64,000 nt of DNA, from NCBI GenBank assembly GCA_026129405.1, contig JAHCID010000010.1, positions 68,122 to 132,121 of the forward strand, given 5' to 3'. The translations under genes were made by a program, and so were the position numbers. Below, one piece after another: positions 1-64,000 of the stretch. Position 1 is the stretch's first letter. Every line of letters starts with the position of its first letter. Origin of the DNA: a bacterium (GTDB lineage: Bacteria; Desulfobacterota; Binatia; DP-6). The notes under the pieces are model-generated. The model saw only the letters and a program-made list of their open reading frames with translations. It did not search any database and had not been told where the DNA came from.

Positions 1-27
1 CGAGATGCCCGGACGGGCGGGGCGCCG

Positions 28-294
28 TCAGCTCGGGGCGGCGGCAGGGACGATGCGCACGCGCGTGCGGTCCTTGCCCATGCGCTCGTACTTGACCGTG
101 CCCTCGACGAGGGCGAACAGCGTCCAGTCGCGGCCCACGCCCACGTTCGGGCCGGGATGGATGCGGGTGCCGACCTGCCGCACCAGGATGTTGCCCGCGA
201 TCACGTGCTGGTCGCCGTAGACCTTCACACCACGCCGCTGCCCGTTGGAGTCGCGGCCGTTGCGGCTGGAGCCCTGTCCCTTTTTGTGAGCCAT
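28..294 (-). CDS. rpmA: 50S ribosomal protein L27
   Basis: This is bacterial ribosomal protein L27 of the large subunit, whose N-terminal tail reaches towards the peptidyl transferase centre. The 88-residue product opens with [20 protein letters not shown], the conserved L27 signature, and carries the typical [10 protein letters not shown] and [16 protein letters not shown] blocks. The length fits the family (about 85 residues). It lies 12 bases downstream of rplU on the same strand, the usual rplU-rpmA pair. The gene that often follows (obgE) would lie beyond the window edge. Identification is secure. Confidence 0.97.
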
Positions 295-306
295 GGGGCG
301 TGCTCC

Positions 307-618
307 TCAGGCGATCTCGGTGACGCGGACGGTGGTGAGATACTGCCGGTGTCCGCGGCGCCGCCGATAGTTCTTGCGGCGCTTCTTCTTGAAGATGAGC
401 ACCTTCTTGTCGCGCTCCTGGGCGACGATCTGGCCGCGGACGACCATCCCGTCGATCATCGGAGCGCCGACGCGCACGGTGTCGCCGTCGCCCGACAGCA
501 GCACTTCGCCGAACTCGACGGCAGTGCCGATCTCACCCTCGAGGCGCTCGACGCGCACGAGGGCGCCGGGCTCGACGCGATACTGCTTTCCTCCGGTACG
601 AATGACGGCGTAGCTCAT
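307..618 (-). CDS. rplU: 50S ribosomal protein L21
   Basis: This is ribosomal protein L21 of the large subunit, 103 residues. It begins MSYAVIRTGGKQYRVEPG and ends with the conserved basic segment KKRRKNYRRRRGHRQYLT, both diagnostic of L21. The open frame extends about 68 codons further upstream, but that part is low-complexity and overlaps the divergent glutaredoxin-like gene. The start at the MSYAV methionine matches the family length. It is the first gene of the rplU-rpmA pair, so its promoter should lie in the short gap (about 619-691) shared with the divergent plus-strand chain. Confidence 0.97.
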   Translation of the reverse strand: MSYAVIRTGGKQYRVEPGALVRVERLEGEIGTAVEFGEVLLSGDGDTVRVGAPMIDGMVVRGQIVAQERDKKVLIFKKKRRKNYRRRRGHRQYLTTVRVTEIA

Positions 619-691
619 GCAGGGAAGGCGGCGCGCGCTTGCCGCGCCGAGCCGCCGTCTGTACTTGAGGCCCTGCGGGGTGTCAACCAGG

Positions 692-940
692 ATGGGGATG
701 CGGCTCACGCTGTACAGCCGAACCGACTGCCATCTGTGCGAGGAGATGCTGGCGGTGGTGCGCACGGTGGGCCCGGAGTTCGGCGCGGTGCTCGAGGAGA
801 TCGACGTGGACGGGGACGCCACGCTGGCGGCGCGCTACGGGCTCGACGTGCCCGTGCTGCTCGTGAACGGGCGCATGGCGTTCGCGCACCGCGTGACGCC
901 GCGGGCGCTGCGCGAGCGCCTCGCACAGGAGCGGGGCTGA
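692..940 (+). CDS. glutaredoxin-like (DUF836-type) protein
   Basis: This is a small thioredoxin-fold protein of about 82 residues. It begins MGMRLTLYSRTDCHLCEEM with a CxxC redox motif (Cys-His-Leu-Cys, residues 13 and 16). It then shows the expected beta-alpha pattern, including VPVLLVNGR where glutaredoxins have the cis-Pro loop (VPV). The family probably handles dithiol/disulfide exchange or glutaredoxin-like reactions; no substrate can be read from the sequence. The frame is open further upstream, but the residues before Met-Gly-Met are unlike the family; a start two codons later is equally possible. The stop shares one base with the start of the PlsX-like gene, so the two are probably translationally coupled. 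Confidence 0.8.
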   Translation: MGMRLTLYSRTDCHLCEEMLAVVRTVGPEFGAVLEEIDVDGDATLAARYGLDVPVLLVNGRMAFAHRVTPRALRERLAQERG

Positions 941-1956
941 TGCCGACCATCGCCGTCGATGCGATGGCCGGCGAGCGGGCGCCTGTCGAGGCTGTCCGTG
1001 GCGTGGCCGAGATCTCGCTCCAGACGGAGATCGACTGCCTGTTGGTCGGCGACGAGACCCGCATCCAGGCCGCGCTCGAGGAGGTTGCCTACAATCCGGA
1101 GCGCATCGGCGTCCTCCACTGTCGCGACGCGCTGGCCCGCGACGACGACCCCAAGGAGGCGCTGCGCCTGCGCAAGGACGCGTCGCTCCTCGTCGGCCTG
1201 CGTGCGGTGGCCGAGGGCCGCGCCGAGGCGCTGGTGTCGGCGGGCAACCCGGGGGCGGCGATTCTCGGCGCGACGCGCCACTTCGAGCTGCTTCCGGGCA
1301 TTCGCCGCGCGGCGCTCGCCGGCGTTCTGCCGCGGCACACGGAGTATCCGGGCCAGGATCCGCTCGGGCTCCTTCTCGACACCGGCGCGACCGTGCACTG
1401 CGAGCCGGCCGAGCTGGTCCAGTTCGCCGTCATGGGCGGCGCGTGGGCGCGGCGCATCTCGAAGATCCCGAGCCCGCGCGTCGGGCTCCTCAACATGGGC
1501 AAGGAGGAGACGCGGGGCGGGGAGGTGCTCATCGAGGCGCACCGCCGGCTGCGCCAGCAGCCGAGCCTCCAGTTCGTCGGCAACGTCGAGGGCGACGATC
1601 TCGTGCGTGGAACCGCCGACGTGGTCGTGTGCGAGGGCATGGTCGGCGCCGTGGCGATCAAGCTGTTCGAGGGCGTGGCGGCGATCCTCGACGACGTCGC
1701 GCGCGCGGCGGCCGAGCGGCGGCTCATGTGGCGGGTGGGGCTGCGCCTCCTCTCGCAGGGGGTCGAGCGCGCCCAGCAGCTCACCGACGACAGCCGCTAC
1801 GGCGGTGCGCCGGTGCTCGGCTTCCGCCAGCTGCTGCTCACCTGCCATCACGACGCCGCGGCGAAGACGCTCGGCAACGCCGTCAAGGTCGCGGCCAAGG
1901 CGGTACGCGACCGCGTGCCCGCCGAGATCGCCGACGCCCTCGGAGCCCTGCGATGA
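940..1956 (+). CDS. plsX: PlsX-like phosphate acyltransferase (divergent)
   Basis: The 338-residue product aligns along its whole length with PlsX, which converts acyl-ACP and phosphate to acyl phosphate for phospholipid synthesis. Recognisable blocks are IAVDAMAGERAP at the N-terminus (usual form DxMGGDxxP), VSAGNPGAAILGA (usual SAGNTGA), LLLDTGATVHCEPAELVQFA, LLNMGKEETRGGE, and FVGNVEGDDLVRGTADVVV with CEGMVGAVAIKLFEG (usual CDGFxGNVxLKxxEG). Several family signature residues are altered: GGD to AGE, NTG to NPG, DGFxGN to EGMVGA. It is not next to rpmF or fabH, the common plsX neighbours. It may be a diverged paralogue working with the envelope and glycan genes that follow. The start codon overlaps the previous stop and its stop overlaps the next ATG. 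Confidence 0.82.
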   Translation: MPTIAVDAMAGERAPVEAVRGVAEISLQTEIDCLLVGDETRIQAALEEVAYNPERIGVLHCRDALARDDDPKEALRLRKDASLLVGLRAVAEGRAEALVSAGNPGAAILGATRHFELLPGIRRAALAGVLPRHTEYPGQDPLGLLLDTGATVHCEPAELVQFAVMGGAWARRISKIPSPRVGLLNMGKEETRGGEVLIEAHRRLRQQPSLQFVGNVEGDDLVRGTADVVVCEGMVGAVAIKLFEGVAAILDDVARAAAERRLMWRVGLRLLSQGVERAQQLTDDSRYGGAPVLGFRQLLLTCHHDAAAKTLGNAVKVAAKAVRDRVPAEIADALGALR

Positions 1957-2994
1957 GCCTCCTGCGCCGCCGCACGCTTCCGCCGCCGTTGCTCTGCCGC
2001 TGGGACCTCGACAAGACCTACCTGCGCAGCGAGTTCGATACGCTCCGCCAGCTCTGGCGCACCGTGCGCGAGCGCGGCGAGGACAAGGTCGAGGTGCCCG
2101 GCGTGCCGGAGGTGCTGAAGGGTCTCAAGGCTGCGGCGTCCCGCACGGGGCGCGCGATCGGCATCCACTTCGTGTCGGCGAGCCCGCCGCAGATCGGCAG
2201 GGCCATCCGCGACAAGCTCGCACTCGACGGCGTTCCCTACGACGGCATCGTCTTCAAGGACCAGCTCCAGCATCTGACCCGCGGGCAGTTCACGCGCCTG
2301 CGCGAGCACGTCGGCTTCAAGCTGCGCGAGCTCCTCGCCGGACGGCTCGCGGTCCCCGCGGAGACGCGCGAGCTCCTCTTCGGCGACGACTGGGAGTCCG
2401 ACCCGCTCACGTATTCGCTCTACGCCGACGTGCTCGCCGGAACGCTCGCACCCGACGACCTGACGCCGATCCTGGCCCGCCTCGGCGTCGCACCGGAGGC
2501 GGTGCTCGCCGTCGTCGGCCTCGCGCGCGAAGCGCAGGGGCGCGGCGGCGTCGAGCGCCTCTTCATCAACCTCGAGCGGCGCACGCCTCCGGCGGTCTTC
2601 CGCCTGCTCGGGCCGCGGCTCGTGCCGACGTTCAACTACTTCCAGACCGCGGTGGTGCTGGCCGCCGACGGCTGGCTCGCGGTCGAGGACGTCGCGGCCG
2701 TCGCGCGCGCCCTCGTCGCGCGCAGCGGCTACACGCCGCGCCGGCTCGAGAACTCGCTCGCCGACTGCGTGCGGCGCGGGCTCCTCGAGAGCGCGGCGGC
2801 GCGGCGGCTCGCGCTGCCGCTGCGCGACGCCGGCTTGCTGCCGCCGGTGCCGGGCCCGCGCTGGATCGAATGGGTGAAGACGCACCTGCCGCGCGCCCCG
2901 TGGCACGCCGCCCGCGGCGCCGCTCGACTGGGAGGCCGTGCTGGCGCGCCTGCGGCCGCCGCGCGCGCCGGTCGCGGTGGAGGCTCGGTCGTGA
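1953..2994 (+). CDS. HAD-fold phosphatase, APP1/DUF2183-like (frameshift near 3' end)
   Basis: This is a HAD-superfamily protein resembling the catalytic domain of phosphatidate phosphatase App1. It begins MSLLRRRTLPPPLLCRWDLDKTYL; DLDKT is HAD motif I with the nucleophilic Asp. GIHFVSASP fits motif II, KDQLQHLTRGQF the lysine region, and LLFGDDWESDPLTYSLYADVLAG motif III. As deposited, the frame runs on without a stop into cutA. Removing one C from the CCCC run at 2896-2899 restores a natural C-terminus (GTPPAAPLDWEAVLARL and onward), ending at a TGA that overlaps the GTG of cutA. I read this as a one-base error or mutation rather than a true fusion. The start overlaps the plsX stop. Substrate unknown; a lipid phosphate is an inference. 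Confidence 0.7.
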
Positions 2995-3317
2995 CGCCGT
3001 TCGTCGTCGTGCTCGTCACCGCCGGCAGCGCGGAGGAGGCCGAGCGGCTGGCGCGCACGCTCGTCGGCGAGCGGCTCGTCGCCTGTGCCAACGTGGTCGG
3101 GCCGGTGCGCTCCATCTATCGCTGGCAGGGCGCGGTCGAGGACGCGGCCGAGTACCTCCTCGTCCTGAAGGCGCGCGCGGCCGACCTCGCCGCGGTCGAG
3201 GCGCGCGTGCGGGCCCTGCACTCCTACGAGGTTCCGGAGATCATCGCGCTGCCGGTCGAAGCCGGCTCGGCGCCGTACCTGGCGTGGCTCGCAGACGCGA
3301 CAGACCGCCGCGGCTGA
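2991..3317 (+). CDS. cutA: CutA divalent-cation tolerance protein
   Basis: The 108-residue product is a CutA1-family protein, a small trimeric cytoplasmic protein linked to copper/divalent-cation tolerance whose biochemical role is unsettled. Family blocks seen are VLVTAGSAEEAERLARTLV, ERLVACANVVGPVRSIYRW (LVACVN and SxYxW in the family), EYLLVLKA and LHSYEVPEIIALPV (family HPYxxPEI). The GTG start gives the normal CutA length and overlaps the restored TGA of the HAD gene. The upstream frame is open too, but nothing supports a fused protein. It sits inside the overlapped plus-strand chain. Confidence 0.9.
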   Translation: MTPFVVVLVTAGSAEEAERLARTLVGERLVACANVVGPVRSIYRWQGAVEDAAEYLLVLKARAADLAAVEARVRALHSYEVPEIIALPVEAGSAPYLAWLADATDRRG

Positions 3318-3343
3318 GCCCGGCGGGGGCCGCTCCACGCGAG

Positions 3344-3679
3344 GTGTCCGCGGGCGCTCTCGTCGACCGCCGCGAGGGCGCCGGCCGGCGCGTGCCGCCG
3401 GCAGCCCGGCGGCGACTCGAGGACGGTGCGCTCGTCTGGAGCCTCCCGAACGGGCATGTCGAAGCGGGTGAGCACGACGAGCAGGCGGCCGTACGCGAGG
3501 TGCGGGAGGAGACGGGTCTGGACGCGGCGATCGAGCAGCCGTCGGGCCGCGTCGCCGCCCGCGGCTGCGGGACGGACGACGTCCGCTGGGACGAGGCCGC
3601 GGCGATGATGCGCCACACGAACGAGCGCCGGCTCGGGCGACCTGCGGCGGCGCTGCTCGGGCAGCCGGAGCCGATGTGA
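3344..3679 (+). CDS. Nudix-domain protein, apparently internally shortened
   Basis: The frame contains a canonical Nudix box, GHVEAGEHDEQAAVREVREE followed by TGL, matching GX5EX7REUXEEXGU. That box binds the metal that cleaves nucleoside diphosphates linked to another moiety. It is preceded by GALVWSLPNG, the strand before the box. After the box only about 45 residues remain. The middle beta strands of a normal Nudix fold (usually an aromatic-rich stretch) seem to be missing before DDVRWDEAAAMM, which resembles the family's C-terminal EVRWVPLDEA block. At about 111 residues it is shorter than usual (130-150). The GTG start is a guess. The stop overlaps the next ATG. It may be a degenerate gene or hold an uncorrected deletion. 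Confidence 0.5.
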   Translation: MSAGALVDRREGAGRRVPPAARRRLEDGALVWSLPNGHVEAGEHDEQAAVREVREETGLDAAIEQPSGRVAARGCGTDDVRWDEAAAMMRHTNERRLGRPAAALLGQPEPM

Positions 3680-4437
3680 CCTCCGAGCGCACCGCGCTCT
3701 TCGTCGCGCATCCCGGTCACGAGCTGCGCGTCTGGCACTGGGTCGAGCAGACGCGGCCCCTCGTCTGCGTGCTCACCGACGGATCGGGTGCGGGGGGCGT
3801 CTCGCGTCTGGCGTCGATGCACCGTCTGCTCGCGCACGCCGGTGCGACCCTCGGGCCGATCCAGGCGCCGTTCACCGACCGGGCGCTCTACGCTGCGCTG
3901 CTCGCCGGCGACCACGCGCCGTTCCTCGCGCTCGTCGCGCGGCTCGGCGATGCGCTGGCCGCCGCCGGCGTCACGCTGCTGGCGAGCGACGCGATCGAGG
4001 GCACGAACCCGGCCCACGACGTGTGCCGGCTGCTCGCCGATGCCGCCGCGCGCGTCGCTGCACGGCGGCGCGGCGGCGGGCCGCCGCGCCGCTTCGATTT
4101 CCTTCTCGACGGTCCCCCCGAGCCGGCGCCGCCGCCGGGGGCGATCACCTTTCTGCTCGACGGCGACGCGCTCGCCCGCAAGCGTACCGCCGTGCGCGAC
4201 TATCCGGAGCTGGCGGCGGACGTCGCCTATCAGCTCGCACGCGACGGCGTCGCGGCGCACCTGGGCGAGTGCCTGCGTCCCGTCTCGGCCGGACCCGCGG
4301 TGCTGCCGGCGCAGGTGCTCTACGAAGCCTACGGAGCGGTGCGCGTGGCGAGCGGCGTCTACACGCGGGTGATCCGCCAGGACGAGCACGTCCGCCCGCT
4401 CGCGGCGGCGCTGGAGCGCACGAGGGGGGCGGCGTGA
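3676..4437 (+). CDS. PIG-L/LmbE-like protein with altered metal motif
   Basis: The 253-residue product starts MTSERTALFVAHPGHELRVW and continues to PLVCVLTDGSG. This matches the opening of PIG-L/LmbE zinc deacetylases (AHPDDE ... TDG), which remove acetyl groups from N-acetylglucosamine-type sugars. Here the two aspartates of AHPDDE are replaced by Gly-His (AHPGHE), so the metal site, if present, is built differently. A second conserved region is DAIEGTNPAHDVC, near the place where the family supplies another metal ligand. The gene overlaps its upstream neighbour (ATGTGA) and the following glycosyltransferase (GTGA). This suggests a role in modifying a glycan or glycoconjugate. Function is inferred from fold and context only. 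Confidence 0.6.
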   Translation: MTSERTALFVAHPGHELRVWHWVEQTRPLVCVLTDGSGAGGVSRLASMHRLLAHAGATLGPIQAPFTDRALYAALLAGDHAPFLALVARLGDALAAAGVTLLASDAIEGTNPAHDVCRLLADAAARVAARRRGGGPPRRFDFLLDGPPEPAPPPGAITFLLDGDALARKRTAVRDYPELAADVAYQLARDGVAAHLGECLRPVSAGPAVLPAQVLYEAYGAVRVASGVYTRVIRQDEHVRPLAAALERTRGAA

Positions 4438-5811
4438 GCGCGGACGCGACCTCGCTGCGCGTGCTCCTCACCAACGGCGCGCTCGCCATCCGCGCGGGCA
4501 CGGAGCTGTGGGTGCGCGACGTCGCGCTCGCGCTCCAGGCGCGCGGCCACCGGCCGGTGGTCTACAGCCCGGTCCTCGGCGAGCTGGCGGACGAGCTGCG
4601 GCGGGCGACGGTCCCGGTCGTCTCGGAGCTGGGCGCGCTCGCCACGCCGCCCGACGTGATCCACGGGCATCACCACCTCGAAACCATGAGCGCGCTGCTG
4701 CGCTTCCCCGGCGTCCCGGCGATCTCGGTGTGCCACGGCTGGCTGCCGTGGCAGGAGGCGCCGCCGCTCCATCCGCGCATCCACGCCTGGGTGGCCGTCG
4801 ACGAGGTGTGCCGCGACCGCCTCGTCTGCGAGCACGGCATCGCACCGGCGCGCACGCGCCTGCTGCTCAACTTCGTCGATCTGCACCGCTTCCCGGCGCG
4901 TGCGACGCCGCCGCCCACGCGGCCGCAGCGCGCGCTCGTGTTCGGCTACACGGCGAGCGAGGACACCTGGGTGCCGGTCGTCCGCGCGGCCTGCGCGCGC
5001 GCCGGCGTGCCGGTCGTCGACGTCGTGGGCTACGGCGCGGGAAACCCGACGCCCGCGCCCGAGGCGCTGCTGCCGCGTTACGATCTGGTGTTCGCGAAGG
5101 CGCGCTCGGCGCTCGAAGCGCTCGCGGTCGGCGCCGGCGTGATCCTGTGCGACGCCCGCGGCACGGGCGGCCTCGTCACCAGCGACGTGCTCGCGGCGCT
5201 GCGCCGTCTGAACCTCGGCGTGCGGACGCTCGGGCGACCGCTCACACCGGAGCTGCTGGCCGCGGAGATCGCGCGCTGGAACGCGGCCGACGTCGCCGAG
5301 GTCTCGCGCCGGGTGCGCGCGGAGGCCGGGCTCGACGCCGCCATCGACGTCCTCGAGGGCCTCTATCGCGAGGCCGTCGCGGCGCCGCTGCCGGTCGACG
5401 CGGCGGCGGAAGGGGCGGCCACGGCGTCCTACCTCGCGTGGCTCGGTGCGATGGTGAAGCAACGGCTGCAGCGCGAGGCCGACGCGCTGGCGCGCGAGCG
5501 GCACGACGGCCGGCTGGCGGCGGCGGAGGCGGCCGGCGGCGGCGCGCGACGAGCTCCGCTGTGACGTCGCCCGCCTGCGCGCCGACCGGCGCGACGCCGG
5601 CAACGAGCGCCAGCGGCTGCTCGGCGAGCTGCACGCGCTCGGCCAGCGCCACGAGCGCCTGACCCGTCGCCACCACGAGCTGGCCGAGGAGCACGCCGCG
5701 CTGCGCCGCTCGCTCACCGTGCGTCTGCGCGACGGGATGCTGCGCGTGCCGGGCGTCGGCCGTCTGGCGCGCGTCGCGCTGCGGCTGCTGCACGGCGGGC
5801 GGACGGCATGA
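4434..5811 (+). CDS. GT4-like glycosyltransferase with C-terminal coiled coil (frameshift)
   Basis: The first 376 residues form a GT-B type glycosyltransferase: an N-terminal Rossmann-like half (VLLTNGALAIRAGTELWVRD, DVIHGHHHLE, VCHGWLPWQE) and a C-terminal half (LVFGYTASED, VFAKARSALEALAVGAGVI). It probably transfers a sugar to an envelope glycan on the cytoplasmic side. The primary frame stops at 5564. In the +1 frame a coiled coil rich in Arg/Glu/Leu (ARDELRCDVARLRADRRD, then HERLTRRHHELAEEHAALRR) runs without a stop to 5811 and overlaps the next ATG. Such coils are common at the ends of these enzymes, so a shift within the GGC-rich stretch at 5500-5545 is the likely explanation. GTG start overlaps the previous stop. 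Confidence 0.65.
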
Positions 5812-6694
5812 GCCCGACGCCGCTCCCGCCCGGCCTGCGCGTGGTGCTCGCGCCGAACCCCGGGCTCATGACCGGGCCCGGCACGAACCAGTACGTCCTC
5901 GGCGACGGCGACGCCGCCGTGCAGATCGACTGCGCGCCGCTCGACGCCGAGAACGTCCGCCGGCTGGACGCGAGCGGCGCGCGCCCCCGGCGACTCGTGC
6001 TGACGCACGTGCACCCCGACCACGTCGGCGGCGCTGCGGCATGGCGCGCCCGCTGCGGCCCGATCGGCGGCACGGGGCACCACGGGCTGCCCGAGTCGGC
6101 GGCGCTGCGGCATGGCGCGCCCGCTGCGGCGGCACGGTCGCGCTCCACGCCAGCCGGGCGGCGTTCGCGGTCGCCGGGACGCCGCTCGCGCCGGAGCGGC
6201 TGCTCCACGACGGCGACGAGATCCCGTGGGCCGAGGGCACGCTGCGCGTCGTCCACACGCCCGGGCACGAGTCGGGGCACTGCTGCCTCTTCGAGCCCAC
6301 GCGCGGCTGGCTGTTCACCGGCGACACCGTCCTCTCCACGGGCACGACCGTCATCGCGCCGCCGGACGGCGACATGCAGGCGTACCTGGCGTCGCTCGAG
6401 CGGCTGCGCGGGCTCGGCGCGGCGACGATCTTCCCGGGGCACGGGCCGCCCCTCGCCGATCCGACCGCGGTCCTGGACCGGTATCTGGCGCATCGCCGTG
6501 CGCGCGAGGCGCAGATCGCGGCCGCGGTCGCCGCCGGCGTGGAGACGATCCCCGCGCTCGTCGCGCACTGCTACCCGGACCTGCACCCGGGGCTGCGCTG
6601 GGCGGCGGCGCTGACGGTGCAGGCGCATCTCACGAAGCTTGCACGCGACGGCGGCGCAGCGGTCACCGCCGACGGCCGCTGGCGCCCGGCCTGA
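5808..6694 (+). pseudogene. metallo-beta-lactamase-fold hydrolase, broken by a 71-base insertion
   Basis: This encodes a LACTB2-type metallo-beta-lactamase-fold protein. Part one (from MSPTPLPPGLRVVLAPNPGL, with NQYVLGDGD) holds the zinc motif THVHPDHVGG. Part two, in another frame, holds VVHTPGHESGHCCLFEP, WLFTGDTVLS, TIFPGHGPPL and a C-terminal helical region. The two parts meet at a 36-base sequence present twice, 71 bases apart. Deleting one 71-base unit joins them exactly as AAAWRARC-GGTVALHAS. The gene is therefore frameshifted as it stands. Whether the copy is real or an assembly error cannot be told here. Family members include endoribonucleases and thioesterases; no substrate is assigned. 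Confidence 0.75.
6024..6130 (+). repeat. 36-base direct repeat, two copies 71 bases apart
   Basis: Identical 36-base copies occupy 6024-6059 and 6095-6130 and are separated by 35 unique bases. The repeat encodes the segment just after the metal-binding HVHPDH motif of the metallo-beta-lactamase gene. The unit length of 71 is not divisible by three, so the second copy throws the gene out of frame. Confidence 0.95.
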
Positions 6695-6705
6695 CGCGCC
6701 GCCGC

Positions 6706-7971
6706 TCACTCGGGTGCGAAGCGCGTCGTCGCCCAGACGCGCGCGCGCAGATCGCGGTCGCCGCCGTCGCCGACGAGGACGAGCACGCGCTCGCCGCGAT
6801 GGTCGACGACCGCGCCGGGGACGAGGCGCGGCGCCGCGGCCGCGAACGCCGCGGCGTCCGCCGGCGAGTCCCAGGTCGTCATCCACACGAGCAGCCAATC
6901 GTCGCCGCGCTGGAGCGCGCGCAGGCGATCGCCGTCCCAGCCGGCCGCCACCTCGGCCGCTTCGCCGGGCGGCAGCGCGTGCGTCGCGAGGATCGCGACG
7001 TCGAGCTCGCCGAGCGTGTCCTCCAGGCGCTTCTGCCAGCCGGCGCGCTCGAGGTCGGCGGTGCCGCCGAGCGTGATCGCGGTGGGACGGTCGCGCTCGG
7101 CGAAGTAGCGCTCGGGGTGCAGTATCTGCTCGGTCGAGGTCGGCGGGTCGTCGTGCGCGCGGTCGACGGCGGCCCAGCCGCCGAGCGTGAGGCCGCGGTC
7201 GACGAAGTGCGCGCCGGCCGCGTACTGGAACGCGAGCTGCTCGCGCAGCACTGCGGGCACGTCGGGGTAGGTCGTCGCGAGCTCGTCCGGTAGCCGATCG
7301 AGCGCGGTGAGGATCGCGGCGCGGGCGTCGTCGTCCGGCAGCGTGCCGGCGAGCGCGGCCAGCGACGCGAGCACGGCGTCGCCTTCGAGGAGCGCGCGGC
7401 GGGCGAGCAGCCGATCGGAATGGGCGTCGACGAGCGGCTCCGGATCGAGCGGGAGCGGCCAGTGCTGGTCCTGGATCGCGTGCATGAGCTCGTGGGCGAC
7501 GAACGTCTCGCCGACGACGTCGCGGCCGGTGAGCGTCGTGAGGAGGCCGAGGCCGGCCCGGGCCTCCTCGAGCTGGCCGCTCGCGAGCGTCAGCTGCTTG
7601 CGGCGCTGATCGTAGTAGGCGGCCACCTGGCCCTCGTAGAACGTCTGCAGCGCGGGGCGCAGCGCCGTCCCGGCCGGCAGCAGGCCGAGCCGGACGTAGA
7701 CCGCCTCGAGCGTCGCGAGGTCGTTGCCGGGGAAGCTCGCGTCGAGCTCCTGGGCGAGCGCCGCGGAGAGGGCGGCGTCGTCGAGCGCACGGGTCTCGAC
7801 CGGCTGGCGCAGCGGCAGGCCGCGCGCGCGCACGAGCCGGTCCTCGACCTGGCGCAGCGCGCTCGGGTTCACGACCCCGCGACGCACGACGGGACCCGGA
7901 CCGCAGGCGGTGCCCGCGAGCGCGCAGCCGACCAGGACCAGGACGACCGCCCGACGGGCGGCGCGGGTCAC
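6706..7971 (-). CDS. putative zinc-metallopeptidase lipoprotein
   Basis: The 421-residue product opens [21 protein letters not shown] hydrophobic segment ends in LVGC, a plausible lipobox, so it is probably a membrane-anchored lipoprotein. The centre has [15 protein letters not shown], whose HELMH matches the HExxH zinc-protease signature, followed by LLEGDAV, which may supply the third ligand. This resembles uncharacterised single-domain metallopeptidase families; the substrate is unknown. The GTG start overlaps the TGA of rlpA, suggesting coupled expression and a possible role in envelope or peptidoglycan maintenance (inference). Confidence 0.65.
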
Positions 7972-8702
7972 GGGCCGGGGTGCTCCATGATGATCGCCGG
8001 CCAGCCGAGGCGGTTGATCAGCTCGGCGCGCGCGACCGCCACGCGGCGGAGCGGGTAGGGCCCGATGCGTACGCGATGGTAGCGGCCGTCGGCGGTGTCG
8101 AGCGGATCGACGTAGGCGTCGGGGAAGCGGAGCGCGATCGTGCGGCGCAGGTGCTCGGCGCTGTTCGGGTCGCTGAAGGTCGCCACCTGGACCACGAAGG
8201 CGGCACGCGGCAGCTCGGACGGCACCTGCGCGGCGGGCGGCACCGTGCGCGGCCGGGCGGCGGCGGGGACGATGCCGGCGGCGGGTGTCGCCGCGGCGAG
8301 GCGCGTGTCGGTGTCGTTGGTGATGACGCCGATGCGTACGCGGGCCGTACCCGGACCGATCATGTCGATCGACCGCGCCGCCGCGTAGGACAGGTCGATC
8401 ACGCGCCGCCCGACGAACGGCCCGCGGTCGTTGATGCGTACTTCGACGGCGCGCCCGTTCGAGAGGTTCGTCACGAGGACGCGCGTGCCGAGCGGCAGGG
8501 ACGGGTGTGCGGCGGTCATGTCGTGCTGATCGTAGATCTCGCCGTTGGCGGTGCGCTTGCCGTGGAAGCCGGGCCCGTACCACGACGCGACGCCCTCCTG
8601 CGTGCCGCCGATGACGGGCGGCGGCGTCGCGCGTCCGCCGAGCGAGCAGCCCGACGCCACGAGCACCGCCACGAGCAGCCCCGCCGCTCCACCCCACCAC
8701 AT
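7968..8702 (-). CDS. rlpA: RlpA-like septal lipoprotein with SPOR domain
   Basis: The 244-residue product has a signal peptide ending in LVASGC, a lipobox. A double-psi beta-barrel domain follows ([55 protein letters not shown]), and a C-terminal SPOR domain ([20 protein letters not shown]). RlpA proteins are lytic transglycosylases that act on denuded glycan strands at the septum; SPOR domains recognise such strands. The frame stays open far upstream of the chosen ATG, but only this start gives the signal peptide. Its stop overlaps the downstream lipoprotein gene. Confidence 0.92.
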
Positions 8703-8834
8703 CCGGGCGGGATTGTGCCCGCGCCGTACCCAGGGCGCAAGGTCGCGAGGTTGTTCCGCATTCGGCCCTGTGCTACCTCCCGCCCATTCTGCCGGCCGAG
8801 CGCGTGCGCCGCGCCGCCGGGTTCGGAGGCGTTC

Positions 8835-9584
8835 ATGTCGGGCCATTCCAAATGGAGCACGATCAAGCACAAGAAGGCCGCCAAGGACGCCAAGCGCGGT
8901 AAGGTCTTCACGAAGCTCATCAAGGAGATCACGGTTGCCGCGCGCATGGGCGGCGGTGACCCGAAGGGCAACCCGCGGCTGCGCACGGCCGTCCTCGAGG
9001 CGCGCAAGAGCAGCATGCCCAACGATACGATCGAGCGCGCCATCAAGAAGGGCACCGGGGAGCTCGAGGGCGTCAGCTACGAGGAGATCATCTACGAGGG
9101 GTACGGGGCGGGCGGTGCCGCGGTGATGGTCGAGGTCGTCACCGACAACCGCAACCGCACGGTCGCCGAGATCCGCAACGTCTTCGACAAGCACGGCGGC
9201 AATCTCGGCACCACCGGCAGCGTCGGCTGGATGTTCACCAAGCGCGGCCTCATCGCCGTCGAGCGCGCCGGCATCGACGAGGACGCGGTGATGGAGATCG
9301 CCCTCGAGGCGGGCGCCGAGGACGTCACCGACGCGGGCGAGATGCTCGAGGTCTACACCACGCCGGAGGGCTTCGTCGGCGTGAAGGAGGCGCTCGAGGC
9401 GGCGAACGTCGCGCTCGCCTCGGCCGAGGTGACGATGATCCCCTCGTCGACGCAGGCGATCACCGGCAAGCCGGCGGAGCAGATGGTGCGCCTGCTCGAG
9501 GCGCTCGACGATCACGACGACGTCCAGAAGGTGTCGTCGAACGCGGACATCGCGGCGGAGGAGCTGGAGCGGCTCTCGGCCTGA
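8835..9584 (+). CDS. yebC: YebC/PmpR-family protein
   Basis: The 249-residue product starts [20 protein letters not shown], the hallmark of the YebC/TACO1 family, and continues with [17 protein letters not shown] and [10 protein letters not shown]. These cytoplasmic proteins were long annotated as transcriptional regulators, and more recent work links them to translation of difficult (proline-rich) sequences. It lies directly upstream of ruvCAB, a frequent and conserved arrangement. The ATG start gives full family length. Its promoter should be in the 132-base gap shared with the divergent rlpA gene. Confidence 0.95.
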
Positions 9585-9605
9585 CGCCGCGGTCGCGGCG
9601 GGGAG

Positions 9606-10115
9606 GTGGCGGTGCGGGCACTGGGGATCGACCCCGGGTCCCGGCGGACGGGGTGGGGCGTGGTCGAGCAGGCAGGGTCGCGCCTGTGCCACGTCGCGAG
9701 CGGCACGATCGTGCTCGACGCGCGTGACGCCGTCGCCCCGCGTCTCGCCCGGCTGCACGCGGCCATCGCCGTGCTGGTCCGCGAGTGGACGCCCGACGCC
9801 GTGGCCCTCGAGCGGGCGTTCGTCGCACGCAACGTGCAGAGCGCGTTCCGGCTCGGCGAGACCCGCGGGGCGGTGCTGGCCGCGGTCGCCGCCGCGGGCG
9901 TGACCTTGCACGAGTATGCCCCGGCGCAGGTGAAGCTCGCCGCGGTCGGCCACGGCGGCGCCGACAAGGACAGCGTCGGCCGCGGCGTGACCGCGATGCT
10001 CCGCCTCGGCGAGCGTCCCGCCGTCGACGCCGCCGACGCGCTGGCCCTCGCGCTCTGCCATCTCCAGCAGGCGCCGTACCTGGCCGCGCTGGCGCGGGCG
10101 GGGGTGCGGCGGTGA
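9606..10115 (+). CDS. ruvC: Holliday junction resolvase RuvC
   Basis: The 169-residue product is the RuvC endonuclease that cuts Holliday junctions during recombinational repair. It begins near [15 protein letters not shown], which carries the first catalytic Asp. It contains [20 protein letters not shown] with the catalytic Glu, and [10 protein letters not shown] plus [12 protein letters not shown] with the remaining acidic residues, so all active-site residues look present. GTG at 9606 or 9612 could be the start. The stop overlaps the GTG of ruvA. The order yebC-ruvC-ruvA-ruvB is typical. Confidence 0.96.
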
Positions 10116-10704
10116 TCGCACGTCTCGCCGGGACGCTCCTCGAGCGCGAGCCCGACCTCGTGGTGGTCGACGCCGGGGGCGTCGGCTATGCCGTCCACGT
10201 GTCGCTCCAGACGCTCGCCGCGCTGCCGCCCGTCGGGCAGGCGGTCCACCTCCTGATCCACACCGAGGTGCGCGAGGACGCCATCGAGCTCTTCGGCTTC
10301 GGCACGGCGCGGGAGCGCACGCTTTTCCATCTCCTGCGGCGGGTGAAGGGCATCGGCCCGCGGCTCGCGCTGGCCGTGCTCTCCGGCATGCCCGCCGACG
10401 AGCTGGCGCGCACCGTCGCGGCCGGCGACCGCGCGCGACTGGAGGCCATCCCGGGCATCGGCCGGCGCACCGCGGAGCGCATCGTCGTCGAGTGCCGCGA
10501 GGCGGCGGCGGCGCTGGCCGTCTCGTCCGGTTCGCCGCGCCTGCCGCTCGACGCGCCCGGCGGCGAAACGGAGGAGGCCGTGTCGGTGCTCGTGAACCTC
10601 GGCTATGCGCGCAGCGAGGCCGAGCGTGCCGTGCGCCAGGTCGGCCGCACGCAGGGTACGCTCGAGGACGTCGTCCGTGCGGCGCTCCAGGGGCTCGGCG
10701 GCTG

Positions 10705-10705
<1 letters not shown>
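10112..10705 (+). CDS. ruvA: Holliday junction branch-migration subunit RuvA
   Basis: The 197-residue product is RuvA, which binds four-way junctions and loads the RuvB motor. Domain I begins [20 protein letters not shown] with GVGYAVHVS. Domain II has the two helix-hairpin-helix motifs ([20 protein letters not shown] and [18 protein letters not shown]). Domain III ([20 protein letters not shown]) contacts RuvB. The GTG start overlaps the ruvC stop; the stop TGA shares a base with the ruvB ATG. Confidence 0.96.
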
Positions 10706-11745
<1,040 letters not shown>

Positions 11746-11771
11746 GCGCGCGCCGCGCGGCGGACGTCCTC

Positions 11772-13178
11772 GTGCCGCTCGGCGCCACGCTGCTGGCGGC
11801 GGCGTGCATCCTCCACGACATCGGCGAGAAGAGCCTCTGGTTCGACGAGGGGCTGAGCGTCTACTTCGCCCGGGCGCCGGCCGACGAGCTGTGGCGGATC
11901 GTGCGCACCCGCGAGATCAACGCCGGGCTGTACTACCTGCTCCTGCGCCTGTGGCTGCACTGCGGCGACTCCGAGGCGTGGGTGCGGGGGCTGGCGGGCG
12001 CCGCGGTGATCGCGACCGTGCCGGTCCTGTGGGGGCTCGGCCGCCGGCTCCTCGGCCGCGTGGCGGCCGGCGCGGCGGCGATCCTGTTCGCGACGCATCC
12101 GCTCGCCGTGCAGTACGGCCAGGAGGCGCGCACCTACGGCGTCGTCATGCTCGCCGTCACGCTCGCGACGCTGGCGCTGGTGCGCGGGCTCGACGGCGGT
12201 CGCCCGGCGGCCTGGGCCGCGTGGGCCGGGGCGCTCGTGGTCGGGCTCTACCTGCACTTCTTCGCGGCGCTGGTCGGCGTCGCGCACGGCGTGGCGATCC
12301 TGCTGCGCGGGCCGTCGCGCGTGCCGTGGCGGTACGTCGCTCCGGCGGCGGCGCTGATCGTCGTCGCCGCCCTGCCGCTCATCGGCTTCGTCCTCACCCA
12401 GGACGCCGGCCAGATCGACTGGCTGCGGCCGCCGACCGCGGGCGACGTGCGCTGGGTGCTGCTGGGCTTCTCGGGCTACGGCGAGACGCTCGGCCTCGCC
12501 CTGGCGGCGCTCGCATGGCTGCTCGGCGCCGCCGGCGTCTTCTACGGCACGCGCCGGTGGGAGACGGCGCTGGTGGTCGCGTGGGCGACCCTGCCGCCGC
12601 TGCTGGCGTGGCTCGTCTCGTTCCGCAAGCCGGTGTTCCTCGATCGCTATCTCCTGGTGGCGCTGCCGGCGGCGACGCTGCTGGCCGGTGCCGGCGTCGC
12701 GCGCCTCGGCGCCTGGCCGCTGTGCGGCGCGCTGCTCGCGGCCCTGCTCGCCGTGCAGGCGCAGGGCCTGGAGCGGTTGTGGAAGCACATGCCGAAGGAG
12801 GATTGGCGCGGCGCGGCCCGCGTCATCGCCGCGGGGGCGCAGCCCGGCGACGTCTACACCTGCTGGACGGCGCCCGGCTGCGCGACGCTGGCGTACTACC
12901 TCGCCCGCCAGCCCGCCGGCGTGCGCCCGCGGCAGGTCCTGATCGTGGACGAGCTCGCCGCCGTCGGCGCGTCGCCGCCGGTGGCCGGCCGTGTCGCCGC
13001 GCTCGCGGCCGAGCCCCGGGTCTGGCTCGTCACCTCGCACGTCCGCGTCGGGCGCGCCGACCGCGGCTCGGACCTGGACGCGCTGGAGGCGCGTCTGGGC
13101 GCGACCGGCCACGTGCGCGAGCGCCAGTGGCCGGGGCGCGGCGTGGGCGTCTCGCTGTGGAGCGCGCCGGCGCCGTGA
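11772..13178 (+). CDS. polytopic membrane glycosyltransferase (GT39/ArnT-like)
   Basis: The 468-residue product is an integral membrane protein with roughly nine to eleven hydrophobic segments and a soluble C-terminal domain. Near the N-terminus is EKSLWFDEGLSVYFARAP. This resembles the first periplasmic loop of PMT/ArnT-type (GT-C) transferases, where an acidic catalytic residue follows the first helix. VQYGQEARTYGVVMLAV matches the second conserved loop. Such enzymes transfer sugars from a lipid-linked donor on the periplasmic side; donor and acceptor are unknown here. GTG 11772 is chosen because no ATG is near and it begins the first helix; a few codons more are possible. It follows ruvB by 26 bases. 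Confidence 0.75.
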   Translation: MPLGATLLAAACILHDIGEKSLWFDEGLSVYFARAPADELWRIVRTREINAGLYYLLLRLWLHCGDSEAWVRGLAGAAVIATVPVLWGLGRRLLGRVAAGAAAILFATHPLAVQYGQEARTYGVVMLAVTLATLALVRGLDGGRPAAWAAWAGALVVGLYLHFFAALVGVAHGVAILLRGPSRVPWRYVAPAAALIVVAALPLIGFVLTQDAGQIDWLRPPTAGDVRWVLLGFSGYGETLGLALAALAWLLGAAGVFYGTRRWETALVVAWATLPPLLAWLVSFRKPVFLDRYLLVALPAATLLAGAGVARLGAWPLCGALLAALLAVQAQGLERLWKHMPKEDWRGAARVIAAGAQPGDVYTCWTAPGCATLAYYLARQPAGVRPRQVLIVDELAAVGASPPVAGRVAALAAEPRVWLVTSHVRVGRADRGSDLDALEARLGATGHVRERQWPGRGVGVSLWSAPAP

Positions 13179-13234
13179 GCGGCTCCGCGGCGGTTCGCGT
13201 CGGCTAGCACCCGTGTCGCGCGGCCCGAGCGCGA

Positions 13235-14200
13235 CTACCGACCCACGGGAGGCGGGTCGGCGAAGCGCACCGCCGCGAGCTTGCGCGTCGCGAGGACGGC
13301 GTGCACCGCGGCGATGCGGCCGTCGGCGTCGAGGTCGAGCCGGATCACGCCGCGGGGCGGGTCGCCGCGGAGCCCGGGGCCGAACTCGACGACCAGCGCG
13401 GGCAGGCCGTTCACCGTGCGGAGGGTCGTGGCGAGCGTCGCCGGCCGGCGGCGGGCGAGGCCGATGAAGAAGCGTGCGACGCGCGTGCGGCCGACGACGA
13501 TGCGCCGCGCGGCATGGAACTCGCCGGCCCCGTCGCTGATCGCGCGCACGTCGGCGGCGAGCAGCGCCTCGACCGCGGCGACGTCGCCGCGCGTGATGCC
13601 GGCGACGAACGTCACGAGGGCCACCCGGGTGGCGTCGGCGAGGTCCCGCGTGGGCGGGCGGCGGGTACGGTCGTAGGCGGCCATGCGGCGGCGGGCGCGG
13701 TGGTGCAGCACCTTCACGTTCGCTTCGCTGGTGCCGAGCGCGGCGGCGGCGGCGCGCACGGGATAATCGAACACGTCGCGGAGAAGCAGCACGGCGCGCT
13801 GCTGCGGCGTCAGCGCCTCCAGCGCGAGCAGGAACGCGAAGCCGACGCTCTCGAGCAGGTCGTAGCGGCCCTCGGTCGACGCCGGCTCGTGCGACGGCTC
13901 GTGCACGGACGCCTCCGCCGCATCCGTCTCGACGGCTGCCGGCAGCCACGGGCCGACGTAGCGCCGCCGCCGCCGACGACGGAGGAGATCGCGCGCCAGA
14001 TTCATCGCCACCCGCACCAGCCAGGGGCGCAGCGGCCCCGCCGGGTCGCGCGGCGGGCGCTCGACGAAGCGCAGGAACGTCTCCTGCACGAGGTCGTCGG
14101 CGTCGGCGGCGACGCCGGACATGCGGTAGCACAGCGCCCAGAGGTGGCGCTCGTGCGCAGCGAATACCGCGTCCGCCGCCGCTGCCGGGGGCGCCGTCAT
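13235..14200 (-). CDS. ECF41-like (SigJ-type) sigma factor
   Basis: The 321-residue product carries sigma-70 region 2 (VFAAHERHLWALCYRMSGVA, DADDLVQETFLRFVE, WLVRVAMNLARDLLRRR) and region 4 (ALEALTPQQRAVLLLRDVFD, GTSEANVKVLHHRARRRM). A SnoaL-like C-terminal extension of about 110 residues follows. The linker includes RRYVGPWLP, and the extension has ISDGAGEFHAARRIVVGRTR. These parallel the ECF41 WLPEP and DGGGKV motifs, which tune sigma activity in that group. The ATG overlaps the stop of the FAD oxidoreductase gene. ECF41 factors usually control an adjacent oxidoreductase-type gene and have no anti-sigma factor; none is seen here. Confidence 0.85.
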   Translation of the reverse strand: MTAPPAAAADAVFAAHERHLWALCYRMSGVAADADDLVQETFLRFVERPPRDPAGPLRPWLVRVAMNLARDLLRRRRRRRYVGPWLPAAVETDAAEASVHEPSHEPASTEGRYDLLESVGFAFLLALEALTPQQRAVLLLRDVFDYPVRAAAAALGTSEANVKVLHHRARRRMAAYDRTRRPPTRDLADATRVALVTFVAGITRGDVAAVEALLAADVRAISDGAGEFHAARRIVVGRTRVARFFIGLARRRPATLATTLRTVNGLPALVVEFGPGLRGDPPRGVIRLDLDADGRIAAVHAVLATRKLAAVRFADPPPVGR

Positions 14201-15504
14201 GCGGCGGCTGCCGCCGGGCGCAGGCGCGCCGTCACCAGAGCCGCGGCTCGCCGCGCGCTCGCCAGGCTCGCGTCCGCGAGGCAGCCCTCGGGCCCGACCC
14301 AGTCGCCGGCGACGGCGCAGTTGGCGGCGCCGGTGACCTGCGGCCCGGGACGGCCGCGGAGGCCGCCCTGCGCGGCGCGCACGAGGGCGCTGGCCGCAAG
14401 CATGCCCGGCAGGAAGCGCCGCGTGACGACCGCGGCGCGCCATCCCGGCTGGACGAGGTCGAGCGTCGCCTCGAGCGACTGCTCGACGACCTTCGCCGGC
14501 GGCGGATCGGGCTCGAGATAGCGCATGACGTGCACGACGGCGCCGCCGGCAGGCGCGAGGCGCGCCACCGCGGTGTGCACCGACAGGTACGACGGCGTGT
14601 CGACGCCGAGCGCGAAGACGGCGCCCGGCCGCGGCAGCGCGCGCAGCGCGACGTCGAGGCACGCGGCGCGCACGGGGACGGCCTCCGCCGCCGCCCGGCG
14701 CACCTCGCCCTCGGGGAGAAGCGGCGCGGCGTCGGCGGCGGGCAGGGCGAGGATGGCGCTGCGGGCGGGGATCGTCGTGCCGTCGCGCAGGCGGACGGCC
14801 ATGACGTCGCCGGCGGCGTCGCGCAGGAGCGCGGTCGCCGCGGCGCCGGTGCGTATCTCGACGCCGGCGCGGACGGCGGCGTCGCGCAGACCGTCGACCA
14901 GCGTCTGCCAGCCGCCGTGCAGGTAGAGGACGCCGCGGCGGAGCGCGTGCTGGAGCTGCCCGATGGCGGCGCCGGCGCTGTGGGCGTCGGGCGCGTTGGC
15001 GTAGCTGCTGACGCGCGTCAGCGCGAGCACGAGGCGGCGCACGTCGGGATGCTGCACGCTCGTCGCCACCCACTCGGCGAGCGGCCGCGCCTGCCACGGC
15101 TCGGGATCGACGCGGCCGAGGCCGGCCAGCAGGCGTGCCGTCTCGAGCTTCGCGCCGAGGCCGAAGAGGCCGGTCGTGAGCAGCGAGACGAGGCCGCCGG
15201 GGAGGGCGTGCGTGTGCCCGCGGTCGAGCGCGAAGGCCCCCGAGACGGGCGGCATGCCGCCGTCGATGGCGACGTCCAGCTCGCGCAGCAGCGTCTCGGC
15301 CGGGCCGCCGCGGTAGAGCGCGTGCGGGCCGAGGTTCAGGTGGAAGCCTTCTTCGACGCGGGTCGCGGCGCGCCCGCCGGGGGCGGGTGCCCGCTCCAGC
15401 AGCACGACGCGCGCGCCGCCGCGGGCGACCAGCGCCGCCGCCGCGAGGCCGGAAAGGCCGCCGCCGATCACCGCGCAGTCCGCGGCAGGAATGTAGTCGT
15501 CCAT
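14197..15504 (-). CDS. FAD-dependent oxidoreductase, phytoene-desaturase/amine-oxidase type
   Basis: The 435-residue product starts MDDYIPAADCAVIGGGLSGL with a dinucleotide-binding GxGxxG-type loop, then VVLLERAPAPGGRAATRVEE as in carotenoid desaturases and amine oxidases. It ends with NCAVAGDWVGPEGCLADASL, the C-terminal FAD-binding motif. The substrate is unknown. A strong Shine-Dalgarno (AAGGAGGAACG) lies just before the chosen ATG, ruling out the longer open frame. It is coupled to the ECF41-like sigma gene downstream, which probably regulates it by analogy with that group. Confidence 0.85.
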   Translation of the reverse strand: MDDYIPAADCAVIGGGLSGLAAAALVARGGARVVLLERAPAPGGRAATRVEEGFHLNLGPHALYRGGPAETLLRELDVAIDGGMPPVSGAFALDRGHTHALPGGLVSLLTTGLFGLGAKLETARLLAGLGRVDPEPWQARPLAEWVATSVQHPDVRRLVLALTRVSSYANAPDAHSAGAAIGQLQHALRRGVLYLHGGWQTLVDGLRDAAVRAGVEIRTGAAATALLRDAAGDVMAVRLRDGTTIPARSAILALPAADAAPLLPEGEVRRAAAEAVPVRAACLDVALRALPRPGAVFALGVDTPSYLSVHTAVARLAPAGGAVVHVMRYLEPDPPPAKVVEQSLEATLDLVQPGWRAAVVTRRFLPGMLAASALVRAAQGGLRGRPGPQVTGAANCAVAGDWVGPEGCLADASLASARRAAALVTARLRPAAAAA

Positions 15505-15597
15505 GGGTCGTTCCTCCTTCTGCCCACTCCACGCGCGGGGCGGTCCGGAGGTTACAGGCGGCTTGCCGCGGCCCCGGGGCGCTGGCAAGCCGGAGCG

Positions 15598-15813
15598 GTG
15601 CAGGACGTCGGACGCGTGCTGATCCTGCTCGGGGTGGTCGCGATCGCGATCGGCGTCCTCCTGCTCGTCGGAGCGCGCTTCCCATGGCTCGGCCGCCTGC
15701 CGGGGGACGTCGTGGTGCAGCGGGAGCGGGGCACGTTCTACTTCCCGATCGTCACCTCGATCGTGGTGAGCCTCGTCCTGACCCTCCTCCTGAACCTGCT
15801 CTTCCGCCGCTAG
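15598..15813 (+). CDS. DUF2905 small membrane protein
   Basis: This is a 71-residue inner-membrane protein with two hydrophobic segments (VLILLGVVAIAIGVLLLVGA and VTSIVVSLVLTLLLNLLF). They are separated by PWLGRLPGDVVVQRERGTFY, the conserved core of the DUF2905 family. Function is unknown in the family. Start GTG 15598 places the first helix right at the N-terminus. It precedes the sensor kinase by less than 100 bases. Confidence 0.85.
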   Translation: MQDVGRVLILLGVVAIAIGVLLLVGARFPWLGRLPGDVVVQRERGTFYFPIVTSIVVSLVLTLLLNLLFRR

Positions 15814-15850
15814 CGAGTCGAGTTTTCAGGTTTTACGCACAGTTACCTGC

Positions 15851-15871
15851 TCGAAGGCGCCTTGCCTTCGA
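15851..15871 (+). other. hairpin in leader of the sensor kinase gene
   Basis: A perfect inverted repeat, TCGAAGGC / GCCTTCGA with a 5-base loop, lies about 30 bases before the kinase ATG and after a T-rich patch (GTTTTCAGGTTTT). It could be a weak terminator for the DUF2905 gene or an mRNA leader structure. No U-run follows on the plus strand. Confidence 0.45.
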
Positions 15872-15900
15872 CCCCTCGCCCCCCTATCATCGCGCGGCTC

Positions 15901-18150
15901 ATGTCGGAGTCAGCCGAGCCGGGGTCCGCCCCGGACGTGCGACGCCGCTGGCGGGAGGCGGGGATCATCCTCGCCACGGCGCTGGCCGTCATCGCGTTCG
16001 CACTGTTCGAGACCCGCCTGCCGCAGTTCGCGAGCAGCGGCTCCCTCGGCACCGACGCGATCCTCGTCCTCCTCATCAACCTGAACCTGATCCTCCTGGT
16101 CCTCCTGGTCTTCCTGGTGGGCCGGAACCTGGTGAAGCTGTTCCTCGACCGGCGCCGGCGCATCCTCGGCTCGCACCTGCGCACGCGGCTCGTGGTGGCG
16201 TTCATCGGCATCGCGCTGCTGCCCGCGACGCTGCTCTTCCTGGTCGCGCAGGTGTTCGTCTCCAACTCGATCGAGGGCTGGTTCAACGATCAGGTCGAGA
16301 GCGCGCTCGAGGGCTCGCTCGACGTCGCGCACGCCTACTACGAGGATCTCGCCGCGAACTCGCTCGGGTTCGCACGCCAGACGGCGGCGCGGCTCGCGGG
16401 CTCGAAGCTCCTCGACCCGGGCAGCCGGCAAGCGCTGCGCCAGTTCCTCGCCGAGCGCCGCGAGGAGTACCAGGTCGACCTCCTCGAGGTGTTCGCCGAC
16501 GGCCAGCCGCTCGCACGCAGCCGCCGCCCGAAGCTGCCCGAGCGCAAGATGGGCGCCGAGCCGTGGTCGCCGCTCGTGAAGCGCGCCTTCAACGGCGAGG
16601 AGGCGACGGCGGTCGACGCGGTCGGCCAGGCCGACGTCATCCGCGCCGCCGTGCCGGTCGACGAGGGCGGGCGCATCGTCGCCGTCGTGGTGGTCGACGC
16701 CTGGGTGCCGAAGAGCGTCGTCAAGCGCCGCGAGGAGATCGACCGCTCGTTCGGCGAGTACCTGCGCCTCAAGATCCAGCGCCGCCCGATCCGCACCGCC
16801 TACACCATCACGCTCGTGCTCGTGAGCCTCGTCGTCCTCTTCTCGGCGACGTGGGTGGGGCTCTGGGTCGCACGCGGCATCACGGTGCCCATCCAACGTC
16901 TCGCCGAAGGCACACGCGCCGTCGCCCAAGGCGACCTCGACCTCCGCATACCCGGCGAAGGCGACGACGAGCTCGGCACGCTGGTGAAGGCGTTCAACCA
17001 CATGACGGGCGACATCAAGGCGAGCCGCGCCGAGCTCGACGCCCGCCGCCGCGCGCTCGAGACCGTGCTCGCGAACATCGGCGCGGGCGTCATCGCGCTC
17101 GACCCCGCCGGCCGCGTGACCACGATCAACCGCGCCGGGCGCCAGCTGCTCGGACTCTCGCCGGGCGCCGTCATCGGCCGCCAGCTGACGAGCCTGCTCG
17201 AGGGCGACGTCCACCGCGCGCTGCGCGACGAGGTCGGGGCGCTGCTCGCGTCGGCGCCGACCAAGCACGAGCAGCAGCTCGCGCTCCGCCGCCCCGACGG
17301 CAGCGAGCTCGCGGTGCTGCTCACCGGCTCGCCGCTGGTCGACGAGGCGGGCCACACGCAGGGCCTGCTGCTCTTCCTCGAGGACGTGACGCACCTCCTG
17401 CGCGTCGAGCGCATGGAGGCGTGGCGCGAGGTCGCGCGCCGCATCGCGCACGAGATCAAGAACCCGCTGACGCCGATCCAGCTCGCCGCCCAGCGCCTGC
17501 GCCGGCGCTACGGTCCCACGCTGCGCGACGGCGGCGTCTTCGACGAGTGCACGCGCACCATCGTGCAGCAGGTGGAAGACCTGAAGGCGCTGGTCAACGA
17601 GTTCCAGACCTTCGCGCGCATGCCGCAGGCCGAGCACACGCCCCAGGACCTGAACCGCGTCGTCGAGGACGCGCTGGTTCTGTTCCGCGAAGGCCATCCC
17701 GCCATCGACTTCGTGTGGACGCCCGACGCCGGTCTGCCGCCGATCGAGCTCGACCGCGAGGGGCTGAAGCGCGCCATCATCAACATCCTCGACAACGCCG
17801 TCGCCGCCTGCACGGCCCGCCCCGCGACGGAGCCGGGCGAGCGCCGCCGCGTGTCGCTCCAGACCACGTACGATGCCGGGCTCGGCATCGCGCGGCTCGA
17901 GATCGCCGACGACGGCGTCGGCCTCTCGGCCGAGGCGCGCGCGCGCCTCTTCGAGCCCTACTACTCGACCAAGCCCGACGGCACCGGCCTCGGCCTCGCG
18001 ATCGTGCAGGCCATCGTGGCCGACCACAAGGGCTTCATCCGCGTCCGCGAGGACGCCCCGCAGGGGACCCGCTTCGTGATGGAGTTCCCGGTGCGGACCG
18101 ACCCCGCCCAGCTGGTGGCGCGTGCGCGCCATGGGGCATACGGGTCCTGA
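15901..18150 (+). CDS. NtrY-like transmembrane sensor histidine kinase
   Basis: The 749-residue product has N-terminal transmembrane helices (about residues 20-38, 50-75 and 97-115), a periplasmic region and a further helix near 300. A HAMP linker follows, then a PAS domain (ALETVLANIGAGVIALDPAG), a HisKA domain with EVARRIAHEIKNPLTPIQLA (phospho-His near residue 517), and an HATPase domain (NILDNAVAAC, DDGVGLS, GTGLGLAIV). The layout and the HEIKNPLTPIQLAAQRLRRR helix are those of NtrY. The ATG start is preferred over an upstream TTG. Fourteen bases after the stop comes the receiver-LpxC gene with its own strong ribosome site, so its output is very probably phosphotransfer to that protein. 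Confidence 0.9.
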   Translation: MSESAEPGSAPDVRRRWREAGIILATALAVIAFALFETRLPQFASSGSLGTDAILVLLINLNLILLVLLVFLVGRNLVKLFLDRRRRILGSHLRTRLVVAFIGIALLPATLLFLVAQVFVSNSIEGWFNDQVESALEGSLDVAHAYYEDLAANSLGFARQTAARLAGSKLLDPGSRQALRQFLAERREEYQVDLLEVFADGQPLARSRRPKLPERKMGAEPWSPLVKRAFNGEEATAVDAVGQADVIRAAVPVDEGGRIVAVVVVDAWVPKSVVKRREEIDRSFGEYLRLKIQRRPIRTAYTITLVLVSLVVLFSATWVGLWVARGITVPIQRLAEGTRAVAQGDLDLRIPGEGDDELGTLVKAFNHMTGDIKASRAELDARRRALETVLANIGAGVIALDPAGRVTTINRAGRQLLGLSPGAVIGRQLTSLLEGDVHRALRDEVGALLASAPTKHEQQLALRRPDGSELAVLLTGSPLVDEAGHTQGLLLFLEDVTHLLRVERMEAWREVARRIAHEIKNPLTPIQLAAQRLRRRYGPTLRDGGVFDECTRTIVQQVEDLKALVNEFQTFARMPQAEHTPQDLNRVVEDALVLFREGHPAIDFVWTPDAGLPPIELDREGLKRAIINILDNAVAACTARPATEPGERRRVSLQTTYDAGLGIARLEIADDGVGLSAEARARLFEPYYSTKPDGTGLGLAIVQAIVADHKGFIRVREDAPQGTRFVMEFPVRTDPAQLVARARHGAYGS

Positions 18151-18164
18151 GGGAAGGAGAAACG

Positions 18165-19451
18165 ATGTCCGAGACGATCCTGGTGGTGGATGACGAGGCG
18201 AAGATCCGCCAGACGCTGCGCGGCGTGCTGACGGACGAGGGGTTCGACGTGGTGGAGGCCGACAACGGCCGCGCGGCGCTGGATGCGCTCGCGCACCAGG
18301 TGCCGCGCCTGGCGATCGTCGACATCTGGATGCCGGAGATGGACGGCGTCGAGCTGGTGCAGCGCATGCGCAGCCAGGTGCCCGAGCTGCCCATCATCGT
18401 CATCTCCGGCCACGGCACGATCGAGACCGCCGTGCGCGTCATCCAGCTGGGCGCGTTCGACTTCCTCGAGAAGCCGTTCCAGCTCGACGCGTTGCTGAAG
18501 GTCGTCGGCCGCGCGCTCGGCGGCCCGCTCGCCGAGGCGGCCGTCGCCGAGGTCGAGCCGCTCGCCGCCGCCAGCGAGCCCGCCGTGGCGCCGCCGCGGG
18601 CGCTGCCGCAGCGCACGATCGCCCGCAGCGTGGTGGTGAACGGCCAGGGGCTCCACTCGGGGGTCCGTACCGGCGTGATCCTCCAGCCGCTGCCCCCGGG
18701 CAGCGGCATCGTCTTCGGCGCGATCACGAGCGCCGACACGGTTCCCGCGCTCGTCGACCACGTCGACTCGACCGGCTATGCGACGACGCTCGTGCGCGGC
18801 GGCATGGTCGCGAAGACCGTCGAGCATCTGATGGCCGCGCTGCACGCGCACGGCATCACGAATCTGCTCGTGAAGATGCACGCCGAGGTGCCGATCCTCG
18901 ACGGCTCCGCCCTCGAGCTCTGCGACCTCGTCGCCGAGGGCGGTATCGTCGACCAGGACGCCACCATCGAGGAGCTCGCCGTCGACCGCCGCTACGCCGT
19001 CGGCTCCGACGACCCGAGCCAGAAGGGCATCTCCATCGAGCCTGCCGACTGCTTCGAGGTCCACTACGTCCTCGACTACCCACAGCCCGTCGGCCGTCAG
19101 GAGTACACCTTCCGCCTGACCGGTCCCGAGGCCTTCCGCGACGAGATCGCGCCGGCGCGCACGTTCGGCTTCGTGAAGGAGATCGAGACGCTCGAGGCGA
19201 TGGGTCTCGCCGCCGGCGGACGGCTCAACAACTTCATCCTGGTCGGCGACGAGGGCGTCGTGAACGCGCCGCTGCGCTTCGCCGACGAGTTCGTGCGCCA
19301 CAAGATCCTCGACGTGCTCGGCGACTTCTACCTGCTCGGCCGTCCGATCCGCGGCCGCATCTCGGCGCGCCGGACGGGCCACGGCGACAACGCCGCGCTG
19401 CTGCGGATCCTGCGCGAGCGCTTCGGCCTGCCGCCGCTGCGCGGCGCGTAG
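18165..19451 (+). CDS. lpxC: NtrX-type receiver domain fused to LpxC deacetylase
   Basis: This single 428-residue protein has two parts. Residues 1-120 are a CheY-like receiver with acidic pocket (VVDDEAK), phospho-acceptor Asp53 (VDIWMPEMDG), Ser81 (ISGHGTIETAV) and Lys103 (FDFLEKPF), closest in style to NtrX. After an Ala/Glu/Pro linker (about 120-148), residues 149-428 are UDP-3-O-acyl-GlcNAc deacetylase, the committed step of lipid A synthesis. It begins QRTIARSVVVNGQGLHSGVR. It keeps the catalytic set: Glu220-His221 (VEHLMAALHA), His379 and Asp383 (EFVRHKILDVLGD), and His406 (GHGDNAALL). AAGA/DNA-binding parts of NtrX are absent: the enzyme replaces the AAA+ and helix-turn-helix domains. 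The ATG is preceded by GGGAAGGAGAAACG. The gene pairs with the NtrY-like kinase. Confidence 0.95.
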   Translation: MSETILVVDDEAKIRQTLRGVLTDEGFDVVEADNGRAALDALAHQVPRLAIVDIWMPEMDGVELVQRMRSQVPELPIIVISGHGTIETAVRVIQLGAFDFLEKPFQLDALLKVVGRALGGPLAEAAVAEVEPLAAASEPAVAPPRALPQRTIARSVVVNGQGLHSGVRTGVILQPLPPGSGIVFGAITSADTVPALVDHVDSTGYATTLVRGGMVAKTVEHLMAALHAHGITNLLVKMHAEVPILDGSALELCDLVAEGGIVDQDATIEELAVDRRYAVGSDDPSQKGISIEPADCFEVHYVLDYPQPVGRQEYTFRLTGPEAFRDEIAPARTFGFVKEIETLEAMGLAAGGRLNNFILVGDEGVVNAPLRFADEFVRHKILDVLGDFYLLGRPIRGRISARRTGHGDNAALLRILRERFGLPPLRGA

Positions 19452-19455
19452 GCGG

Positions 19456-20295
19456 CTACGCCGGCGGCGGCACCAGCCGCCAGGCCACCACGTCGGCACG
19501 TCCCGCCGCGGCCCACACCGTGGCGTCGACGCGGCGGCGGACGGAGCCGACGCGCACGGTGATCGCGAGCGCGAAGTTGCGCGCGCGCGTCGTGCAGCGG
19601 GGGAGATCGTCGCAGGCGATCGGCACGGTCGCGCGGCGGGCGAGGATCTCGTCGGCGCGGGCGGCGTCGCCGAGCCAGGCGAGCAGCACCTCGCGCGGGG
19701 CCGTGTTCGGGTTGACGCCGGCCTCGCCGGCGACGGTGACGAACGGCCGCAGGCGCGCCAGCGTGCGCGCGTCGACGCCGCGCACGAGCCCGAGCTCGCC
19801 GACGCTGCGGAGCGGGGCGTTCGGCGGCGGCGTGCCGTCGCGGTAGGCTGCGCGCTCCGCGCCGTACGGGCGCGGGCGGTCGTCGGGATCGGTCCAGTCG
19901 GCGATCGCGTCGGCGAGCGCGCGGTCGAGCGCCAGGGCCTCGAGCAGGCGGGGCAGGGCGTCGGGTTCGGCGGTGCCGAGATCGAGGCGGCGGGCCTCGT
20001 CCTCGACGATGACCTCGACGCGGCCGCCGCCGAGTTCCTGCGGCGCGATCGGCTGCGCCCACGGCGCGTGGACGTCGTCGGGCTGGTCGAGCGCCGTCCA
20101 GTCCGCGAGCAGGGCGGCGGCGGTGGCGGCGGCCGAGCGCGCGAGGGCGTCGGCCTGGAGCGTCGCCAGCGCGGCACGCGTGCGGCGCTCGGCGCGCAGC
20201 GTGCCGGCGAGGACGCCGAGCGCGACCACGACCAGCGCCGCGAGCGCCGCCGTGACGGCGACCAGCGCGGCGCCGCGCTCAGCCGGGCGGGACAC
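19456..20295 (-). CDS. gspK: type II secretion minor pseudopilin GspK
   Basis: The 279-residue product is GspK, the large pseudopilin at the tip of the type II pseudopilus. The prepilin-like N-terminus (MSRPAERGAALVAVTAALAA) lacks Glu at position +5 of the mature chain, as is usual for GspK. It then has EARRLDLGTAEPD, WTDPDDRPRPYGAERAAY and GVNPNTAPREVLLAWLG, which are family motifs. It is the last gene of the operon and overlaps gspI. It converges with lpxC with only 4 bases between stops. Confidence 0.9.
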   Translation of the reverse strand: MSRPAERGAALVAVTAALAALVVVALGVLAGTLRAERRTRAALATLQADALARSAAATAAALLADWTALDQPDDVHAPWAQPIAPQELGGGRVEVIVEDEARRLDLGTAEPDALPRLLEALALDRALADAIADWTDPDDRPRPYGAERAAYRDGTPPPNAPLRSVGELGLVRGVDARTLARLRPFVTVAGEAGVNPNTAPREVLLAWLGDAARADEILARRATVPIACDDLPRCTTRARNFALAITVRVGSVRRRVDATVWAAAGRADVVAWRLVPPPA

Positions 20296-20641
20296 GCATC
20301 ACCTCCACGAGCTCGACCGGCTCGCCGCCGTCGTCGGGCCAGACGCGCACGCGGACGAGGCGCAGGGCGGGGTGCGGCGTGCCGGCGATCTCGGTCTCGG
20401 CACGCAGCCCCTGGACGCTGCCCGGATGGGTCCCGGGGCCCGGCGTCGCGAGCGCGGCCGCCGTCAGGACGCCCTCGGCGGCCCGCGCGGCCCGCAGTCG
20501 CGCCGCGTCGTGCGCGAGCCCGTCGACGCGGGCCGCCACGAGGCGCTGCGCCGCGGTCACCCCCGCGGCGAGCACGAGGCAGGCGACCAGCACCTCGACG
20601 AGGCCGAAGCCGCGGCTACGGGCGCGCGATCTCGGGCACAT
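20279..20641 (-). CDS. gspI: type II secretion minor pseudopilin GspI
   Basis: The 120-residue product has a type IV-prepilin N-terminus (RSRGFGLVEVLVACLVLAAG) with processing expected between Gly and Phe and Glu at +5. The rest has the size and ending (LRLVRVRVWPDDGG, VELVEVMRV) of GspI, which initiates the pseudopilus tip together with GspJ and GspK. It overlaps gspN upstream and gspK downstream, so expression is coupled. Confidence 0.82.
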   Translation of the reverse strand: MCPRSRARSRGFGLVEVLVACLVLAAGVTAAQRLVAARVDGLAHDAARLRAARAAEGVLTAAALATPGPGTHPGSVQGLRAETEIAGTPHPALRLVRVRVWPDDGGEPVELVEVMRVPPG

Positions 20642-21449
20642 TGAGCGTCCCCACGATGAGGAAGTCGCGCGTGCCGTTCGCGCCGCGCGGCAGGTTCTCG
20701 AGCAGGCGCAGGAGACGCGGCGGCGCGCCGGGCTGCGGCGTCAGCGTGACGCGGAGGCGCAGCGTGCTCTGCTCGAAGCTCTGCGCCAGGCGCATCTCGC
20801 CCTGGGCCGTCAGCTGGAGGTCGGGGCCCTCGGCGCCGACGTCGCCGACGACGAGGCGCTGATCCTTCAGCGTCCAGCGCAGCCCGGCGCGGTCGGCGCG
20901 CAGCGGCAGGTCCTCGAACTGCGGCAGCGGCGGCTCGAAGGTGACGTGCCGTATCTCGAGCTCGCCGTCGCCCTCCGCCGGGCTCGTCACCGGCAGGACG
21001 AGGCGTGTCTCGCCGGTGGTGCGGCCCGAGAGCGGCAGCGGCTGGCCGAACATCGGCAGGCAGGTGGCGAGGTCGACGTTCTTCCAGTCGACGTCGAACG
21101 TGCGCACGTTGTTCTGCAGGTCGAACGAGCCGCCGATCTCGCCGAGGCACATCTCGGCGCTGACGTGCCAGGGGCGCCCGAGGGGGTCGTGCAGGAAGGC
21201 GAGCCAGGACGGCCGGAAGCGGAAGTACGTCGCCGCCAGCACCTCGCGACCCTCGGGCGAGCGCACGACGAGGTCGTCGAAGATGATGCCCCACGGGCGC
21301 AGCCGCGCGTGCGAGAACGTGAGGACCTGGGTGCCGGGCGGGATCACCCGATCGAGCACCCAGCGGATCACCGTGTCGGTCGGGAAGGTGACCGCCAGGA
21401 CGACGGTGAAGACCACCAGCGCGATCAGGAAGCGGCGCAGCCATCTCAT
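20616..21449 (-). CDS. gspN: type II secretion protein GspN
   Basis: The 277-residue product has one N-terminal membrane anchor (FLIALVVFTVVLAVTFPTDT) and a periplasmic beta-rich domain (GTQVLTFSHARLRPWGIIFD, LSGRTTGETRLVLPV). This is the pattern of GspN, an accessory inner-membrane component whose fold resembles bacterial lipid-handling beta proteins. Its role in secretion is poorly defined and it is missing from many systems. The ATG overlaps the gspM stop. Confidence 0.82.
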   Translation of the reverse strand: MRWLRRFLIALVVFTVVLAVTFPTDTVIRWVLDRVIPPGTQVLTFSHARLRPWGIIFDDLVVRSPEGREVLAATYFRFRPSWLAFLHDPLGRPWHVSAEMCLGEIGGSFDLQNNVRTFDVDWKNVDLATCLPMFGQPLPLSGRTTGETRLVLPVTSPAEGDGELEIRHVTFEPPLPQFEDLPLRADRAGLRWTLKDQRLVVGDVGAEGPDLQLTAQGEMRLAQSFEQSTLRLRVTLTPQPGAPPRLLRLLENLPRGANGTRDFLIVGTLNVPEIARP

Positions 21450-21997
21450 CGGGGGACTCCCGGCTGGGTATCGCGCACGAGCGTGCGGATCTCGAGCACG
21501 ACGTCGAAGCGACGGCCGTCGTCGGGATGCTTCTGGAGGTCGAGGCGGCTCACCCCGAGCGGCGGGCTGGCCTCGCCGAGCGTGTGCAGCAGGCGCACCG
21601 TCTCGTCGAGCGAGGCGCCGGCCAGCCGCAGCGTCACGCCCTCCTCGCGCAGCCCGCCCGCCGTCCGGCCGCCGGCGACCGGTGCCATGCCGGCGATGCG
21701 CTGGCGGCCGACGACGGCGTCGGCGGTGGTCTCGAGGCGCGTCAGGAGCGAGCCGGCGGCAACGGGATCGCCCGCGGCCGGGGTCGCGGCGATCTCGGCG
21801 GCGAGCGCCCGGATGCGCGCCAGCTCGCGCATCGCGGCCTCGACGCGTCCCCGTCGCGCCGCGAGGTCGTCACGCACCGCGCCGGCGACGAGCAGCGCGA
21901 GCCCGAGCGCGGCGGCCCCGGCGACGGCGAGGACGAGCGCCCGCTCGCGCGGGGCGCGGCCGGCGAGCCAGCTGCGGCCGGCGACGAGGACGCTCAC
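21446..21997 (-). CDS. gspM: type II secretion protein GspM
   Basis: The 183-residue product has a single N-terminal transmembrane helix (RALVLAVAGAAALGLALLVA), a coiled-coil-like stretch, and a periplasmic ferredoxin-like domain (GVTLRLAGASLDETVRLLHT, GVSRLDLQKHPDDGRRFDVV). This is the architecture of GspM, which partners GspL on the inner-membrane platform. The GTG start overlaps the gspL stop. Its own frame is intact. Confidence 0.85.
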   Translation of the reverse strand: MSVLVAGRSWLAGRAPRERALVLAVAGAAALGLALLVAGAVRDDLAARRGRVEAAMRELARIRALAAEIAATPAAGDPVAAGSLLTRLETTADAVVGRQRIAGMAPVAGGRTAGGLREEGVTLRLAGASLDETVRLLHTLGEASPPLGVSRLDLQKHPDDGRRFDVVLEIRTLVRDTQPGVPR

Positions 21998-23309
21998 GAC
22001 GGTGCCCCTCCCGCCCAGCGCTCGATGCGCAGCCGGAACTCCACGCCCCGGCCGTCGACGGTGCTGCGCGTCTCCTCCGCGATCACCTCGCGCACGAACG
22101 GCGACGCCGCGAGCGCGCGGCGGAGCGCGTCGACGGCGTCGAACGCGGCGCAGCGGCCGTGCATGCGCACGGTCTCGCCGTCGATGCCGACCTCGTCGAG
22201 ATCGAGCGCCAACGCCGCGGGCACGCGGCTGCTGAGGTCGCGCAGCACCTCCAGCACGGAGTGCGACGGCGTGCCGACGCGGCGTCGCAGCTCGGACGCC
22301 TCGCCGAGCCGCGCGCGCGCCTCGGCCGGCGGCACGTTGGGCAGGGCCGCGGCGGCGGCGGCGTCGGCCGCGCGCGCGAGCGCCGCCTCGCGGCGGGCGA
22401 GGTCGACGTGCACGGAAGCGGGTCGAGGACGCCGAGGAGGACGGCGGCGACGGCGAGACGGCACGCAGGCGCGGGCGCCAGCCGCGTCCGCCCGCGGGGT
22501 GGCGGTCAGGACGGGCGCTGGTGACCGCGGCGTCGGTGACGAGGCCGAGCGCGACCGCGCCGGCGTCGCGTCGGCCGTGTCGAGCGCGTCGGCGAGCCGG
22601 CGCGGCGCGGCCGGCGGCGTCGAGGGCGGCGACGAGCGCCCCGGCGTCCAGGCCGGCGACGAGCAGCGGCGCCGGGCGCGTCGAGAGCGCGGCCAGCGTC
22701 CACGCGAGCTCGGCCGCGAGCGCAGGTCGGCTGCGTCGAGCCCGCGCAGCGCGGTGAGTCGCCCGGCGCGCCGGCAGGTGACGGCGCTGTGCGCGCCGTC
22801 GGCGGCGACGACGAGGGTCGCGTCGGCGAGCCGCGCGCCGGCTCAACCCAGGCCGGCAGCGGCGCGAGGACTCGATGCGGCCGGCAGGCGAACCGTGGCG
22901 CGCGCGAAGGCGGGCGCGGATCGCGTCGAGGGTCCGCGTCGCGCACGGCGGCGGCAGGACGCGGCCGCGGCCGGCGCCGGCGTCGACCCGCGTGCTCGCG
23001 ACGCGGGTGCCGTCCGGCGTGGAAGGGAGGCGTCCCAGCAGCTCGAGCGGGGCGACCTCGGCGAGACGGCTGCGATCGCCGAAGGGCAGCTCCAGGATGC
23101 GGTGGGTCACACGCTGGGGCGCAAAAGGGCGACGTGCACCGCCGCGGGTCGCTCGGCGGCCAGCGCCGCGGGGATCGCGTCGCCGTCGTCGGCACCGCCG
23201 CGTGCCGCTCGACGCCGAGCGGCCGCAGCCGCCGCCGAGCGTGCGCTCGGCGCGCGCGATGCGCAGCGCGTGGGGCCAGGTCGAGGCCGATCTCCAGGCG
23301 CCGCGCCAT
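21994..23309 (-). pseudogene. gspL: type II secretion protein GspL, multiply frameshifted
   Basis: This encodes GspL, the cytoplasmic actin-like plus periplasmic component that links the GspE ATPase to the membrane platform. The start reads MARRLEIGLDL and, after removal of one C, HALRIARAERTLGG. Further coding fragments occur in alternating frames: VTHRILELPFGDRSRLAEVA, ARLADATLVVAADGAHSAV, and LAAELAWTLAALSTRPAPLL. The last 150 codons are intact (SVHVDLARREAALARAADAA ... VDGRGVEFRLRIERW), giving the periplasmic domain. The total span equals a normal GspL of about 430 residues. At least six frame changes are needed, yet codon use stays coding-like. That suggests sequence errors rather than old decay. 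Confidence 0.7.
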
Positions 23310-23311
23310 CG

Positions 23312-23853
23312 TCAGCCCTGTCGTCCCGCAGGCGCACGTGGACCGCGAGCGGCGCGCCGCTCGCCGAGAAAAGCTGGACCTCGACACGACGCGACGGCGC
23401 GAACGGCGCCGGTGCAGTCAGGCGCCCAACCGTCGGCGCCCGCGCAGCTAGCCCGCAGCCCGTCACGACGCCTGCAGGCCGCACGTCGGGCTCCCGCGGC
23501 GCCGCCGCCCCGGCCGACGCGTGCCCGGCGCACCAGCGCGCCGTCCTCGGGCCCCAGGTGACCACCGCCGGCACCGGCTCGCGCAGCGCGAGGCAAAAGG
23601 TCGTCGCCGGCGCCGCGCCCGACACGGCAAGGGCTTCGACGACGCAGGCGGCGAGGTCGTCGCGCAGCGCCTGGAGGGCGTCCTCGGTCTGCGCCAGCGC
23701 CGCCGTGCGCGCGGCCGTGCGGGCCCGCGCGGCGTCGGCCTCGCGCACGGCGCTCGCCGCGAGCAGGAGCAAGGCCGCGGTGGCGGCGAGGGCGAGCGAC
23801 AGCTCGAGCAGCGTGAAGCCGGCGCGGCGGGGGCTGGGGCGCGCGTGTCTCAT
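23312..23853 (-). CDS. gspJ: type II secretion minor pseudopilin, GspJ-like (3' end uncertain)
   Basis: The product starts MRHARPSPRRAGFTLLELSL, a prepilin signal with Gly-Phe cleavage site and Glu at +5. It continues with TEDALQALRDDLAACVVEAL, typical of GspJ. About 180 residues fit the family. The primary frame runs past the gspL start without a stop, whereas a TGA in another frame lies 3 bases before the gspL ATG. A small shift near the end is therefore likely. GspH is an alternative label, but the length and the ALxALRxDL block favour GspJ. ATG overlaps the gspF stop. Confidence 0.7.
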
Positions 23854-25035
23854 GGGGTGGTGAACGGATCCAGCGAGAGGAGCGGGACCAGCACCGTCAG
23901 CACGACGACGAGCACCGCGGCGCCGAGCGCGAGGACGAGCGCCGGCTCGAGCAGCGCCGTCGCCGCGACCACGCGGCGCTCGACCTCCGCGTCCTGTGCC
24001 GCTGCCGCGTGCTCGAGCGCCTCGGGCAGCGTGCCGCCGCGCTCGCCGGTGGCGACCAGCCGCACGACCGACGGCGCCACGATGGGATGCGCGTTGGGGC
24101 CGGTGCGAGCGCCCCGCCGGTGCGGGCGGCGTCGCGCGCCGCCCGCACGGCGTCGGCCGCCGGGCCGCCGCCGGTCGCAGCCGCCGCCAGCTCGAGCGCG
24201 TCCTCCAGCCGCACGCCGCTCGCGAGCAGCGTGCCGAGCGTGCGCAGCGCGCGGGCGTGCGCGGCGGCGACGGCGATGGGACCGGCGACGGGAAGGCGGA
24301 CGAAGGGCGTCGCGCCGCGCGCGGCCGGCGGGCGTGCGCAGCCAGGTCGCGAGCGCGGCCGTCCCGGCGACGGCGGCGATCGCCAGCCACCAGGTCGCCT
24401 CGAGCCCGCCCGCGAGCGCGAGGAGCGCGCGGCTCGCCGGCGGCAGGCGTGCCCCGGTCTCGGCCGCGAGCGCGCCCATCTGCGGCACGACCCACACCAG
24501 CAGCGCGACCAGCGTGCCGAGCGTGACGACGCCGACCACGGCGGGATAGACGAGGGCGGCGCGCAGGCGCGCGCGCAGCGCCGCCATCGCCTCGGCGTGG
24601 ACGGCGACGCGCAGGAGGACGTCGCCGAGCGTGCCGCCGGTCTCGCCGGCGCGGATCAGCGCGCACCAGGCGGGCGGAAAGACGTGCGGGCTGGCGGCGA
24701 AGGCGTCGGCCAGCGTGCCGCCTTCACGCACGCGGGCGCGGGCCAGGGTCAGGGCCGCGTCGAGCGTGCGCTCGCGGGTGGCCGCGGCGGCGTCCTCCAG
24801 CGCCTCGGCGAGCGCGGCACGCCGCCGCGCACGGCACCGCGAGCTGGCGCAGGAGGCCCGCGACCTCGGCCGCGGCGACGCGGCCGCCGCCCGCGGCCCG
24901 GCTCTCGTCGAGCACGGTTGGGAAGACGCCGCGGGCGCGCAGCGCCTCCCACGCGCCCTGGCGACTGTCGGCGTCGATCACGCCCTGCGTGGCGCGGCCG
25001 GCGTCGGTGAAGGCGCGGTAGGCGAAGACGGGCAT
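23850..25035 (-). pseudogene. gspF: type II secretion inner-membrane platform GspF, frameshifted
   Basis: GspF is the polytopic platform protein. The start is intact: MPVFAYRAFTDAGRATQGVI, DSRQGAWEALRARGVFPTVL, GLLRQLAV. The frame then changes at about 24820-24850 before REGGTLADAFAASPHVFPPA, followed by ALIRAGETGGTLGDVLLRVA and the first membrane helix (ALVYPAVVGVVTLGTLVALL). It changes again around 24330 and 24110 before VVRLVATGERGGTLPEALEH and the last helix (LVLALGAAVLVVVLTVLVPL). Total length (about 395 codons) equals a normal GspF. All domains are recognisable, so errors in the assembly are a serious alternative to true loss. Confidence 0.75.
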
Positions 25036-26503
25036 CAGCCGCGCACCTCGCCGTCCTCGATCACCCGGCGCACCTCGGCGGCGGTGGTGACGCCGGCGGC
25101 GATCTTGTCGCGGCCGTCGTCGTCGAGCGTGCGCAGGCCGGCGGCGCCCGCGTGGCGGCGCAGGGTCGCCGTGTCGGCGCGCTCGAGGAGACGCGCGCGC
25201 AGGCCGTCGTCGGGGAGCAGCAGCTCGTAGAGGCCGGTGCGACCGCGGTAGCCGGTGCCGCGACAGCCGCCGCAGCCGCGGCCGTCGCAGTCGGCGCAGC
25301 GTACGCGCACGAGACGCTGCGCCAGCACGCCGGTCACCGCCGAGGCGACGAGGTAGGGCTCGGCGCCCATGTCGAGCAGGCGCGTGAGGGCGCCGGCGGC
25401 GTCCGAGGTGTGCAGCGTCGCGAGCACGAGGTGCCCGGTCAGCGCGGCGCGGATCGCGATCTCCATCGTCTCGCGGTCGCGGATCTCGCCCACCAGGATG
25501 ACATCGGGGTCTTGCCGCAGGATCGCACGCAGGCCGGCGGCGAAGTCGAGGCCGATGCGCGGGCGCACCTCCATCTGGCCGATGCCGGCGAGCCGGTACT
25601 CGACCGGATCTTCGATCGTGAGGACGTTGCGCGTCCCGGCGGCGAGACGTGCGAGCGCGGCGTAGAGGGTCGTCGTCTTGCCGCTGCCGGTGGGCCCGGT
25701 GACGAGGACGAAGCCGTGGCTGCGGGCGAGCAGGGTCTCGAAGCCGGCGAGGGCGGCGGCGCCGAGCCCGAGCGCGCCGAGGTCGCGGCGGATGCTGGCG
25801 CGGTCGAGCAGGCGCAGGACGAGGCGCTCGCCGCCGGTGGTGGGCACGACCGAGACGCGCACGTCGACGTCGCGCCCGCCGACGCGCACGGCGATGCGGC
25901 CGTCCTGCGGCAGGCGGCGCTCGGCGATGTCGAGGCCGGCCATGATCTTGGTCCGCGCGACCACCGCGCCGTGCAGCGCGAGCGGCGCCTCGACCACGTC
26001 GTGCAGCACGCCGTCGATGCGGAAGCGCACGCCCACGCGCCGCTCCGACGGCTCGACGTGGACGTCGCTGGCGCCGGCGCGCACCGCCTCGCAGAGGACG
26101 GCGTTGACGAAGCGGATCGCGGGCGCGTCGTCGCCGGCTTCGAGCAGGTCGGGCACGTCCTCGAGCGGCGCCTCGGGCAGCTCCAGGCGCTCGCCGAGCG
26201 CGGCGTCGCTCGCCGCCGCGCCGGCGGCGTCGTCGTAGGCCCGGTCGATGGCGGCGCGCAGGGCGTCGGCGGCCATGCGCTGGATGCGGACGGGGCGGCC
26301 GAAGACGAAGCGCAGGTCGTCCAGCGCCGCCAGCGCCGAGCCCGGGTCGGCGATCGCGACGCGGACGGCGTCGGGCTCGTCGGCGAGCGGCAGCACGAGG
26401 TGCCGGCGCGCCCACTGCATCGGCACGGCGGCGAGCAGCGTGCGCGCCGGGGCGGCGGCGGCACGCGCCGCGGCAGCGTGGCCGCGTGCACGGGCGCGCT
26501 CAT
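25035..26503 (-). CDS. gspE: type II secretion ATPase GspE (N-terminal frameshift)
   Basis: GspE is the cytoplasmic hexameric ATPase that powers pseudopilus assembly. The main frame (from about 26426) has ASDVHVEPSERRVGVRFRID, Walker A LVTGPTGSGKTTTLYAAL, the Asp box IEDPVEYRL, Walker B-like DPDVILVGEIRDRETMEIAI, and ATLHTSDAAGALTRLLDMG. A tetracysteine zinc motif follows (VRCADCDGRGCGGC). The first codons from ATG 26503, which overlaps the gspD stop, are in another frame. A missing base around 26440-26465 would join them as ARTLLAAVPMQWARRHLVLP. The core enzyme is otherwise complete. Confidence 0.9.
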
Positions 26504-28551
26504 GGCGCCTCGGTGGGCGGGGTGTCGTCGGGCCAGTCGCCCGCGTCGGGCGGCGGCGGGTCGTCCCAGGTCGGGCCGCGCATGATCGAGCCGTCGCGCA
26601 GCAGGCGCGGCATACGCTCGCGTTGCGCGCGGGCGTGCTCGGTGAGCTGGGCGTCGGTGGCGAGCACGTGCGGGGTCAGGAAGACGAGGAGGTTCGTCTT
26701 CACGCGCGTGCGCTCCTCGCGGCGGAAGAGGGCGCCCAGGACGGGGATGTCCTGCATGAACGGCACGCCGCGGTCGCGCAGCCGGATGGTGTCGGCGAGG
26801 AGCCCGCCGATGACCACCGTCTGCGCGTGACGCGCGCCGACGACGGTGCTCGCCGAGCGCACGGTGGTGGTCGGGCCGACGAGGTTCGGGTCGCCGACGG
26901 CGGGATCGGGGACGGGGTCGATGTCCGACACCTCCTCGAACAGCGTCATGCGCACGTAGTCGTCGGCGGTGATCTGCGGCGTCAGCCGCAGCGTGATGCC
27001 GACGTCGTGGCGCTCGATCGTGGTGAAGAGGTTCGAGAGGTTCGAGGCGCTGGTCGCGCGGCTGGCGACGAACGGGACGTTGCGGCCGACGACGATCTCG
27101 GCCTCCTCGTTGTCGGTCGTCACCATGTTGGGCGCCGACAGCACGTTGATCTCGCTATCGGTCTGCAGGGCCGTGAGCAGCGCCGTGTACGCCGGCACCT
27201 CCTTGCCGTTCGGCAGGCGCACGGTCTGGCTGCTGGCGGCGGCGAGGATCAGGCCCGGCAGCGAGGTCGGGTCCTGCACCGCGGTGCCGAGCGCGGAGAG
27301 GTTCACCTGCCCGATGCCGACGCCCGCCCCGGTCGACGCCGCGCCCTGGAGCTCGACGCCGAGCGCGCGCAGCTTGTCGGCCGTGGTCTCGACGATGATC
27401 GCCTCGACGAAGACCTGGCGGCGGCGCACGTCGAGCTCGGCGACCACGCGGCGCAGCGTCTGCCAGTCGGCCGAGGTGGCGCTCACGATGAGGGCGTTGG
27501 TCGCCGGATCGGCAGTGAGCCGCACCGGCGCTTCGAGCGGGACGGCGCCGGCGTGCCCGGCGCTGACCGGCTCGGCCCGCGCCGGCGGCGGCTGCAGCGG
27601 CGGCTCGCCGAGGCCGGCGTCGTAGCCGTAGGGCACGACGATCTCCTTCGAGCGGCTGCGGGAGAGCAGGCTGCCGCGCGCCTTCTCGGGCTCGGGCGGC
27701 GGTGCGGGCAGGCCGAGGAGCTGCGAGAGCACGCGCACGAGCGCGTCGGCCTGGGCGTACTTGAGGCGGTAGACGTGCAGCTGCGAGGCGACCGCCGGGG
27801 TCGCGACGTCGAGCCGCGCCACCAGCGTGCGGGCGCGCCGCACCTCGGACGGAGGGCCGACGAGGAGCAGCGAGTTCGTGCGCGGGTCGGGCACCACCCG
27901 CAAGGTCGCACCGCTGCCTTCGGCGACGAGGGCGTCGCGCAGCCGGTCGGCCATGTCGGCGGCGGGCGCGTGGCGCAGCGACGCGGTCTCGACGTGGCGG
28001 CTGCCCGCCGGCCCGTCGAGCTCGTCCATGAGCGCGGCGAGGCGCTCGACGTTGGCGGCGCCGTCGACCACGACGATGCGGTTCGTGTCGGGATAGGCGG
28101 TGAGCACGCCCTCCTTCGACACCAGCGGCTGGAGGACCGGGACCAGCGTCGCGACCTCGGCCTGGCGCGGCACGAGGATGCGGGTGACGAACTCGTCGCC
28201 GCGGCCGCGGCCGATCGGCACGGCGCTCTCGCGCGCCGTATCCGCCGGCACGATCTTCGTGAAGCCGCCGCTCGGCACGGTCGTGAAGCCTTTCACCTGG
28301 AGGACCGACTGGAAGACGAGGTAGGCCTCCTCGGGCGTGATGCGGGTCGGCGAGATGATCGTCACCTTGCCGCGCACGCGGTCGTCGACGATGAAGTTGC
28401 GGCCGGTGACCTCGCTCACGAAGCGCGCCAGCACGGGCAGCTCGACGTCCTGGAAGTTGAGCGCGACGGTGGCCTCGTCGGCGCCGCGGGCGACGGCCGG
28501 AACGGCGAGCTGCAGCGCGCCGAGGAGCAGGACCGGGAGGCGGCGGCTCAT
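26500..28551 (-). CDS. gspD: type II secretion outer-membrane secretin GspD
   Basis: The 683-residue product is the secretin that forms the outer-membrane channel. It has a signal peptide (MSRRLPVLLLGALQLAVPAV, cleaved near ARGA), then the N0 domain (VALNFQDVELPVLARFVSEV). N1-N3 repeats follow (TLVPVLQPLVSKEGVLTAYP, DPRTNSLLLVGPPSEVRRAR, DPATNALIVSATSADWQTLR). The secretin core has VFVEAIIVETTADKLRALGV, INVLSAPNMVTTDNEEAEIV, RHDVGITLRLTPQITADDYV and VVIGGLLADT, and an S-type tail comes last. A long Pro-rich insert sits between N2 and N3. Its ATG lies in the second copy of a 14-base tandem duplication; the first copy carries the gspC stop. Confidence 0.95.
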   Translation of the reverse strand: MSRRLPVLLLGALQLAVPAVARGADEATVALNFQDVELPVLARFVSEVTGRNFIVDDRVRGKVTIISPTRITPEEAYLVFQSVLQVKGFTTVPSGGFTKIVPADTARESAVPIGRGRGDEFVTRILVPRQAEVATLVPVLQPLVSKEGVLTAYPDTNRIVVVDGAANVERLAALMDELDGPAGSRHVETASLRHAPAADMADRLRDALVAEGSGATLRVVPDPRTNSLLLVGPPSEVRRARTLVARLDVATPAVASQLHVYRLKYAQADALVRVLSQLLGLPAPPPEPEKARGSLLSRSRSKEIVVPYGYDAGLGEPPLQPPPARAEPVSAGHAGAVPLEAPVRLTADPATNALIVSATSADWQTLRRVVAELDVRRRQVFVEAIIVETTADKLRALGVELQGAASTGAGVGIGQVNLSALGTAVQDPTSLPGLILAAASSQTVRLPNGKEVPAYTALLTALQTDSEINVLSAPNMVTTDNEEAEIVVGRNVPFVASRATSASNLSNLFTTIERHDVGITLRLTPQITADDYVRMTLFEEVSDIDPVPDPAVGDPNLVGPTTTVRSASTVVGARHAQTVVIGGLLADTIRLRDRGVPFMQDIPVLGALFRREERTRVKTNLLVFLTPHVLATDAQLTEHARAQRERMPRLLRDGSIMRGPTWDDPPPPDAGDWPDDTPPTEAP

Positions 28552-28570
28552 CGCAGGCGGCTCATCGCAG
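28543..28570 (-). repeat. 14-base tandem duplication at the gspC-gspD junction
   Basis: The sequence GCGGCTCATCGCAG (plus-strand sense) occurs twice in immediate succession. Each copy contains an ATGA on the minus strand. The copy nearer gspC provides the gspC stop codon, the other provides the gspD start codon, so what was probably a 4-base overlap has been expanded to an 11-base gap. Confidence 0.9.
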
Positions 28571-29386
28571 ATCGTACACCAGCGTGCGGGGCGCCCCGGC
28601 GCGCACGATGTCGAGGGCCACGCGCGGCTCGGTGCGCAGGCGCTGGAGGAAAGCGAGCAGCGTCGCCGGGTCGCCCACGGCGGTGCCGTTGACGCGCTGG
28701 ACGACGTCGCCGTCCTCGAGCCCGAGGCGACGGAAAATGCTGTCGTCCTTGATCTGGAAGAGGCGGAAGCCGTTCGGGCGCCCGTCCTCGACCTCGGCCA
28801 CCGCGCGCAGCTGGGTGAGCAGGCCGCTCATGTTGTCGACCGCGCCGGCGAGCTCGCGCCGGTCGACGATCCAGGCGTCGGCACCGGTGCGGCGGATGGT
28901 CGCGCCCGGGGTCGCGGCGGCGACGATCGGGACGGGCGCCGCGTCCGCGGGCGCGGCCTCGGCCGTGGCCAGCTCGAGGACGGTCTCGCCGCCGGGCGCG
29001 CGCAGCGTCACCTGATCCCAGGCGATCGCGGCGATGCGGGCGGCGCGGAGCGCGTCGCCGACGCGGTAGAGCTCCTGGCGGCCGGTGGCGTCGTCGTCGA
29101 TGATCGCGTGCGCGATGCCGCCGTGGAAGCCGACGCCGCGCAGGCGCAGGCCGCCGGTGTCGGCGCCGGCGACCTGCGGCGCGACCGGATTGAAGAGGTC
29201 GCGCGCGGCGATCACCGCGTACTGCTCGAGCGGCGCCGGTGCGGCCGGGCGGGAGCGGGCGATCGCCGCCGGAGGGACCGACCAGGTCGCGAGCCGCAGC
29301 GTCGTGCTCACGCCCACCGCGAGCAGGGCGACGACGCACGCGAGCAGGGCGACCTCGATCGCGAGCCGCGTGGGGAAGGCTGGCAT
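28562..29386 (-). CDS. gspC: type II secretion protein GspC
   Basis: The 274-residue product has an N-terminal membrane anchor (EVALLACVVALLAVGVSTTL), the homology-region domain (LEQYAVIAARDLFNPVAPQV, LRLRGVGFHGGIAHAIIDD) and a C-terminal PDZ domain (GFRLFQIKDDSIFRRLGLED, GDVVQRVNGTAVGDPATLLA). GspC connects the inner-membrane platform to the secretin and helps choose substrates. It is the first gene of the operon, 107 bases downstream of the patatin gene on the same strand. Confidence 0.92.
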   Translation of the reverse strand: MPAFPTRLAIEVALLACVVALLAVGVSTTLRLATWSVPPAAIARSRPAAPAPLEQYAVIAARDLFNPVAPQVAGADTGGLRLRGVGFHGGIAHAIIDDDATGRQELYRVGDALRAARIAAIAWDQVTLRAPGGETVLELATAEAAPADAAPVPIVAAATPGATIRRTGADAWIVDRRELAGAVDNMSGLLTQLRAVAEVEDGRPNGFRLFQIKDDSIFRRLGLEDGDVVQRVNGTAVGDPATLLAFLQRLRTEPRVALDIVRAGAPRTLVYDLR

Positions 29387-29393
29387 GGAGCGA

Positions 29394-29421
29394 GGCGTGG
29401 GGGTTTAGCGCCTCCCACGCC
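29394..29421 (-). other. hairpin just upstream of gspC
   Basis: An 8-base inverted repeat (GGCGTGGG / CCCACGCC, 12-base loop) lies between the patatin stop and the gspC start, ending about 8 bases before the gspC ATG. It would occupy the ribosome-binding region of gspC mRNA. It might limit translation or act as a leaky terminator; there is no U-tract. Confidence 0.45.
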
Positions 29422-29493
29422 GCTTGACCAGTGCCCGGACGCGCCTCCGGCGCGATCCGCCCGTGGCCTCGCCGAGCGGGCGGAGACCGCGTG

Positions 29494-30612
29494 CTACGCG
29501 ACCTTGCGGGCCGCGGTGCTCCAGCGATGCGCGCGGTGCTCGATCTCGGCGCGGGGCGCCAGGGCCACGCCGTGCCGGCCGAAGATCGCCCGGTAGCGGT
29601 CGTAGTCGTTGAGGACGGTCTTCACCGTGGTGCGGTAGCCGCGGCGCACGACCTCCTGGCGCAGGCCGTAGGTCATGAGCGGCACGTCGAAGAGGTCGAG
29701 GTCGGCCTCGTAGGGCTCGAAGAGCACGACGTCGGCGTCGGGGTGCTCCCAGGCGTGACGCTTCAGGCCCTCGCGCAGGCGGCGCTGGAGCGCGATGCGG
29801 AACGACTGGCTGGCGATGGTGAGCGGGCCGCCCTCGCGGATGCCGCCGGCGACGTCGCCCATGATGAGCGGCCGCAGCGGGTTCACCAGCACGACGAGCC
29901 GTGCGCCGCGCTCGATGGCGAGGCCGGCGTGCGCGGTCTTCGTGACCGCGCCGTCGACGTAGTCGACCCCGTCGATGCGCACCGGCTCGAAGACGATCGG
30001 GATCGCCGCTGACGCCGCGACCGCGCGTGAGATCGGCGTGCGCTCGGTACGCGTGCCGCCGAAGACGTGGATGGCGCCGGTGTCGAGCACGGTGGCCGGG
30101 ATGAGGAGGCGCCGGCGGAGGCGGCGGAAGTCGTCGGAGCGGCCGTCGCGGGTGAGCATCTCGCGCACGTAGGCCTCGAGGCCGTCCAGGCAGAAGATGC
30201 CGGCCGGGAGGTGCCGGACGAGGCCGGCCAGGGTGTCGAGCACGAGGACGTCACGCCAGTTGTTCCACAGGTCGCGGGCGACGCCGGGGAGCGCCGCGGC
30301 GAGGCGGGGGAGGGTGCCGAGGTGGCTCGCCCAGGGGATCGACAGGAAGCGCGAGCCCGACAGGCGCGGCAGCGTGCTGGGGTCGCCCTCCAGGGTCTCG
30401 CGGATGCGCAGGGGGGAGACGTCGTTGGCCACCAGGGCCGAGACCAGGGCGCCGGCGCTGGTGCCCACGTAGAGGTCGAAGTCGCGGGCGCCGAAGTCCT
30501 GGAAGAGGCCGTCGAGGGCGATGAGGGCCCCGAGCTCGTAGAGGCCGCCGACCACGCCACCACCGGCCAGGACGAGCGCCCGGCGAGCCGGCCCGTATTG
30601 ACCCGATGGCAT
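29494..30612 (-). CDS. patatin-like phospholipase
   Basis: The 372-residue product is a patatin-fold serine hydrolase (lipid acyl hydrolase). It has the oxyanion loop VLAGGGVVGGLYELGAL, the nucleophile elbow YVGTSAGALV (Ser about residue 52) and the catalytic Asp in DGVDYVDGAVTK. No clear signal peptide is seen, so a cytoplasmic or peripherally membrane-bound location is likely. The ATG at MPSGQYGPARR is chosen because it directly precedes the conserved first strand; the frame is open for 29 more codons upstream. It is divergent from the cupredoxin-like gene and lies immediately upstream of the type II secretion operon. Confidence 0.88.
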   Translation of the reverse strand: MPSGQYGPARRALVLAGGGVVGGLYELGALIALDGLFQDFGARDFDLYVGTSAGALVSALVANDVSPLRIRETLEGDPSTLPRLSGSRFLSIPWASHLGTLPRLAAALPGVARDLWNNWRDVLVLDTLAGLVRHLPAGIFCLDGLEAYVREMLTRDGRSDDFRRLRRRLLIPATVLDTGAIHVFGGTRTERTPISRAVAASAAIPIVFEPVRIDGVDYVDGAVTKTAHAGLAIERGARLVVLVNPLRPLIMGDVAGGIREGGPLTIASQSFRIALQRRLREGLKRHAWEHPDADVVLFEPYEADLDLFDVPLMTYGLRQEVVRRGYRTTVKTVLNDYDRYRAIFGRHGVALAPRAEIEHRAHRWSTAARKVA

Positions 30613-30700
30613 AGCCTGCCGGAATCTCGGCGGAGTCGCGCGAGAGCTTGAGTGCCGGGCCGCGTCCGGGAATGTTCCGGGGAGCAAGGAGGCGGACACG

Positions 30701-31513
30701 ATGAGGAGCTGGGGGCTGGTCGCCGGGGTCGCGTTGGCGGTCCTGGCCGTCGCCGTGGACGGCGGCGCCTACGAGGTGGAGGCGGTGACCGACGGCGGGA
30801 CGCTGCGCGGCACGATCACGCTGGCGGGCTCCGCGCCCGCACCGGAGGCGTTCGCGGTGACGAAGGACAAGGCGGTCTGCGGCGAGCAGAAGACCCGCGC
30901 CGACCTGATCGTCGGCCCCGCCGGCGGCATCGCCAACGTGGCCGTGGTGGTGAAGGCGACGAAGGGACGGGCGCTCGAGATCCCCGCCCAGCCCGTGACC
31001 TTCGACCAGCGCGGCTGCGAGTACGCGCCGCGCGTCCTGGCGTTCCCGGCGGGCAGCACGATCGCCGTGCTGAACCCCGACGGCGTGCTCCACAACGTGC
31101 ACGTCATGGGCAAGACGAACCCCGAGGCGAACCGCGCCATGCCGAAGTTCCAGAAGAAGATCGACTGGATCGTCGAGAAGCCGGAGTGGCCGATCGTGGT
31201 GAAGTGCGACGCCCACCCCTGGATGCGCGCCTACTGGCTGGCGATGGACCAGCCGTACTACGCCGTCACCGGACCCGACGGCGCCTTCACCATCGCCGAC
31301 CTGCCGCCCGGCGAGTACGACGTCGAGCTGTGGCACGAGACCCTCGGCCGGCGCACGGAGCGGGTGTCGATCCCGGCGAAGGCGGAGGCGACCGTCGCCT
31401 GGGCCTTCGCCGCCCCGACGACCACCTCGACGAGCCCGCCCGCGGCGGTGACGACCACGACCGGCCCGGCGGCCGTCACCCCGACCACGCCGCCGGTGGA
31501 GGCGCTGCCGTGA
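30701..31513 (+). CDS. secreted cupredoxin-like protein with Thr/Pro tail
   Basis: The 270-residue product has a signal peptide (GLVAGVALAVLAVAVDGGAY) and a beta-sandwich resembling cupredoxin or methylamine-utilisation-type proteins. GVLHNVHVMG supplies His131/His134. KCDAHPWM supplies Cys169, His172 and Met175, the order expected of a type 1 copper site. A carboxypeptidase-regulatory-like region follows (FTIADLPPGEYDVELWHETL). The last 35 residues are almost only Thr, Pro, Ala and Val, like a wall- or surface-exposed linker. Its stop overlaps the GTG of the first 16-cysteine protein, so the two are co-translated. Periplasmic electron transfer is an inference. Confidence 0.75.
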   Translation: MRSWGLVAGVALAVLAVAVDGGAYEVEAVTDGGTLRGTITLAGSAPAPEAFAVTKDKAVCGEQKTRADLIVGPAGGIANVAVVVKATKGRALEIPAQPVTFDQRGCEYAPRVLAFPAGSTIAVLNPDGVLHNVHVMGKTNPEANRAMPKFQKKIDWIVEKPEWPIVVKCDAHPWMRAYWLAMDQPYYAVTGPDGAFTIADLPPGEYDVELWHETLGRRTERVSIPAKAEATVAWAFAAPTTTSTSPPAAVTTTTGPAAVTPTTPPVEALP

Positions 31514-31977
31514 CCCGGGCCGTGTGGTGCGGGCTCGTCGTCGCCGTCCTCCTCGCCGCCGCGCCCGGCGGCGCCGCTGCGGCCGGCGACCGGCGGCAGT
31601 GTCTCAACGAGTCGCGCCGCCAGCAGGGCCAGTGCCTGAAACGTGCCCGCGAGCAGTGCGACGAGGCCTTCGACGCCGACCTGAAGCGCTGCTTCGGCGC
31701 CGACAACACCTGCCTCCGCGGCTGCCAGACCGACGAGGGGAAGTGCCAGGTCGACCCGCTCGCGAACCTCGAGGGCTGCCGCATCGCCTGCAGCGCCGAC
31801 CTGAAGGCGGCGATCCAGGGATGCAAGGTCGAGGTCGACACCAAGGCCTGCCAGGCGACGGCCCGTCTCCAGGCGCTCAAGTGCAAGAACCGCTGCTCGG
31901 AGAAGGCGGCGCCCGCGAAGCAGCGCTGCAACGCGGCCTTCAAGCAGTGCCTGCTCGACTGTGCGGGGCGGGAGTAG
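31510..31977 (+). CDS. secreted 16-cysteine protein, paralogue A
   Basis: I do not recognise this family. The 155-residue product has a signal peptide (VTRAVWCGLVVAVLLAAAPG, likely cleaved near AAAA-GD). The mature chain has 16 cysteines at 31, 42, 50, 61, 68, 72, 79, 90, 94, 105, 114, 125, 129, 140, 147 and 151. The segments between are charged and probably helical. The cysteine spacing is repetitive (gaps of 10, 3 and 6 recur) and nearly the same as in the protein downstream of corA. Even cysteine number and export suggest a disulfide-braced helical bundle in the periplasm. The GTG start overlaps the cupredoxin-like gene; corA follows after 6 bases. Confidence 0.75.
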   Translation: MTRAVWCGLVVAVLLAAAPGGAAAAGDRRQCLNESRRQQGQCLKRAREQCDEAFDADLKRCFGADNTCLRGCQTDEGKCQVDPLANLEGCRIACSADLKAAIQGCKVEVDTKACQATARLQALKCKNRCSEKAAPAKQRCNAAFKQCLLDCAGRE

Positions 31978-31983
31978 CCGGCG

Positions 31984-32955
31984 GTGCTCGTCGACTGCGC
32001 TGCCTACATCGCGGGCTGCCGGGTCGCCGACGTCGGGATCGACGAGCTGGACCAGTGGATGGCGAAGGACGACACCTTCGTCTGGGTCGGGCTCTACGAG
32101 CCGAGCGAGGAGGAGCTGCGCGCGGTCCAGGCCGAGCTGGGGCTGCACGACCTGGCCGTCGAGGACGCCCACAGCGCCCACCAGCGGCCCAAGCTCGAGG
32201 AGTACGGCGAGTCGCTGTTCGTCGTCCTGCGTACGGCGCAGTGGGACGGGACGCGGCGCGCGGTCGACAAGGGCGAGACGCACCTCTTCATCGGGCGCAA
32301 GTACGTCGTCTCGGTGCGCCACGGGAAGTCGCCGTCGTACTCGTCGGTCCGGCTGCGCTGCCAGTCGAACCCGCACCTCCTCGTCCACGGCACGGACTTC
32401 GTCCTCTATGCGATCATGGACTTCGTCGTGGACCACTACTTCCCGGTCCTCGACGAGCTCGAGGAGGAGGTCGAGCAGCTCGAGAAGGTGATCTTCGGCG
32501 AGAAGGGCCGCGGCGACATCACCCGGCGCATCTACCGGCTGAAGCGCCAGCTGATCGGCCTCAAGCGGGCGGTGTCGCCCCTGGTCGAGGTCTGCAACCG
32601 GCTGGTGCGCTTCGACAGCCGCCTCGTCGGCGACGAGACGCGGCCGTACTTCCGCGACGTCTACGACCACGTGGTGCGGATCAACGAGACCGCGGACGGC
32701 CTGCGCGAGCTGCTGACGGGGGCGCTGGAGGCCAACCTCGCCCTCGTCGGCATCCGCCAGAACGAGGTCATGAAGGCGCTCGCCGCATGGGCCGCGATCC
32801 TCGCGCTGCCGACGATGATGGCCGGCATCTGGGGCATGAACTTCGACTCGATGCCGGAGCTGAAGGTGCCGTGGGGCTATCCGCTCGCGCTCGCGTCGAT
32901 GCTCACCGGCGCCGGCGCGCTGTTCTGGAACTTCCGCCGCATCGGCTGGCTCTGA
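31984..32955 (+). CDS. corA: CorA-type magnesium/cobalt transporter
   Basis: The 323-residue product is a CorA-family divalent-cation channel of the inner membrane. It has an N-terminal cytoplasmic domain (VWVGLYEPSEEELRAVQAEL, HDLAVEDAHSAHQRPKLEEY) and a long stalk helix region (LDELEEEVEQLEKVIFGE). Two C-terminal helices follow with the signature IWGMNF between them (GMN motif) and a basic end (FWNFRRIGWL). Start GTG. It sits between two paralogous cysteine-rich secreted genes, which is unusual context for corA. Confidence 0.93.
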   Translation: MLVDCAAYIAGCRVADVGIDELDQWMAKDDTFVWVGLYEPSEEELRAVQAELGLHDLAVEDAHSAHQRPKLEEYGESLFVVLRTAQWDGTRRAVDKGETHLFIGRKYVVSVRHGKSPSYSSVRLRCQSNPHLLVHGTDFVLYAIMDFVVDHYFPVLDELEEEVEQLEKVIFGEKGRGDITRRIYRLKRQLIGLKRAVSPLVEVCNRLVRFDSRLVGDETRPYFRDVYDHVVRINETADGLRELLTGALEANLALVGIRQNEVMKALAAWAAILALPTMMAGIWGMNFDSMPELKVPWGYPLALASMLTGAGALFWNFRRIGWL

Positions 32956-33224
32956 GCGTCGCTGCCCGAAGGTCGTAGGCCCGAAGGTCGTACGACCTTC
33001 GACGAGCCGACGTGGCGTTCGCGAACGCCACTGCAAACGTCTGCGTGCGCGCACGAACCGTCGACGCATGACGACGCGCTCCGACGTGGATCCGTCGAGA
33101 TAATTTCCATCCTTCTTGGCACCGCTTCTGCTTTACCGTCGCAGGATGTCTGCGGTAGGTACGGCCCGCTCGTCTGGAGGGGGGTCCTCCGCTGCGACTC
33201 GAATCGACTAAGGAGGAAGACAGA
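32956..33224 (+). promoter_or_regulatory. palindrome-rich region between corA and paralogue B
   Basis: This 269-base gap holds 13-base direct repeats (CCCGAAGGTCGTA at 32965 and 32980), a perfect 20-base palindrome (32982-33001), a perfect 18-base palindrome (33013-33030) and a 10-base one (33045-33054). The first two could end corA transcription. A locally AT-richer stretch (about 33098-33136, with GATAATTTCC) is a plausible promoter region for the downstream gene. Just before that gene, GGAGG (33176), CCTCC (33186) and the Shine-Dalgarno GGAGG (33212) could form alternative pairings. Confidence 0.55.
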
Positions 33225-33704
33225 ATGACTCGACGATTGACCGTACTCGCGGTCGCCGCGCTCGGCGTGATGCTGAGCGTGCAGAGCGCCAGCGCGCTGA
33301 CGCAGGAGACGCGAACCTGCATCAAGAACTCACGCGGGGCGCTGAAGACCTGCCGGATAGACGCGATCGCGGCGTGTCGCCAGACGTTCCAGACGACCTT
33401 CGAGGGCTGCTTCGGTCCCGGGGCGGCGTGCGCGACGGCGTGCTCGCAGGAGCAGGCGGGTTGCCAGTCCGGTCCTGCTTCGGTGCAGGTGGGCTGTAAC
33501 GACGGCTGCGCCGGTACCTTCTCGGCCGCACTCGACGCCTGTCGTCTCAAGGATACTCCGGAAGCCCGCCTCGACTGCGCGAGCCAGGCGCGTCTCGATC
33601 AGTTCACCTGCCGCCAGGCCTGCGCCCTGACGGTGCAGCCGGCCCTCCAGGCCTGCGGCAACGTGTTCAGCAACTGCCTCCAGGCCTGCGCGAGCAAGCG
33701 TTAG
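33225..33704 (+). CDS. secreted 16-cysteine protein, paralogue B
   Basis: The family is not recognised. The 159-residue product has a signal peptide (LTVLAVAALGVMLSVQSASA, cleaved near ASA-LT). Its 16 cysteines lie at 32, 43, 51, 62, 69, 73, 80, 91, 95, 106, 118, 129, 133, 144, 151 and 155. Fourteen of the fifteen gaps are identical in length to those of paralogue A; the remaining one is 11 instead of 8. Shared non-cysteine residues include SR after the first Cys, CFG at the fourth, ARL before the twelfth, and CL..C.A at the end. A strong Shine-Dalgarno (AAGGAGGAAGACAGA) suggests good expression. Confidence 0.75.
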   Translation: MTRRLTVLAVAALGVMLSVQSASALTQETRTCIKNSRGALKTCRIDAIAACRQTFQTTFEGCFGPGAACATACSQEQAGCQSGPASVQVGCNDGCAGTFSAALDACRLKDTPEARLDCASQARLDQFTCRQACALTVQPALQACGNVFSNCLQACASKR

Positions 33705-33839
33705 CCCTGCACTGAGGAGCTCGCTTCGTCCCCTCGGCGGCGTCGCCCCGTGCGACGCCGCCTTCAGGGCGACGCCGGGCGACGCAGGACGCGTCGTCCG
33801 GCGTTCTCGTTCGGCCGCGGCGCGTGGTATGGCCGGCCG

Positions 33840-34622
33840 ATGTCGCTCACCGGTCGCATCGCCGTCGTCACCGGAGCCGGCTCGGGCCTCGGCCGTGCCG
33901 GCGCCCTCGCGCTCGCCGCCGCCGGCGCCCGCGTCGCGGTGAGCGATCTCCGCCCCGACGCGACCGAGGAGACCGCGGCCGCCATCCGCGCCGCGGGCGG
34001 CGAGGCGATCGCGATTCCCGCCGACGCCGGCGATCGCGCCCAGGCGAAGCGGCTGGTCGACGAGACCGTGGCCCGCTTCGGCGGTCTCGACGTCCTCTAC
34101 AACAACGCCGGCGTCGCGCCGGTCGGCCGCGACGGCTTCGTCCCCGCCATCGACGAGGACGACTGGGACTGGGTGATCCGCACGAACCTCACGAGCGTCT
34201 ACCTGTGCTGCAAGTACGCCATCCCGGCCATGGCGGGGCGGCCGGGCGCCGCGATCGTCAACACGGCCTCGTCGATGGCGGTGCAGCCGCTCGGCATGAT
34301 GGACGCCTACGCCGCTTCGAAGGCGGGCGTCGCCGGGCTCACGCGCTCGCTGGCGCCCGCCTGCGGCCAGCTCGGCATCCGCGTGAACGCGATCTGCCCG
34401 GGCTACGTCGACACGCCGATGAACGCGCTCATCTTCGGCGACGAGACGTTCAAGGCGGCCTTCGCCCGCGACCACGCGACCGGGCTGCAGAGCGTCGACG
34501 AGATCGCGGACGTGGTGGTCTTCCTCGCGTCCGACGCGGCCCGCAGCTTCACGGGAGCGGTGCTGACGTGCGATCGCGGCTGGACGGCGTTCAAGCGCCC
34601 CGCGGCGCTCGGCACGATGTGA
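33840..34622 (+). CDS. short-chain dehydrogenase/reductase (SDR)
   Basis: The 260-residue product is a classical SDR. It has the cofactor loop VVTGAGSGLGRAGALAL, NNAG in LDVLYNNAGVAP, a catalytic Ser in NTASSMAV, YAASKAGVAGL with Tyr and Lys, and a C-terminal FLASDAARSFTGAVLTCDRG. Acidic SDLRPD after the second strand suggests NAD(H) rather than NADP(H). Substrate unknown. The ATG at MSLTGRIAVV starts the fold; the open frame upstream is not SDR-like. Confidence 0.88.
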   Translation: MSLTGRIAVVTGAGSGLGRAGALALAAAGARVAVSDLRPDATEETAAAIRAAGGEAIAIPADAGDRAQAKRLVDETVARFGGLDVLYNNAGVAPVGRDGFVPAIDEDDWDWVIRTNLTSVYLCCKYAIPAMAGRPGAAIVNTASSMAVQPLGMMDAYAASKAGVAGLTRSLAPACGQLGIRVNAICPGYVDTPMNALIFGDETFKAAFARDHATGLQSVDEIADVVVFLASDAARSFTGAVLTCDRGWTAFKRPAALGTM

Positions 34623-34628
34623 CCGAGG

Positions 34629-37600
34629 TCAGCGGCCGCAGCGGAAGCTGAGCTTCTTCGGGTTGCAGGGCACCGGGGCGGAGCCTCCGTCCGCGCCGAC
34701 GTCGACCCGCACGTTGAACGGAGGGAACAGCTTCGGCATCCCCACCTCGTCGAACGGACGCGAGACGCTCGAGGAGAAGGCGAAGTCGAGCGGGGTCGAG
34801 CGCGCCTTCACACGGATCGTCCCGTTCTTCGCGATTCGCACCCGCAGTCCGGCGATCGGCTGCTCCACGCCGGCCTTCGCGACCAGCGCCCGGCCGCGGG
34901 CGTCGATCGAGCTGGCCGGCAGGTTGACGGACCAGAGCGTCCCGCGCAGGTCGCCGACGGCGATGCTCACCGCCTGCGGACGCAGGCGCTCGCGGCGGCG
35001 GCGCGATTTGCCTCCCTGCGTCGGCGCGCTCGTGAGGCCGGGGAGGTTCGTCGCCGGCGCCAGCGTCGCGTTGACCACGATGCGATCCTTGGGGACGAAA
35101 TCGAGATCGTTCGAGGGCAGCTTGCGCCGGACGCGCAGGTTCGAGACGGCCGTCGTCGTCGGAGCCGCCAGGAAGATGGCGCTGCGGGTCCTCCCGCCGC
35201 CGATGCCGGCCAGGAAGGCGAGGTGGTCGCGGGCGTTGAGCGAGCCGGACTGGTTGAGGGTGGTGATGCGGCCGCCGACCGTCGTGGCGGCGCCTTCGCC
35301 GACGCGGACGAGCTGGGAGAGCCCTGCCGGCGTGGAAAGGAAGAAGCCCGCGGTGCCGCCCGTGAAGGGCTCGAAGTTACCGCGAAAGGCGATGTTGCCG
35401 TTGCTCGCCGCCGTCGGGCGGCCGAGGCTGCGGAAGCGGCCTCCCATCGGCCCCGTCTGCCGGGTCTCGACGATCGAGGTGAAGCCGGCCGGTGTGCGGC
35501 GCACGAGGGCCGCGACCTCGGTACTGCCCGGGCGCCGCAGCTTGCCGCCGAACACGACGTTGCCGGCGGCGTCGATCTGGGCCCGGCCCGTGAGGTCGGT
35601 GATCGTCATGCCGCCGATGTCCGCGCCCTTGACGGCGAGCGGCGCGATGCCCGACGGATCGGCCAGGAAGAGACCCGTGCTCTTCTCGACCATGTCGCCG
35701 AGCGGAGCGCGGAAGACGACCGGCCCACCGCGGGTGCTCGGATCGCGGAACTTGAAGAACTTCTCGCCCACGCCCGAGTCCTGGCCACGGGCCGCCAGGA
35801 TGCGCACGCCGCTCGCGTCGGCGAGGAGCACGACCTCCTCCTTGATGCTCGAGAAGATCGGATCGAACGGGTCGTCGTACTCGATGGTGCCGCGGAAGAC
35901 GACGGCGCCGGTGTCGCCGATCGCCGGATTCGGAGCCAGCGTGCGGTAGTAGGCGTCCTTGCGCGACGGGTCGGGAGGCTCGAGCGGCTGACCGGGCAGG
36001 GCGACGGCACGAAGTCCGCCGCTGCCGGCGGTGTAGATGCCGCGGGCGACGCCGACCGCGGTGGCGGCGAAGGCGATGTCGCCGCTCGCGTTCAGGCTCG
36101 GATCACCGACCAGGTTGGTGATCGCGCGCCCGTCCTTGATCGGAGCGATGTCGCCCACGCGCACCAGGGCCTCGAGCTGGCCGGCGCGCCAGCGGAAGAT
36201 ACCGAGCGCCGGTCCGCGGGCGACGAAGCTCTTGAAGACCACGTCGTCGGCGTCGTTCAGCACGGGCGCGAAGAACGGCGGGCCGCCGAAGAAGCCGTCG
36301 CTGCCGCCGGCCGCCGGATCGCCGATGTTGATCGCTTCGCCGGGGCGATCGGGCGGCAGCGCGATCACCGCCTGGCTCACCGGACTGCCGGCGATGCGGG
36401 CGAAGAACACCACGGTGCCGAGGGCGTCGACGACGGGCGCCGAGGCGGCGGTGAGGTACGTGCCTCCGACCGGAGTCGTATCGGCAGTGGGACCGCCGAG
36501 ATTGACGACGGCTCCCGGCGCCTGGTCGAGGAGGCCGGTGCGGATGATCATCTCACTGCTGCCGCCGTTCAGCGAGGCGAAGAAGATGATCTGGCCGTCG
36601 GCCGCGAAGGCCGGCGGTGCGAGACGCGAGCCGCCGTCGGGGCCGAGCTGGATGCTCGTGATGCGGCCGCGACCCGCGATCGGCTGGCCGGGGAACCCCA
36701 CCAGATAGGTCGCGCCGCCGCGCCAGACCACGACGCCCGCGCCGCCTTCGTCGTTCTGGCTCGCGTCGTCGGAGAAGTCGAAGAGCGGGCCGGCGGTGAA
36801 GAGCACGTCCCCGGCGTCGTTCAGTGTGACCGTATCGCCGAACTCGAACAGCTGCTGGTCGTTCGGGAACGGCGCGGAAGGCCGCTGCGGAACGATGCCG
36901 TTGGCGGCGAGCAACGTCGTCGCGCCGGCCTGGACCTTGAAGATGCCGTCGAGGAGGCCGTTCCCGTCCGCGAGCCCGCGGAAGGCCAGCGCGCCCGTGT
37001 TGTTCAGCGCCGGCGGCCCGAGGATGCTGAACTTCCCGTCGCCGAAGGGGTCGCCGAGCTTGACCAGGTGCGTGAGCGGCCCGCCGGCGCGGCGGACGAA
37101 GATCGCGGCGCCGGAGGTTGTCCTGTCGAGAGTGCTGGCGACGAAGGCCACGTCACCCGCGTCGTTCAGCGCGGGCGTGCGCTCGGGGCTGTCGCTGCCG
37201 CCTTCCGCGAGCACGTTGACCGTCGTGGTGAGGTCGAGGATGCCGAGCCCGGTGTCGAGCCCCGGCGCCGCGACGACGTCGAGATGCCAGCTCGGCCCGC
37301 CCGTCGACAGGAAGATGCCGCCCGGCGTGGGCGCCAGCGGATCCTGCTTCACCCCGTCGGGCGGCGTGACGATGGCCGCGAAGGCGACCTCGCCACGCGC
37401 GTTGACGGTGGGCCGGCCGAGGAACTGCTTCAGCCGTCCGACCTGGCCGTTGACCGTCTGGCCGAGGTTGGCGACCACGCGCCGCTCGCGCGTACGCAGG
37501 TTCGTGGCGACGATCTGCTCGGTCGTGTTGCCCTCCGCGACCAGAGCTCGGAAGGCGATCCAACCGTCGCCGGCCGCCGACGGCGTACCGACGAAGCTGG

Positions 37601-37754
37601 GGCCGGCGAACACGCCGCCGCCCGGCGCGGCGTCGCCCATCGCGGCGATGGTGATCTTCGAGGCTGCACGGGCCGGGAGCGGGCCGAAACAGAGAGCGGC
37701 CGCCAGACAGAGGAGGGCCGCCGCGCGACTGCGATGCAGGCTTGGGGACAGCAC
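34629..37754 (-). CDS. large secreted NxxGxxAF-repeat protein
   Basis: The product of about 1041 residues has a signal peptide (LHRSRAAALLCLAAALCFGP, cleaved near ARA-AS). It carries many repeats of the pattern NxxGxxAF: ALNDAGDVAFVAS, ALNNTGALAFRGL, SLNASGDIAFAAT, ASNGNIAFRGN, SLNARDHLAFLAG. Each repeat is followed by a line on a reported value or parameter. Such repeats are known from 'choice-of-anchor tandem repeat' exported proteins and probably form a beta-propeller-like array. A C-terminal domain is rich in Arg/Lys (QGGKSRRRRERLRPQAV) and ends VPCNPKKLSFRCGR. An ATG 29 codons upstream is possible, but GTG 37754 starts directly before the signal peptide. Function unknown; no membrane anchor seen. 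Confidence 0.72.
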   Translation of the reverse strand: MLSPSLHRSRAAALLCLAAALCFGPLPARAASKITIAAMGDAAPGGGVFAGPSFVGTPSAAGDGWIAFRALVAEGNTTEQIVATNLRTRERRVVANLGQTVNGQVGRLKQFLGRPTVNARGEVAFAAIVTPPDGVKQDPLAPTPGGIFLSTGGPSWHLDVVAAPGLDTGLGILDLTTTVNVLAEGGSDSPERTPALNDAGDVAFVASTLDRTTSGAAIFVRRAGGPLTHLVKLGDPFGDGKFSILGPPALNNTGALAFRGLADGNGLLDGIFKVQAGATTLLAANGIVPQRPSAPFPNDQQLFEFGDTVTLNDAGDVLFTAGPLFDFSDDASQNDEGGAGVVVWRGGATYLVGFPGQPIAGRGRITSIQLGPDGGSRLAPPAFAADGQIIFFASLNGGSSEMIIRTGLLDQAPGAVVNLGGPTADTTPVGGTYLTAASAPVVDALGTVVFFARIAGSPVSQAVIALPPDRPGEAINIGDPAAGGSDGFFGGPPFFAPVLNDADDVVFKSFVARGPALGIFRWRAGQLEALVRVGDIAPIKDGRAITNLVGDPSLNASGDIAFAATAVGVARGIYTAGSGGLRAVALPGQPLEPPDPSRKDAYYRTLAPNPAIGDTGAVVFRGTIEYDDPFDPIFSSIKEEVVLLADASGVRILAARGQDSGVGEKFFKFRDPSTRGGPVVFRAPLGDMVEKSTGLFLADPSGIAPLAVKGADIGGMTITDLTGRAQIDAAGNVVFGGKLRRPGSTEVAALVRRTPAGFTSIVETRQTGPMGGRFRSLGRPTAASNGNIAFRGNFEPFTGGTAGFFLSTPAGLSQLVRVGEGAATTVGGRITTLNQSGSLNARDHLAFLAGIGGGRTRSAIFLAAPTTTAVSNLRVRRKLPSNDLDFVPKDRIVVNATLAPATNLPGLTSAPTQGGKSRRRRERLRPQAVSIAVGDLRGTLWSVNLPASSIDARGRALVAKAGVEQPIAGLRVRIAKNGTIRVKARSTPLDFAFSSSVSRPFDEVGMPKLFPPFNVRVDVGADGGSAPVPCNPKKLSFRCGR

Positions 37755-37876
37755 GGGCTGCCCGTATCGAGCAACCCGGGTGCCCGCGAACCGCGTGCGA
37801 GATCGCGATGTTTCGGGGGGTCGTGCTGGGCACGGATGCATGGCTGTGGCGGGGGTGCACGACTCTGCCCTCGGGG

Positions 37877-39382
37877 TCAGCTGGCCGCCAGCTCGCACCA
37901 TCCCACGGCTTGCGCATGGTCCGCCAGCCGGCACGAGGCCCACAGGTGCCGGTTCGGTGGTGCGCTGCTGCGCACCACCGGTAGGCGGTCGACGGCGACG
38001 AGATCGAGCCTCAGCGTCTCGTCGTCGAGAGCCAGGGCGACGCGGATGCGGCCGAGCGGATCGTGGGCGGGGCCGAGCACGGCGCGGCCCGAGCGGACGC
38101 GGCGTGTGCCGGCAGGCCCGGCGACGCTGCCCTCGGCGGCGCCGCCGGCCGAGACGGTGACCGCGACGGCGCGCTCGGGGCCGAGCCGCAGCGTCAGGCG
38201 GAGATCGCCGCGCGTGCCGGCGCCGCGCATCGCCGTGCCGAGGAAGCCCGTGCCGTCGAGCGCGATGCGCTGCGGGCCGACGTGTACGGCTCCGCGCACG
38301 ACGCCGAAGCGGCCGCCGTCGGCCGTCAGGTCGGGCGCGAAGCGCAGCGCGAGGTGGACGTCGTCGACGATCGTCGCACGCGCGAGTCCGTGCTCGAGGT
38401 CGACGAAGGGCGTGGTGTCGGGGCAGCGTGCGACCGGGCCGCGGAACGACGCCACGACGCCGTCGCCGTCGTCGACGATGTGCAGGCCGAGCGCGGGATG
38501 CGCGCTGCCCGCGTGCTCCGCGGTGAACAGGAGCAGCGTGCCGTCGCCGGGGAAGAGCAGCAGGCGGGCGCCGAGCGGGTCGACGGCGAGGAGCGCGCGC
38601 GCGTCGCGGCCCGCGAGCGACAGGGCACGCGGCGCGGGCGCCGCGAGGGGCACGGCGAGGACGTCGTCCACGGGGGCCGCCGCGCCGCACAGGGCGGGCA
38701 GCGCCGCGGCCCAGGCGCCGGCGAGTCGGTCGCGCCAGGCGCCGGGCCAGCGCAGCGGGATGCCGAGCTCGAGCTGGAGGGCGTCGCAGCGCTCGTGCGA
38801 CGCCACCAGGCGTCGCACGAGCGGGCGCGGGTCGTCGCGGTGCCGGCGCGTGAAGAGCTGGACCAGGTTCTCGCGCGCGCGGGCCGGATAGCGAGCGCCG
38901 ACGGTCGCGTGGATGTCGTGCGCGTCGCAGGCGCGGACGAGGGCGCCGACCCCGGTGCGCGCGAACGCCGGCGATACCGCCGCCGTCGGCGGCACCGCGA
39001 GCGGCTCCGCGCCGGGCAGGCAGCCGAGGCCGACGTCGACGCGGGGCTCGACGACGTTCCATCCGTGCACGGTGACGAGCGTCGCCCGCCCGTGGCGTGC
39101 GCAGGCCGCCTCGACGAGATCGGCGAGCGCTTCGAGGAACCGCGGCATCGCGTCGTGGGCGGCCGAGAGCCGGTTCAGGTCGACGTCGTTGCGGTCCACG
39201 TCGACGTTGATCAGCGCCGCTGCGCCGCTCGCGTCGGCGAGCGCGGCGGCGAGGTCGGCCGTGTGGAGGTCGTTCATCCGCAGCGGGCCGGTACCCCAGG
39301 GGCGGCGGGCTGGGTCCCGCCGTGCTCCGTGCGGGGCCACCAGCACGACCGGCGTCGTACCCGGTCGGACGACGAACGCCAC
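37877..39382 (-). CDS. N-formylglutamate-amidohydrolase-like protein with C-terminal beta domain
   Basis: The N-terminal ~230 residues resemble the N-formylglutamate amidohydrolase/FGase fold. VVLVAPHGARRDPARRP (metal-binding His in the first loop), MNDLHTADLAAALADA, INVDVDRNDVDLNRL (family DxNR) and ATLVTVHGWN (family DxHS) are visible. The remaining ~270 residues look beta-rich (ARLLLFPGDGTLLLFTAEHA, GLHIVDDGDGVVASFRGPVA) and are not recognised. The hydrolase residues differ somewhat from canonical enzymes, so activity is uncertain. GTG start. It is 122 bases upstream of the secreted repeat protein on the same strand, and may be in one transcription unit with it. Confidence 0.5.
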   Translation of the reverse strand: MAFVVRPGTTPVVLVAPHGARRDPARRPWGTGPLRMNDLHTADLAAALADASGAAALINVDVDRNDVDLNRLSAAHDAMPRFLEALADLVEAACARHGRATLVTVHGWNVVEPRVDVGLGCLPGAEPLAVPPTAAVSPAFARTGVGALVRACDAHDIHATVGARYPARARENLVQLFTRRHRDDPRPLVRRLVASHERCDALQLELGIPLRWPGAWRDRLAGAWAAALPALCGAAAPVDDVLAVPLAAPAPRALSLAGRDARALLAVDPLGARLLLFPGDGTLLLFTAEHAGSAHPALGLHIVDDGDGVVASFRGPVARCPDTTPFVDLEHGLARATIVDDVHLALRFAPDLTADGGRFGVVRGAVHVGPQRIALDGTGFLGTAMRGAGTRGDLRLTLRLGPERAVAVTVSAGGAAEGSVAGPAGTRRVRSGRAVLGPAHDPLGRIRVALALDDETLRLDLVAVDRLPVVRSSAPPNRHLWASCRLADHAQAVGWCELAAS

Positions 39383-39440
39383 CGTAGCGGTCTAACGGCG
39401 GCGCGGCGTCGATGCCACCCGACGGTCGCTCAGGGCCGCG

Positions 39441-40190
39441 TCAGAGCCCGCACTGCTGAAAGAAGCGTCCGAAGACCTGCTCGGCGACTTCGGTCAGCGC
39501 CGCCACGCGCTTCGGCGCTTCGGCGACGAGCTGCTTCGCGTCGGCGCCGGCGTCCGCGATGTAGCGCTGCGAGTCGGGCTCGGTCGCGAGGCGGCCGATG
39601 ATCGCCTCGGTGAACTCGAGGTGGAACTGGAAGCCGTAGACGAGGTCGCCCCAGCGGAACGCCTGCTGCTCGTAGGCGGCCGACGTCGCCAGGTTCACGC
39701 CGTCGGGCGGGAGCTCGTAGGTGTCGCCGTGGAGGTGGAAGACGGTGAGCTGCGTGGGCGCGCCGGCGAGGAGCGGGTCGTCCTGGCCGTCGGCGGTGAG
39801 CGTGATCGGCAGCCAGCCGACCTCGCGCCGCTCGCCGGCGAAGACGCGTCCGCCGAGCACCTGGGCGATCAGCTGCGCGCCGAGGCACACGCCGAGCACG
39901 GGACGTCCGGCGGTGGCGGCGCGCTCGATCAGCGCGGCCTCGGCGGCGAGCCAGGGGTGCTTGTCGACGTCGTACGCGGCCTGCGGACCGCCGAGGACGA
40001 TCAAGCCGCCGATCCCGCGCAGGTCCTTCGGGAGCGCGTCGCCGCGCGGCGGATCGAGCGTGCGATGATGCACCCCGTAATCGCGCATGGCGTTCGCGAG
40101 GAGCCCGAGACCCTCGGCCGGCGCGTTCCGCAGCACGAGCCAGGACGTTCCCTCCCCAGAGGCATCCCCGTCCTCACCCCGCCGAGCCAT
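39441..40190 (-). CDS. class I glutamine amidotransferase-like protein
   Basis: The 249-residue product is a stand-alone class I GATase domain. It has GLIVLGGPQAAYDVDKHPWL, the nucleophile elbow VLGVCLGAQLIAQVLGG (Cys about 102) and the His-Glu pair in YGFQFHLEFTEA. These proteins resemble the GMP-synthase amidotransferase domain and often act as gamma-glutamyl hydrolases or unassigned amidotransferases. No synthase partner is adjacent. Its promoter lies in the gap shared with the divergent phoB gene. Confidence 0.85.
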   Translation of the reverse strand: MARRGEDGDASGEGTSWLVLRNAPAEGLGLLANAMRDYGVHHRTLDPPRGDALPKDLRGIGGLIVLGGPQAAYDVDKHPWLAAEAALIERAATAGRPVLGVCLGAQLIAQVLGGRVFAGERREVGWLPITLTADGQDDPLLAGAPTQLTVFHLHGDTYELPPDGVNLATSAAYEQQAFRWGDLVYGFQFHLEFTEAIIGRLATEPDSQRYIADAGADAKQLVAEAPKRVAALTEVAEQVFGRFFQQCGL

Positions 40191-40354
40191 GGGCTTTCAT
40201 TTCAGAAGCCCTCGACGCCAGTCAAGGCGTGTCCTGCACGGAAGAACCCTTGCTCCGCGCGGTCTCCCTCGGTAGACAGCGCCCGGGCAACGTTCACGCC
40301 GCCGTAACGCGAGGGTCACAGCACCCGGGTAAGCGTTCAACCGCGAGTAACGCC
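40191..40354 (+). promoter_or_regulatory. divergent promoter region of phoB with repeated GTTCA/GGTCA motifs
   Basis: The gap holds GTTCAC at 40292, GGTCAC at 40314 and GTTCAA at 40335, spaced 22 and 21 bases, close to two 11-base PhoB-type half-site periods. A longer pattern GTTCA-N8-TAACGC occurs twice (40292-40310 and 40335-40353). This resembles the 11-base direct-repeat operators bound by PhoB/PhoP regulators and suggests autoregulation, but the second copy lies against the start codon. Not proven. Confidence 0.4.
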
Positions 40355-41071
40355 GTGGCAGTGAAGCGGACGATTCTGGTTGTGGAGGACGAGCGCGACA
40401 TCCGCGAGCTCGTCCGGTTCCATCTGGCGCAGGAAGGGTACGCGGTGCGCGAGGCGGACACGGGCGAGGCCGCGCTGGCCCAGGTCGCCGTCGAGCGTCC
40501 CGCCCTCGTGGTGCTCGATCTCATGCTGCCGGGGACCGACGGCCTCGAGGTCTGCCGCCGGCTGCGCAACGCCGAGGCGACGCACAACACCCCCATCATC
40601 ATGCTGACCGCGCGGGCGGCGGAGGTCGACCGCGTCATCGGCCTCGAGCTCGGCGCCGACGACTACATCACGAAGCCGTTCAGCCCGCGCGAGCTGGTCG
40701 CGCGCGTGAAGGCGGTGCTCCGCCGGACCCATGGCGAGGAGGTTCCGCAGCCCCACGAGACGTTCGAGCGCGGTCGTCTGCGCATGGACTTCGACACCTA
40801 CGAGGTCTTCATCGAGGGCAAGCCGGCGAACCTCTCGCTGCGCGAGTTCGAGCTGCTGAAGTTCTTCGTCCGCAACCCCTATCGTGTCTACGACCGCCTC
40901 CAGCTGCTGGACCTCGTGTGGGGGCAGGACGTACACGTCGAGCCCCGGACGGTCGACGTCCACATCCGTCGCCTCCGCAAACGGATCGAGCGGGACGATG
41001 CCGCGCCGGAGCTCATCGTCACCGTCCGCGGCGTTGGATACAAATTCAATCCCGAAGCGCTGGAGCCCTAA
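40355..41071 (+). CDS. phoB: phosphate regulon response regulator PhoB
   Basis: The 238-residue product has an N-terminal receiver domain: acidic VVEDERDIR, phospho-Asp55 in LVVLDLMLPGTDG, Thr in IIMLTARA, Lys in DDYITKPFSPREL. An OmpR-type winged-helix domain follows (LSLREFELLKFFVRNPYRVY, HVEPRTVDVHIRRLRKRIE, IVTVRGVGYKF). With phoR directly following and the pst-phoU operon next door it is the PhoB of the phosphate regulon. GTG at 40355 or 40361 starts the protein; upstream in-frame sequence is not receiver-like. Confidence 0.93.
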   Translation: MAVKRTILVVEDERDIRELVRFHLAQEGYAVREADTGEAALAQVAVERPALVVLDLMLPGTDGLEVCRRLRNAEATHNTPIIMLTARAAEVDRVIGLELGADDYITKPFSPRELVARVKAVLRRTHGEEVPQPHETFERGRLRMDFDTYEVFIEGKPANLSLREFELLKFFVRNPYRVYDRLQLLDLVWGQDVHVEPRTVDVHIRRLRKRIERDDAAPELIVTVRGVGYKFNPEALEP

Positions 41072-42869
41072 GCTCGTTCTCCAGTTCCTCGCGCCCGCCC
41101 TCGTCGTGCTCGTCGGGGCGGCGGCGGGTCCGTACGTCTCGGTCGTGCTCGAGCGCGAGCAGGTCGACACGGTGGCGCGCCGGCTCGCCGCGGAGGCGCG
41201 CGTCGCCGGCGAGCTGCTGCCCTGGGACGGCGGCACGGCGCTCGACGACGCCTGCGCGCAGCTGTCGTCGGGGCTCGAGGTGCGCGTCACGGTGCTCGGT
41301 GCGGATGGCGCGGTCTTGTGCGAGTCCTCGCGGGCGTCGTCGGAGCTGGGCTCGCACGCCGATCGGCCCGAAGTTCGGCAGGCGCTGACCATGGGGTCGG
41401 GCACGGCGACGCGCTGGAGCGATACGGCGCAGGCGCATCTCGTCTACGCCGCCGTGCGGCAGCAACGCGACGGTGCGGTGCGCGTCATCCGCGTGGCGAT
41501 GCCGGCGGACGTGTTGAGCGCCGGCGCGGCGTGGGCGCGTCGGCTGGCGCTCGTCGTCGTTGCAGTGGCGCTCGCGCTCGCGGTGCTCGTGGCCGTCCTG
41601 CTGTCGGCCCGCATGCTGCGCCGGCTTCAGCGGCTCGTCGGCTTCGCGAGCCGGCTCGCCGCCGGCGAGCCGGCGCCGTACCTCGCACCGGAGCGGCGCG
41701 ACGATCTCGGCGGGCTGGAGGCGCAGCTGAGCGAGATGGCGCGGCGGGTGGCGGGCACGATCGCCGAGCTGCGCGTGGAGCAGGAACGGCTCGAAGCCAT
41801 CCTGCGCGGCATGGTCGAGGGCGTGCTCGTCACCGACATGCGCGGGAACGTCGTCCTCATGAACGCCCGCGCCCGCGAGGTGCTCGGCATCGCGATCGAC
41901 GACGCCACGCCCGGTCGCCCGCTGGTCGACCTGACGCGTGATCCCGCGCTGGGCGACCTGCTGCGCGAGCTCGAGGCGGGCGCGGCGATCGCGTCGCGCG
42001 ACGTCACGCTCGGGGGCGGGCAGGGGCCGACGCTCCAGGTGAACGGCGCCCGCCTGCGCGCCGCCGACGGGCAGGTGTTCGGCTTCGTCATCGTGCTGCA
42101 CGACGTCACCGAGCTGCGCCGACTCGAGGTCATCCGGCGCGACTTCGTCGCCAACGTCTCGCACGAGCTGCGCACGCCGCTCACCGCCATCAAGGGCTAC
42201 GCCGAGACCCTGCTCGGCGCCGCCGGCGACGACCGCGAAACCGCCCGCCGCTTCCTTGCCGTGATCGACCGTCACTCCGAGCGGCTGGGCCGTCTCATCG
42301 ACGATCTGCTGACCCTCTCCGACCTCGAGCTCGGCCGTACGCCGCTGCGCATCGGTGCGGTGGCGATGGGCCCCGTCGTCGACGACGTCCTGCAGATCTT
42401 CGCCGAGCCCGTCGCCCGCGCCGGCGTCCGCGTCGAAGCCCAGGTCGCCCCCGGCCTCGCGATGGTGCAGGCCGACGGCGACCGCCTGCGCCAGGTGCTC
42501 ATCAACCTCGTCGACAACGCCATCAAGTACACGCCGAAGGATGGCCACGTCCTCGTCCGCGCCATGGCGGCCGCAGGCCCCGAGCACGCCGGCATGGTCG
42601 AGATCGCCATCGAGGACTCCGGCATCGGCATCCCCGCGCAGGATCTCCCGCGTCTGACGGAGCGCTTCTTCCGCGTCGACAAAGCCCGCTCCCGCGAGCT
42701 CGGCGGCACCGGCCTCGGCCTCGCCATCGTGAAGCACATCGTCCAGGCCCACGGCGGCTCGCTCGCCATTTCGAGCGCCCTCGGCCAAGGCACCACGGTC
42801 CGCGTCTTCTTCCCTGCTGCCGCCCCCCCACAGGAGCAACGCACCCAACTCAGCCTGGTCCGGCGTTAG
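41034..42869 (+). CDS. phoR: phosphate regulon sensor kinase PhoR
   Basis: The product of about 611 residues has one transmembrane helix near the N-terminus (VLQFLAPALVVLVGAAAGPY) and a periplasmic domain. A second helix follows (LALVVVAVALALAVLVAVLL), then a HAMP-like linker, a PAS domain (LRGMVEGVLVTDMRGNVVLM), HisKA (RRDFVANVSHELRTPLTAIK, phospho-His about 377) and HATPase (LVDNAIKYTPKDGHV, EDSGIGIPAQDL, GTGLGLAIVKHIVQAHGG). It phosphorylates PhoB when phosphate is scarce. No ATG is suitable; TTG 41034, overlapping the end of phoB by 38 bases, precedes the first helix. It converges with phoU. Confidence 0.9.
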   Translation: MDTNSIPKRWSPKLVLQFLAPALVVLVGAAAGPYVSVVLEREQVDTVARRLAAEARVAGELLPWDGGTALDDACAQLSSGLEVRVTVLGADGAVLCESSRASSELGSHADRPEVRQALTMGSGTATRWSDTAQAHLVYAAVRQQRDGAVRVIRVAMPADVLSAGAAWARRLALVVVAVALALAVLVAVLLSARMLRRLQRLVGFASRLAAGEPAPYLAPERRDDLGGLEAQLSEMARRVAGTIAELRVEQERLEAILRGMVEGVLVTDMRGNVVLMNARAREVLGIAIDDATPGRPLVDLTRDPALGDLLRELEAGAAIASRDVTLGGGQGPTLQVNGARLRAADGQVFGFVIVLHDVTELRRLEVIRRDFVANVSHELRTPLTAIKGYAETLLGAAGDDRETARRFLAVIDRHSERLGRLIDDLLTLSDLELGRTPLRIGAVAMGPVVDDVLQIFAEPVARAGVRVEAQVAPGLAMVQADGDRLRQVLINLVDNAIKYTPKDGHVLVRAMAAAGPEHAGMVEIAIEDSGIGIPAQDLPRLTERFFRVDKARSRELGGTGLGLAIVKHIVQAHGGSLAISSALGQGTTVRVFFPAAAPPQEQRTQLSLVRR

Positions 42870-42952
42870 TCGGTATCGGGCGCGCCCTTGGCGCGCGGAC
42901 GGGAGCCCGCACGGCGCTCCACGGCCCCCCGGGGCCCCCCGCGCCCCCGCCG

Positions 42953-43636
42953 CTACAGATCCCGCGGCACGGTGTCCATGTGGCGGATCGACTGCCCCTT
43001 CACCAGGAACACGACCATCTCGGCGATGTTCGTCGCATGGTCCGCGATCCGCTCGAGGTATTTCGACACGAACAGCATGCGCATGCCGCGGCTGATCGCG
43101 GTCGGATCCTCGACCATGAACCCCAGCAGCTCGCGGAAGAGCTGCCCGTGCAGCTTGTCGATCGCGTCGTCGGCGTCGAGGACGCGCAGGGCCAGCTCGA
43201 CGTCCTCGTTGACGAAGGCGTCGAGGCTCTGGTGGACCATGGTGCTGGCCAGCTCGGCCATGCGCGGGATGTCGATGTAGGGCTTGATCGGCAGCTCGGC
43301 CGCGAGCTCGAGGGCGCGCTCGGCGATGTGCGTCGCGAGGTCGCCGATGCGCTCGAGGTCGGTGGTGATCTTGAGGGCCGTGGTGATGAGGCGCAGGTCG
43401 CGCGCCGCGGGCTGGTGCAGGGCGAGGAGGCGGATCGACAGCTCGTCGACCTCGACGTCGAGCCGGTTCACGGTGTGATCGCGCTCGATCGTCTGCTTCG
43501 CGAGCGTCTCGTCGCGCTCCGTGAGGGCCTTGATCGCGTGTGCGATCTGGCTCTCGACGAGCCCGCCCATCTCGAGGACGTGCTTGCGCAGCTGGGCGAG
43601 CTGGCTCTCGAACGCGCGATCCGTGTGCTGCGGCAT
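42953..43636 (-). CDS. phoU: phosphate uptake regulator PhoU
   Basis: The 227-residue product is PhoU, two three-helix bundles that link PstB activity to PhoR signalling. The paired metal motifs are visible as LITTALKITTDLERIGDLAT and MLFVSKYLERIADHATNIAE. The start [20 protein letters not shown] is typical. The ATG overlaps the pstB stop. It is the last gene of the pstSCAB-phoU operon. The 83-base gap to phoR contains GC-rich inverted repeats that might end both transcripts. Confidence 0.95.
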   Translation of the reverse strand: MPQHTDRAFESQLAQLRKHVLEMGGLVESQIAHAIKALTERDETLAKQTIERDHTVNRLDVEVDELSIRLLALHQPAARDLRLITTALKITTDLERIGDLATHIAERALELAAELPIKPYIDIPRMAELASTMVHQSLDAFVNEDVELALRVLDADDAIDKLHGQLFRELLGFMVEDPTAISRGMRMLFVSKYLERIADHATNIAEMVVFLVKGQSIRHMDTVPRDL

Positions 43637-44433
43637 CAGCCGAACCGTCCCGTGATGTAGTCTTCGGTCTCGGGCCGCGCCGGGGTGGTGAAGAGCCGGT
43701 CGGTAGGCCCGAATTCGATGAGGCGGCCGAGGTAGAAGTAGGCGGTGTAGTCCGAGACGCGCGCCGCCTGCTGCATGTTGTGGGTGACGATCACGATCGT
43801 GTAGCGTTCCTTCAGCTCCTGGATCAGCTCCTCGATCTTGGCGGTGGCGATCGGGTCGAGTGCCGACGCGGGCTCGTCCATGAGGAGGACCTCGGGCTCG
43901 ACCGCGAGCGCGCGCGCGATGCAGAGGCGCTGCTGCTGGCCGCCGGAGAGCTCGAGCGCCGACTTCTCCAGCCGATCGGCCACCTCGTCCCACAGCGCCG
44001 CCTGGCGCAGGCTGCGCTCGGCGATCTCCTGGAGCGCATGGCGGTCGCGGATGCCGTGGATACGCGGTCCGAACGCCACGTTCTCGAAGATCGACTTCGG
44101 AAACGGGTTGGACTTCTGGAAGACCATGCCGACCTGGCGGCGGAGCACGACGGGATCGACCTCGGGCGAGTAGATCGGCTGATCGTCGAGGAACACCTGG
44201 CCGTCGATACGCACGTTCGGGATGTGGTCGTTCATGCGGTTGAGGCAGCGCAGGAACGTCGACTTGCCGCATCCCGAGGGCCCGATGAGCGCCGTCACGC
44301 GGTGCTCCGGGATCTCGAGCGAGAGGCGGTCGAGGCCGAGAGAGGGGCCGTAGTGGACGGCGAGATCGCGCACCGACATCTTGATGGAGCAGTCGGACGC
44401 GAGCGGGGCGACGTGGGCGGCGTTGGCGCTCAT
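43636..44433 (-). CDS. pstB: phosphate ABC transporter ATP-binding protein PstB
   Basis: The 265-residue product is the ATPase of the high-affinity phosphate importer. Walker [21 protein letters not shown] is followed by [13 protein letters not shown], typical of PstB. It has Q-loop [20 protein letters not shown], signature [16 protein letters not shown], Walker [17 protein letters not shown] and H-loop [20 protein letters not shown]. It acts with PstA and PstC at the inner membrane. Gap to pstA is 58 bases. Confidence 0.96.
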
Positions 44434-44491
44434 GGGTTCGGACGTTTGCCGAGGATAGACCGGGCTCCCGACGCTGCCAAGGCCGAAAACC

Positions 44492-45397
44492 TCAGTCGAA
44501 GCCGCGCCGCTGGGTGCGGTTGCGGATCACCACCGCGGCGGCGTTCATGGTGATGAGCACGACGAGGAGCACGACGATGCCGGCCGCCGCGTTGACGTGG
44601 AACTCGGCCTGGGGGCGCGAGATCCAGTTGAAGATCTGGATCGGGAGCGCGGTGAACGGCGTCTGGAGGCCGCTCAGCGACAGCTCCGGTACGAAGGCGA
44701 CGTAGGTGAGCGCGCCGATCGTGATCAGCGGCGCCGTCTCGCCGATGGCCCGGGCGAGCGCCAGGATGGTGCCCGTCAGGATGCCGGGGAGGGCGGCCGG
44801 GACGACGAGCCGGCTCACGACCTGCCAGCGGGTGGCCCCGAGCGCGTAGCCGCCCTGGCGCAGCGAATCCGGCACGGCGCGCAGCGCCTCGCGCGACGCG
44901 ATGATGAGGATCGGCATCACCAGAAGCGACATGGTCAGCGACCCGGCGAGCACGCTGCGTCCGCCGGTCAGCGGCTGGAGGAAGCGGACGAACAGCTCGA
45001 GCCCGAGGAGCCCGTAGATCACCGACGGCACGCCGGCGAGGTTCGCGATGTTGATCTCGATGAGCCGCTGGAGCGGGCCGCGCGACGAATACTCCTCGAG
45101 GTAGAGCGCCGCCCCGACGCCGAGGGGAAACGCGAAGCACGCCGTCAGCACGAGCAGCCACAGCGAGCCGATGAACGCCGAGTAGATGCCGGCCTGGCTC
45201 GCGCGGCGCGACGGGAACGAGGTGAGGAACTCCCAGCTGAGCCGGGGAAAACCGTCGGTGAGCACGTCGAGGAGGAGGATCGCGAGGACGCCGACGCCGA
45301 AGAACGTGGCGGCGCGGCCGAGGTGGAGGAACAACCGCTCGATCGTCCGCCGGCGTGCGAGATGCGGATCGTGGGAGGCGATGAGGCGCTTAGGCAT
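44492..45397 (-). CDS. pstA: phosphate ABC transporter permease PstA
   Basis: The 301-residue product is one of the two permeases, with six predicted helices. It has the conserved [20 protein letters not shown] segment and the ATPase-coupling loop ([40 protein letters not shown]). [17 protein letters not shown] follows, as in PstA. The start overlaps the pstC stop by 8 bases, so the two permeases are coupled. Confidence 0.94.
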
Positions 45398-46355
45398 ACC
45401 GCTCCCGGTAGCGGCGCACGAGGCGGTCGCCGAGCAGGTTCAGCACGAGGGTCATGAGGAAGAGCGCCATGCCGACCGCGAAGATCGTCTGGTACTCGAG
45501 CGTCCCGTGCGGCGTGTCGCCGAGGCTGACCTGCACGATGTACGCGGTCATGGTCTCGACCGGGACGAACGGGTTCAGGGTCAGGCGCGGGCTCTGGCCC
45601 GCCGCGATCGCGACGATCATGGTCTCGCCGACGGCGCGGGATATGGCGAGGATCACCGCCGCGACGATGCCCGACAGCGCCGCCGGCACCACGATCTTGA
45701 GTGAGACCTCGCAGCGGGTGGAGCCGAGGGCGAGGCCGGCGTCGCGCAGCCCGGTCGGCACGGCGAAGAGGGCGTCCTCGGACAGGGAGATCACGAGCGG
45801 CAGGATCATGACGCCCATGACGAGCCCGGCGCTGAGCGCGTTGAACCCCGAGATGTCCGGGAAGATCAGCTTCAGCATCGGGGTGACGAAGAGCAGCGCG
45901 AAGTAGCCGTAGACGACGGTGGGTACGCCGGCCAGCACCTCGAGGATCGGCTTCAGCGTCCGGCGCGTCTTCGGCGCGGCGAACTCGCTGAGATAGATCG
46001 CCGCGAGAAGCCCGATCGGTAGCGCGACGGCGAGCGCGATGGCCGAGGTGAGGACCGTCGCGCTCGCCAGCACGAGGATGCCGAAGTGCTTGTCGACGAA
46101 GAGCGGCGTCCACTGGGTGTCGGTGAGGAAGCGCCAGAGCGACACCTCGCGGAAGAAGCTCACGGTCTCGAAAACCAGGACGCCGACGATGCCGAGCGTG
46201 GTGAGAATGGTGACGGCGCTGGTGCCGAACAGGGCCAACCGGACGAGCTCCTCGAAGACCCGCCGTCCGAGCGGCTGGGCCCCCCGCGCCTGTGGACGCG
46301 ACGGGAGGGGCAGCACGGTTCGCGGCGCGGAGGCGGGAGTGGCGGAGCGAGTCAT
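45390..46355 (-). CDS. pstC: phosphate ABC transporter permease PstC
   Basis: The product of 321 residues has the PstC pattern: a first helix ([20 protein letters not shown]), [51 protein letters not shown]. The coupling loop is [20 protein letters not shown], followed by [20 protein letters not shown]. An in-frame ATG 18 codons upstream overlaps the pstS stop and could be the real start; the residues between are Pro/Arg-rich. Confidence 0.94.
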
Positions 46356-46408
46356 CCGGGGTCTCGCGAGAGGTCGCGGGAGGGTACCCGGTTCGGCACC
46401 AGGCTGCA

Positions 46409-47419
46409 TCAGTGGGCTTTCTCCTTCGAGAGGAGGTCGACGACGGTCACGCCGACCTGGGAGCCCTTGCCTTCGAAGACCGACCCGGTGACGCGCTTCT
46501 CCAGGCGGGTCTTGGCGAGCGCATAGGCTTCGGCCGGGAGCGGGATGTAGCCGACCTCCTTCACGAGGGCACCGGCCTGCGCCAGGTAGAAGTCGATGAA
46601 GGCCTTCACCTGCGGCTTCTCGAGCGACTTCGTGCTGACGTAGATGAAGAGCGGACGCGCCAGCGGCTGATAGGTTCCCTTCTCGACGGTCTCGGGCGAA
46701 GGGAGGATGCAGCCGGCGCCGTTGGCGTCGTTCTCGTCGTCGATGGCCACGAGCTTCAGCTTCGACTGGTTCTCCTCGTAGTACGCGAAGCCGAAGAAGC
46801 CGAGGGCCAGGGGATCGGTGGCGATGCCCTGCACGATCACGTTGTCGTCCTCGCTCGACTGGAAGTCGCCGCGGCTCGCGTGCTCCTTCCCGACGATCGC
46901 CTCCGTGAAGTAGTCGTACGTGCCGGAGTCGACGCCGGGACCGAGGAGGTGGATGTCCTTGTCCGGCCAGCCGGGCCGCACCTGGCTCCACTTCGTGATC
47001 TTGCCTTGGGCCTCGGGCTCCCAGATCGTCTTCAGCTCCTTGACGGTCATGCAGGTGGCCCAGTCGTTCTTCGGGTTCACCATGATCGCGAGACCGTCGT
47101 AGGCGATCGGCAGCTCGACGTACTCGATCCCGGCCTTGCCGCACTGCTCGACCTCGGTCGGCTTGATCGGCCGCGAGGCGTCGGAGACGTCGGTCTCGCC
47201 GGCGCAGAACTTCTTGAAGCCGCCGCCGGTACCGGAGATGCCGACCGTCACCTGTGTCTTCGGGGTCGTCTTCTGGAACTCCTCGGCGACCGCTTCCGTG
47301 ATCGGGAAGACGGTGCTGGAGCCATCGACGGCGACCCGGCTCTGCGCCATCGCGCGACCGGGGGCCATGCTGCCGACGGCAGCCGCCAGGGTGAGAGCCG
47401 CAACCACTCGCTGGGTCAT
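46409..47419 (-). CDS. pstS: periplasmic phosphate-binding protein PstS
   Basis: The 336-residue product has a signal peptide ([20 protein letters not shown], cleaved near AMA-QS). Phosphate-binding loops follow: [46 protein letters not shown] and [14 protein letters not shown]. It captures phosphate in the periplasm for PstCAB. It is the first gene of the operon and is transcribed from the AT-richer divergent region shared with the porin gene. Confidence 0.96.
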
Positions 47420-47751
47420 TCGCTAGTCCTCCGCTACTGCGTCCACCGCCCCAAGCGCCGGTTGCCCGGTAACTCGTGAGCGCGGGGCCTCGATCGGGCC
47501 CGGTCCGGGGGTCGTCGTGAGTCGGCAGGACGGCGGGGACACGTTTCCCTGCTCGTCGAAGCGGCCTCCCATTGCCGCCGAGGTACCAGCGTCGTGTTTC
47601 AATTCTGTTACGACGCGGTGAATACACCGAAATCCTGCCCGTATTTCCTCGTGAACTCTCCAGCCTGCCGTGTGCGATGTGTTACGCGCCTGTTTCCGTC
47701 GGGGAAATGCGGCTCCGGCGGTCGTGACCTTACGAAAGGAGCGACGAAGTC
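47420..47751 (+). promoter_or_regulatory. divergent promoter region between pstS and the phosphate porin
   Basis: This 332-base gap has no gene. Bases about 47595-47720 are clearly AT-richer than the surroundings. They contain TTTCAATTCTGTTACGAC, GGTGAATACACC (GTGAA at 47618), CGTGAACTCTCC (GTGAA at 47651, 33 bases away, three 11-base periods) and GATGTGTTACGC. The GTGAA and GTTAC elements resemble PhoB half-sites seen in reverse orientation. A good Shine-Dalgarno (GAAAGGAGCG) precedes the porin ATG. Phosphate-controlled divergent promoters are expected here; exact sites are not proven. Confidence 0.5.
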
Positions 47752-49125
47752 ATGGGGGGACGGACATGGACGGCCGTGGTCCTCGCCGCGACGGTGCTGA
47801 CGGGCGCTGCGCAGGGGGAATCCAACGTCGAGCGACGCCTGCGCGAGCTCGAGGAGACGGTCAGGAGGCAGGCGGCGGAGATACAGACGCTTCGTGAGGA
47901 GCTGCATGACAGGCCGCCCGAAGCGGCGGCGCAGCCGGCGGTGCCCGCCGGGCCGACGTCGCCGAAGGTGGCCGAGGCCGAGCAGGCCATCGCGAAGCAG
48001 AAGGAGGAGGCGGTCGCCAAGGGCGCGCTGCCCGGCTGGGTCAACTACCAGATCGGCAAGGGCTTCACCTTCCAGACCGCGGACGACCGCTTCAAGCTGA
48101 GCCTCTACAACCGTCTCCAGGCCCGCTACTCCTACATCGACGGCGAGGACCTCCCCGGGCTCGACGACACCAGCGGGTTCGAGGTCCGGCGCATGAAGAC
48201 CGTCTTCGAGGGCCACGCCTTCGACCCGTCCCTGCTCTTCAAGGTGCAGGTGAACTGGGTGGCGGACACGATCCTCGAGGACGCCTATCTGCACTGGATC
48301 CCGCGCAAGTACGCCGGCGTCCAGGTCGGTCAGTACAAGGTGCCGTTCAACCGCCAGCAGCTGACGTCGTCGGGCGCGCTCCAGTTCGTCGAGCGCTCGA
48401 TCGCCGACAACTTCTTCACGCCGGCGCGCGACCGCGGCGTCACCCTCACGGGGAGCTGGTTCGGCGAGAAGCAGGACCTGCTCGAGTGGAACGCCGGCAT
48501 CTTCAACGGCAACGGCATCAACGGCATGCCGAACGAGAACAGCGATCACATGGCGGCCGGCCGCCTGCTGTGGATGCCGCTCGGCGCGTTCAAGTACTAC
48601 GTCGAGTCCGACGTCGACGACACGCCGGAGCCGCGGCTCGGTATCGGCGCCGCGTACCTCTACAACTCGCAGGCCGACACCGGCGCCGGCAACACCGCCC
48701 GCATCCTCTCGTCCTCGCGCCTGGGCGGCGATTGGGACCCCCCGATCGACGGGCGGGTCGACGTCGTCCAGGCGACGTTCGACACGCAGCTCAAGTGGCG
48801 CGGGCTGTCGGTGCTCGGCGACTACTACTGGGCCGAGGGCGATCCGAACGACCGCTCCACGCACAGCGCGCAGGGCTACAACACGCAGATCGGCTACTTC
48901 ATCCTCCCGAAGAAGCTCGAGGCGGCGTTCCGGTGGTCGTGGGTCAACCGCGACCTCCAGACCTCACGCGCCAGCATGCGCGAGATCGGCGGCGCGCTCG
49001 GCTACTTCTTCCTCGCGCACAACCTGAAGCTCCAGGGCGACATCCGCTCGCTCCGCGAGGAGTTTCCGGGTGCACCGAGGGAGGACTCGCTGGAGTACCG
49101 GCTCCAGCTCCAGGCGATCTTCTGA
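47752..49125 (+). CDS. phosphate-selective porin, OprO/OprP family
   Basis: The 457-residue product has a signal peptide (WTAVVLAATVLTGAAQG), a short coiled coil (NVERRLRELEETVRRQAAEI) and a linker. A 16-strand porin-type domain follows with GFEVRRMKTVFEGHAF, FKVQVNWVADTILEDAYLHW, GVQVGQYKVPFNRQQLTSSG and FVERSIADNFFTPARDRGVT, the family core. It ends in RLQLQAIF with the terminal Phe of outer-membrane barrels. Divergent orientation from pstS supports a role in phosphate uptake across the outer membrane. Confidence 0.9.
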   Translation: MGGRTWTAVVLAATVLTGAAQGESNVERRLRELEETVRRQAAEIQTLREELHDRPPEAAAQPAVPAGPTSPKVAEAEQAIAKQKEEAVAKGALPGWVNYQIGKGFTFQTADDRFKLSLYNRLQARYSYIDGEDLPGLDDTSGFEVRRMKTVFEGHAFDPSLLFKVQVNWVADTILEDAYLHWIPRKYAGVQVGQYKVPFNRQQLTSSGALQFVERSIADNFFTPARDRGVTLTGSWFGEKQDLLEWNAGIFNGNGINGMPNENSDHMAAGRLLWMPLGAFKYYVESDVDDTPEPRLGIGAAYLYNSQADTGAGNTARILSSSRLGGDWDPPIDGRVDVVQATFDTQLKWRGLSVLGDYYWAEGDPNDRSTHSAQGYNTQIGYFILPKKLEAAFRWSWVNRDLQTSRASMREIGGALGYFFLAHNLKLQGDIRSLREEFPGAPREDSLEYRLQLQAIF

Positions 49126-49132
49126 CGGCGGC

Positions 49133-49164
49133 GGCCGCCGGCGCGTCTTGCCGCGCCGGCGGCC
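49133..49164 (+). terminator. strong GC hairpin after the porin gene
   Basis: A perfect 13-base inverted repeat (GGCCGCCGGCGCG / CGCGCCGGCGGCC) with a 6-base loop begins 7 bases after the porin stop. No U-run follows, so it is either an atypical terminator or an mRNA-stabilising 3' structure. Confidence 0.55.
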
Positions 49165-49182
49165 ACCGCCGATGATGCCGGC

Positions 49183-50070
49183 ATGCGAGTCGGCGTCGTC
49201 GGTCTCGGGATCATGGGCGCGCCCATGGCGCGCAACTGCCTGCGCGCGGGACACGCGGTCACGGTACACACCCGCACGCGCGCGCGGGCGGTGCCGCTGC
49301 TCGACGAGGGCGCGGTCTGGGCCGACGATGCGGCCGCCGTCGCGCGCGCGGCCGACGTGGTGATCACCTGTCTGCCGGACGGACCCGACGTCGCGCAGGT
49401 CGTGTGCGGTGCGAACGGCGTCCTCGCGGGGGCGGCGGGGCCCCTCGTCGTCGTCGACACCAGCACCATCGCGCCGGCCATCGCGCGCGACCTCGCCGCG
49501 CGATGTGCGGGGCACGCCGTCGACTTCCTCGATGCCCCGGTGTCGGGCGGCGACAAGGGTGCGATCGCCGGCACGCTGTCGATCATGGTCGGCGGCGACG
49601 CCGCGGCGTTGGAGCGCGCGCGGCCCGTGCTCCAGGCGATCGGCAGGACCATCACGCACATGGGCGGGCCGGGGCAGGGGCAGATGACGAAGCTGGTGAA
49701 CCAGGTCGTCGGTGCGTGCACGTTGGCGGCGGTCGCCGAGGGCGTGCACCTCGCGGCGCGCGCGGGGCTCGATCCGGACGCGGTGGTGGCGGCGGTCGGG
49801 AGCGGCGCGGCGTCCTCGTGGATGATGCAGCACCTCGCGCCACGCATGCAGCGTCACGACTTCGCGCCGGGGTTCATGGTGCGGCTCCAGCAGAAGGACC
49901 TGCGCCTCGCGCTCGCCGCGGCGGCCGACGTCGGGGCGCCGCTGCCGGCAACGGCGCTCGTGCAGCAGCTCTTCGCCGCCGTCGAGGCGCAGGGCGGCAG
50001 CGACCTCGGCACGCAGGCGCTGGTCTCGGCGCTGGAGGCGCTCGCGGGCGTGCCCCTGCACTCCGCTTGA
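49183..50070 (+). CDS. 3-hydroxyisobutyrate dehydrogenase-family NAD(P)-dependent protein
   Basis: The 295-residue product is a beta-hydroxyacid dehydrogenase. It has N-terminal VGVVGLGIMGAPMARNCLRA (Rossmann loop), VVDTSTIAPAIARDLAAR, the substrate-binding DFLDAPVSGGDKGAIAGTLS, GGPGQGQMTKLVNQVVGACT with the catalytic Lys, and the C-terminal helical domain. HTRTRARA after the second strand hints at NADP(H). Substrate not determinable. The stop is 31 bases before the F420-type gene. Confidence 0.88.
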   Translation: MRVGVVGLGIMGAPMARNCLRAGHAVTVHTRTRARAVPLLDEGAVWADDAAAVARAADVVITCLPDGPDVAQVVCGANGVLAGAAGPLVVVDTSTIAPAIARDLAARCAGHAVDFLDAPVSGGDKGAIAGTLSIMVGGDAAALERARPVLQAIGRTITHMGGPGQGQMTKLVNQVVGACTLAAVAEGVHLAARAGLDPDAVVAAVGSGAASSWMMQHLAPRMQRHDFAPGFMVRLQQKDLRLALAAAADVGAPLPATALVQQLFAAVEAQGGSDLGTQALVSALEALAGVPLHSA

Positions 50071-50101
50071 CCGCACTGCGCGCGGTCGAGTACCCGGCCG
50101 C

Positions 50102-51121
50102 ATGCAGCTCGACACCGGTCTCAGCCTGAGCGACATCCGTGTGGCGGGGGAGCAGGCGCGCGCCGCCGAGGCGTTCGGCTGGGACGGCGTCTGGACGGCG
50201 GAAGCGGGGCACGACCCCTTCCTCCCGTGCGTCGCCGCGGCGACGGCGACCGAGCGCGTCTCGATCGGCACCAACATCGCCGTCGCGTTCCCGCGCAGCC
50301 CGCTGGTGCACGCGCAGATGGCGTGGGACCTCCAGGCGCTGTCGCGCGGCCGCTTCGTCCTCGGCCTCGGCACCCAGGTGAAGGGACACAACGAGCGCCG
50401 CTACTCGACGAAATGGACGCCGCCGGGGCCGCGCCTGCGCGAGATGATCCAGCTGATCCGGCACATCTGGGACGTCTGGCAGAACGGCACGCGGCCGCAC
50501 TTCGCCGGCGAGCACTACCAGTTCAGCCTGATGACGCCGTTCTTCAGCCCCGGGCCGATCGAGTGGCCGAAGATCCCGATCTACATCGCCGGCGTGAACC
50601 CGTACGTGCTGCGGCTCGCCGGCGAGCTCTGCGACGGCCTCCATGCCCATCCGTTCCACTCCGCGAAGTACCTCCGCGAGACCGTGCTCCCGAACGTCGA
50701 GGCGGGCGCCCGCAAGACGGGCCGGCAGCGCAGCGACTGTGCCATCGCCACGACCGGGTTCGTCATCAGCGGCCGCACGCGCGACGACTTCGGCCCTGCG
50801 CGCGCGCTCGTGCGCCAGCAGATCTCCTTCTACGCGTCGACGCGCGCCTATGCTCCGGTGCTCGAGGCGCACGGCTGGGGCGATCTCTCCCGGCGTCTCG
50901 GCGAGAAGGCCGCGACCGGCGACTGGGGCGGCATGGCCGAGCTCGTCACCGACGAGATGCTGGCCGTGTATGCGACGGAAGGCACGTGGGACGAGCTGCC
51001 CGGTCTGCTGAAGCGGAAGTACGACGGCCTCGTCGACCGCCTCGGACTCTACGCGATGCCGGGCATCCTCCCCGAGGGCACGGCGCTGGGTGAGCTCGTG
51101 CGGGCGATCCGAACCGCCTGA
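50102..51121 (+). CDS. F420-type luciferase-like oxidoreductase
   Basis: The 339-residue product is a (beta/alpha)8 luciferase-like monooxygenase-family protein. It has AAEAFGWDGVWTAEAGHDPF, RVSIGTNIAVAFPRSPLVHA, LQALSRGRFVLGLGTQVKGH, and the family segment GEHYQFSLMTPFF. The layout matches the group annotated as F420-dependent oxidoreductases; use of F420 rather than FMN is inferred. It may form a small catabolic operon with the preceding dehydrogenase. Confidence 0.85.
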   Translation: MQLDTGLSLSDIRVAGEQARAAEAFGWDGVWTAEAGHDPFLPCVAAATATERVSIGTNIAVAFPRSPLVHAQMAWDLQALSRGRFVLGLGTQVKGHNERRYSTKWTPPGPRLREMIQLIRHIWDVWQNGTRPHFAGEHYQFSLMTPFFSPGPIEWPKIPIYIAGVNPYVLRLAGELCDGLHAHPFHSAKYLRETVLPNVEAGARKTGRQRSDCAIATTGFVISGRTRDDFGPARALVRQQISFYASTRAYAPVLEAHGWGDLSRRLGEKAATGDWGGMAELVTDEMLAVYATEGTWDELPGLLKRKYDGLVDRLGLYAMPGILPEGTALGELVRAIRTA

Positions 51122-51125
51122 CGGG

Positions 51126-51701
51126 TCAGCGGCGAAAGGGCAGCAGCGCCGGCACGCGCTCGGCATAGCGCTCCCACCTGGCGCCGAGCGCCTCGTGCAG
51201 GACGCGGTCCTCGAGCCGCACCTTCACGCCGACGCCGACGCCCAGCCCGATCGCCGCGCACAGCACCGCCCACGAGGGATGCGCCAGCAGCGTCCCGACG
51301 GCGAGCAGCACGATCGCCAGATACAGCGGATGCCGCACGACGCGGTAGGCGCCGTCGGTGACCAGGCGGTGGTCGTCGCGCACGGTCACCACCGCCGACC
51401 AGTGGCGTCCGAGCGTGCGCCGTGCATGCAGGTGCAAGGCGAGCCCGGCGGCGACGAGGCCGAGGCCGAGGAGCGCCGGCAGCGGGTGGAACGCCAGCCG
51501 CCCGCCGCTCGCCCGCTCGAGCCAGGCCATGCCGGCCAGCAGCAGCGCGAAGAGCACGCCGCGCACCGCCGCCGGCGGGTTCCAGCTGCGCACCTGCGCC
51601 GCCCCCACCACCGGGACGCGCCGCGCCTGACGGAACGTGTCCACCGCGAGCACCACCCAGGCCGCCACGAGGAGCGCGTCCGTACCCTGCGCCGCCGTCA
51701 C
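51126..51701 (-). CDS. isoprenylcysteine carboxylmethyltransferase-like membrane protein
   Basis: The 191-residue product has four to five hydrophobic segments and the ICMT/NnrU-like C-terminal signature GAYRVVRHPLYLAIVLLAVG, followed by KVRLEDRVLHEALGARWERY. Such proteins methylate small or lipid-like substrates using S-adenosylmethionine, or are uncharacterised. The GTG at 51701 is chosen because it begins the first helix; the frame extends 24 codons further. It converges with the F420-type gene (4 bases between stops). Confidence 0.75.
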   Translation of the reverse strand: MTAAQGTDALLVAAWVVLAVDTFRQARRVPVVGAAQVRSWNPPAAVRGVLFALLLAGMAWLERASGGRLAFHPLPALLGLGLVAAGLALHLHARRTLGRHWSAVVTVRDDHRLVTDGAYRVVRHPLYLAIVLLAVGTLLAHPSWAVLCAAIGLGVGVGVKVRLEDRVLHEALGARWERYAERVPALLPFRR

Positions 51702-51790
51702 CGCCCGCCGCCTAGACCGTCGTCGGGACGGCGTCAAACCATACGGGCTCGGTTGCCACCGCGGACCGGCCATGGAACACCCGAAGGATC

Positions 51791-52327
51791 ATGGCCGTGC
51801 TGAAGGTCGCGCATCTCGGACATCCCATCCTGCGTCTGGTCGCGGAGCCCGTGCCGCCCGCGGCGATCGGCTCGCGCGAGATCCAGCAGCTGATCGACGA
51901 CATGCTCGACACCATGGAGGACGAGGACGGCGCCGGCCTGGCTGCGCCGCAGGTGCACGTGTCGAAGCGCATCGTCATCTACGGCGTGCGCCACAATCCG
52001 CGCTATCCCGACGCCGACGACGTGCCGCTGACGGTCCTCGTGAACCCCGTCGTCAGCCCGGTCGGCACCGCGCAGGAGGAGGGCTGGGAGGGCTGCCTCA
52101 GCGTGCCCGACCTCCGCGGCATGGTGCCGCGCTTCACGCGCGTGACGGTCGAGGCGCTCGGGCGCGACGGCGAGCCGCTGCGCTTCACGGCCGAGGACTT
52201 CCACGCCCGCGTCGTGCAGCACGAGTGCGATCACCTCGACGGCAAGGTCTACCTCGACCGCATGCCGTCGATGGACACGCTGACGTTCCTCCCCGAGTTC
52301 CATCGCTACTGGCTGCGCCGCGAGTGA
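51791..52327 (+). CDS. def: peptide deformylase
   Basis: The 178-residue product removes the formyl group from nascent proteins. Motif 1 is GAGLAAPQV (Gln54), motif 2 EGCLSVP (Cys102, metal ligand), motif 3 QHECDHLDG (His144, Glu145, His148). All catalytic residues are present. The stop overlaps the GTG of the ThiO-like gene. It is not next to fmt, a common partner; a second def gene elsewhere is possible. Confidence 0.95.
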   Translation: MAVLKVAHLGHPILRLVAEPVPPAAIGSREIQQLIDDMLDTMEDEDGAGLAAPQVHVSKRIVIYGVRHNPRYPDADDVPLTVLVNPVVSPVGTAQEEGWEGCLSVPDLRGMVPRFTRVTVEALGRDGEPLRFTAEDFHARVVQHECDHLDGKVYLDRMPSMDTLTFLPEFHRYWLRRE

Positions 52328-53445
52328 GCGCGAGCGGCGCCGACGTCGTCGTGCTGGGCGGCGGGATCGTCGGCTGCGCGATCGCACGCGAGCTGGCGCG
52401 GCGGGGTGCGGACGTCGTCGTCGTCGAGCGCGGCGAGCCGGCGGCGGAGGCGACGCGGGCTGCCGCCGGGATGGTCGCGCCGCAGGCCGAGACCGACGCG
52501 GCGGGGCCGGTGCTCCGCCTCGGCGTCGCGAGCCGCGACCGCTACCCCGCATGGGTCACGGCGATCGAGGCCGAGAGCGGCATCGACGTCGCGTTCCGCA
52601 CCGACGGCATCCTCTACGTCGCGCGCTGGCCGGGCGACGCGCGCGTGCTGGCGGCGCGCGCCCGATGGCAGCGTGCCGCGGGCCTGCGCGTCCGGCAGGT
52701 GAGCGCGGCGGCCGCGCGGCGCCGCGTGCCGGCGTTGCCGCGCGACCTGCCGCTCGCGCTGCATTTCCCCGACGACCATCGCGTCGACAACGAGCGCCTC
52801 GGGGCAGCGGTGGCGCGTGCGGCGGAGCGGGCGGGCGTCCGCCTGCGGACGCACACGGCGGTGCGCGCGATTCGCGCCCGGCGGGGTACCGTCGTCGGCA
52901 TCGACACCGATCGGGGTCGCCTGGAAGCGCGCGCGGTGGTGAATGCGGCGGGTGCCTGGGCCGCTCGCATCGCACTGCCGCGCGGCAGCGCGGCGCCGCC
53001 GGTGTTCCCGGTCCGCGGGCAGATGCTCGTGCTGCATGCGCCGGGCGCGCTGCCGCTGCCGCTCTACTCGCGGCGCGTGTACCTCGTGCCGCGCCTCGAC
53101 GGCCGCATCCTCGTCGGGGCCACGCGCGAGCCGGCCGAGCTCGACAAGCGGGTGACGCTGGCCGGCGCCGCGACGCTCCTCGCCGCGGCCCATGCGCTCG
53201 TGCCGGGACTCGGAGCCGCGGCCCTGGTCGGCCATTGGGCGGGGCTGCGCCCGGGCACGCCCGACGGACGGCCGATCCTCGGCCCCGCGCCCGATCTCGC
53301 GGGACTGTGGCTCGCGACCGGGCACTACCGGCACGGCATCCTGCTCGCGCCGGCGACGGCCGAGGCGATCGCCGACCTGGTGACCGGCGGTCGCACGGCG
53401 CTGCCGATCGTCGGCATGGCGCCGCGGCGCTTCGCGCGGGGCTAG
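52324..53445 (+). CDS. thiO: glycine oxidase ThiO-like FAD enzyme
   Basis: The 373-residue product is a DAO-family FAD oxidoreductase. It has VVVLGGGIVGCAIARELARR, VVVERGEPAAEATRAAAGMV, HFPDDHRVDNERLGAAVARA, and the C-terminal HWAGLRPGTPDGRPILGPAP and ATGHYRHGILLAPATAEAIA. The last two are typical of ThiO, which makes iminoglycine for thiamin thiazole. A D-amino acid dehydrogenase role cannot be excluded because no thi genes are adjacent. The GTG start overlaps def; it converges with the RNase G gene and overlaps its stop. Confidence 0.82.
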   Translation: MSASGADVVVLGGGIVGCAIARELARRGADVVVVERGEPAAEATRAAAGMVAPQAETDAAGPVLRLGVASRDRYPAWVTAIEAESGIDVAFRTDGILYVARWPGDARVLAARARWQRAAGLRVRQVSAAAARRRVPALPRDLPLALHFPDDHRVDNERLGAAVARAAERAGVRLRTHTAVRAIRARRGTVVGIDTDRGRLEARAVVNAAGAWAARIALPRGSAAPPVFPVRGQMLVLHAPGALPLPLYSRRVYLVPRLDGRILVGATREPAELDKRVTLAGAATLLAAAHALVPGLGAAALVGHWAGLRPGTPDGRPILGPAPDLAGLWLATGHYRHGILLAPATAEAIADLVTGGRTALPIVGMAPRRFARG

Positions 53446-55079
53446 CGGACGACGACCTGCACGGCGCCGCGCTCGAGCGAGGCGTCGCCCTCGAGCACGA
53501 TCTCCGTGCCGAGCCGCTTCTCGACCGCCGCGACGGTCGTCGTACGGTGGAGGGCGAGGAACTCGGCGACGTCCGGCGGCACGCGCAGCGCCAGGATCGT
53601 CCGCTCGGTGCGGCCCACGACCTCGCGCTGGAGGCGGCGGAGCGCGTCGTAGGCGAGCGTCTCGGCCGAGCGCTCGCGCCCATGGCCGTCGCAGTGCGGG
53701 CAGGGTGCGGTGAGCAGCTGCTCGAGGCTCTCGCGCGTCCGCTTGCGTGTCATCTGGACCAGCCCGAGCTCCGAGATGCGCAGCACGTTCGAGCGCGCCT
53801 TGTCCTTGCGCATCGCCTCCTGGAGCGCGTCGAACACCTTCTTGCGGTTCGCCAGCTTCTCCATGTCGATGAAGTCGATGACGATGATGCCGCCGATGTT
53901 GCGCAGGCGGAGCTGCTGCACGACCTGCTTCGCGGCCTCGAGGTTCGTGCGCAGGACGGTCTCTTCCTGGTCCGTCTTGCCGACGTAGCGGCCGGTGTTG
54001 ACGTCGACGGTGGTCAGCGATTCGGTCTGATCGAAGATCAGGTAGCCGCCCGACTTGAGCCAGACGCGCCGGTCGAGCGCGCGCACGATCTTGGTCTCGA
54101 CGCCGTGCTGGTCGAACAGCGGCGTCGAGCCCTCGTAGTGGTGCACGCGCGAGGTGAGGCGCGGCATCGTGGCTTCGACGAACTCGACGACGCGCGCATG
54201 GTCGTCGGGGTCGTCGACCACGAGCCGCTCGACGTCGGAGGTGAACAGGTCGCGCACCGTGCGCAGCGGCAGGTCGAGATCCTGGTGGATCAGCGACGGG
54301 GCGGTGGCGCCGTCGGCGACCTTCTGGACGTGGCTCCAGAGGCGGGTGAGGAAGCGCACGTCGTCGTGGATGTCGCGCTTGGTCGCGCCCTCGCAGGCGG
54401 TGCGCACGATGAGGCCGCCCTCGGCGGGGCGCTCGGCCTCGACGATCTCGCGCAGGCGGTCACGCTCGGCCGGGTCCTCGATGCGCCGCGAGATGCCGAT
54501 GTGGCGCGTGCCCGGCATGTACACGAGGTGACGGCCGGGTAGGGAGATGTGCGCCGTCACGCGGGCGCCCTTCGTCCCCATCGGCTCCTTCGCGACCTGG
54601 ACCAGCAGCTCCTCGCCCTTCTTGAGACGCTCCTCGATGGGCGGCAGCGGGACGCGGCGGCGCGGCGGCCGGCCGTCCTCGCTCTCGCCCTCGGGATCGG
54701 CCTCGCCCTCGGCGCGGGCGGCGGGCTCGGCGGCGTCGCCGTCGGGCGCCGGCTCGGGCGGGTAGGCGGCGGCCGGCTCCGCGGCCGGCTCGGGCGCGGT
54801 CTCGTCGGCGAGGACCGCGTCGTCCTGAGCGATCTGCGGCGGCAGCGTCTCGGGCAGCGCGAGATCGGAGACGTGCAGGAACGCCGCCTTCTCGAGTCCG
54901 ATGTCGAGGAACGCGGCCTGCATGCCGGGCAGCACGCGGACGACCTTGCCCTTGTAGATGTTGCCGGCGATGCCGCGCTCGTGGTGGCGCTCGATGTGCA
55001 GCTCGACGAGCGTCGTGTCTTCGAGCACGGCCACCCGCGTCTCCCAGCGGGCCGCGTTGATCAGGATCTGCTTGTGCAC
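53442..55079 (-). CDS. rng: ribonuclease G/E family protein
   Basis: The 545-residue product is an Rne/Rng endoribonuclease acting in RNA processing and decay. It has N-terminal MHKQILINAARWETRVAVLE and an S1 domain (GNIYKGKVVRVLPGMQAAFL, then LLVQVAKEPMGTKGARVTAH). A ~75-residue acidic, Ala/Pro-rich insert interrupts the S1 domain. The DNase I-like catalytic part has TVDVNTGRYVG and IIVIDFIDME with the catalytic aspartates, followed by the zinc-link CPHCDG. Length is nearer RNase G than RNase E. Its ATG lies 1 base after the upstream radical SAM stop. Confidence 0.93.
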   Translation of the reverse strand: MHKQILINAARWETRVAVLEDTTLVELHIERHHERGIAGNIYKGKVVRVLPGMQAAFLDIGLEKAAFLHVSDLALPETLPPQIAQDDAVLADETAPEPAAEPAAAYPPEPAPDGDAAEPAARAEGEADPEGESEDGRPPRRRVPLPPIEERLKKGEELLVQVAKEPMGTKGARVTAHISLPGRHLVYMPGTRHIGISRRIEDPAERDRLREIVEAERPAEGGLIVRTACEGATKRDIHDDVRFLTRLWSHVQKVADGATAPSLIHQDLDLPLRTVRDLFTSDVERLVVDDPDDHARVVEFVEATMPRLTSRVHHYEGSTPLFDQHGVETKIVRALDRRVWLKSGGYLIFDQTESLTTVDVNTGRYVGKTDQEETVLRTNLEAAKQVVQQLRLRNIGGIIVIDFIDMEKLANRKKVFDALQEAMRKDKARSNVLRISELGLVQMTRKRTRESLEQLLTAPCPHCDGHGRERSAETLAYDALRRLQREVVGRTERTILALRVPPDVAEFLALHRTTTVAAVEKRLGTEIVLEGDASLERGAVQVVVR

Positions 55080-55080
55080 G

Positions 55081-57897
55081 TCAGGACGCCGCCGCGGCAG
55101 GATCGAGGTCGTGGAAGCGGGTCGCCACCTTGTGCACGTGCAGGGTGGGGAGGACGCCCGGGTCGAGCGCCAGCAGCTCGCCGACGACGACCGGCGGTCG
55201 CAGCGTCCCCTCGGGGCCGACGGCGATGTCGACGCGCAGCCGATCGGGGCCGGCGAGCTCGACGCGCTCGACGCTGCGCCGCGCGTCGACGACCCGCTCG
55301 CCGTGCTTGCCGACCTTGCGCACGAGCAGCTCGGGGGCGTCGGCGAAGCGCCGGACGGCGTCGGCGAGCGCCTCGGGCGTCGGCGGGGCGTCGAGCGGTG
55401 CCAGGTCGACCTCGAACGAGTACGCGGCGATCGACTGGTCGATGCTGCGCTCGGCGCGCGGAACCTCGTGCACCGACGTCGGCTCGAGCCCCTCGGGCAG
55501 CTCCGCGATCAGGCGGCGCAGCACCTCGGCCGGGTCGAGCACGCGCGTCAGCTCGACGTCGAGATGCTCGTCGTCGCTCGAGAAGCCGACCGGCAGGGCG
55601 GGGCCGAACGCGATGCGCGGCATGGGGTGGTGGCCGCGCGAGTAGGCGACCGGCAGGGCGGCACGCCGGGCGGCGCGCTGCACGATCGTGCCCAGCTCGC
55701 GGGTGCCGATGAAGCGGGCCGGCCCGACCTTGCGGTAGCGGACGCGCAGACGCTGGACGGGTGCCGGCGTGTCGAGGTCGGGGGTCAGCGACGACGGGAC
55801 CGCGCCCAGCCACTCCTCGGCGTTGCCGTCGCCGCCGGGCCCCGGGCCGTCGGGCCCGGTGCCGAGCGTCGCGGGCAGCGGCGCTTCGCGGACCGCGTCG
55901 GGCCGCGGCGCCACCGGCAGCCGCGCGGCGCGGCGCTCGGCGACACGTGTGCGGATGGTGCGCCACGCCCGGGTCTCCCAGGCGGGCAGGGGATCGGCGG
56001 TGTCGTCGGCGGGCACCGCCAGCTCGGCCCAGCGCGACACCTGCGCGCCGCGATGGTCGCTGCCGCGGGCGCCGTCGGGGTGGTAGTCGACGTTGCGGAT
56101 CGCCTTGAAGTCGCATGCACCGCAATAGGTGCAGCGCTCGACCGAGCAGTCGGGCGTCAGCACGCCCTCGACCGCGCGGGCGAGGTCGCGGGCGAGGAAC
56201 GTACGGCTGACGCCGGCGTCGAGGTGGTCCCAGGGCAGCACCTCGTCGAGCCCGCGCCGGCGCAGGTGGCCGTCGCCGCCCAGGCCGTGCTCGGCGAGCG
56301 CGGCCTGCCAGACGTCGAGGCGGCACTGGTCGGACCAGCCGTCGAAGCGGGCGCCGCGTCGCTGCGCGGTCTCGACGACGTCGGCGAGACGCCGATCGCC
56401 GCGCGCGAACACGCCCTCGAGCCACGACAGACGCGGATCGTGCCACTTGAACTCGACGCCGCGCCGCCGCAGCTCGTGGCGCAGCAGCGCATGCCGCGCT
56501 TCGGTCTCGGCGACGGTGAGCTGTCCCGCCCACTGGAAAGGCGTGTGCGGCTTCGGCGAGAAGGTCGAGACGCTGGCGGTGACCTTCAGCCGGCCCTTGG
56601 CGGCGCGCTTCACGCGGCCGGCCAGCTCGGCGATGCCGCGCACGTCGTCCTCGGTCTCGCTGGGCAGGCCGATCATGAAATAGAGCTTCAGGCTGCGCCA
56701 CCCGAGGTCGGCGAAGAGCCGGGCGGCGTCGAGCAGCTCTTCTTCGCGATACTCCTTCTGGATGACGTCGCGCAGACGCTGCGTGCCGGCCTCGGGGGCG
56801 AGGGTGAAGCCCGTCTTCCGCACGCGGCGGATCTCCTCGAGGATCTTCGGCGACAGCGCGTCGACGCGTGTCGACGGCAGCGAGACGGCGACGCGCTCGG
56901 GCGCGAGGCGGTCCATCAGCGTCTTCAGGACGGGATTGACGCCGCTGTAGTCGCCGGTCGAGAGCGAGAGCAGCGAGACCTCCTCGTAGCCGGTGCGCTG
57001 CATGAGCGCCGTCGTGTGCTCGACCACGCGCTCCGGATTCCGCTCGCGCAGCGGACGGTAGATGTAGCCCGCCTGGCAGAAGCGGCAGCCCTTCACGCAG
57101 CCGCGCATCACCTCGACGCTGGCCCGGTCGTGGACGACGCCGAGATTGGGGACGACGGGATTCGCCGGCAGCGGCACGGCGTCGAGGTCGGGCAGGACGC
57201 GCTTCGCGACCTGCGCGGGACCGCCGGCGGTGGGCTCGACGGCGAGGAGCGCGCCGCCGTCGGCGTATCGCGGCACGAACAGCGCCGGCACGTAGACCCC
57301 GGGGATGTCGGCCAGCGCGCGCAGCAGCACGCTGCGATCGTCCCCGCGATGCGCGGCGACGGCGTCGCACAGCTCGCCGACCACGTGCTCGCCGTCGCCG
57401 AGCACGACGGCGTCGAGGAACGGCGCGATCGGCTCGGGGTTGAACGCACAGGGTCCGCCCCCGACGACCACCGGATCACCGGTCCCGCGGTCGGCGCTGC
57501 GCAGCGGGATGCCGCCCAGCTCGAGCATGGTGAGGAGGTTCGTGTAGGTCAGCTCGTACTGGAGGCTGAAGCCGACCACGTCGAAGTCGTGCAGGGCGCG
57601 ATGGCTCTCGAGCGATACGAGCGGGAGCCCATGGCGGCGGAGCAGGGCCTCGAGGTCGGTCCACGGCGCGTAGCAGCGCTCGGCAGCGACGTCGGGCCGC
57701 CGATTGAGGACGTCGTAGAGGATCTGCAGCCCGAGGTGGGACTGCGCGATCTCGTAGACCTCCGGAAACGCGAGCGCGAAGCGGACGCGCACCTGCGCAT
57801 CGTCCTTGCGCACCGAGCCGCGCTCGTTCCCGAGGTAGCGGCCCGGCTTCTCGACCAGCGGAAGGAGCCGCTCGTACTCGGCGCGGTAGGTGCGCAT
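55081..57897 (-). CDS. radical SAM protein fused to DUF2344 domain
   Basis: The 938-residue product has a B12-binding-like N-terminal part ([40 protein letters not shown]). A radical SAM core has the 4Fe-4S motif in [20 protein letters not shown], then [21 protein letters not shown]-terminal DUF2344 part contains [20 protein letters not shown] and [20 protein letters not shown]. An extra cysteine cluster [12 protein letters not shown] lies between them. This two-part fusion next to an RNase G gene is a recurring arrangement in many bacteria, suggesting a linked RNA-related function; the reaction is unknown. Confidence 0.9.
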
Positions 57898-57985
57898 GAA
57901 GGGGGCGGAGTATAGGGAGGGGCCCGCGAGCGTTCAACGCCGACCGGCTTGCCAGCGTGCCGAGCGGGGCCTAAGATCGGCGCCG

Positions 57986-58189
57986 ATGTTCGGTCTCGGT
58001 GTCGGCGAGCTTCTGATCGTCCTCGTGATCATCCTCGTGGTGTTCGGCGCGGGGAAGCTTCCCGAGGTGATGGGGAGCATGGGGAAGGGGATCAACTCCT
58101 TCAAGAAGGGCCTCCGTGAGCCGCCTGAGATCGACGTCACCCCGGGCAAGGACGACGCCCCAGCCAAGACCGAGCCCGAGCGGCGCTAG
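57986..58189 (+). CDS. tatA: Tat translocase subunit TatA
   Basis: The 67-residue product has the N-terminal helix [20 protein letters not shown] followed by [20 protein letters not shown], the FGxxxLP hinge and amphipathic helix of TatA, and a charged tail. It forms the pore-like assembly for export of folded proteins. TatB and TatC are not in the window. It is divergent from the radical SAM gene and its stop overlaps that of the DUF3426 gene. Confidence 0.92.
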
Positions 58190-59208
58190 TCGGCCGGCCC
58201 GCCGCGGCGCACGCCGACGACCTCGACGGTATAGTCGTCGAGCGGCACGGGCGGCGATACGAAGGCGACCAGGAACGGCGCCTGCGCGCCCGGCCCGAGC
58301 GTCCAGTCCTTGGGCGGGGTCAGGGTCTGCAGGAGGTCGATCTCGCGTACCGACAGGTCGCGGATGCCCTTCGGGGCAGCACCGCAGAAGACGGTCTGCC
58401 GCAGCTCCGTCGGCCCATGGACGCGGGCCTGTATCTGCACGCCGCTCACCGCGATCGGCGCGTTGTTGATGGCCGTGCCGGCGACGACGAAGACCAGGTT
58501 GTCGCCGTGGACGCGCTGGTACTCGCCGCGCAGGTCGGCGAGCTGGATGCTGGCGGGGCTGAGCCGCACGTCCGACAGCTGCTGGCCCACGACCGGGAGG
58601 CCGCCCAGCAGCTCGCCCACGCGGCGCGGATGCGTGTAGAGGTAGATGGACAGCACCGCGTAGGCCAGCGTCACCGCGAGCATGCTGCGGAGGGCGAAGC
58701 GGGCGGGGGAGCCGGTGGCGCGCGGCGCGTCGTCCTCGTCGTCGGCAGCGCCCGTGCGCCGTGCGCGGCTCCTGCGCGGCGGCGGCGCCGCCGGCTCGTC
58801 GTCCGCCTCCACCTCGTCCTCGTCGTCCTCGTCGGTCGTGAACTCCTCGGCCGGGGGCGGCACGCGCCGGGCGGCCGGGCGACGCGGCGGCGGGGCCGGC
58901 TCGTCGTCCTCGTCCGGCTCCTCGTCCTCTTCGGGTTCGGGCGCCGGCTCGGGCCTGGTGCCGACGGGCGGCTTGCGACGCTTCGCACGCGCCGGGGGCG
59001 CCGGGGCGTCGTCGTCCTCGGCGTCGTCGAAGCGGAAGCGCTCGTCGTCCGCCTCGGGGTCCGCCGCGTCGAGCGACGGCGCCTCGAGTCCCTCCTCGGG
59101 GTCGAAGACGTGGTCGCAACGCGTGCAGCGCAGACTCGGGCGGCTCTGGAGCCGCGAGCGCGGTGGCATCTGGTACCGCGTCTCGCAGTGCGGGCAGGTG
59201 ACCGTCAT
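58186..59208 (-). CDS. zinc-ribbon and DUF3426-domain membrane protein
   Basis: The 340-residue product begins [16 protein letters not shown] followed by [12 protein letters not shown], an MJ0042-type zinc ribbon (two CxxC). A very long acidic/proline/arginine linker (about residues 40-165) leads to one transmembrane helix ([19 protein letters not shown]). A periplasmic DUF3426-like beta domain follows ([38 protein letters not shown]). Such proteins are common in Proteobacteria, but their role is unknown. Confidence 0.8.
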
Positions 59209-59338
59209 GCGGCGCGCCGTGGTCCTTGCGCGGCGCGACCTCGCCGTCCGGGCACGATGGATCGTGCCGCCTGACGCCGGCCCACCGCCTCCACCCCCAC
59301 CATGTGGGCGCGACGCATAGCGACGCGTCGGACGGGCG

Positions 59339-60397
59339 TCAACCGCGTGCGGGGGCGCTGCGCGCGAGCGCCTGGCGGACGATGCCGTGGAAGAAGAACA
59401 GGCTCAGCAGCAGCGGGATCACGTGGTAGCAGAGCCGGAAGATCAGGACGGCCACGACCGAGGCCTCGAGCGGCACGCCCATGCTGACGAAGACCGCGGT
59501 CATCGAGCCCTCGAGCAGGCCGAGCCCGCCTGGGACGAACGACACCAGCGACACGAAGAGGCCGATCCCGAAGCCGACCAGGACGACGCCGGGCGGCAGG
59601 GGGTGGTTCACCGCCCGGAACGCGGCCCACAGGATGCCGATGGTCAGCACCCAGTCGAGGCAGATCCATAGCGTCGGCCCGACCATGCGGTCCTTGCGCG
59701 CGAGCAGGAACTGGAAGCCCTGGTCGAGGTTGCCCTGGAAGCGCCACATGCGGAACCGGTTCGGCGTCCAGCGCGGCGCCATGCGCGCGAGGAGCCGGTG
59801 GGTGGCATTGGCGATGAAGACGAGCGTCACCCGCCGCAGTGGGCGGTGCAGGACGAGGACCAGGCCGTAGATCAGGACGGCGGCGAAGAGCACGAGGAGC
59901 GTCGTCGCCGCGACCAGCGCCCCGCCGTGCAACTGCTGGCGGGTGAGGAGCGAGACGAACGCGGCCAGGCAGAAGGCCAGCAGCGTGAAGTTGGTGATGA
60001 ACGTCTGCGCCAGCGAGATCAGGACCGCGCGTCCGGACGGGACACCCTGTTGGCCGAGCAGGAGCATGCGCACCGCGAAGCCCGAGATGCCCGCCGTGGT
60101 GACGATGTAGTTCACCGTGTTCGAGACCAGCGTGATGCGCACCCAGGTCCACAGCGGCAGGCCGTAGCCGGCGGCGGTGGCGATGCCCCGATACGACGCG
60201 GCCATCACCACGTAGGACAGGAACGAGAAGAAGAGCGGTTCGACCAGCGCCGCGGGCTCGATCGCCGCCGCGGTGTGCAGCAGCTCCTTGCCGTCGGCGA
60301 GGAGGACGAGCCCGATCAGGATGGCGACGCCGAGCAGGACGGCGGCGACGACCATACGATGCGAGTCGCGGGCAGGAGTATCAGTCGCGGTCTGCAC
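59339..60397 (-). CDS. lysylphosphatidylglycerol-synthase TM/UPF0104-type membrane protein
   Basis: The 352-residue product is polytopic (about eight helices) with SNTVNYIVTTAGISGFAVRM, AVLISLAQTFITNFTLLAFC and SLVSFVPGGLGLLEGSMTAV. These are the signatures of the flippase-like domain found in MprF and related AglD-type proteins. It lacks the cytoplasmic aminoacyl-transferase domain, so a lipid-flipping role is more likely than lysyl transfer. It overlaps the 3' end of the metallopeptidase gene, which lies upstream on the same strand. Confidence 0.8.
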   Translation of the reverse strand: MQTATDTPARDSHRMVVAAVLLGVAILIGLVLLADGKELLHTAAAIEPAALVEPLFFSFLSYVVMAASYRGIATAAGYGLPLWTWVRITLVSNTVNYIVTTAGISGFAVRMLLLGQQGVPSGRAVLISLAQTFITNFTLLAFCLAAFVSLLTRQQLHGGALVAATTLLVLFAAVLIYGLVLVLHRPLRRVTLVFIANATHRLLARMAPRWTPNRFRMWRFQGNLDQGFQFLLARKDRMVGPTLWICLDWVLTIGILWAAFRAVNHPLPPGVVLVGFGIGLFVSLVSFVPGGLGLLEGSMTAVFVSMGVPLEASVVAVLIFRLCYHVIPLLLSLFFFHGIVRQALARSAPARG

Positions 60398-61730
60398 GGG
60401 GAGCGGCGGCTGCGGCGCCCGGGGGCGTGTAGCCCAGGCCCGCGCGCGGGGGCAAGGCGGGTTGGTCCTCGAGGGCGGGGGGCAGCCCGCGAAAGACGTG
60501 GCGGCGGAAGAGCGGCGTCAGGTCCTTGTCCGCGGTTCGCGTCACCGCGCGCAGGAACGTCGCCGTGGTGAGCGCCCCCCCGGTCTCGGCGAGCTGGCGG
60601 ACGGCGTCGTCGAGGGAGCGCCGCCCGTTCGTGGCGCGCGCGATCTCGCGGTCGAGGGCGTACATCACCGCGGGGGCGCTGTTGTTGAGGGCATCGGACG
60701 CGCGGGTGCGCGAGAGGTCGATCTCCCAGCGGCCGTTGTGCACGAACGAGCGGACGCCGCGCGCGAACCCTGCTGCGGGCAGCATGCCGGCGCGCCGCTG
60801 GAGGACGAGCGTGTAGTACTCGGCGAGGCCCTCGGCGATCCAGCGCCCGTCGTGCTTCGGGCGGAACGGCTGCCAGGTGTGGAAGAGCTCGTGCAGCCAG
60901 GTGCTGGTCGCGTCGCGGGAGCGGAACGGCGTCGCCGCGTGGACGAAGAACGAGCGCTCGCCGGAGATGCCGCCGCGCCACATCGGATCGGGCGCGCTCA
61001 CGACGAGGAGCCGCGGCGGCGGCGGCCCCAGCACGCCGGCGAGGAGGGGTAGGGTCTGCTCCCAGGTGCGGAACACCGCGGCGACGTCGAGCTCGGTGCC
61101 GGGAACGGTCGCGAGCGTCACGATCGTCCCGCCGATGCGGCGCTCGGTGAGCCGGATGTCGCCGAGCGCGAGCCAGCCGCGCGGGCGGTCGAACTGCGCG
61201 TTCGCCTGCGCGACCTCGAAGACGTTGTCGCCGAGCCGCTCGCCCGTGGTGACGCTGCGCCATCCCGCCGGCAGCCGGAAGAGGAGCCGCGCCCGCGAGG
61301 TCGGGTGGCCGACGTCCGGCTTCCAGTCGATGTGGATGGCCGGAAAGAGCGCCAGCGCCCGCGTGACGATCCAGCCGTCGCCTGCGTAGCTGTCGTAGCG
61401 CGGCCCGCCCGGCGGGCGATGCCGATCGATCTGCACCTCGTACTCGAGGTGCGCGTAGGGTTGGCCGGGCCGCCAGGTGAGCGTGCGCTCGTGCCAGTCG
61501 AGCTGGCCCGTGCCGCGCACGCCGTGCGTGCGCTCGTCGCGGAAGACGAGCCGCAGCGAATCGATCTCGTCGATGCCCGCGAGCTCCCAGCGCACCTTGG
61601 CGCGGTCCGGCGTCTGCTTCGAGATGCGCACGAGGTAGTCCACGCTGAACGTCGGCTTCGGCGCCTCCGCCGCGCCGGAGTGCAGGGCCGCGAGCACGAC
61701 GCCGAGCGCCGCCAGAGCACGCCCGAGCAT
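60381..61730 (-). CDS. exported M61/M1-like (gluzincin) metallopeptidase
   Basis: The 449-residue product has a signal peptide (MLGRALAALGVVLAALHSGA) and an N-terminal beta domain. The zinc site is WLHELFHTWQP (HExxH), with WIAEGLAEYYTLVLQ giving the third ligand Glu 20-odd residues later, as in gluzincins of the M61/M1 clan. Preceding GGISGERSFFVHA fits the substrate strand. It is probably periplasmic; substrate unknown. The start lies 9 bases after the NrtR stop. Confidence 0.78.
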   Translation of the reverse strand: MLGRALAALGVVLAALHSGAAEAPKPTFSVDYLVRISKQTPDRAKVRWELAGIDEIDSLRLVFRDERTHGVRGTGQLDWHERTLTWRPGQPYAHLEYEVQIDRHRPPGGPRYDSYAGDGWIVTRALALFPAIHIDWKPDVGHPTSRARLLFRLPAGWRSVTTGERLGDNVFEVAQANAQFDRPRGWLALGDIRLTERRIGGTIVTLATVPGTELDVAAVFRTWEQTLPLLAGVLGPPPPRLLVVSAPDPMWRGGISGERSFFVHAATPFRSRDATSTWLHELFHTWQPFRPKHDGRWIAEGLAEYYTLVLQRRAGMLPAAGFARGVRSFVHNGRWEIDLSRTRASDALNNSAPAVMYALDREIARATNGRRSLDDAVRQLAETGGALTTATFLRAVTRTADKDLTPLFRRHVFRGLPPALEDQPALPPRAGLGYTPPGAAAAAPRADRD

Positions 61731-61739
61731 CCGGTCGCC

Positions 61740-62375
61740 TCAGAGCACCGCCACCGCCATCGGTCGACGGCTGCGGAACGCGTAGAGGGCGGCGGGCCGG
61801 TGCGCGCCGCGGCGCTGCCGGCCGAGGGCGCGCAGCAGACCCCGTCCCAGTATCTTCTTGCGGAAGTTGCGGCGGTCGAGCGGGCGTCCGAGGATCGCCT
61901 CGTACAGCGCCTGGAGCTCCCCGAGCGTGAAGGCGGGCGGCAACAGCGTGTAGACGAGGTTGGTGTACTGGAGCTTCGCCTGCAGGCGCGCCGTCGCGGT
62001 GGCGACCACCGCGGCGTGGTCGTAGGCGAGGGTCGGCAGGCGATCCACGCGGCGCCAGGCCAGGGCGCGATAGCGCACGTCCGCGGGCTCGGGTACCTCG
62101 AGCGTGCCGGCCGGGACCAGGCCGACGTAGGCCACCGACACGACGCGGCCCTGCGGATCCCGCGCGGGATGCCCGAACGTGTAGAGCTGCTCCAGATAGA
62201 CGTCACCGAGACCGGTGTGCGCGCGCAGCGCGCGCTGCGCTGCCGCGTCGAGCGTCTCCTCGGCGCGCACGCGGCCGCCGGGCAAGGCCCAGCGTCCCGC
62301 GAACGGTCCCGCCGCGAGCTTGGCCAGGAGCACGTGCAGGGCCTGCTCGCGCACGGTGCAGAGCGCGACGTCCAC
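61740..62375 (-). CDS. nrtR: NrtR-like Nudix-domain transcriptional regulator
   Basis: The product of about 211 residues has an N-terminal Nudix-like domain (VDVALCTVREQALHVLLAKL, FAGRWALPGGRVRAEETLDA) and a C-terminal winged helix (AFTLGELQALYEAILGRPLD, RRNFRKKIL). In the Nudix box the usual REUXEE is RALRAH, so the catalytic glutamates are lost. That is as expected for NrtR, which senses ADP-ribose-type ligands and represses NAD synthesis genes. It follows nadA directly on the same strand, strongly supporting this role. The GTG start is uncertain; a longer N-terminus overlapping nadA is possible. Confidence 0.85.
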   Translation of the reverse strand: MDVALCTVREQALHVLLAKLAAGPFAGRWALPGGRVRAEETLDAAAQRALRAHTGLGDVYLEQLYTFGHPARDPQGRVVSVAYVGLVPAGTLEVPEPADVRYRALAWRRVDRLPTLAYDHAAVVATATARLQAKLQYTNLVYTLLPPAFTLGELQALYEAILGRPLDRRNFRKKILGRGLLRALGRQRRGAHRPAALYAFRSRRPMAVAVL

Positions 62376-62398
62376 CGCGACCGCGGCGGCCGGCGCGC

Positions 62399-63409
62399 CT
62401 ACCCGCCCAGCGTGAGCATCGCCTCGAGGGCCCGGGCGGCCCGCACGCGGACGTCCTCCGGGATCGTGATCTCCGGCCGGAGATCGCGAAGCGCGTCGCG
62501 CGTGCCTTCGAGGGTGATCATCTTCATGTACGCGCACAGCTTGCAGCTCTTGTAGAACTTCTTCTCCGGCACCTCCAGGAGGAGGCGATCGGAGAGCCCG
62601 CACTCGGTGACGACGAGGAACTCGTGCGCCTCGCTCTCCTTGGCGTAGCGCACCATGCCGCTCGTCGAGAGCACGGCGTCGGCGAGGGCGAGCACGTCCT
62701 GCCGGCACTCGGGGTGCGCGAGGATCTTCACGCGGGGCAGGGCGCTGCGCACGGCGGCGATCTGCGCGGGCGTGATCTGGTGGTGGACGTAGCAGTTGCC
62801 GTCCCAGGCGACGATGTTCTTCGTGGTCTGCGACTGCACGTGCGCCGCGAGGTTCTTATCGGGCACGAAGAGGATGTTGCGGCTCGGCAGCGCCTCGACC
62901 ACCTTCACGGCGTTCGAGCTGGTGCAGCAGGCGTCGCACTCGGCTTTCACGTCGGCGGTGGTGTTGACGTAGCCGACGACCATGAGGTCGGGCCACACGG
63001 CGCGCAGCTCCTCCTTCTTCGCGGCGAGATCCTCGGCGGTGACCGAGTCGGCGAGGGAGCAGCCGGCGCGCAGGTCGGGCAGGATCACCGTACGCGACGG
63101 GTTCAGGATCTTCGCCGTCTCGGCCATGAAGTGGACGCCGCAGAACACGATCACGTCGGCGTCGACCTTCGTCGCCTGGCGCGCGAGCTCGAGGGAGTCG
63201 CCGATGAAGTCGGCCACCTGGAAGATCTCGGGTCGCTGGTAGTTGTGCGCCAGGACGACGGCGCGCCGCTCGTGCTTCCACGCGGCGATCTCGGCGACGA
63301 GCGCGGCGATCTCGCGGCAGCGCTCCGGCGTGTACGCGGCGTCGGCCAGCGGAGCGAGGAGGCGTTCGAGATCGGCGCCGGAGGGCGCGGTGGGGGCGGC
63401 GTCGGGCAT
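62399..63409 (-). CDS. nadA: quinolinate synthase NadA
   Basis: The 336-residue product condenses iminoaspartate with dihydroxyacetone phosphate to quinolinate, the NAD precursor, using a 4Fe-4S cluster. Conserved blocks are VVLAHNYQRPEIFQVADFIG, VIVFCGVHFMAETAKILNPS (cluster Cys), GYVNTTADVKAECDACCTSS (cluster Cys), FVPDKNLAAHV and FYKSCKLCAYMKMITLEGTR (third cluster Cys). The ATG with GAAGGAG six bases before it is chosen; the frame is open 20 more codons. Confidence 0.95.
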   Translation of the reverse strand: MPDAAPTAPSGADLERLLAPLADAAYTPERCREIAALVAEIAAWKHERRAVVLAHNYQRPEIFQVADFIGDSLELARQATKVDADVIVFCGVHFMAETAKILNPSRTVILPDLRAGCSLADSVTAEDLAAKKEELRAVWPDLMVVGYVNTTADVKAECDACCTSSNAVKVVEALPSRNILFVPDKNLAAHVQSQTTKNIVAWDGNCYVHHQITPAQIAAVRSALPRVKILAHPECRQDVLALADAVLSTSGMVRYAKESEAHEFLVVTECGLSDRLLLEVPEKKFYKSCKLCAYMKMITLEGTRDALRDLRPEITIPEDVRVRAARALEAMLTLGG

Positions 63410-63530
63410 GCGGGCTCCTTCGTGTACTTGATACGCATTCATCGGGCCGTCGTGTGCGCGTGTCAACACCGCGCGTTGGCGGCGGGATCATCCTTGCCAA
63501 ACCCGCATCGGCCCGCTAAGGGCACGACCG
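63410..63530. promoter_or_regulatory. divergent promoter region between nadA and bioB
   Basis: This 121-base gap must hold promoters for nadA (minus) and bioB (plus). Around 63420-63437 the imperfect inverted sequence GTGTACTTGATACGC lies just upstream of the nadA ribosome site and is a possible NrtR operator. The match is weak and unproven. Confidence 0.3.
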
Positions 63531-64000
63531 GTGTCGCTGGCCCTTTCCACGCCGTCGTCCGACGATGCACTCGCGCGCGCGGGCGCGTTTCGCGCGCTTG
63601 CGGAGGCCGCGCTCGCCGATCGTCCGCTCGCGTCGGCCGACGGTCGACGCGTGCTGGCGACCGCCGACGACGACCTCGCACCGCTGCTCTGGGCCGCGTA
63701 CGCCGTGCGCAGCCGCCACTTCGGCCGCCGCGTCAAGCTGTGCGTGCTCAACAACGCGCGCAGCGGCCTCTGCCCCGAGGACTGCGGCTACTGCTCGCAG
63801 TCGGCGGTGTCGACGGCCGACATCCCGCGCTACCGCCTGCGCACCGTGCCCGAGCTGCTCGCGGCGGCGCACCAGGCGGCGGCGACCGGCGCCCGGCGCT
63901 ATTGTATGGTCACCGCGGCGCGCGGCCCGAGCGGGGCGGACGTTCGCCACCTCACCCAGGCCGCACGCGCGATCCGCGCCGAGCTGCCGCAGCTCGAGCT
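63531..64000 (+). CDS. bioB: biotin synthase BioB (5' part, cut by window end)
   Basis: The first 156 codons are present. RSRHFGRRVKLCVLNNARSG leads into LCPEDCGYCSQSAVS, the BioB radical SAM motif CxxxCxxC that binds the catalytic 4Fe-4S cluster. ARRYCMVTAARGPSG follows, with the Cys that helps hold the 2Fe-2S sulfur donor. BioB inserts sulfur into dethiobiotin. GTG 63531 is the most likely start, giving about 60 residues before the motif as usual; the ribosome site is weak. The rest lies beyond the window. Confidence 0.92.
   Translation, partial: MSLALSTPSSDDALARAGAFRALAEAALADRPLASADGRRVLATADDDLAPLLWAAYAVRSRHFGRRVKLCVLNNARSGLCPEDCGYCSQSAVSTADIPRYRLRTVPELLAAAHQAAATGARRYCMVTAARGPSGADVRHLTQAARAIRAELPQLE

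Follow-up and report, generated by a model that had tools for sequence, protein, structure and literature searches.

An NtrY-like kinase gene and a receiver-LpxC fusion gene form a predicted signalling unit directed at lipid A synthesis in Binatia

The gene that follows an NtrY-like sensor kinase gene is expected to encode the regulator NtrX, and the locus described here raises the question of what such a kinase controls when the adjacent gene encodes LpxC, joined to a receiver domain. LpxC catalyses the committed step of lipid A synthesis, sets the rate of the pathway and is an antibiotic target. The window, i.e. the whole 64,000 bp stretch analysed (positions 68,122 to 132,121 of contig JAHCID010000010.1 [GenBank assembly GCA_026129405.1]), is from a bacterium of the class Binatia. 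The initial annotation reported an NtrX-style receiver in one frame with a complete LpxC, downstream of an NtrY-like kinase, and read this as direct phospho-control of the enzyme by an envelope sensor. The features of the locus, in window coordinates, are as follows.

15862..15890, + strand: single, weak sigma-70-like promoter match (consensus only; 1 found vs 0.1 expected)
15901..18150, + strand: gene for an NtrY-like sensor histidine kinase (ATG 15901, TGA 18148-18150; alternative in-frame TTG 15862)
18152..18159, + strand: Shine-Dalgarno-like GGAAGGAG, read directly, in the 14-bp gap between the kinase and REC-LpxC genes
18165..19451, + strand: gene for the REC-LpxC fusion, 428 aa (ATG 18165, TAG 19449-19451)
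18177..18506, + strand: receiver domain of NtrX type, residues 5-114 (Pfam Response_reg, 2e-32; NCBIfam and PDB matches)
18321..18323, + strand: codon of the phospho-acceptor Asp53, invariant in 129/129 class sequences
18519..18608, + strand: Ala/Pro-rich flexible linker, residues 119-148, unconserved, with 122-138 predicted to be disordered
18609..19412, + strand: complete LpxC domain, residues 149-416 (PF03331 profile positions 1-266 of 268, 1.9e-80)
19413..19448, + strand: short C-terminal tail, ending 22 residues after the catalytic His406

The kinase gene lies directly 5′ of the fusion gene at exactly the coordinates first given, and its product carries the full NtrY domain set, namely the NtrY_N membrane/sensor region (38.7 bits against a Pfam cut-off of 23.2), HAMP, PAS, HisKA with an HEIKNP box, and HATPase_c. 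The promoter match overlaps the alternative TTG start, just 5′ of the ATG at 15901. Receiver and LpxC are in one frame, as there is no stop codon between 18165 and the TAG at 19449. Together the two genes probably make up a signalling unit whose response regulator has LpxC as its output domain.

The receiver retains the active-site residues Asp9, Asp10, Asp53, Ser81 and Lys103, including all three that the initial annotation had listed as intact (Asp53, Ser81 and Lys103). Over residues 4-119 the top-scoring NCBIfam response-regulator model is NtrX (NF051870), with 132 bits compared to 105 for NtrC, and the closest PDB receiver chains are 4d6x and 5m7n, both Brucella NtrX. A Pfam scan finds only the receiver and LpxC in the fusion protein, with neither an AAA+ nor a helix-turn-helix domain, as the initial annotation had also stated. 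Because these parts are missing, the protein was not classified as NtrX.

The LpxC part scores 223.6 bits on TIGR00325 (cut-off 187.25) and includes Glu220/His221, His379, Asp383, Asp387, Thr333 and His406, which correspond in this order to E78/H79, H238, D242, D246, T191 and H265 of E. coli LpxC. With almost the full profile spanned and every zinc and catalytic residue present, the description of this domain as complete holds. Foldseek comparisons place the fold with LpxC of Aquifex (TMt 0.94) and Pseudomonas (0.90), with values up to 0.95 (1yh8, TMt 0.94). An AlphaFold2 model of the whole protein (mean pLDDT 89.8, pTM 0.81) predicts two well-folded domains, receiver and LpxC, separated by a disordered linker. 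The pTM is above that expected for wholly independent domains; no claim on interdomain orientation is made.

A search for REC-LpxC architectures and their neighbouring kinases, mapped by taxonomy, found the arrangement class-wide. A single match spanning receiver and LpxC is present in 133 of 148 genomes of the class, from 17 families. The other 15 gave a partial match or no LpxC match, and in those with checked coordinates the contig ends before the gene or its kinase is complete. A second, unfused LpxC was detected only in one of the 148 genomes (G129). In a sample of 139 loci encoding 129 distinct proteins from all 17 families, an NtrY-like kinase gene is directly upstream on the same strand at all 136 loci with sequence there, the other 3 having no more than 130 bp of upstream sequence. 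The spacing between the two genes runs from about -29 to 159 bp (at one locus the kinase stop could not be located), and the kinase H-box HE[IV][KR]NP is found in 123/126 class kinases.

Within the 129 proteins, Asp9, Asp10, Asp53, Phe100 and Lys103 are invariant. Position 81 varies, with Ser in 117 proteins and Cys in the 12 others, which come from a single family. The LpxC catalytic residues are likewise invariant wherever the protein is complete. Conservation is similar in the receiver (0.69) and the LpxC part (0.68) and falls to 0.25 in the linker, the length of which varies from 29 to 48 residues.

The host genome (5.63 Mb, 15 contigs, 100% complete) encodes no LpxC other than REC-LpxC, and lpxK and lpxB are present in one copy each. 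Lipid A should therefore be made with the fused enzyme, the predicted deacetylase of the host pathway. The curated NtrX cut-off of 600 bits is passed in 0/148 class genomes. However, this threshold is too strict here, because a Rokubacterial NtrX adjoining NtrY reaches only 524 bits on the NtrX model, and the rival models NtrC and AtoC were therefore compared instead. NtrC-family regulators are abundant in the class genomes. The best match to the NtrX model in the host scores 418 bits, but 451 with NtrC and 450 with AtoC, and is not considered to be NtrX for this reason. A second complete lpxC together with an ntrX elsewhere in the genome, which the initial annotation had looked to as counter-evidence, was thus not found; there is one LpxC, and the best NtrX candidate fits NtrC better. 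The host also encodes two copies of FtsH and a LapB-like protein with TPR, a zinc ribbon and a LapA-like N-terminus. Loss of the LapB route had been considered and is unsupported, as one of two zinc-ribbon matches is RadA-like and the other is the LapB-like protein.

Named fusions belong to Deltaproteobacteria, Acidobacteriota, Nitrospirota and Desulfopila/Desulfoprunum. Outside the class the fused gene is often not beside a kinase gene, so that in several lineages its pairing with NtrY is deduced from co-occurrence. A single NtrY is encoded in every one of the 25 genomes searched there that have a fused LpxC, and no NtrX was found downstream of NtrY in any of the 20 unlinked loci fetched (20/20). 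Two of these 20 NtrY genes have, by eye, LpxK-like neighbours; a WaaA-like gene is also adjacent in one, and an unfused LpxC-like gene in the other. The phosphosite is kept in kinase-unlinked fusions (n = 34), with Lys103 in 34/34 and Asp53 in 33/34, the exception (L160) being without an aligned N-terminus. Thirteen named genomes that encode a fused LpxC were compared, which are not independent samples: a separate NtrX adjoins NtrY in 0 of the 7 whose sole LpxC is the fused one and in 5 of the 6 that have a further LpxC match. Such a pattern would be expected had the fused receiver assumed the function of NtrX.

In the wider phylum, two kinds of fusion to this LpxC occur, with a receiver alone or with a receiver followed by a sigma-54-type AAA+ domain and lid. 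The latter form, NtrX-LpxC, is approximately 700-820 residues long; one example is from an uncultured Desulfomonile, and several have NtrY directly upstream. Unfused lpxC genes are located beside ntrY-ntrX in Rokubacteria, Acidobacteria, Desulfobacterales and others, with the order lpxC-DUF4390-ntrY-ntrX in the Rokubacterial cluster. In a tree of the LpxC domain (99 rows), one branch with support of 100 splits receiver-fused from unfused proteins, and as judged from these sequences the receiver-fused LpxCs group in one clade, separate from the unfused. With the tree rooted at its midpoint, the NtrX-LpxC proteins branch within the REC-LpxC proteins, which does not fix whether AAA+ was lost or inserted, and a tree of the receiver alone is too short to give the order of events. 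The most likely path is stepwise, from separate genes via NtrX-LpxC to REC-LpxC: a cluster of neighbouring lpxC and ntrYX genes would have given rise to NtrX-LpxC (receiver, AAA+ and LpxC), and loss of AAA+ and the helix-turn-helix would then have left REC-LpxC. Loss is assumed over insertion because it is mechanistically simpler.

The reading as direct phospho-control gains support from the adjacency of NtrY at 136/136 loci, the phosphosite invariant in 129/129 proteins and the lack of a separate NtrX beside NtrY where the fused LpxC is the sole one. With the receiver built into LpxC and an NtrY-type kinase gene directly in front, a putative envelope sensor probably controls the enzyme directly and not via gene expression. 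NtrY, in the membrane, would autophosphorylate on the histidine of its HEIKNP box and pass the phosphoryl group to Asp53 of the fused receiver. It would probably also remove it, given the Asn in that box. Whether or not the receiver is phosphorylated would then set how much UDP-3-O-acyl-GlcNAc is deacetylated by the LpxC part. We consider it likely that NtrY phosphorylates Asp53 and so tunes deacetylation, and a CheB-like docking switch is the likeliest form: the receiver would dock on the catalytic domain via the flexible linker and release or block it on phosphorylation. Docking and release is favoured because the linker is long and unconserved, which a docking switch tolerates. On the other side, the variable length and low conservation of the linker speak against a rigid coupling of the two domains.

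Several other explanations would account for parts of the arrangement. Its being an artefact of assembly or annotation, through a missing stop or a frameshift, has practically no probability, and was ruled out because the same fusion recurs in 133 independently assembled class genomes; several other lineages have it too, and it is conserved residue by residue. A more substantial possibility, though a doubtful one, is that the receiver mainly sets the amount of LpxC. Phosphorylation would expose or hide the protein for FtsH, with the LapB-like protein as adaptor, or for another protease, and the N-terminal receiver would replace the C-terminal degron of enterobacterial LpxC. E. coli LpxC, which FtsH controls through the C-terminal end, provides a precedent; the FtsH copies and LapB-like protein of the host are consistent with this, as is the shorter tail after the catalytic His in fused LpxC (median 17 residues, n = 185) than in a sample of unfused LpxC (43.5, n = 70). 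However, the fused LpxCs are one clade, so the difference in tail also tracks clade, and many non-enterobacterial LpxCs are without the degron too. Since FtsH and the LapB-like protein are encoded, proteolysis may still act, either as a second output or even as the true one.

It is improbable that the receiver is only a docking or localisation module that leaves catalysis unchanged while recruiting LpxC to inner-membrane NtrY or dimerising it. NtrX-type receivers can dimerise, and the long, flexible, unconserved linker would suit such a role, but docking alone would not call for an Asp pocket and a Lys103 that never vary across 129 sequences, and unlinked pairs also retain these phosphosite residues. 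Still less probable is a different, unlinked regulator for NtrY, with the LpxC receiver as a phosphate sink or passive relic. The abundance of NtrC-family regulators leaves room for one; against it are the invariant phosphosite, the class-wide adjacency of kinase and fusion, the lack of an NtrX beside NtrY in examined genomes with the fused LpxC as sole LpxC, and the better fit of the best host candidate to NtrC. Direct control of LpxC by its receiver thus remains the preferred reading.

Parts of the system resemble known ones. As in NtrY-NtrX, an NtrY-type kinase (NtrY_N, HAMP, PAS, HisKA and HATPase_c) is combined with an NtrX-type receiver, and both systems are tied to lpxC. However, the fusion is without the AAA+ and DNA-binding parts and its output is the LpxC enzyme itself; control would therefore be post-translational and not transcriptional. 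In Rhodobacter sphaeroides and Caulobacter, NtrYX keeps lpxC transcription down (PMC7240162, PMC12444477). In R. sphaeroides without NtrYX, lpxC mRNA is up 8.8-fold and LPS about 2-fold, an effect on lpxC that was judged to be indirect (PMC7240162). By analogy with these increases, a reasonable first guess is that NtrY restrains LpxC in Binatia. The LpxC part is that of the PF03331 family in its complete domain, zinc and catalytic residues and Aquifex/Pseudomonas fold, and differs in the N-terminal receiver and in a tail shorter than in the unfused LpxCs sampled. LpxC-FabZ (PRK13188) is also an LpxC domain fused to a second domain, but the partner there is a fatty-acid dehydratase and not a signalling domain, and the window protein scores 189.6 bits on that model against a cut-off of 465. 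The closest parallel in layout is CheB, a kinase-paired receiver-methylesterase with receiver, linker and catalytic domain in the same arrangement; phospho-gating of REC-LpxC is suggested by conservation, and its output differs in being the committed lipid A enzyme.

LpxC is known to be controlled chiefly through proteolysis and, in a number of bacteria, through transcription (PMC12444477). The same paper, a 2025 review on how lipid A is regulated, deals with proteolysis and with NtrYX and ChvGI as transcriptional controls; a receiver or a fusion did not turn up when its text was searched for them (PMC12444477). Regulation via DNA is also described for Desulfovibrio vulgaris, where lpxC is a target gene of the regulator DVU2934 (PMC3333781). 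Among enzymatic outputs, one two-component review lists CheB and a c-di-GMP phosphodiesterase; LpxC is nowhere mentioned in it. No description of REC-LpxC was found in the openly accessible papers searched. Enzymatic response regulators are already known; as far as can be told, LpxC as the output and the evolutionary route are new.

Taken as a whole, it seems rather likely that REC-LpxC is a class-wide response regulator of single origin in which the kinase would phosphorylate the committed lipid A enzyme, NtrX having collapsed stepwise onto the adjacent lpxC and a single phosphotransfer having replaced the transcriptional route of alphaproteobacteria. If true, this would be a natural case of a membrane sensor that phospho-controls LpxC directly, with NtrYX signalling and the LpxC enzyme joined in a single polypeptide. 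Because the intermediates survive, from separate genes to NtrX-LpxC and REC-LpxC, the path by which an enzymatic response regulator evolved can be traced and tested.

In the window, the NtrY-like kinase gene and the gene for the receiver-LpxC fusion (REC-LpxC) are flanked by the following genes.

15685-15813: DUF2905 protein gene, just upstream of the kinase gene
19456-20295, minus strand: type II secretion K-like gene, next after the REC-LpxC gene

A further gene of the same genome (G000) lies approximately 8 kb before the window.

G000:C10:59969 (1459-2661 of fetched locus L277), minus strand: LapB-like protein gene

The predicted LapB-like protein has a LapA-like N-terminus, TPR and a C-terminal Zn ribbon, and a proteolysis adaptor is therefore still encoded. 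The enterobacterial LpxC degron is located in the C-terminal region, and the corresponding region is shorter in fused LpxCs, with a median of 17 residues between the catalytic His and the LpxC end versus 43.5 in unfused forms (all loci).

Only one genome of the class, G129, includes a second, unfused LpxC match, which may represent contamination.

G129:C171:1559-2365: frame of 320 residues, matching LpxC at 38% identity, unfused

A divergent REC-LpxC clade from Nitrospirota, Desulfopila and Desulfoprunum (loci L012, L013, L015 and L155; genomes G395-G397 and G348) looks accessory because the same genomes also encode another LpxC, and this apparent second copy was possibly acquired by transfer.

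Among the class sequences, receiver position 81 is Cys rather than Ser in all members of family f13 (12/12; L177, L180, L199, L200, L205, L210, L214, L217, L224, L226, L231 and L238). Asp53 and Lys103 are retained in each, and the predicted receiver is possibly a redox-sensitive variant.

In Rokubacteria, Acidobacteria and Deltaproteobacteria, ntrY-ntrX is clustered with unfused lpxC (L016, L036, L037, L050, L059, L067, L076 and L166), with DUF4390 in between in L059. This neighbourhood hints at an older link between NtrYX and lipid A. As judged by eye, unlinked NtrY genes are adjoined by waaA-like and lpxK-like ORFs in L288 (G275), and by unfused-lpxC-like and lpxK-like ORFs in L290 (G348). 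If these identities are true, such neighbours would link NtrY itself to lipid A synthesis.
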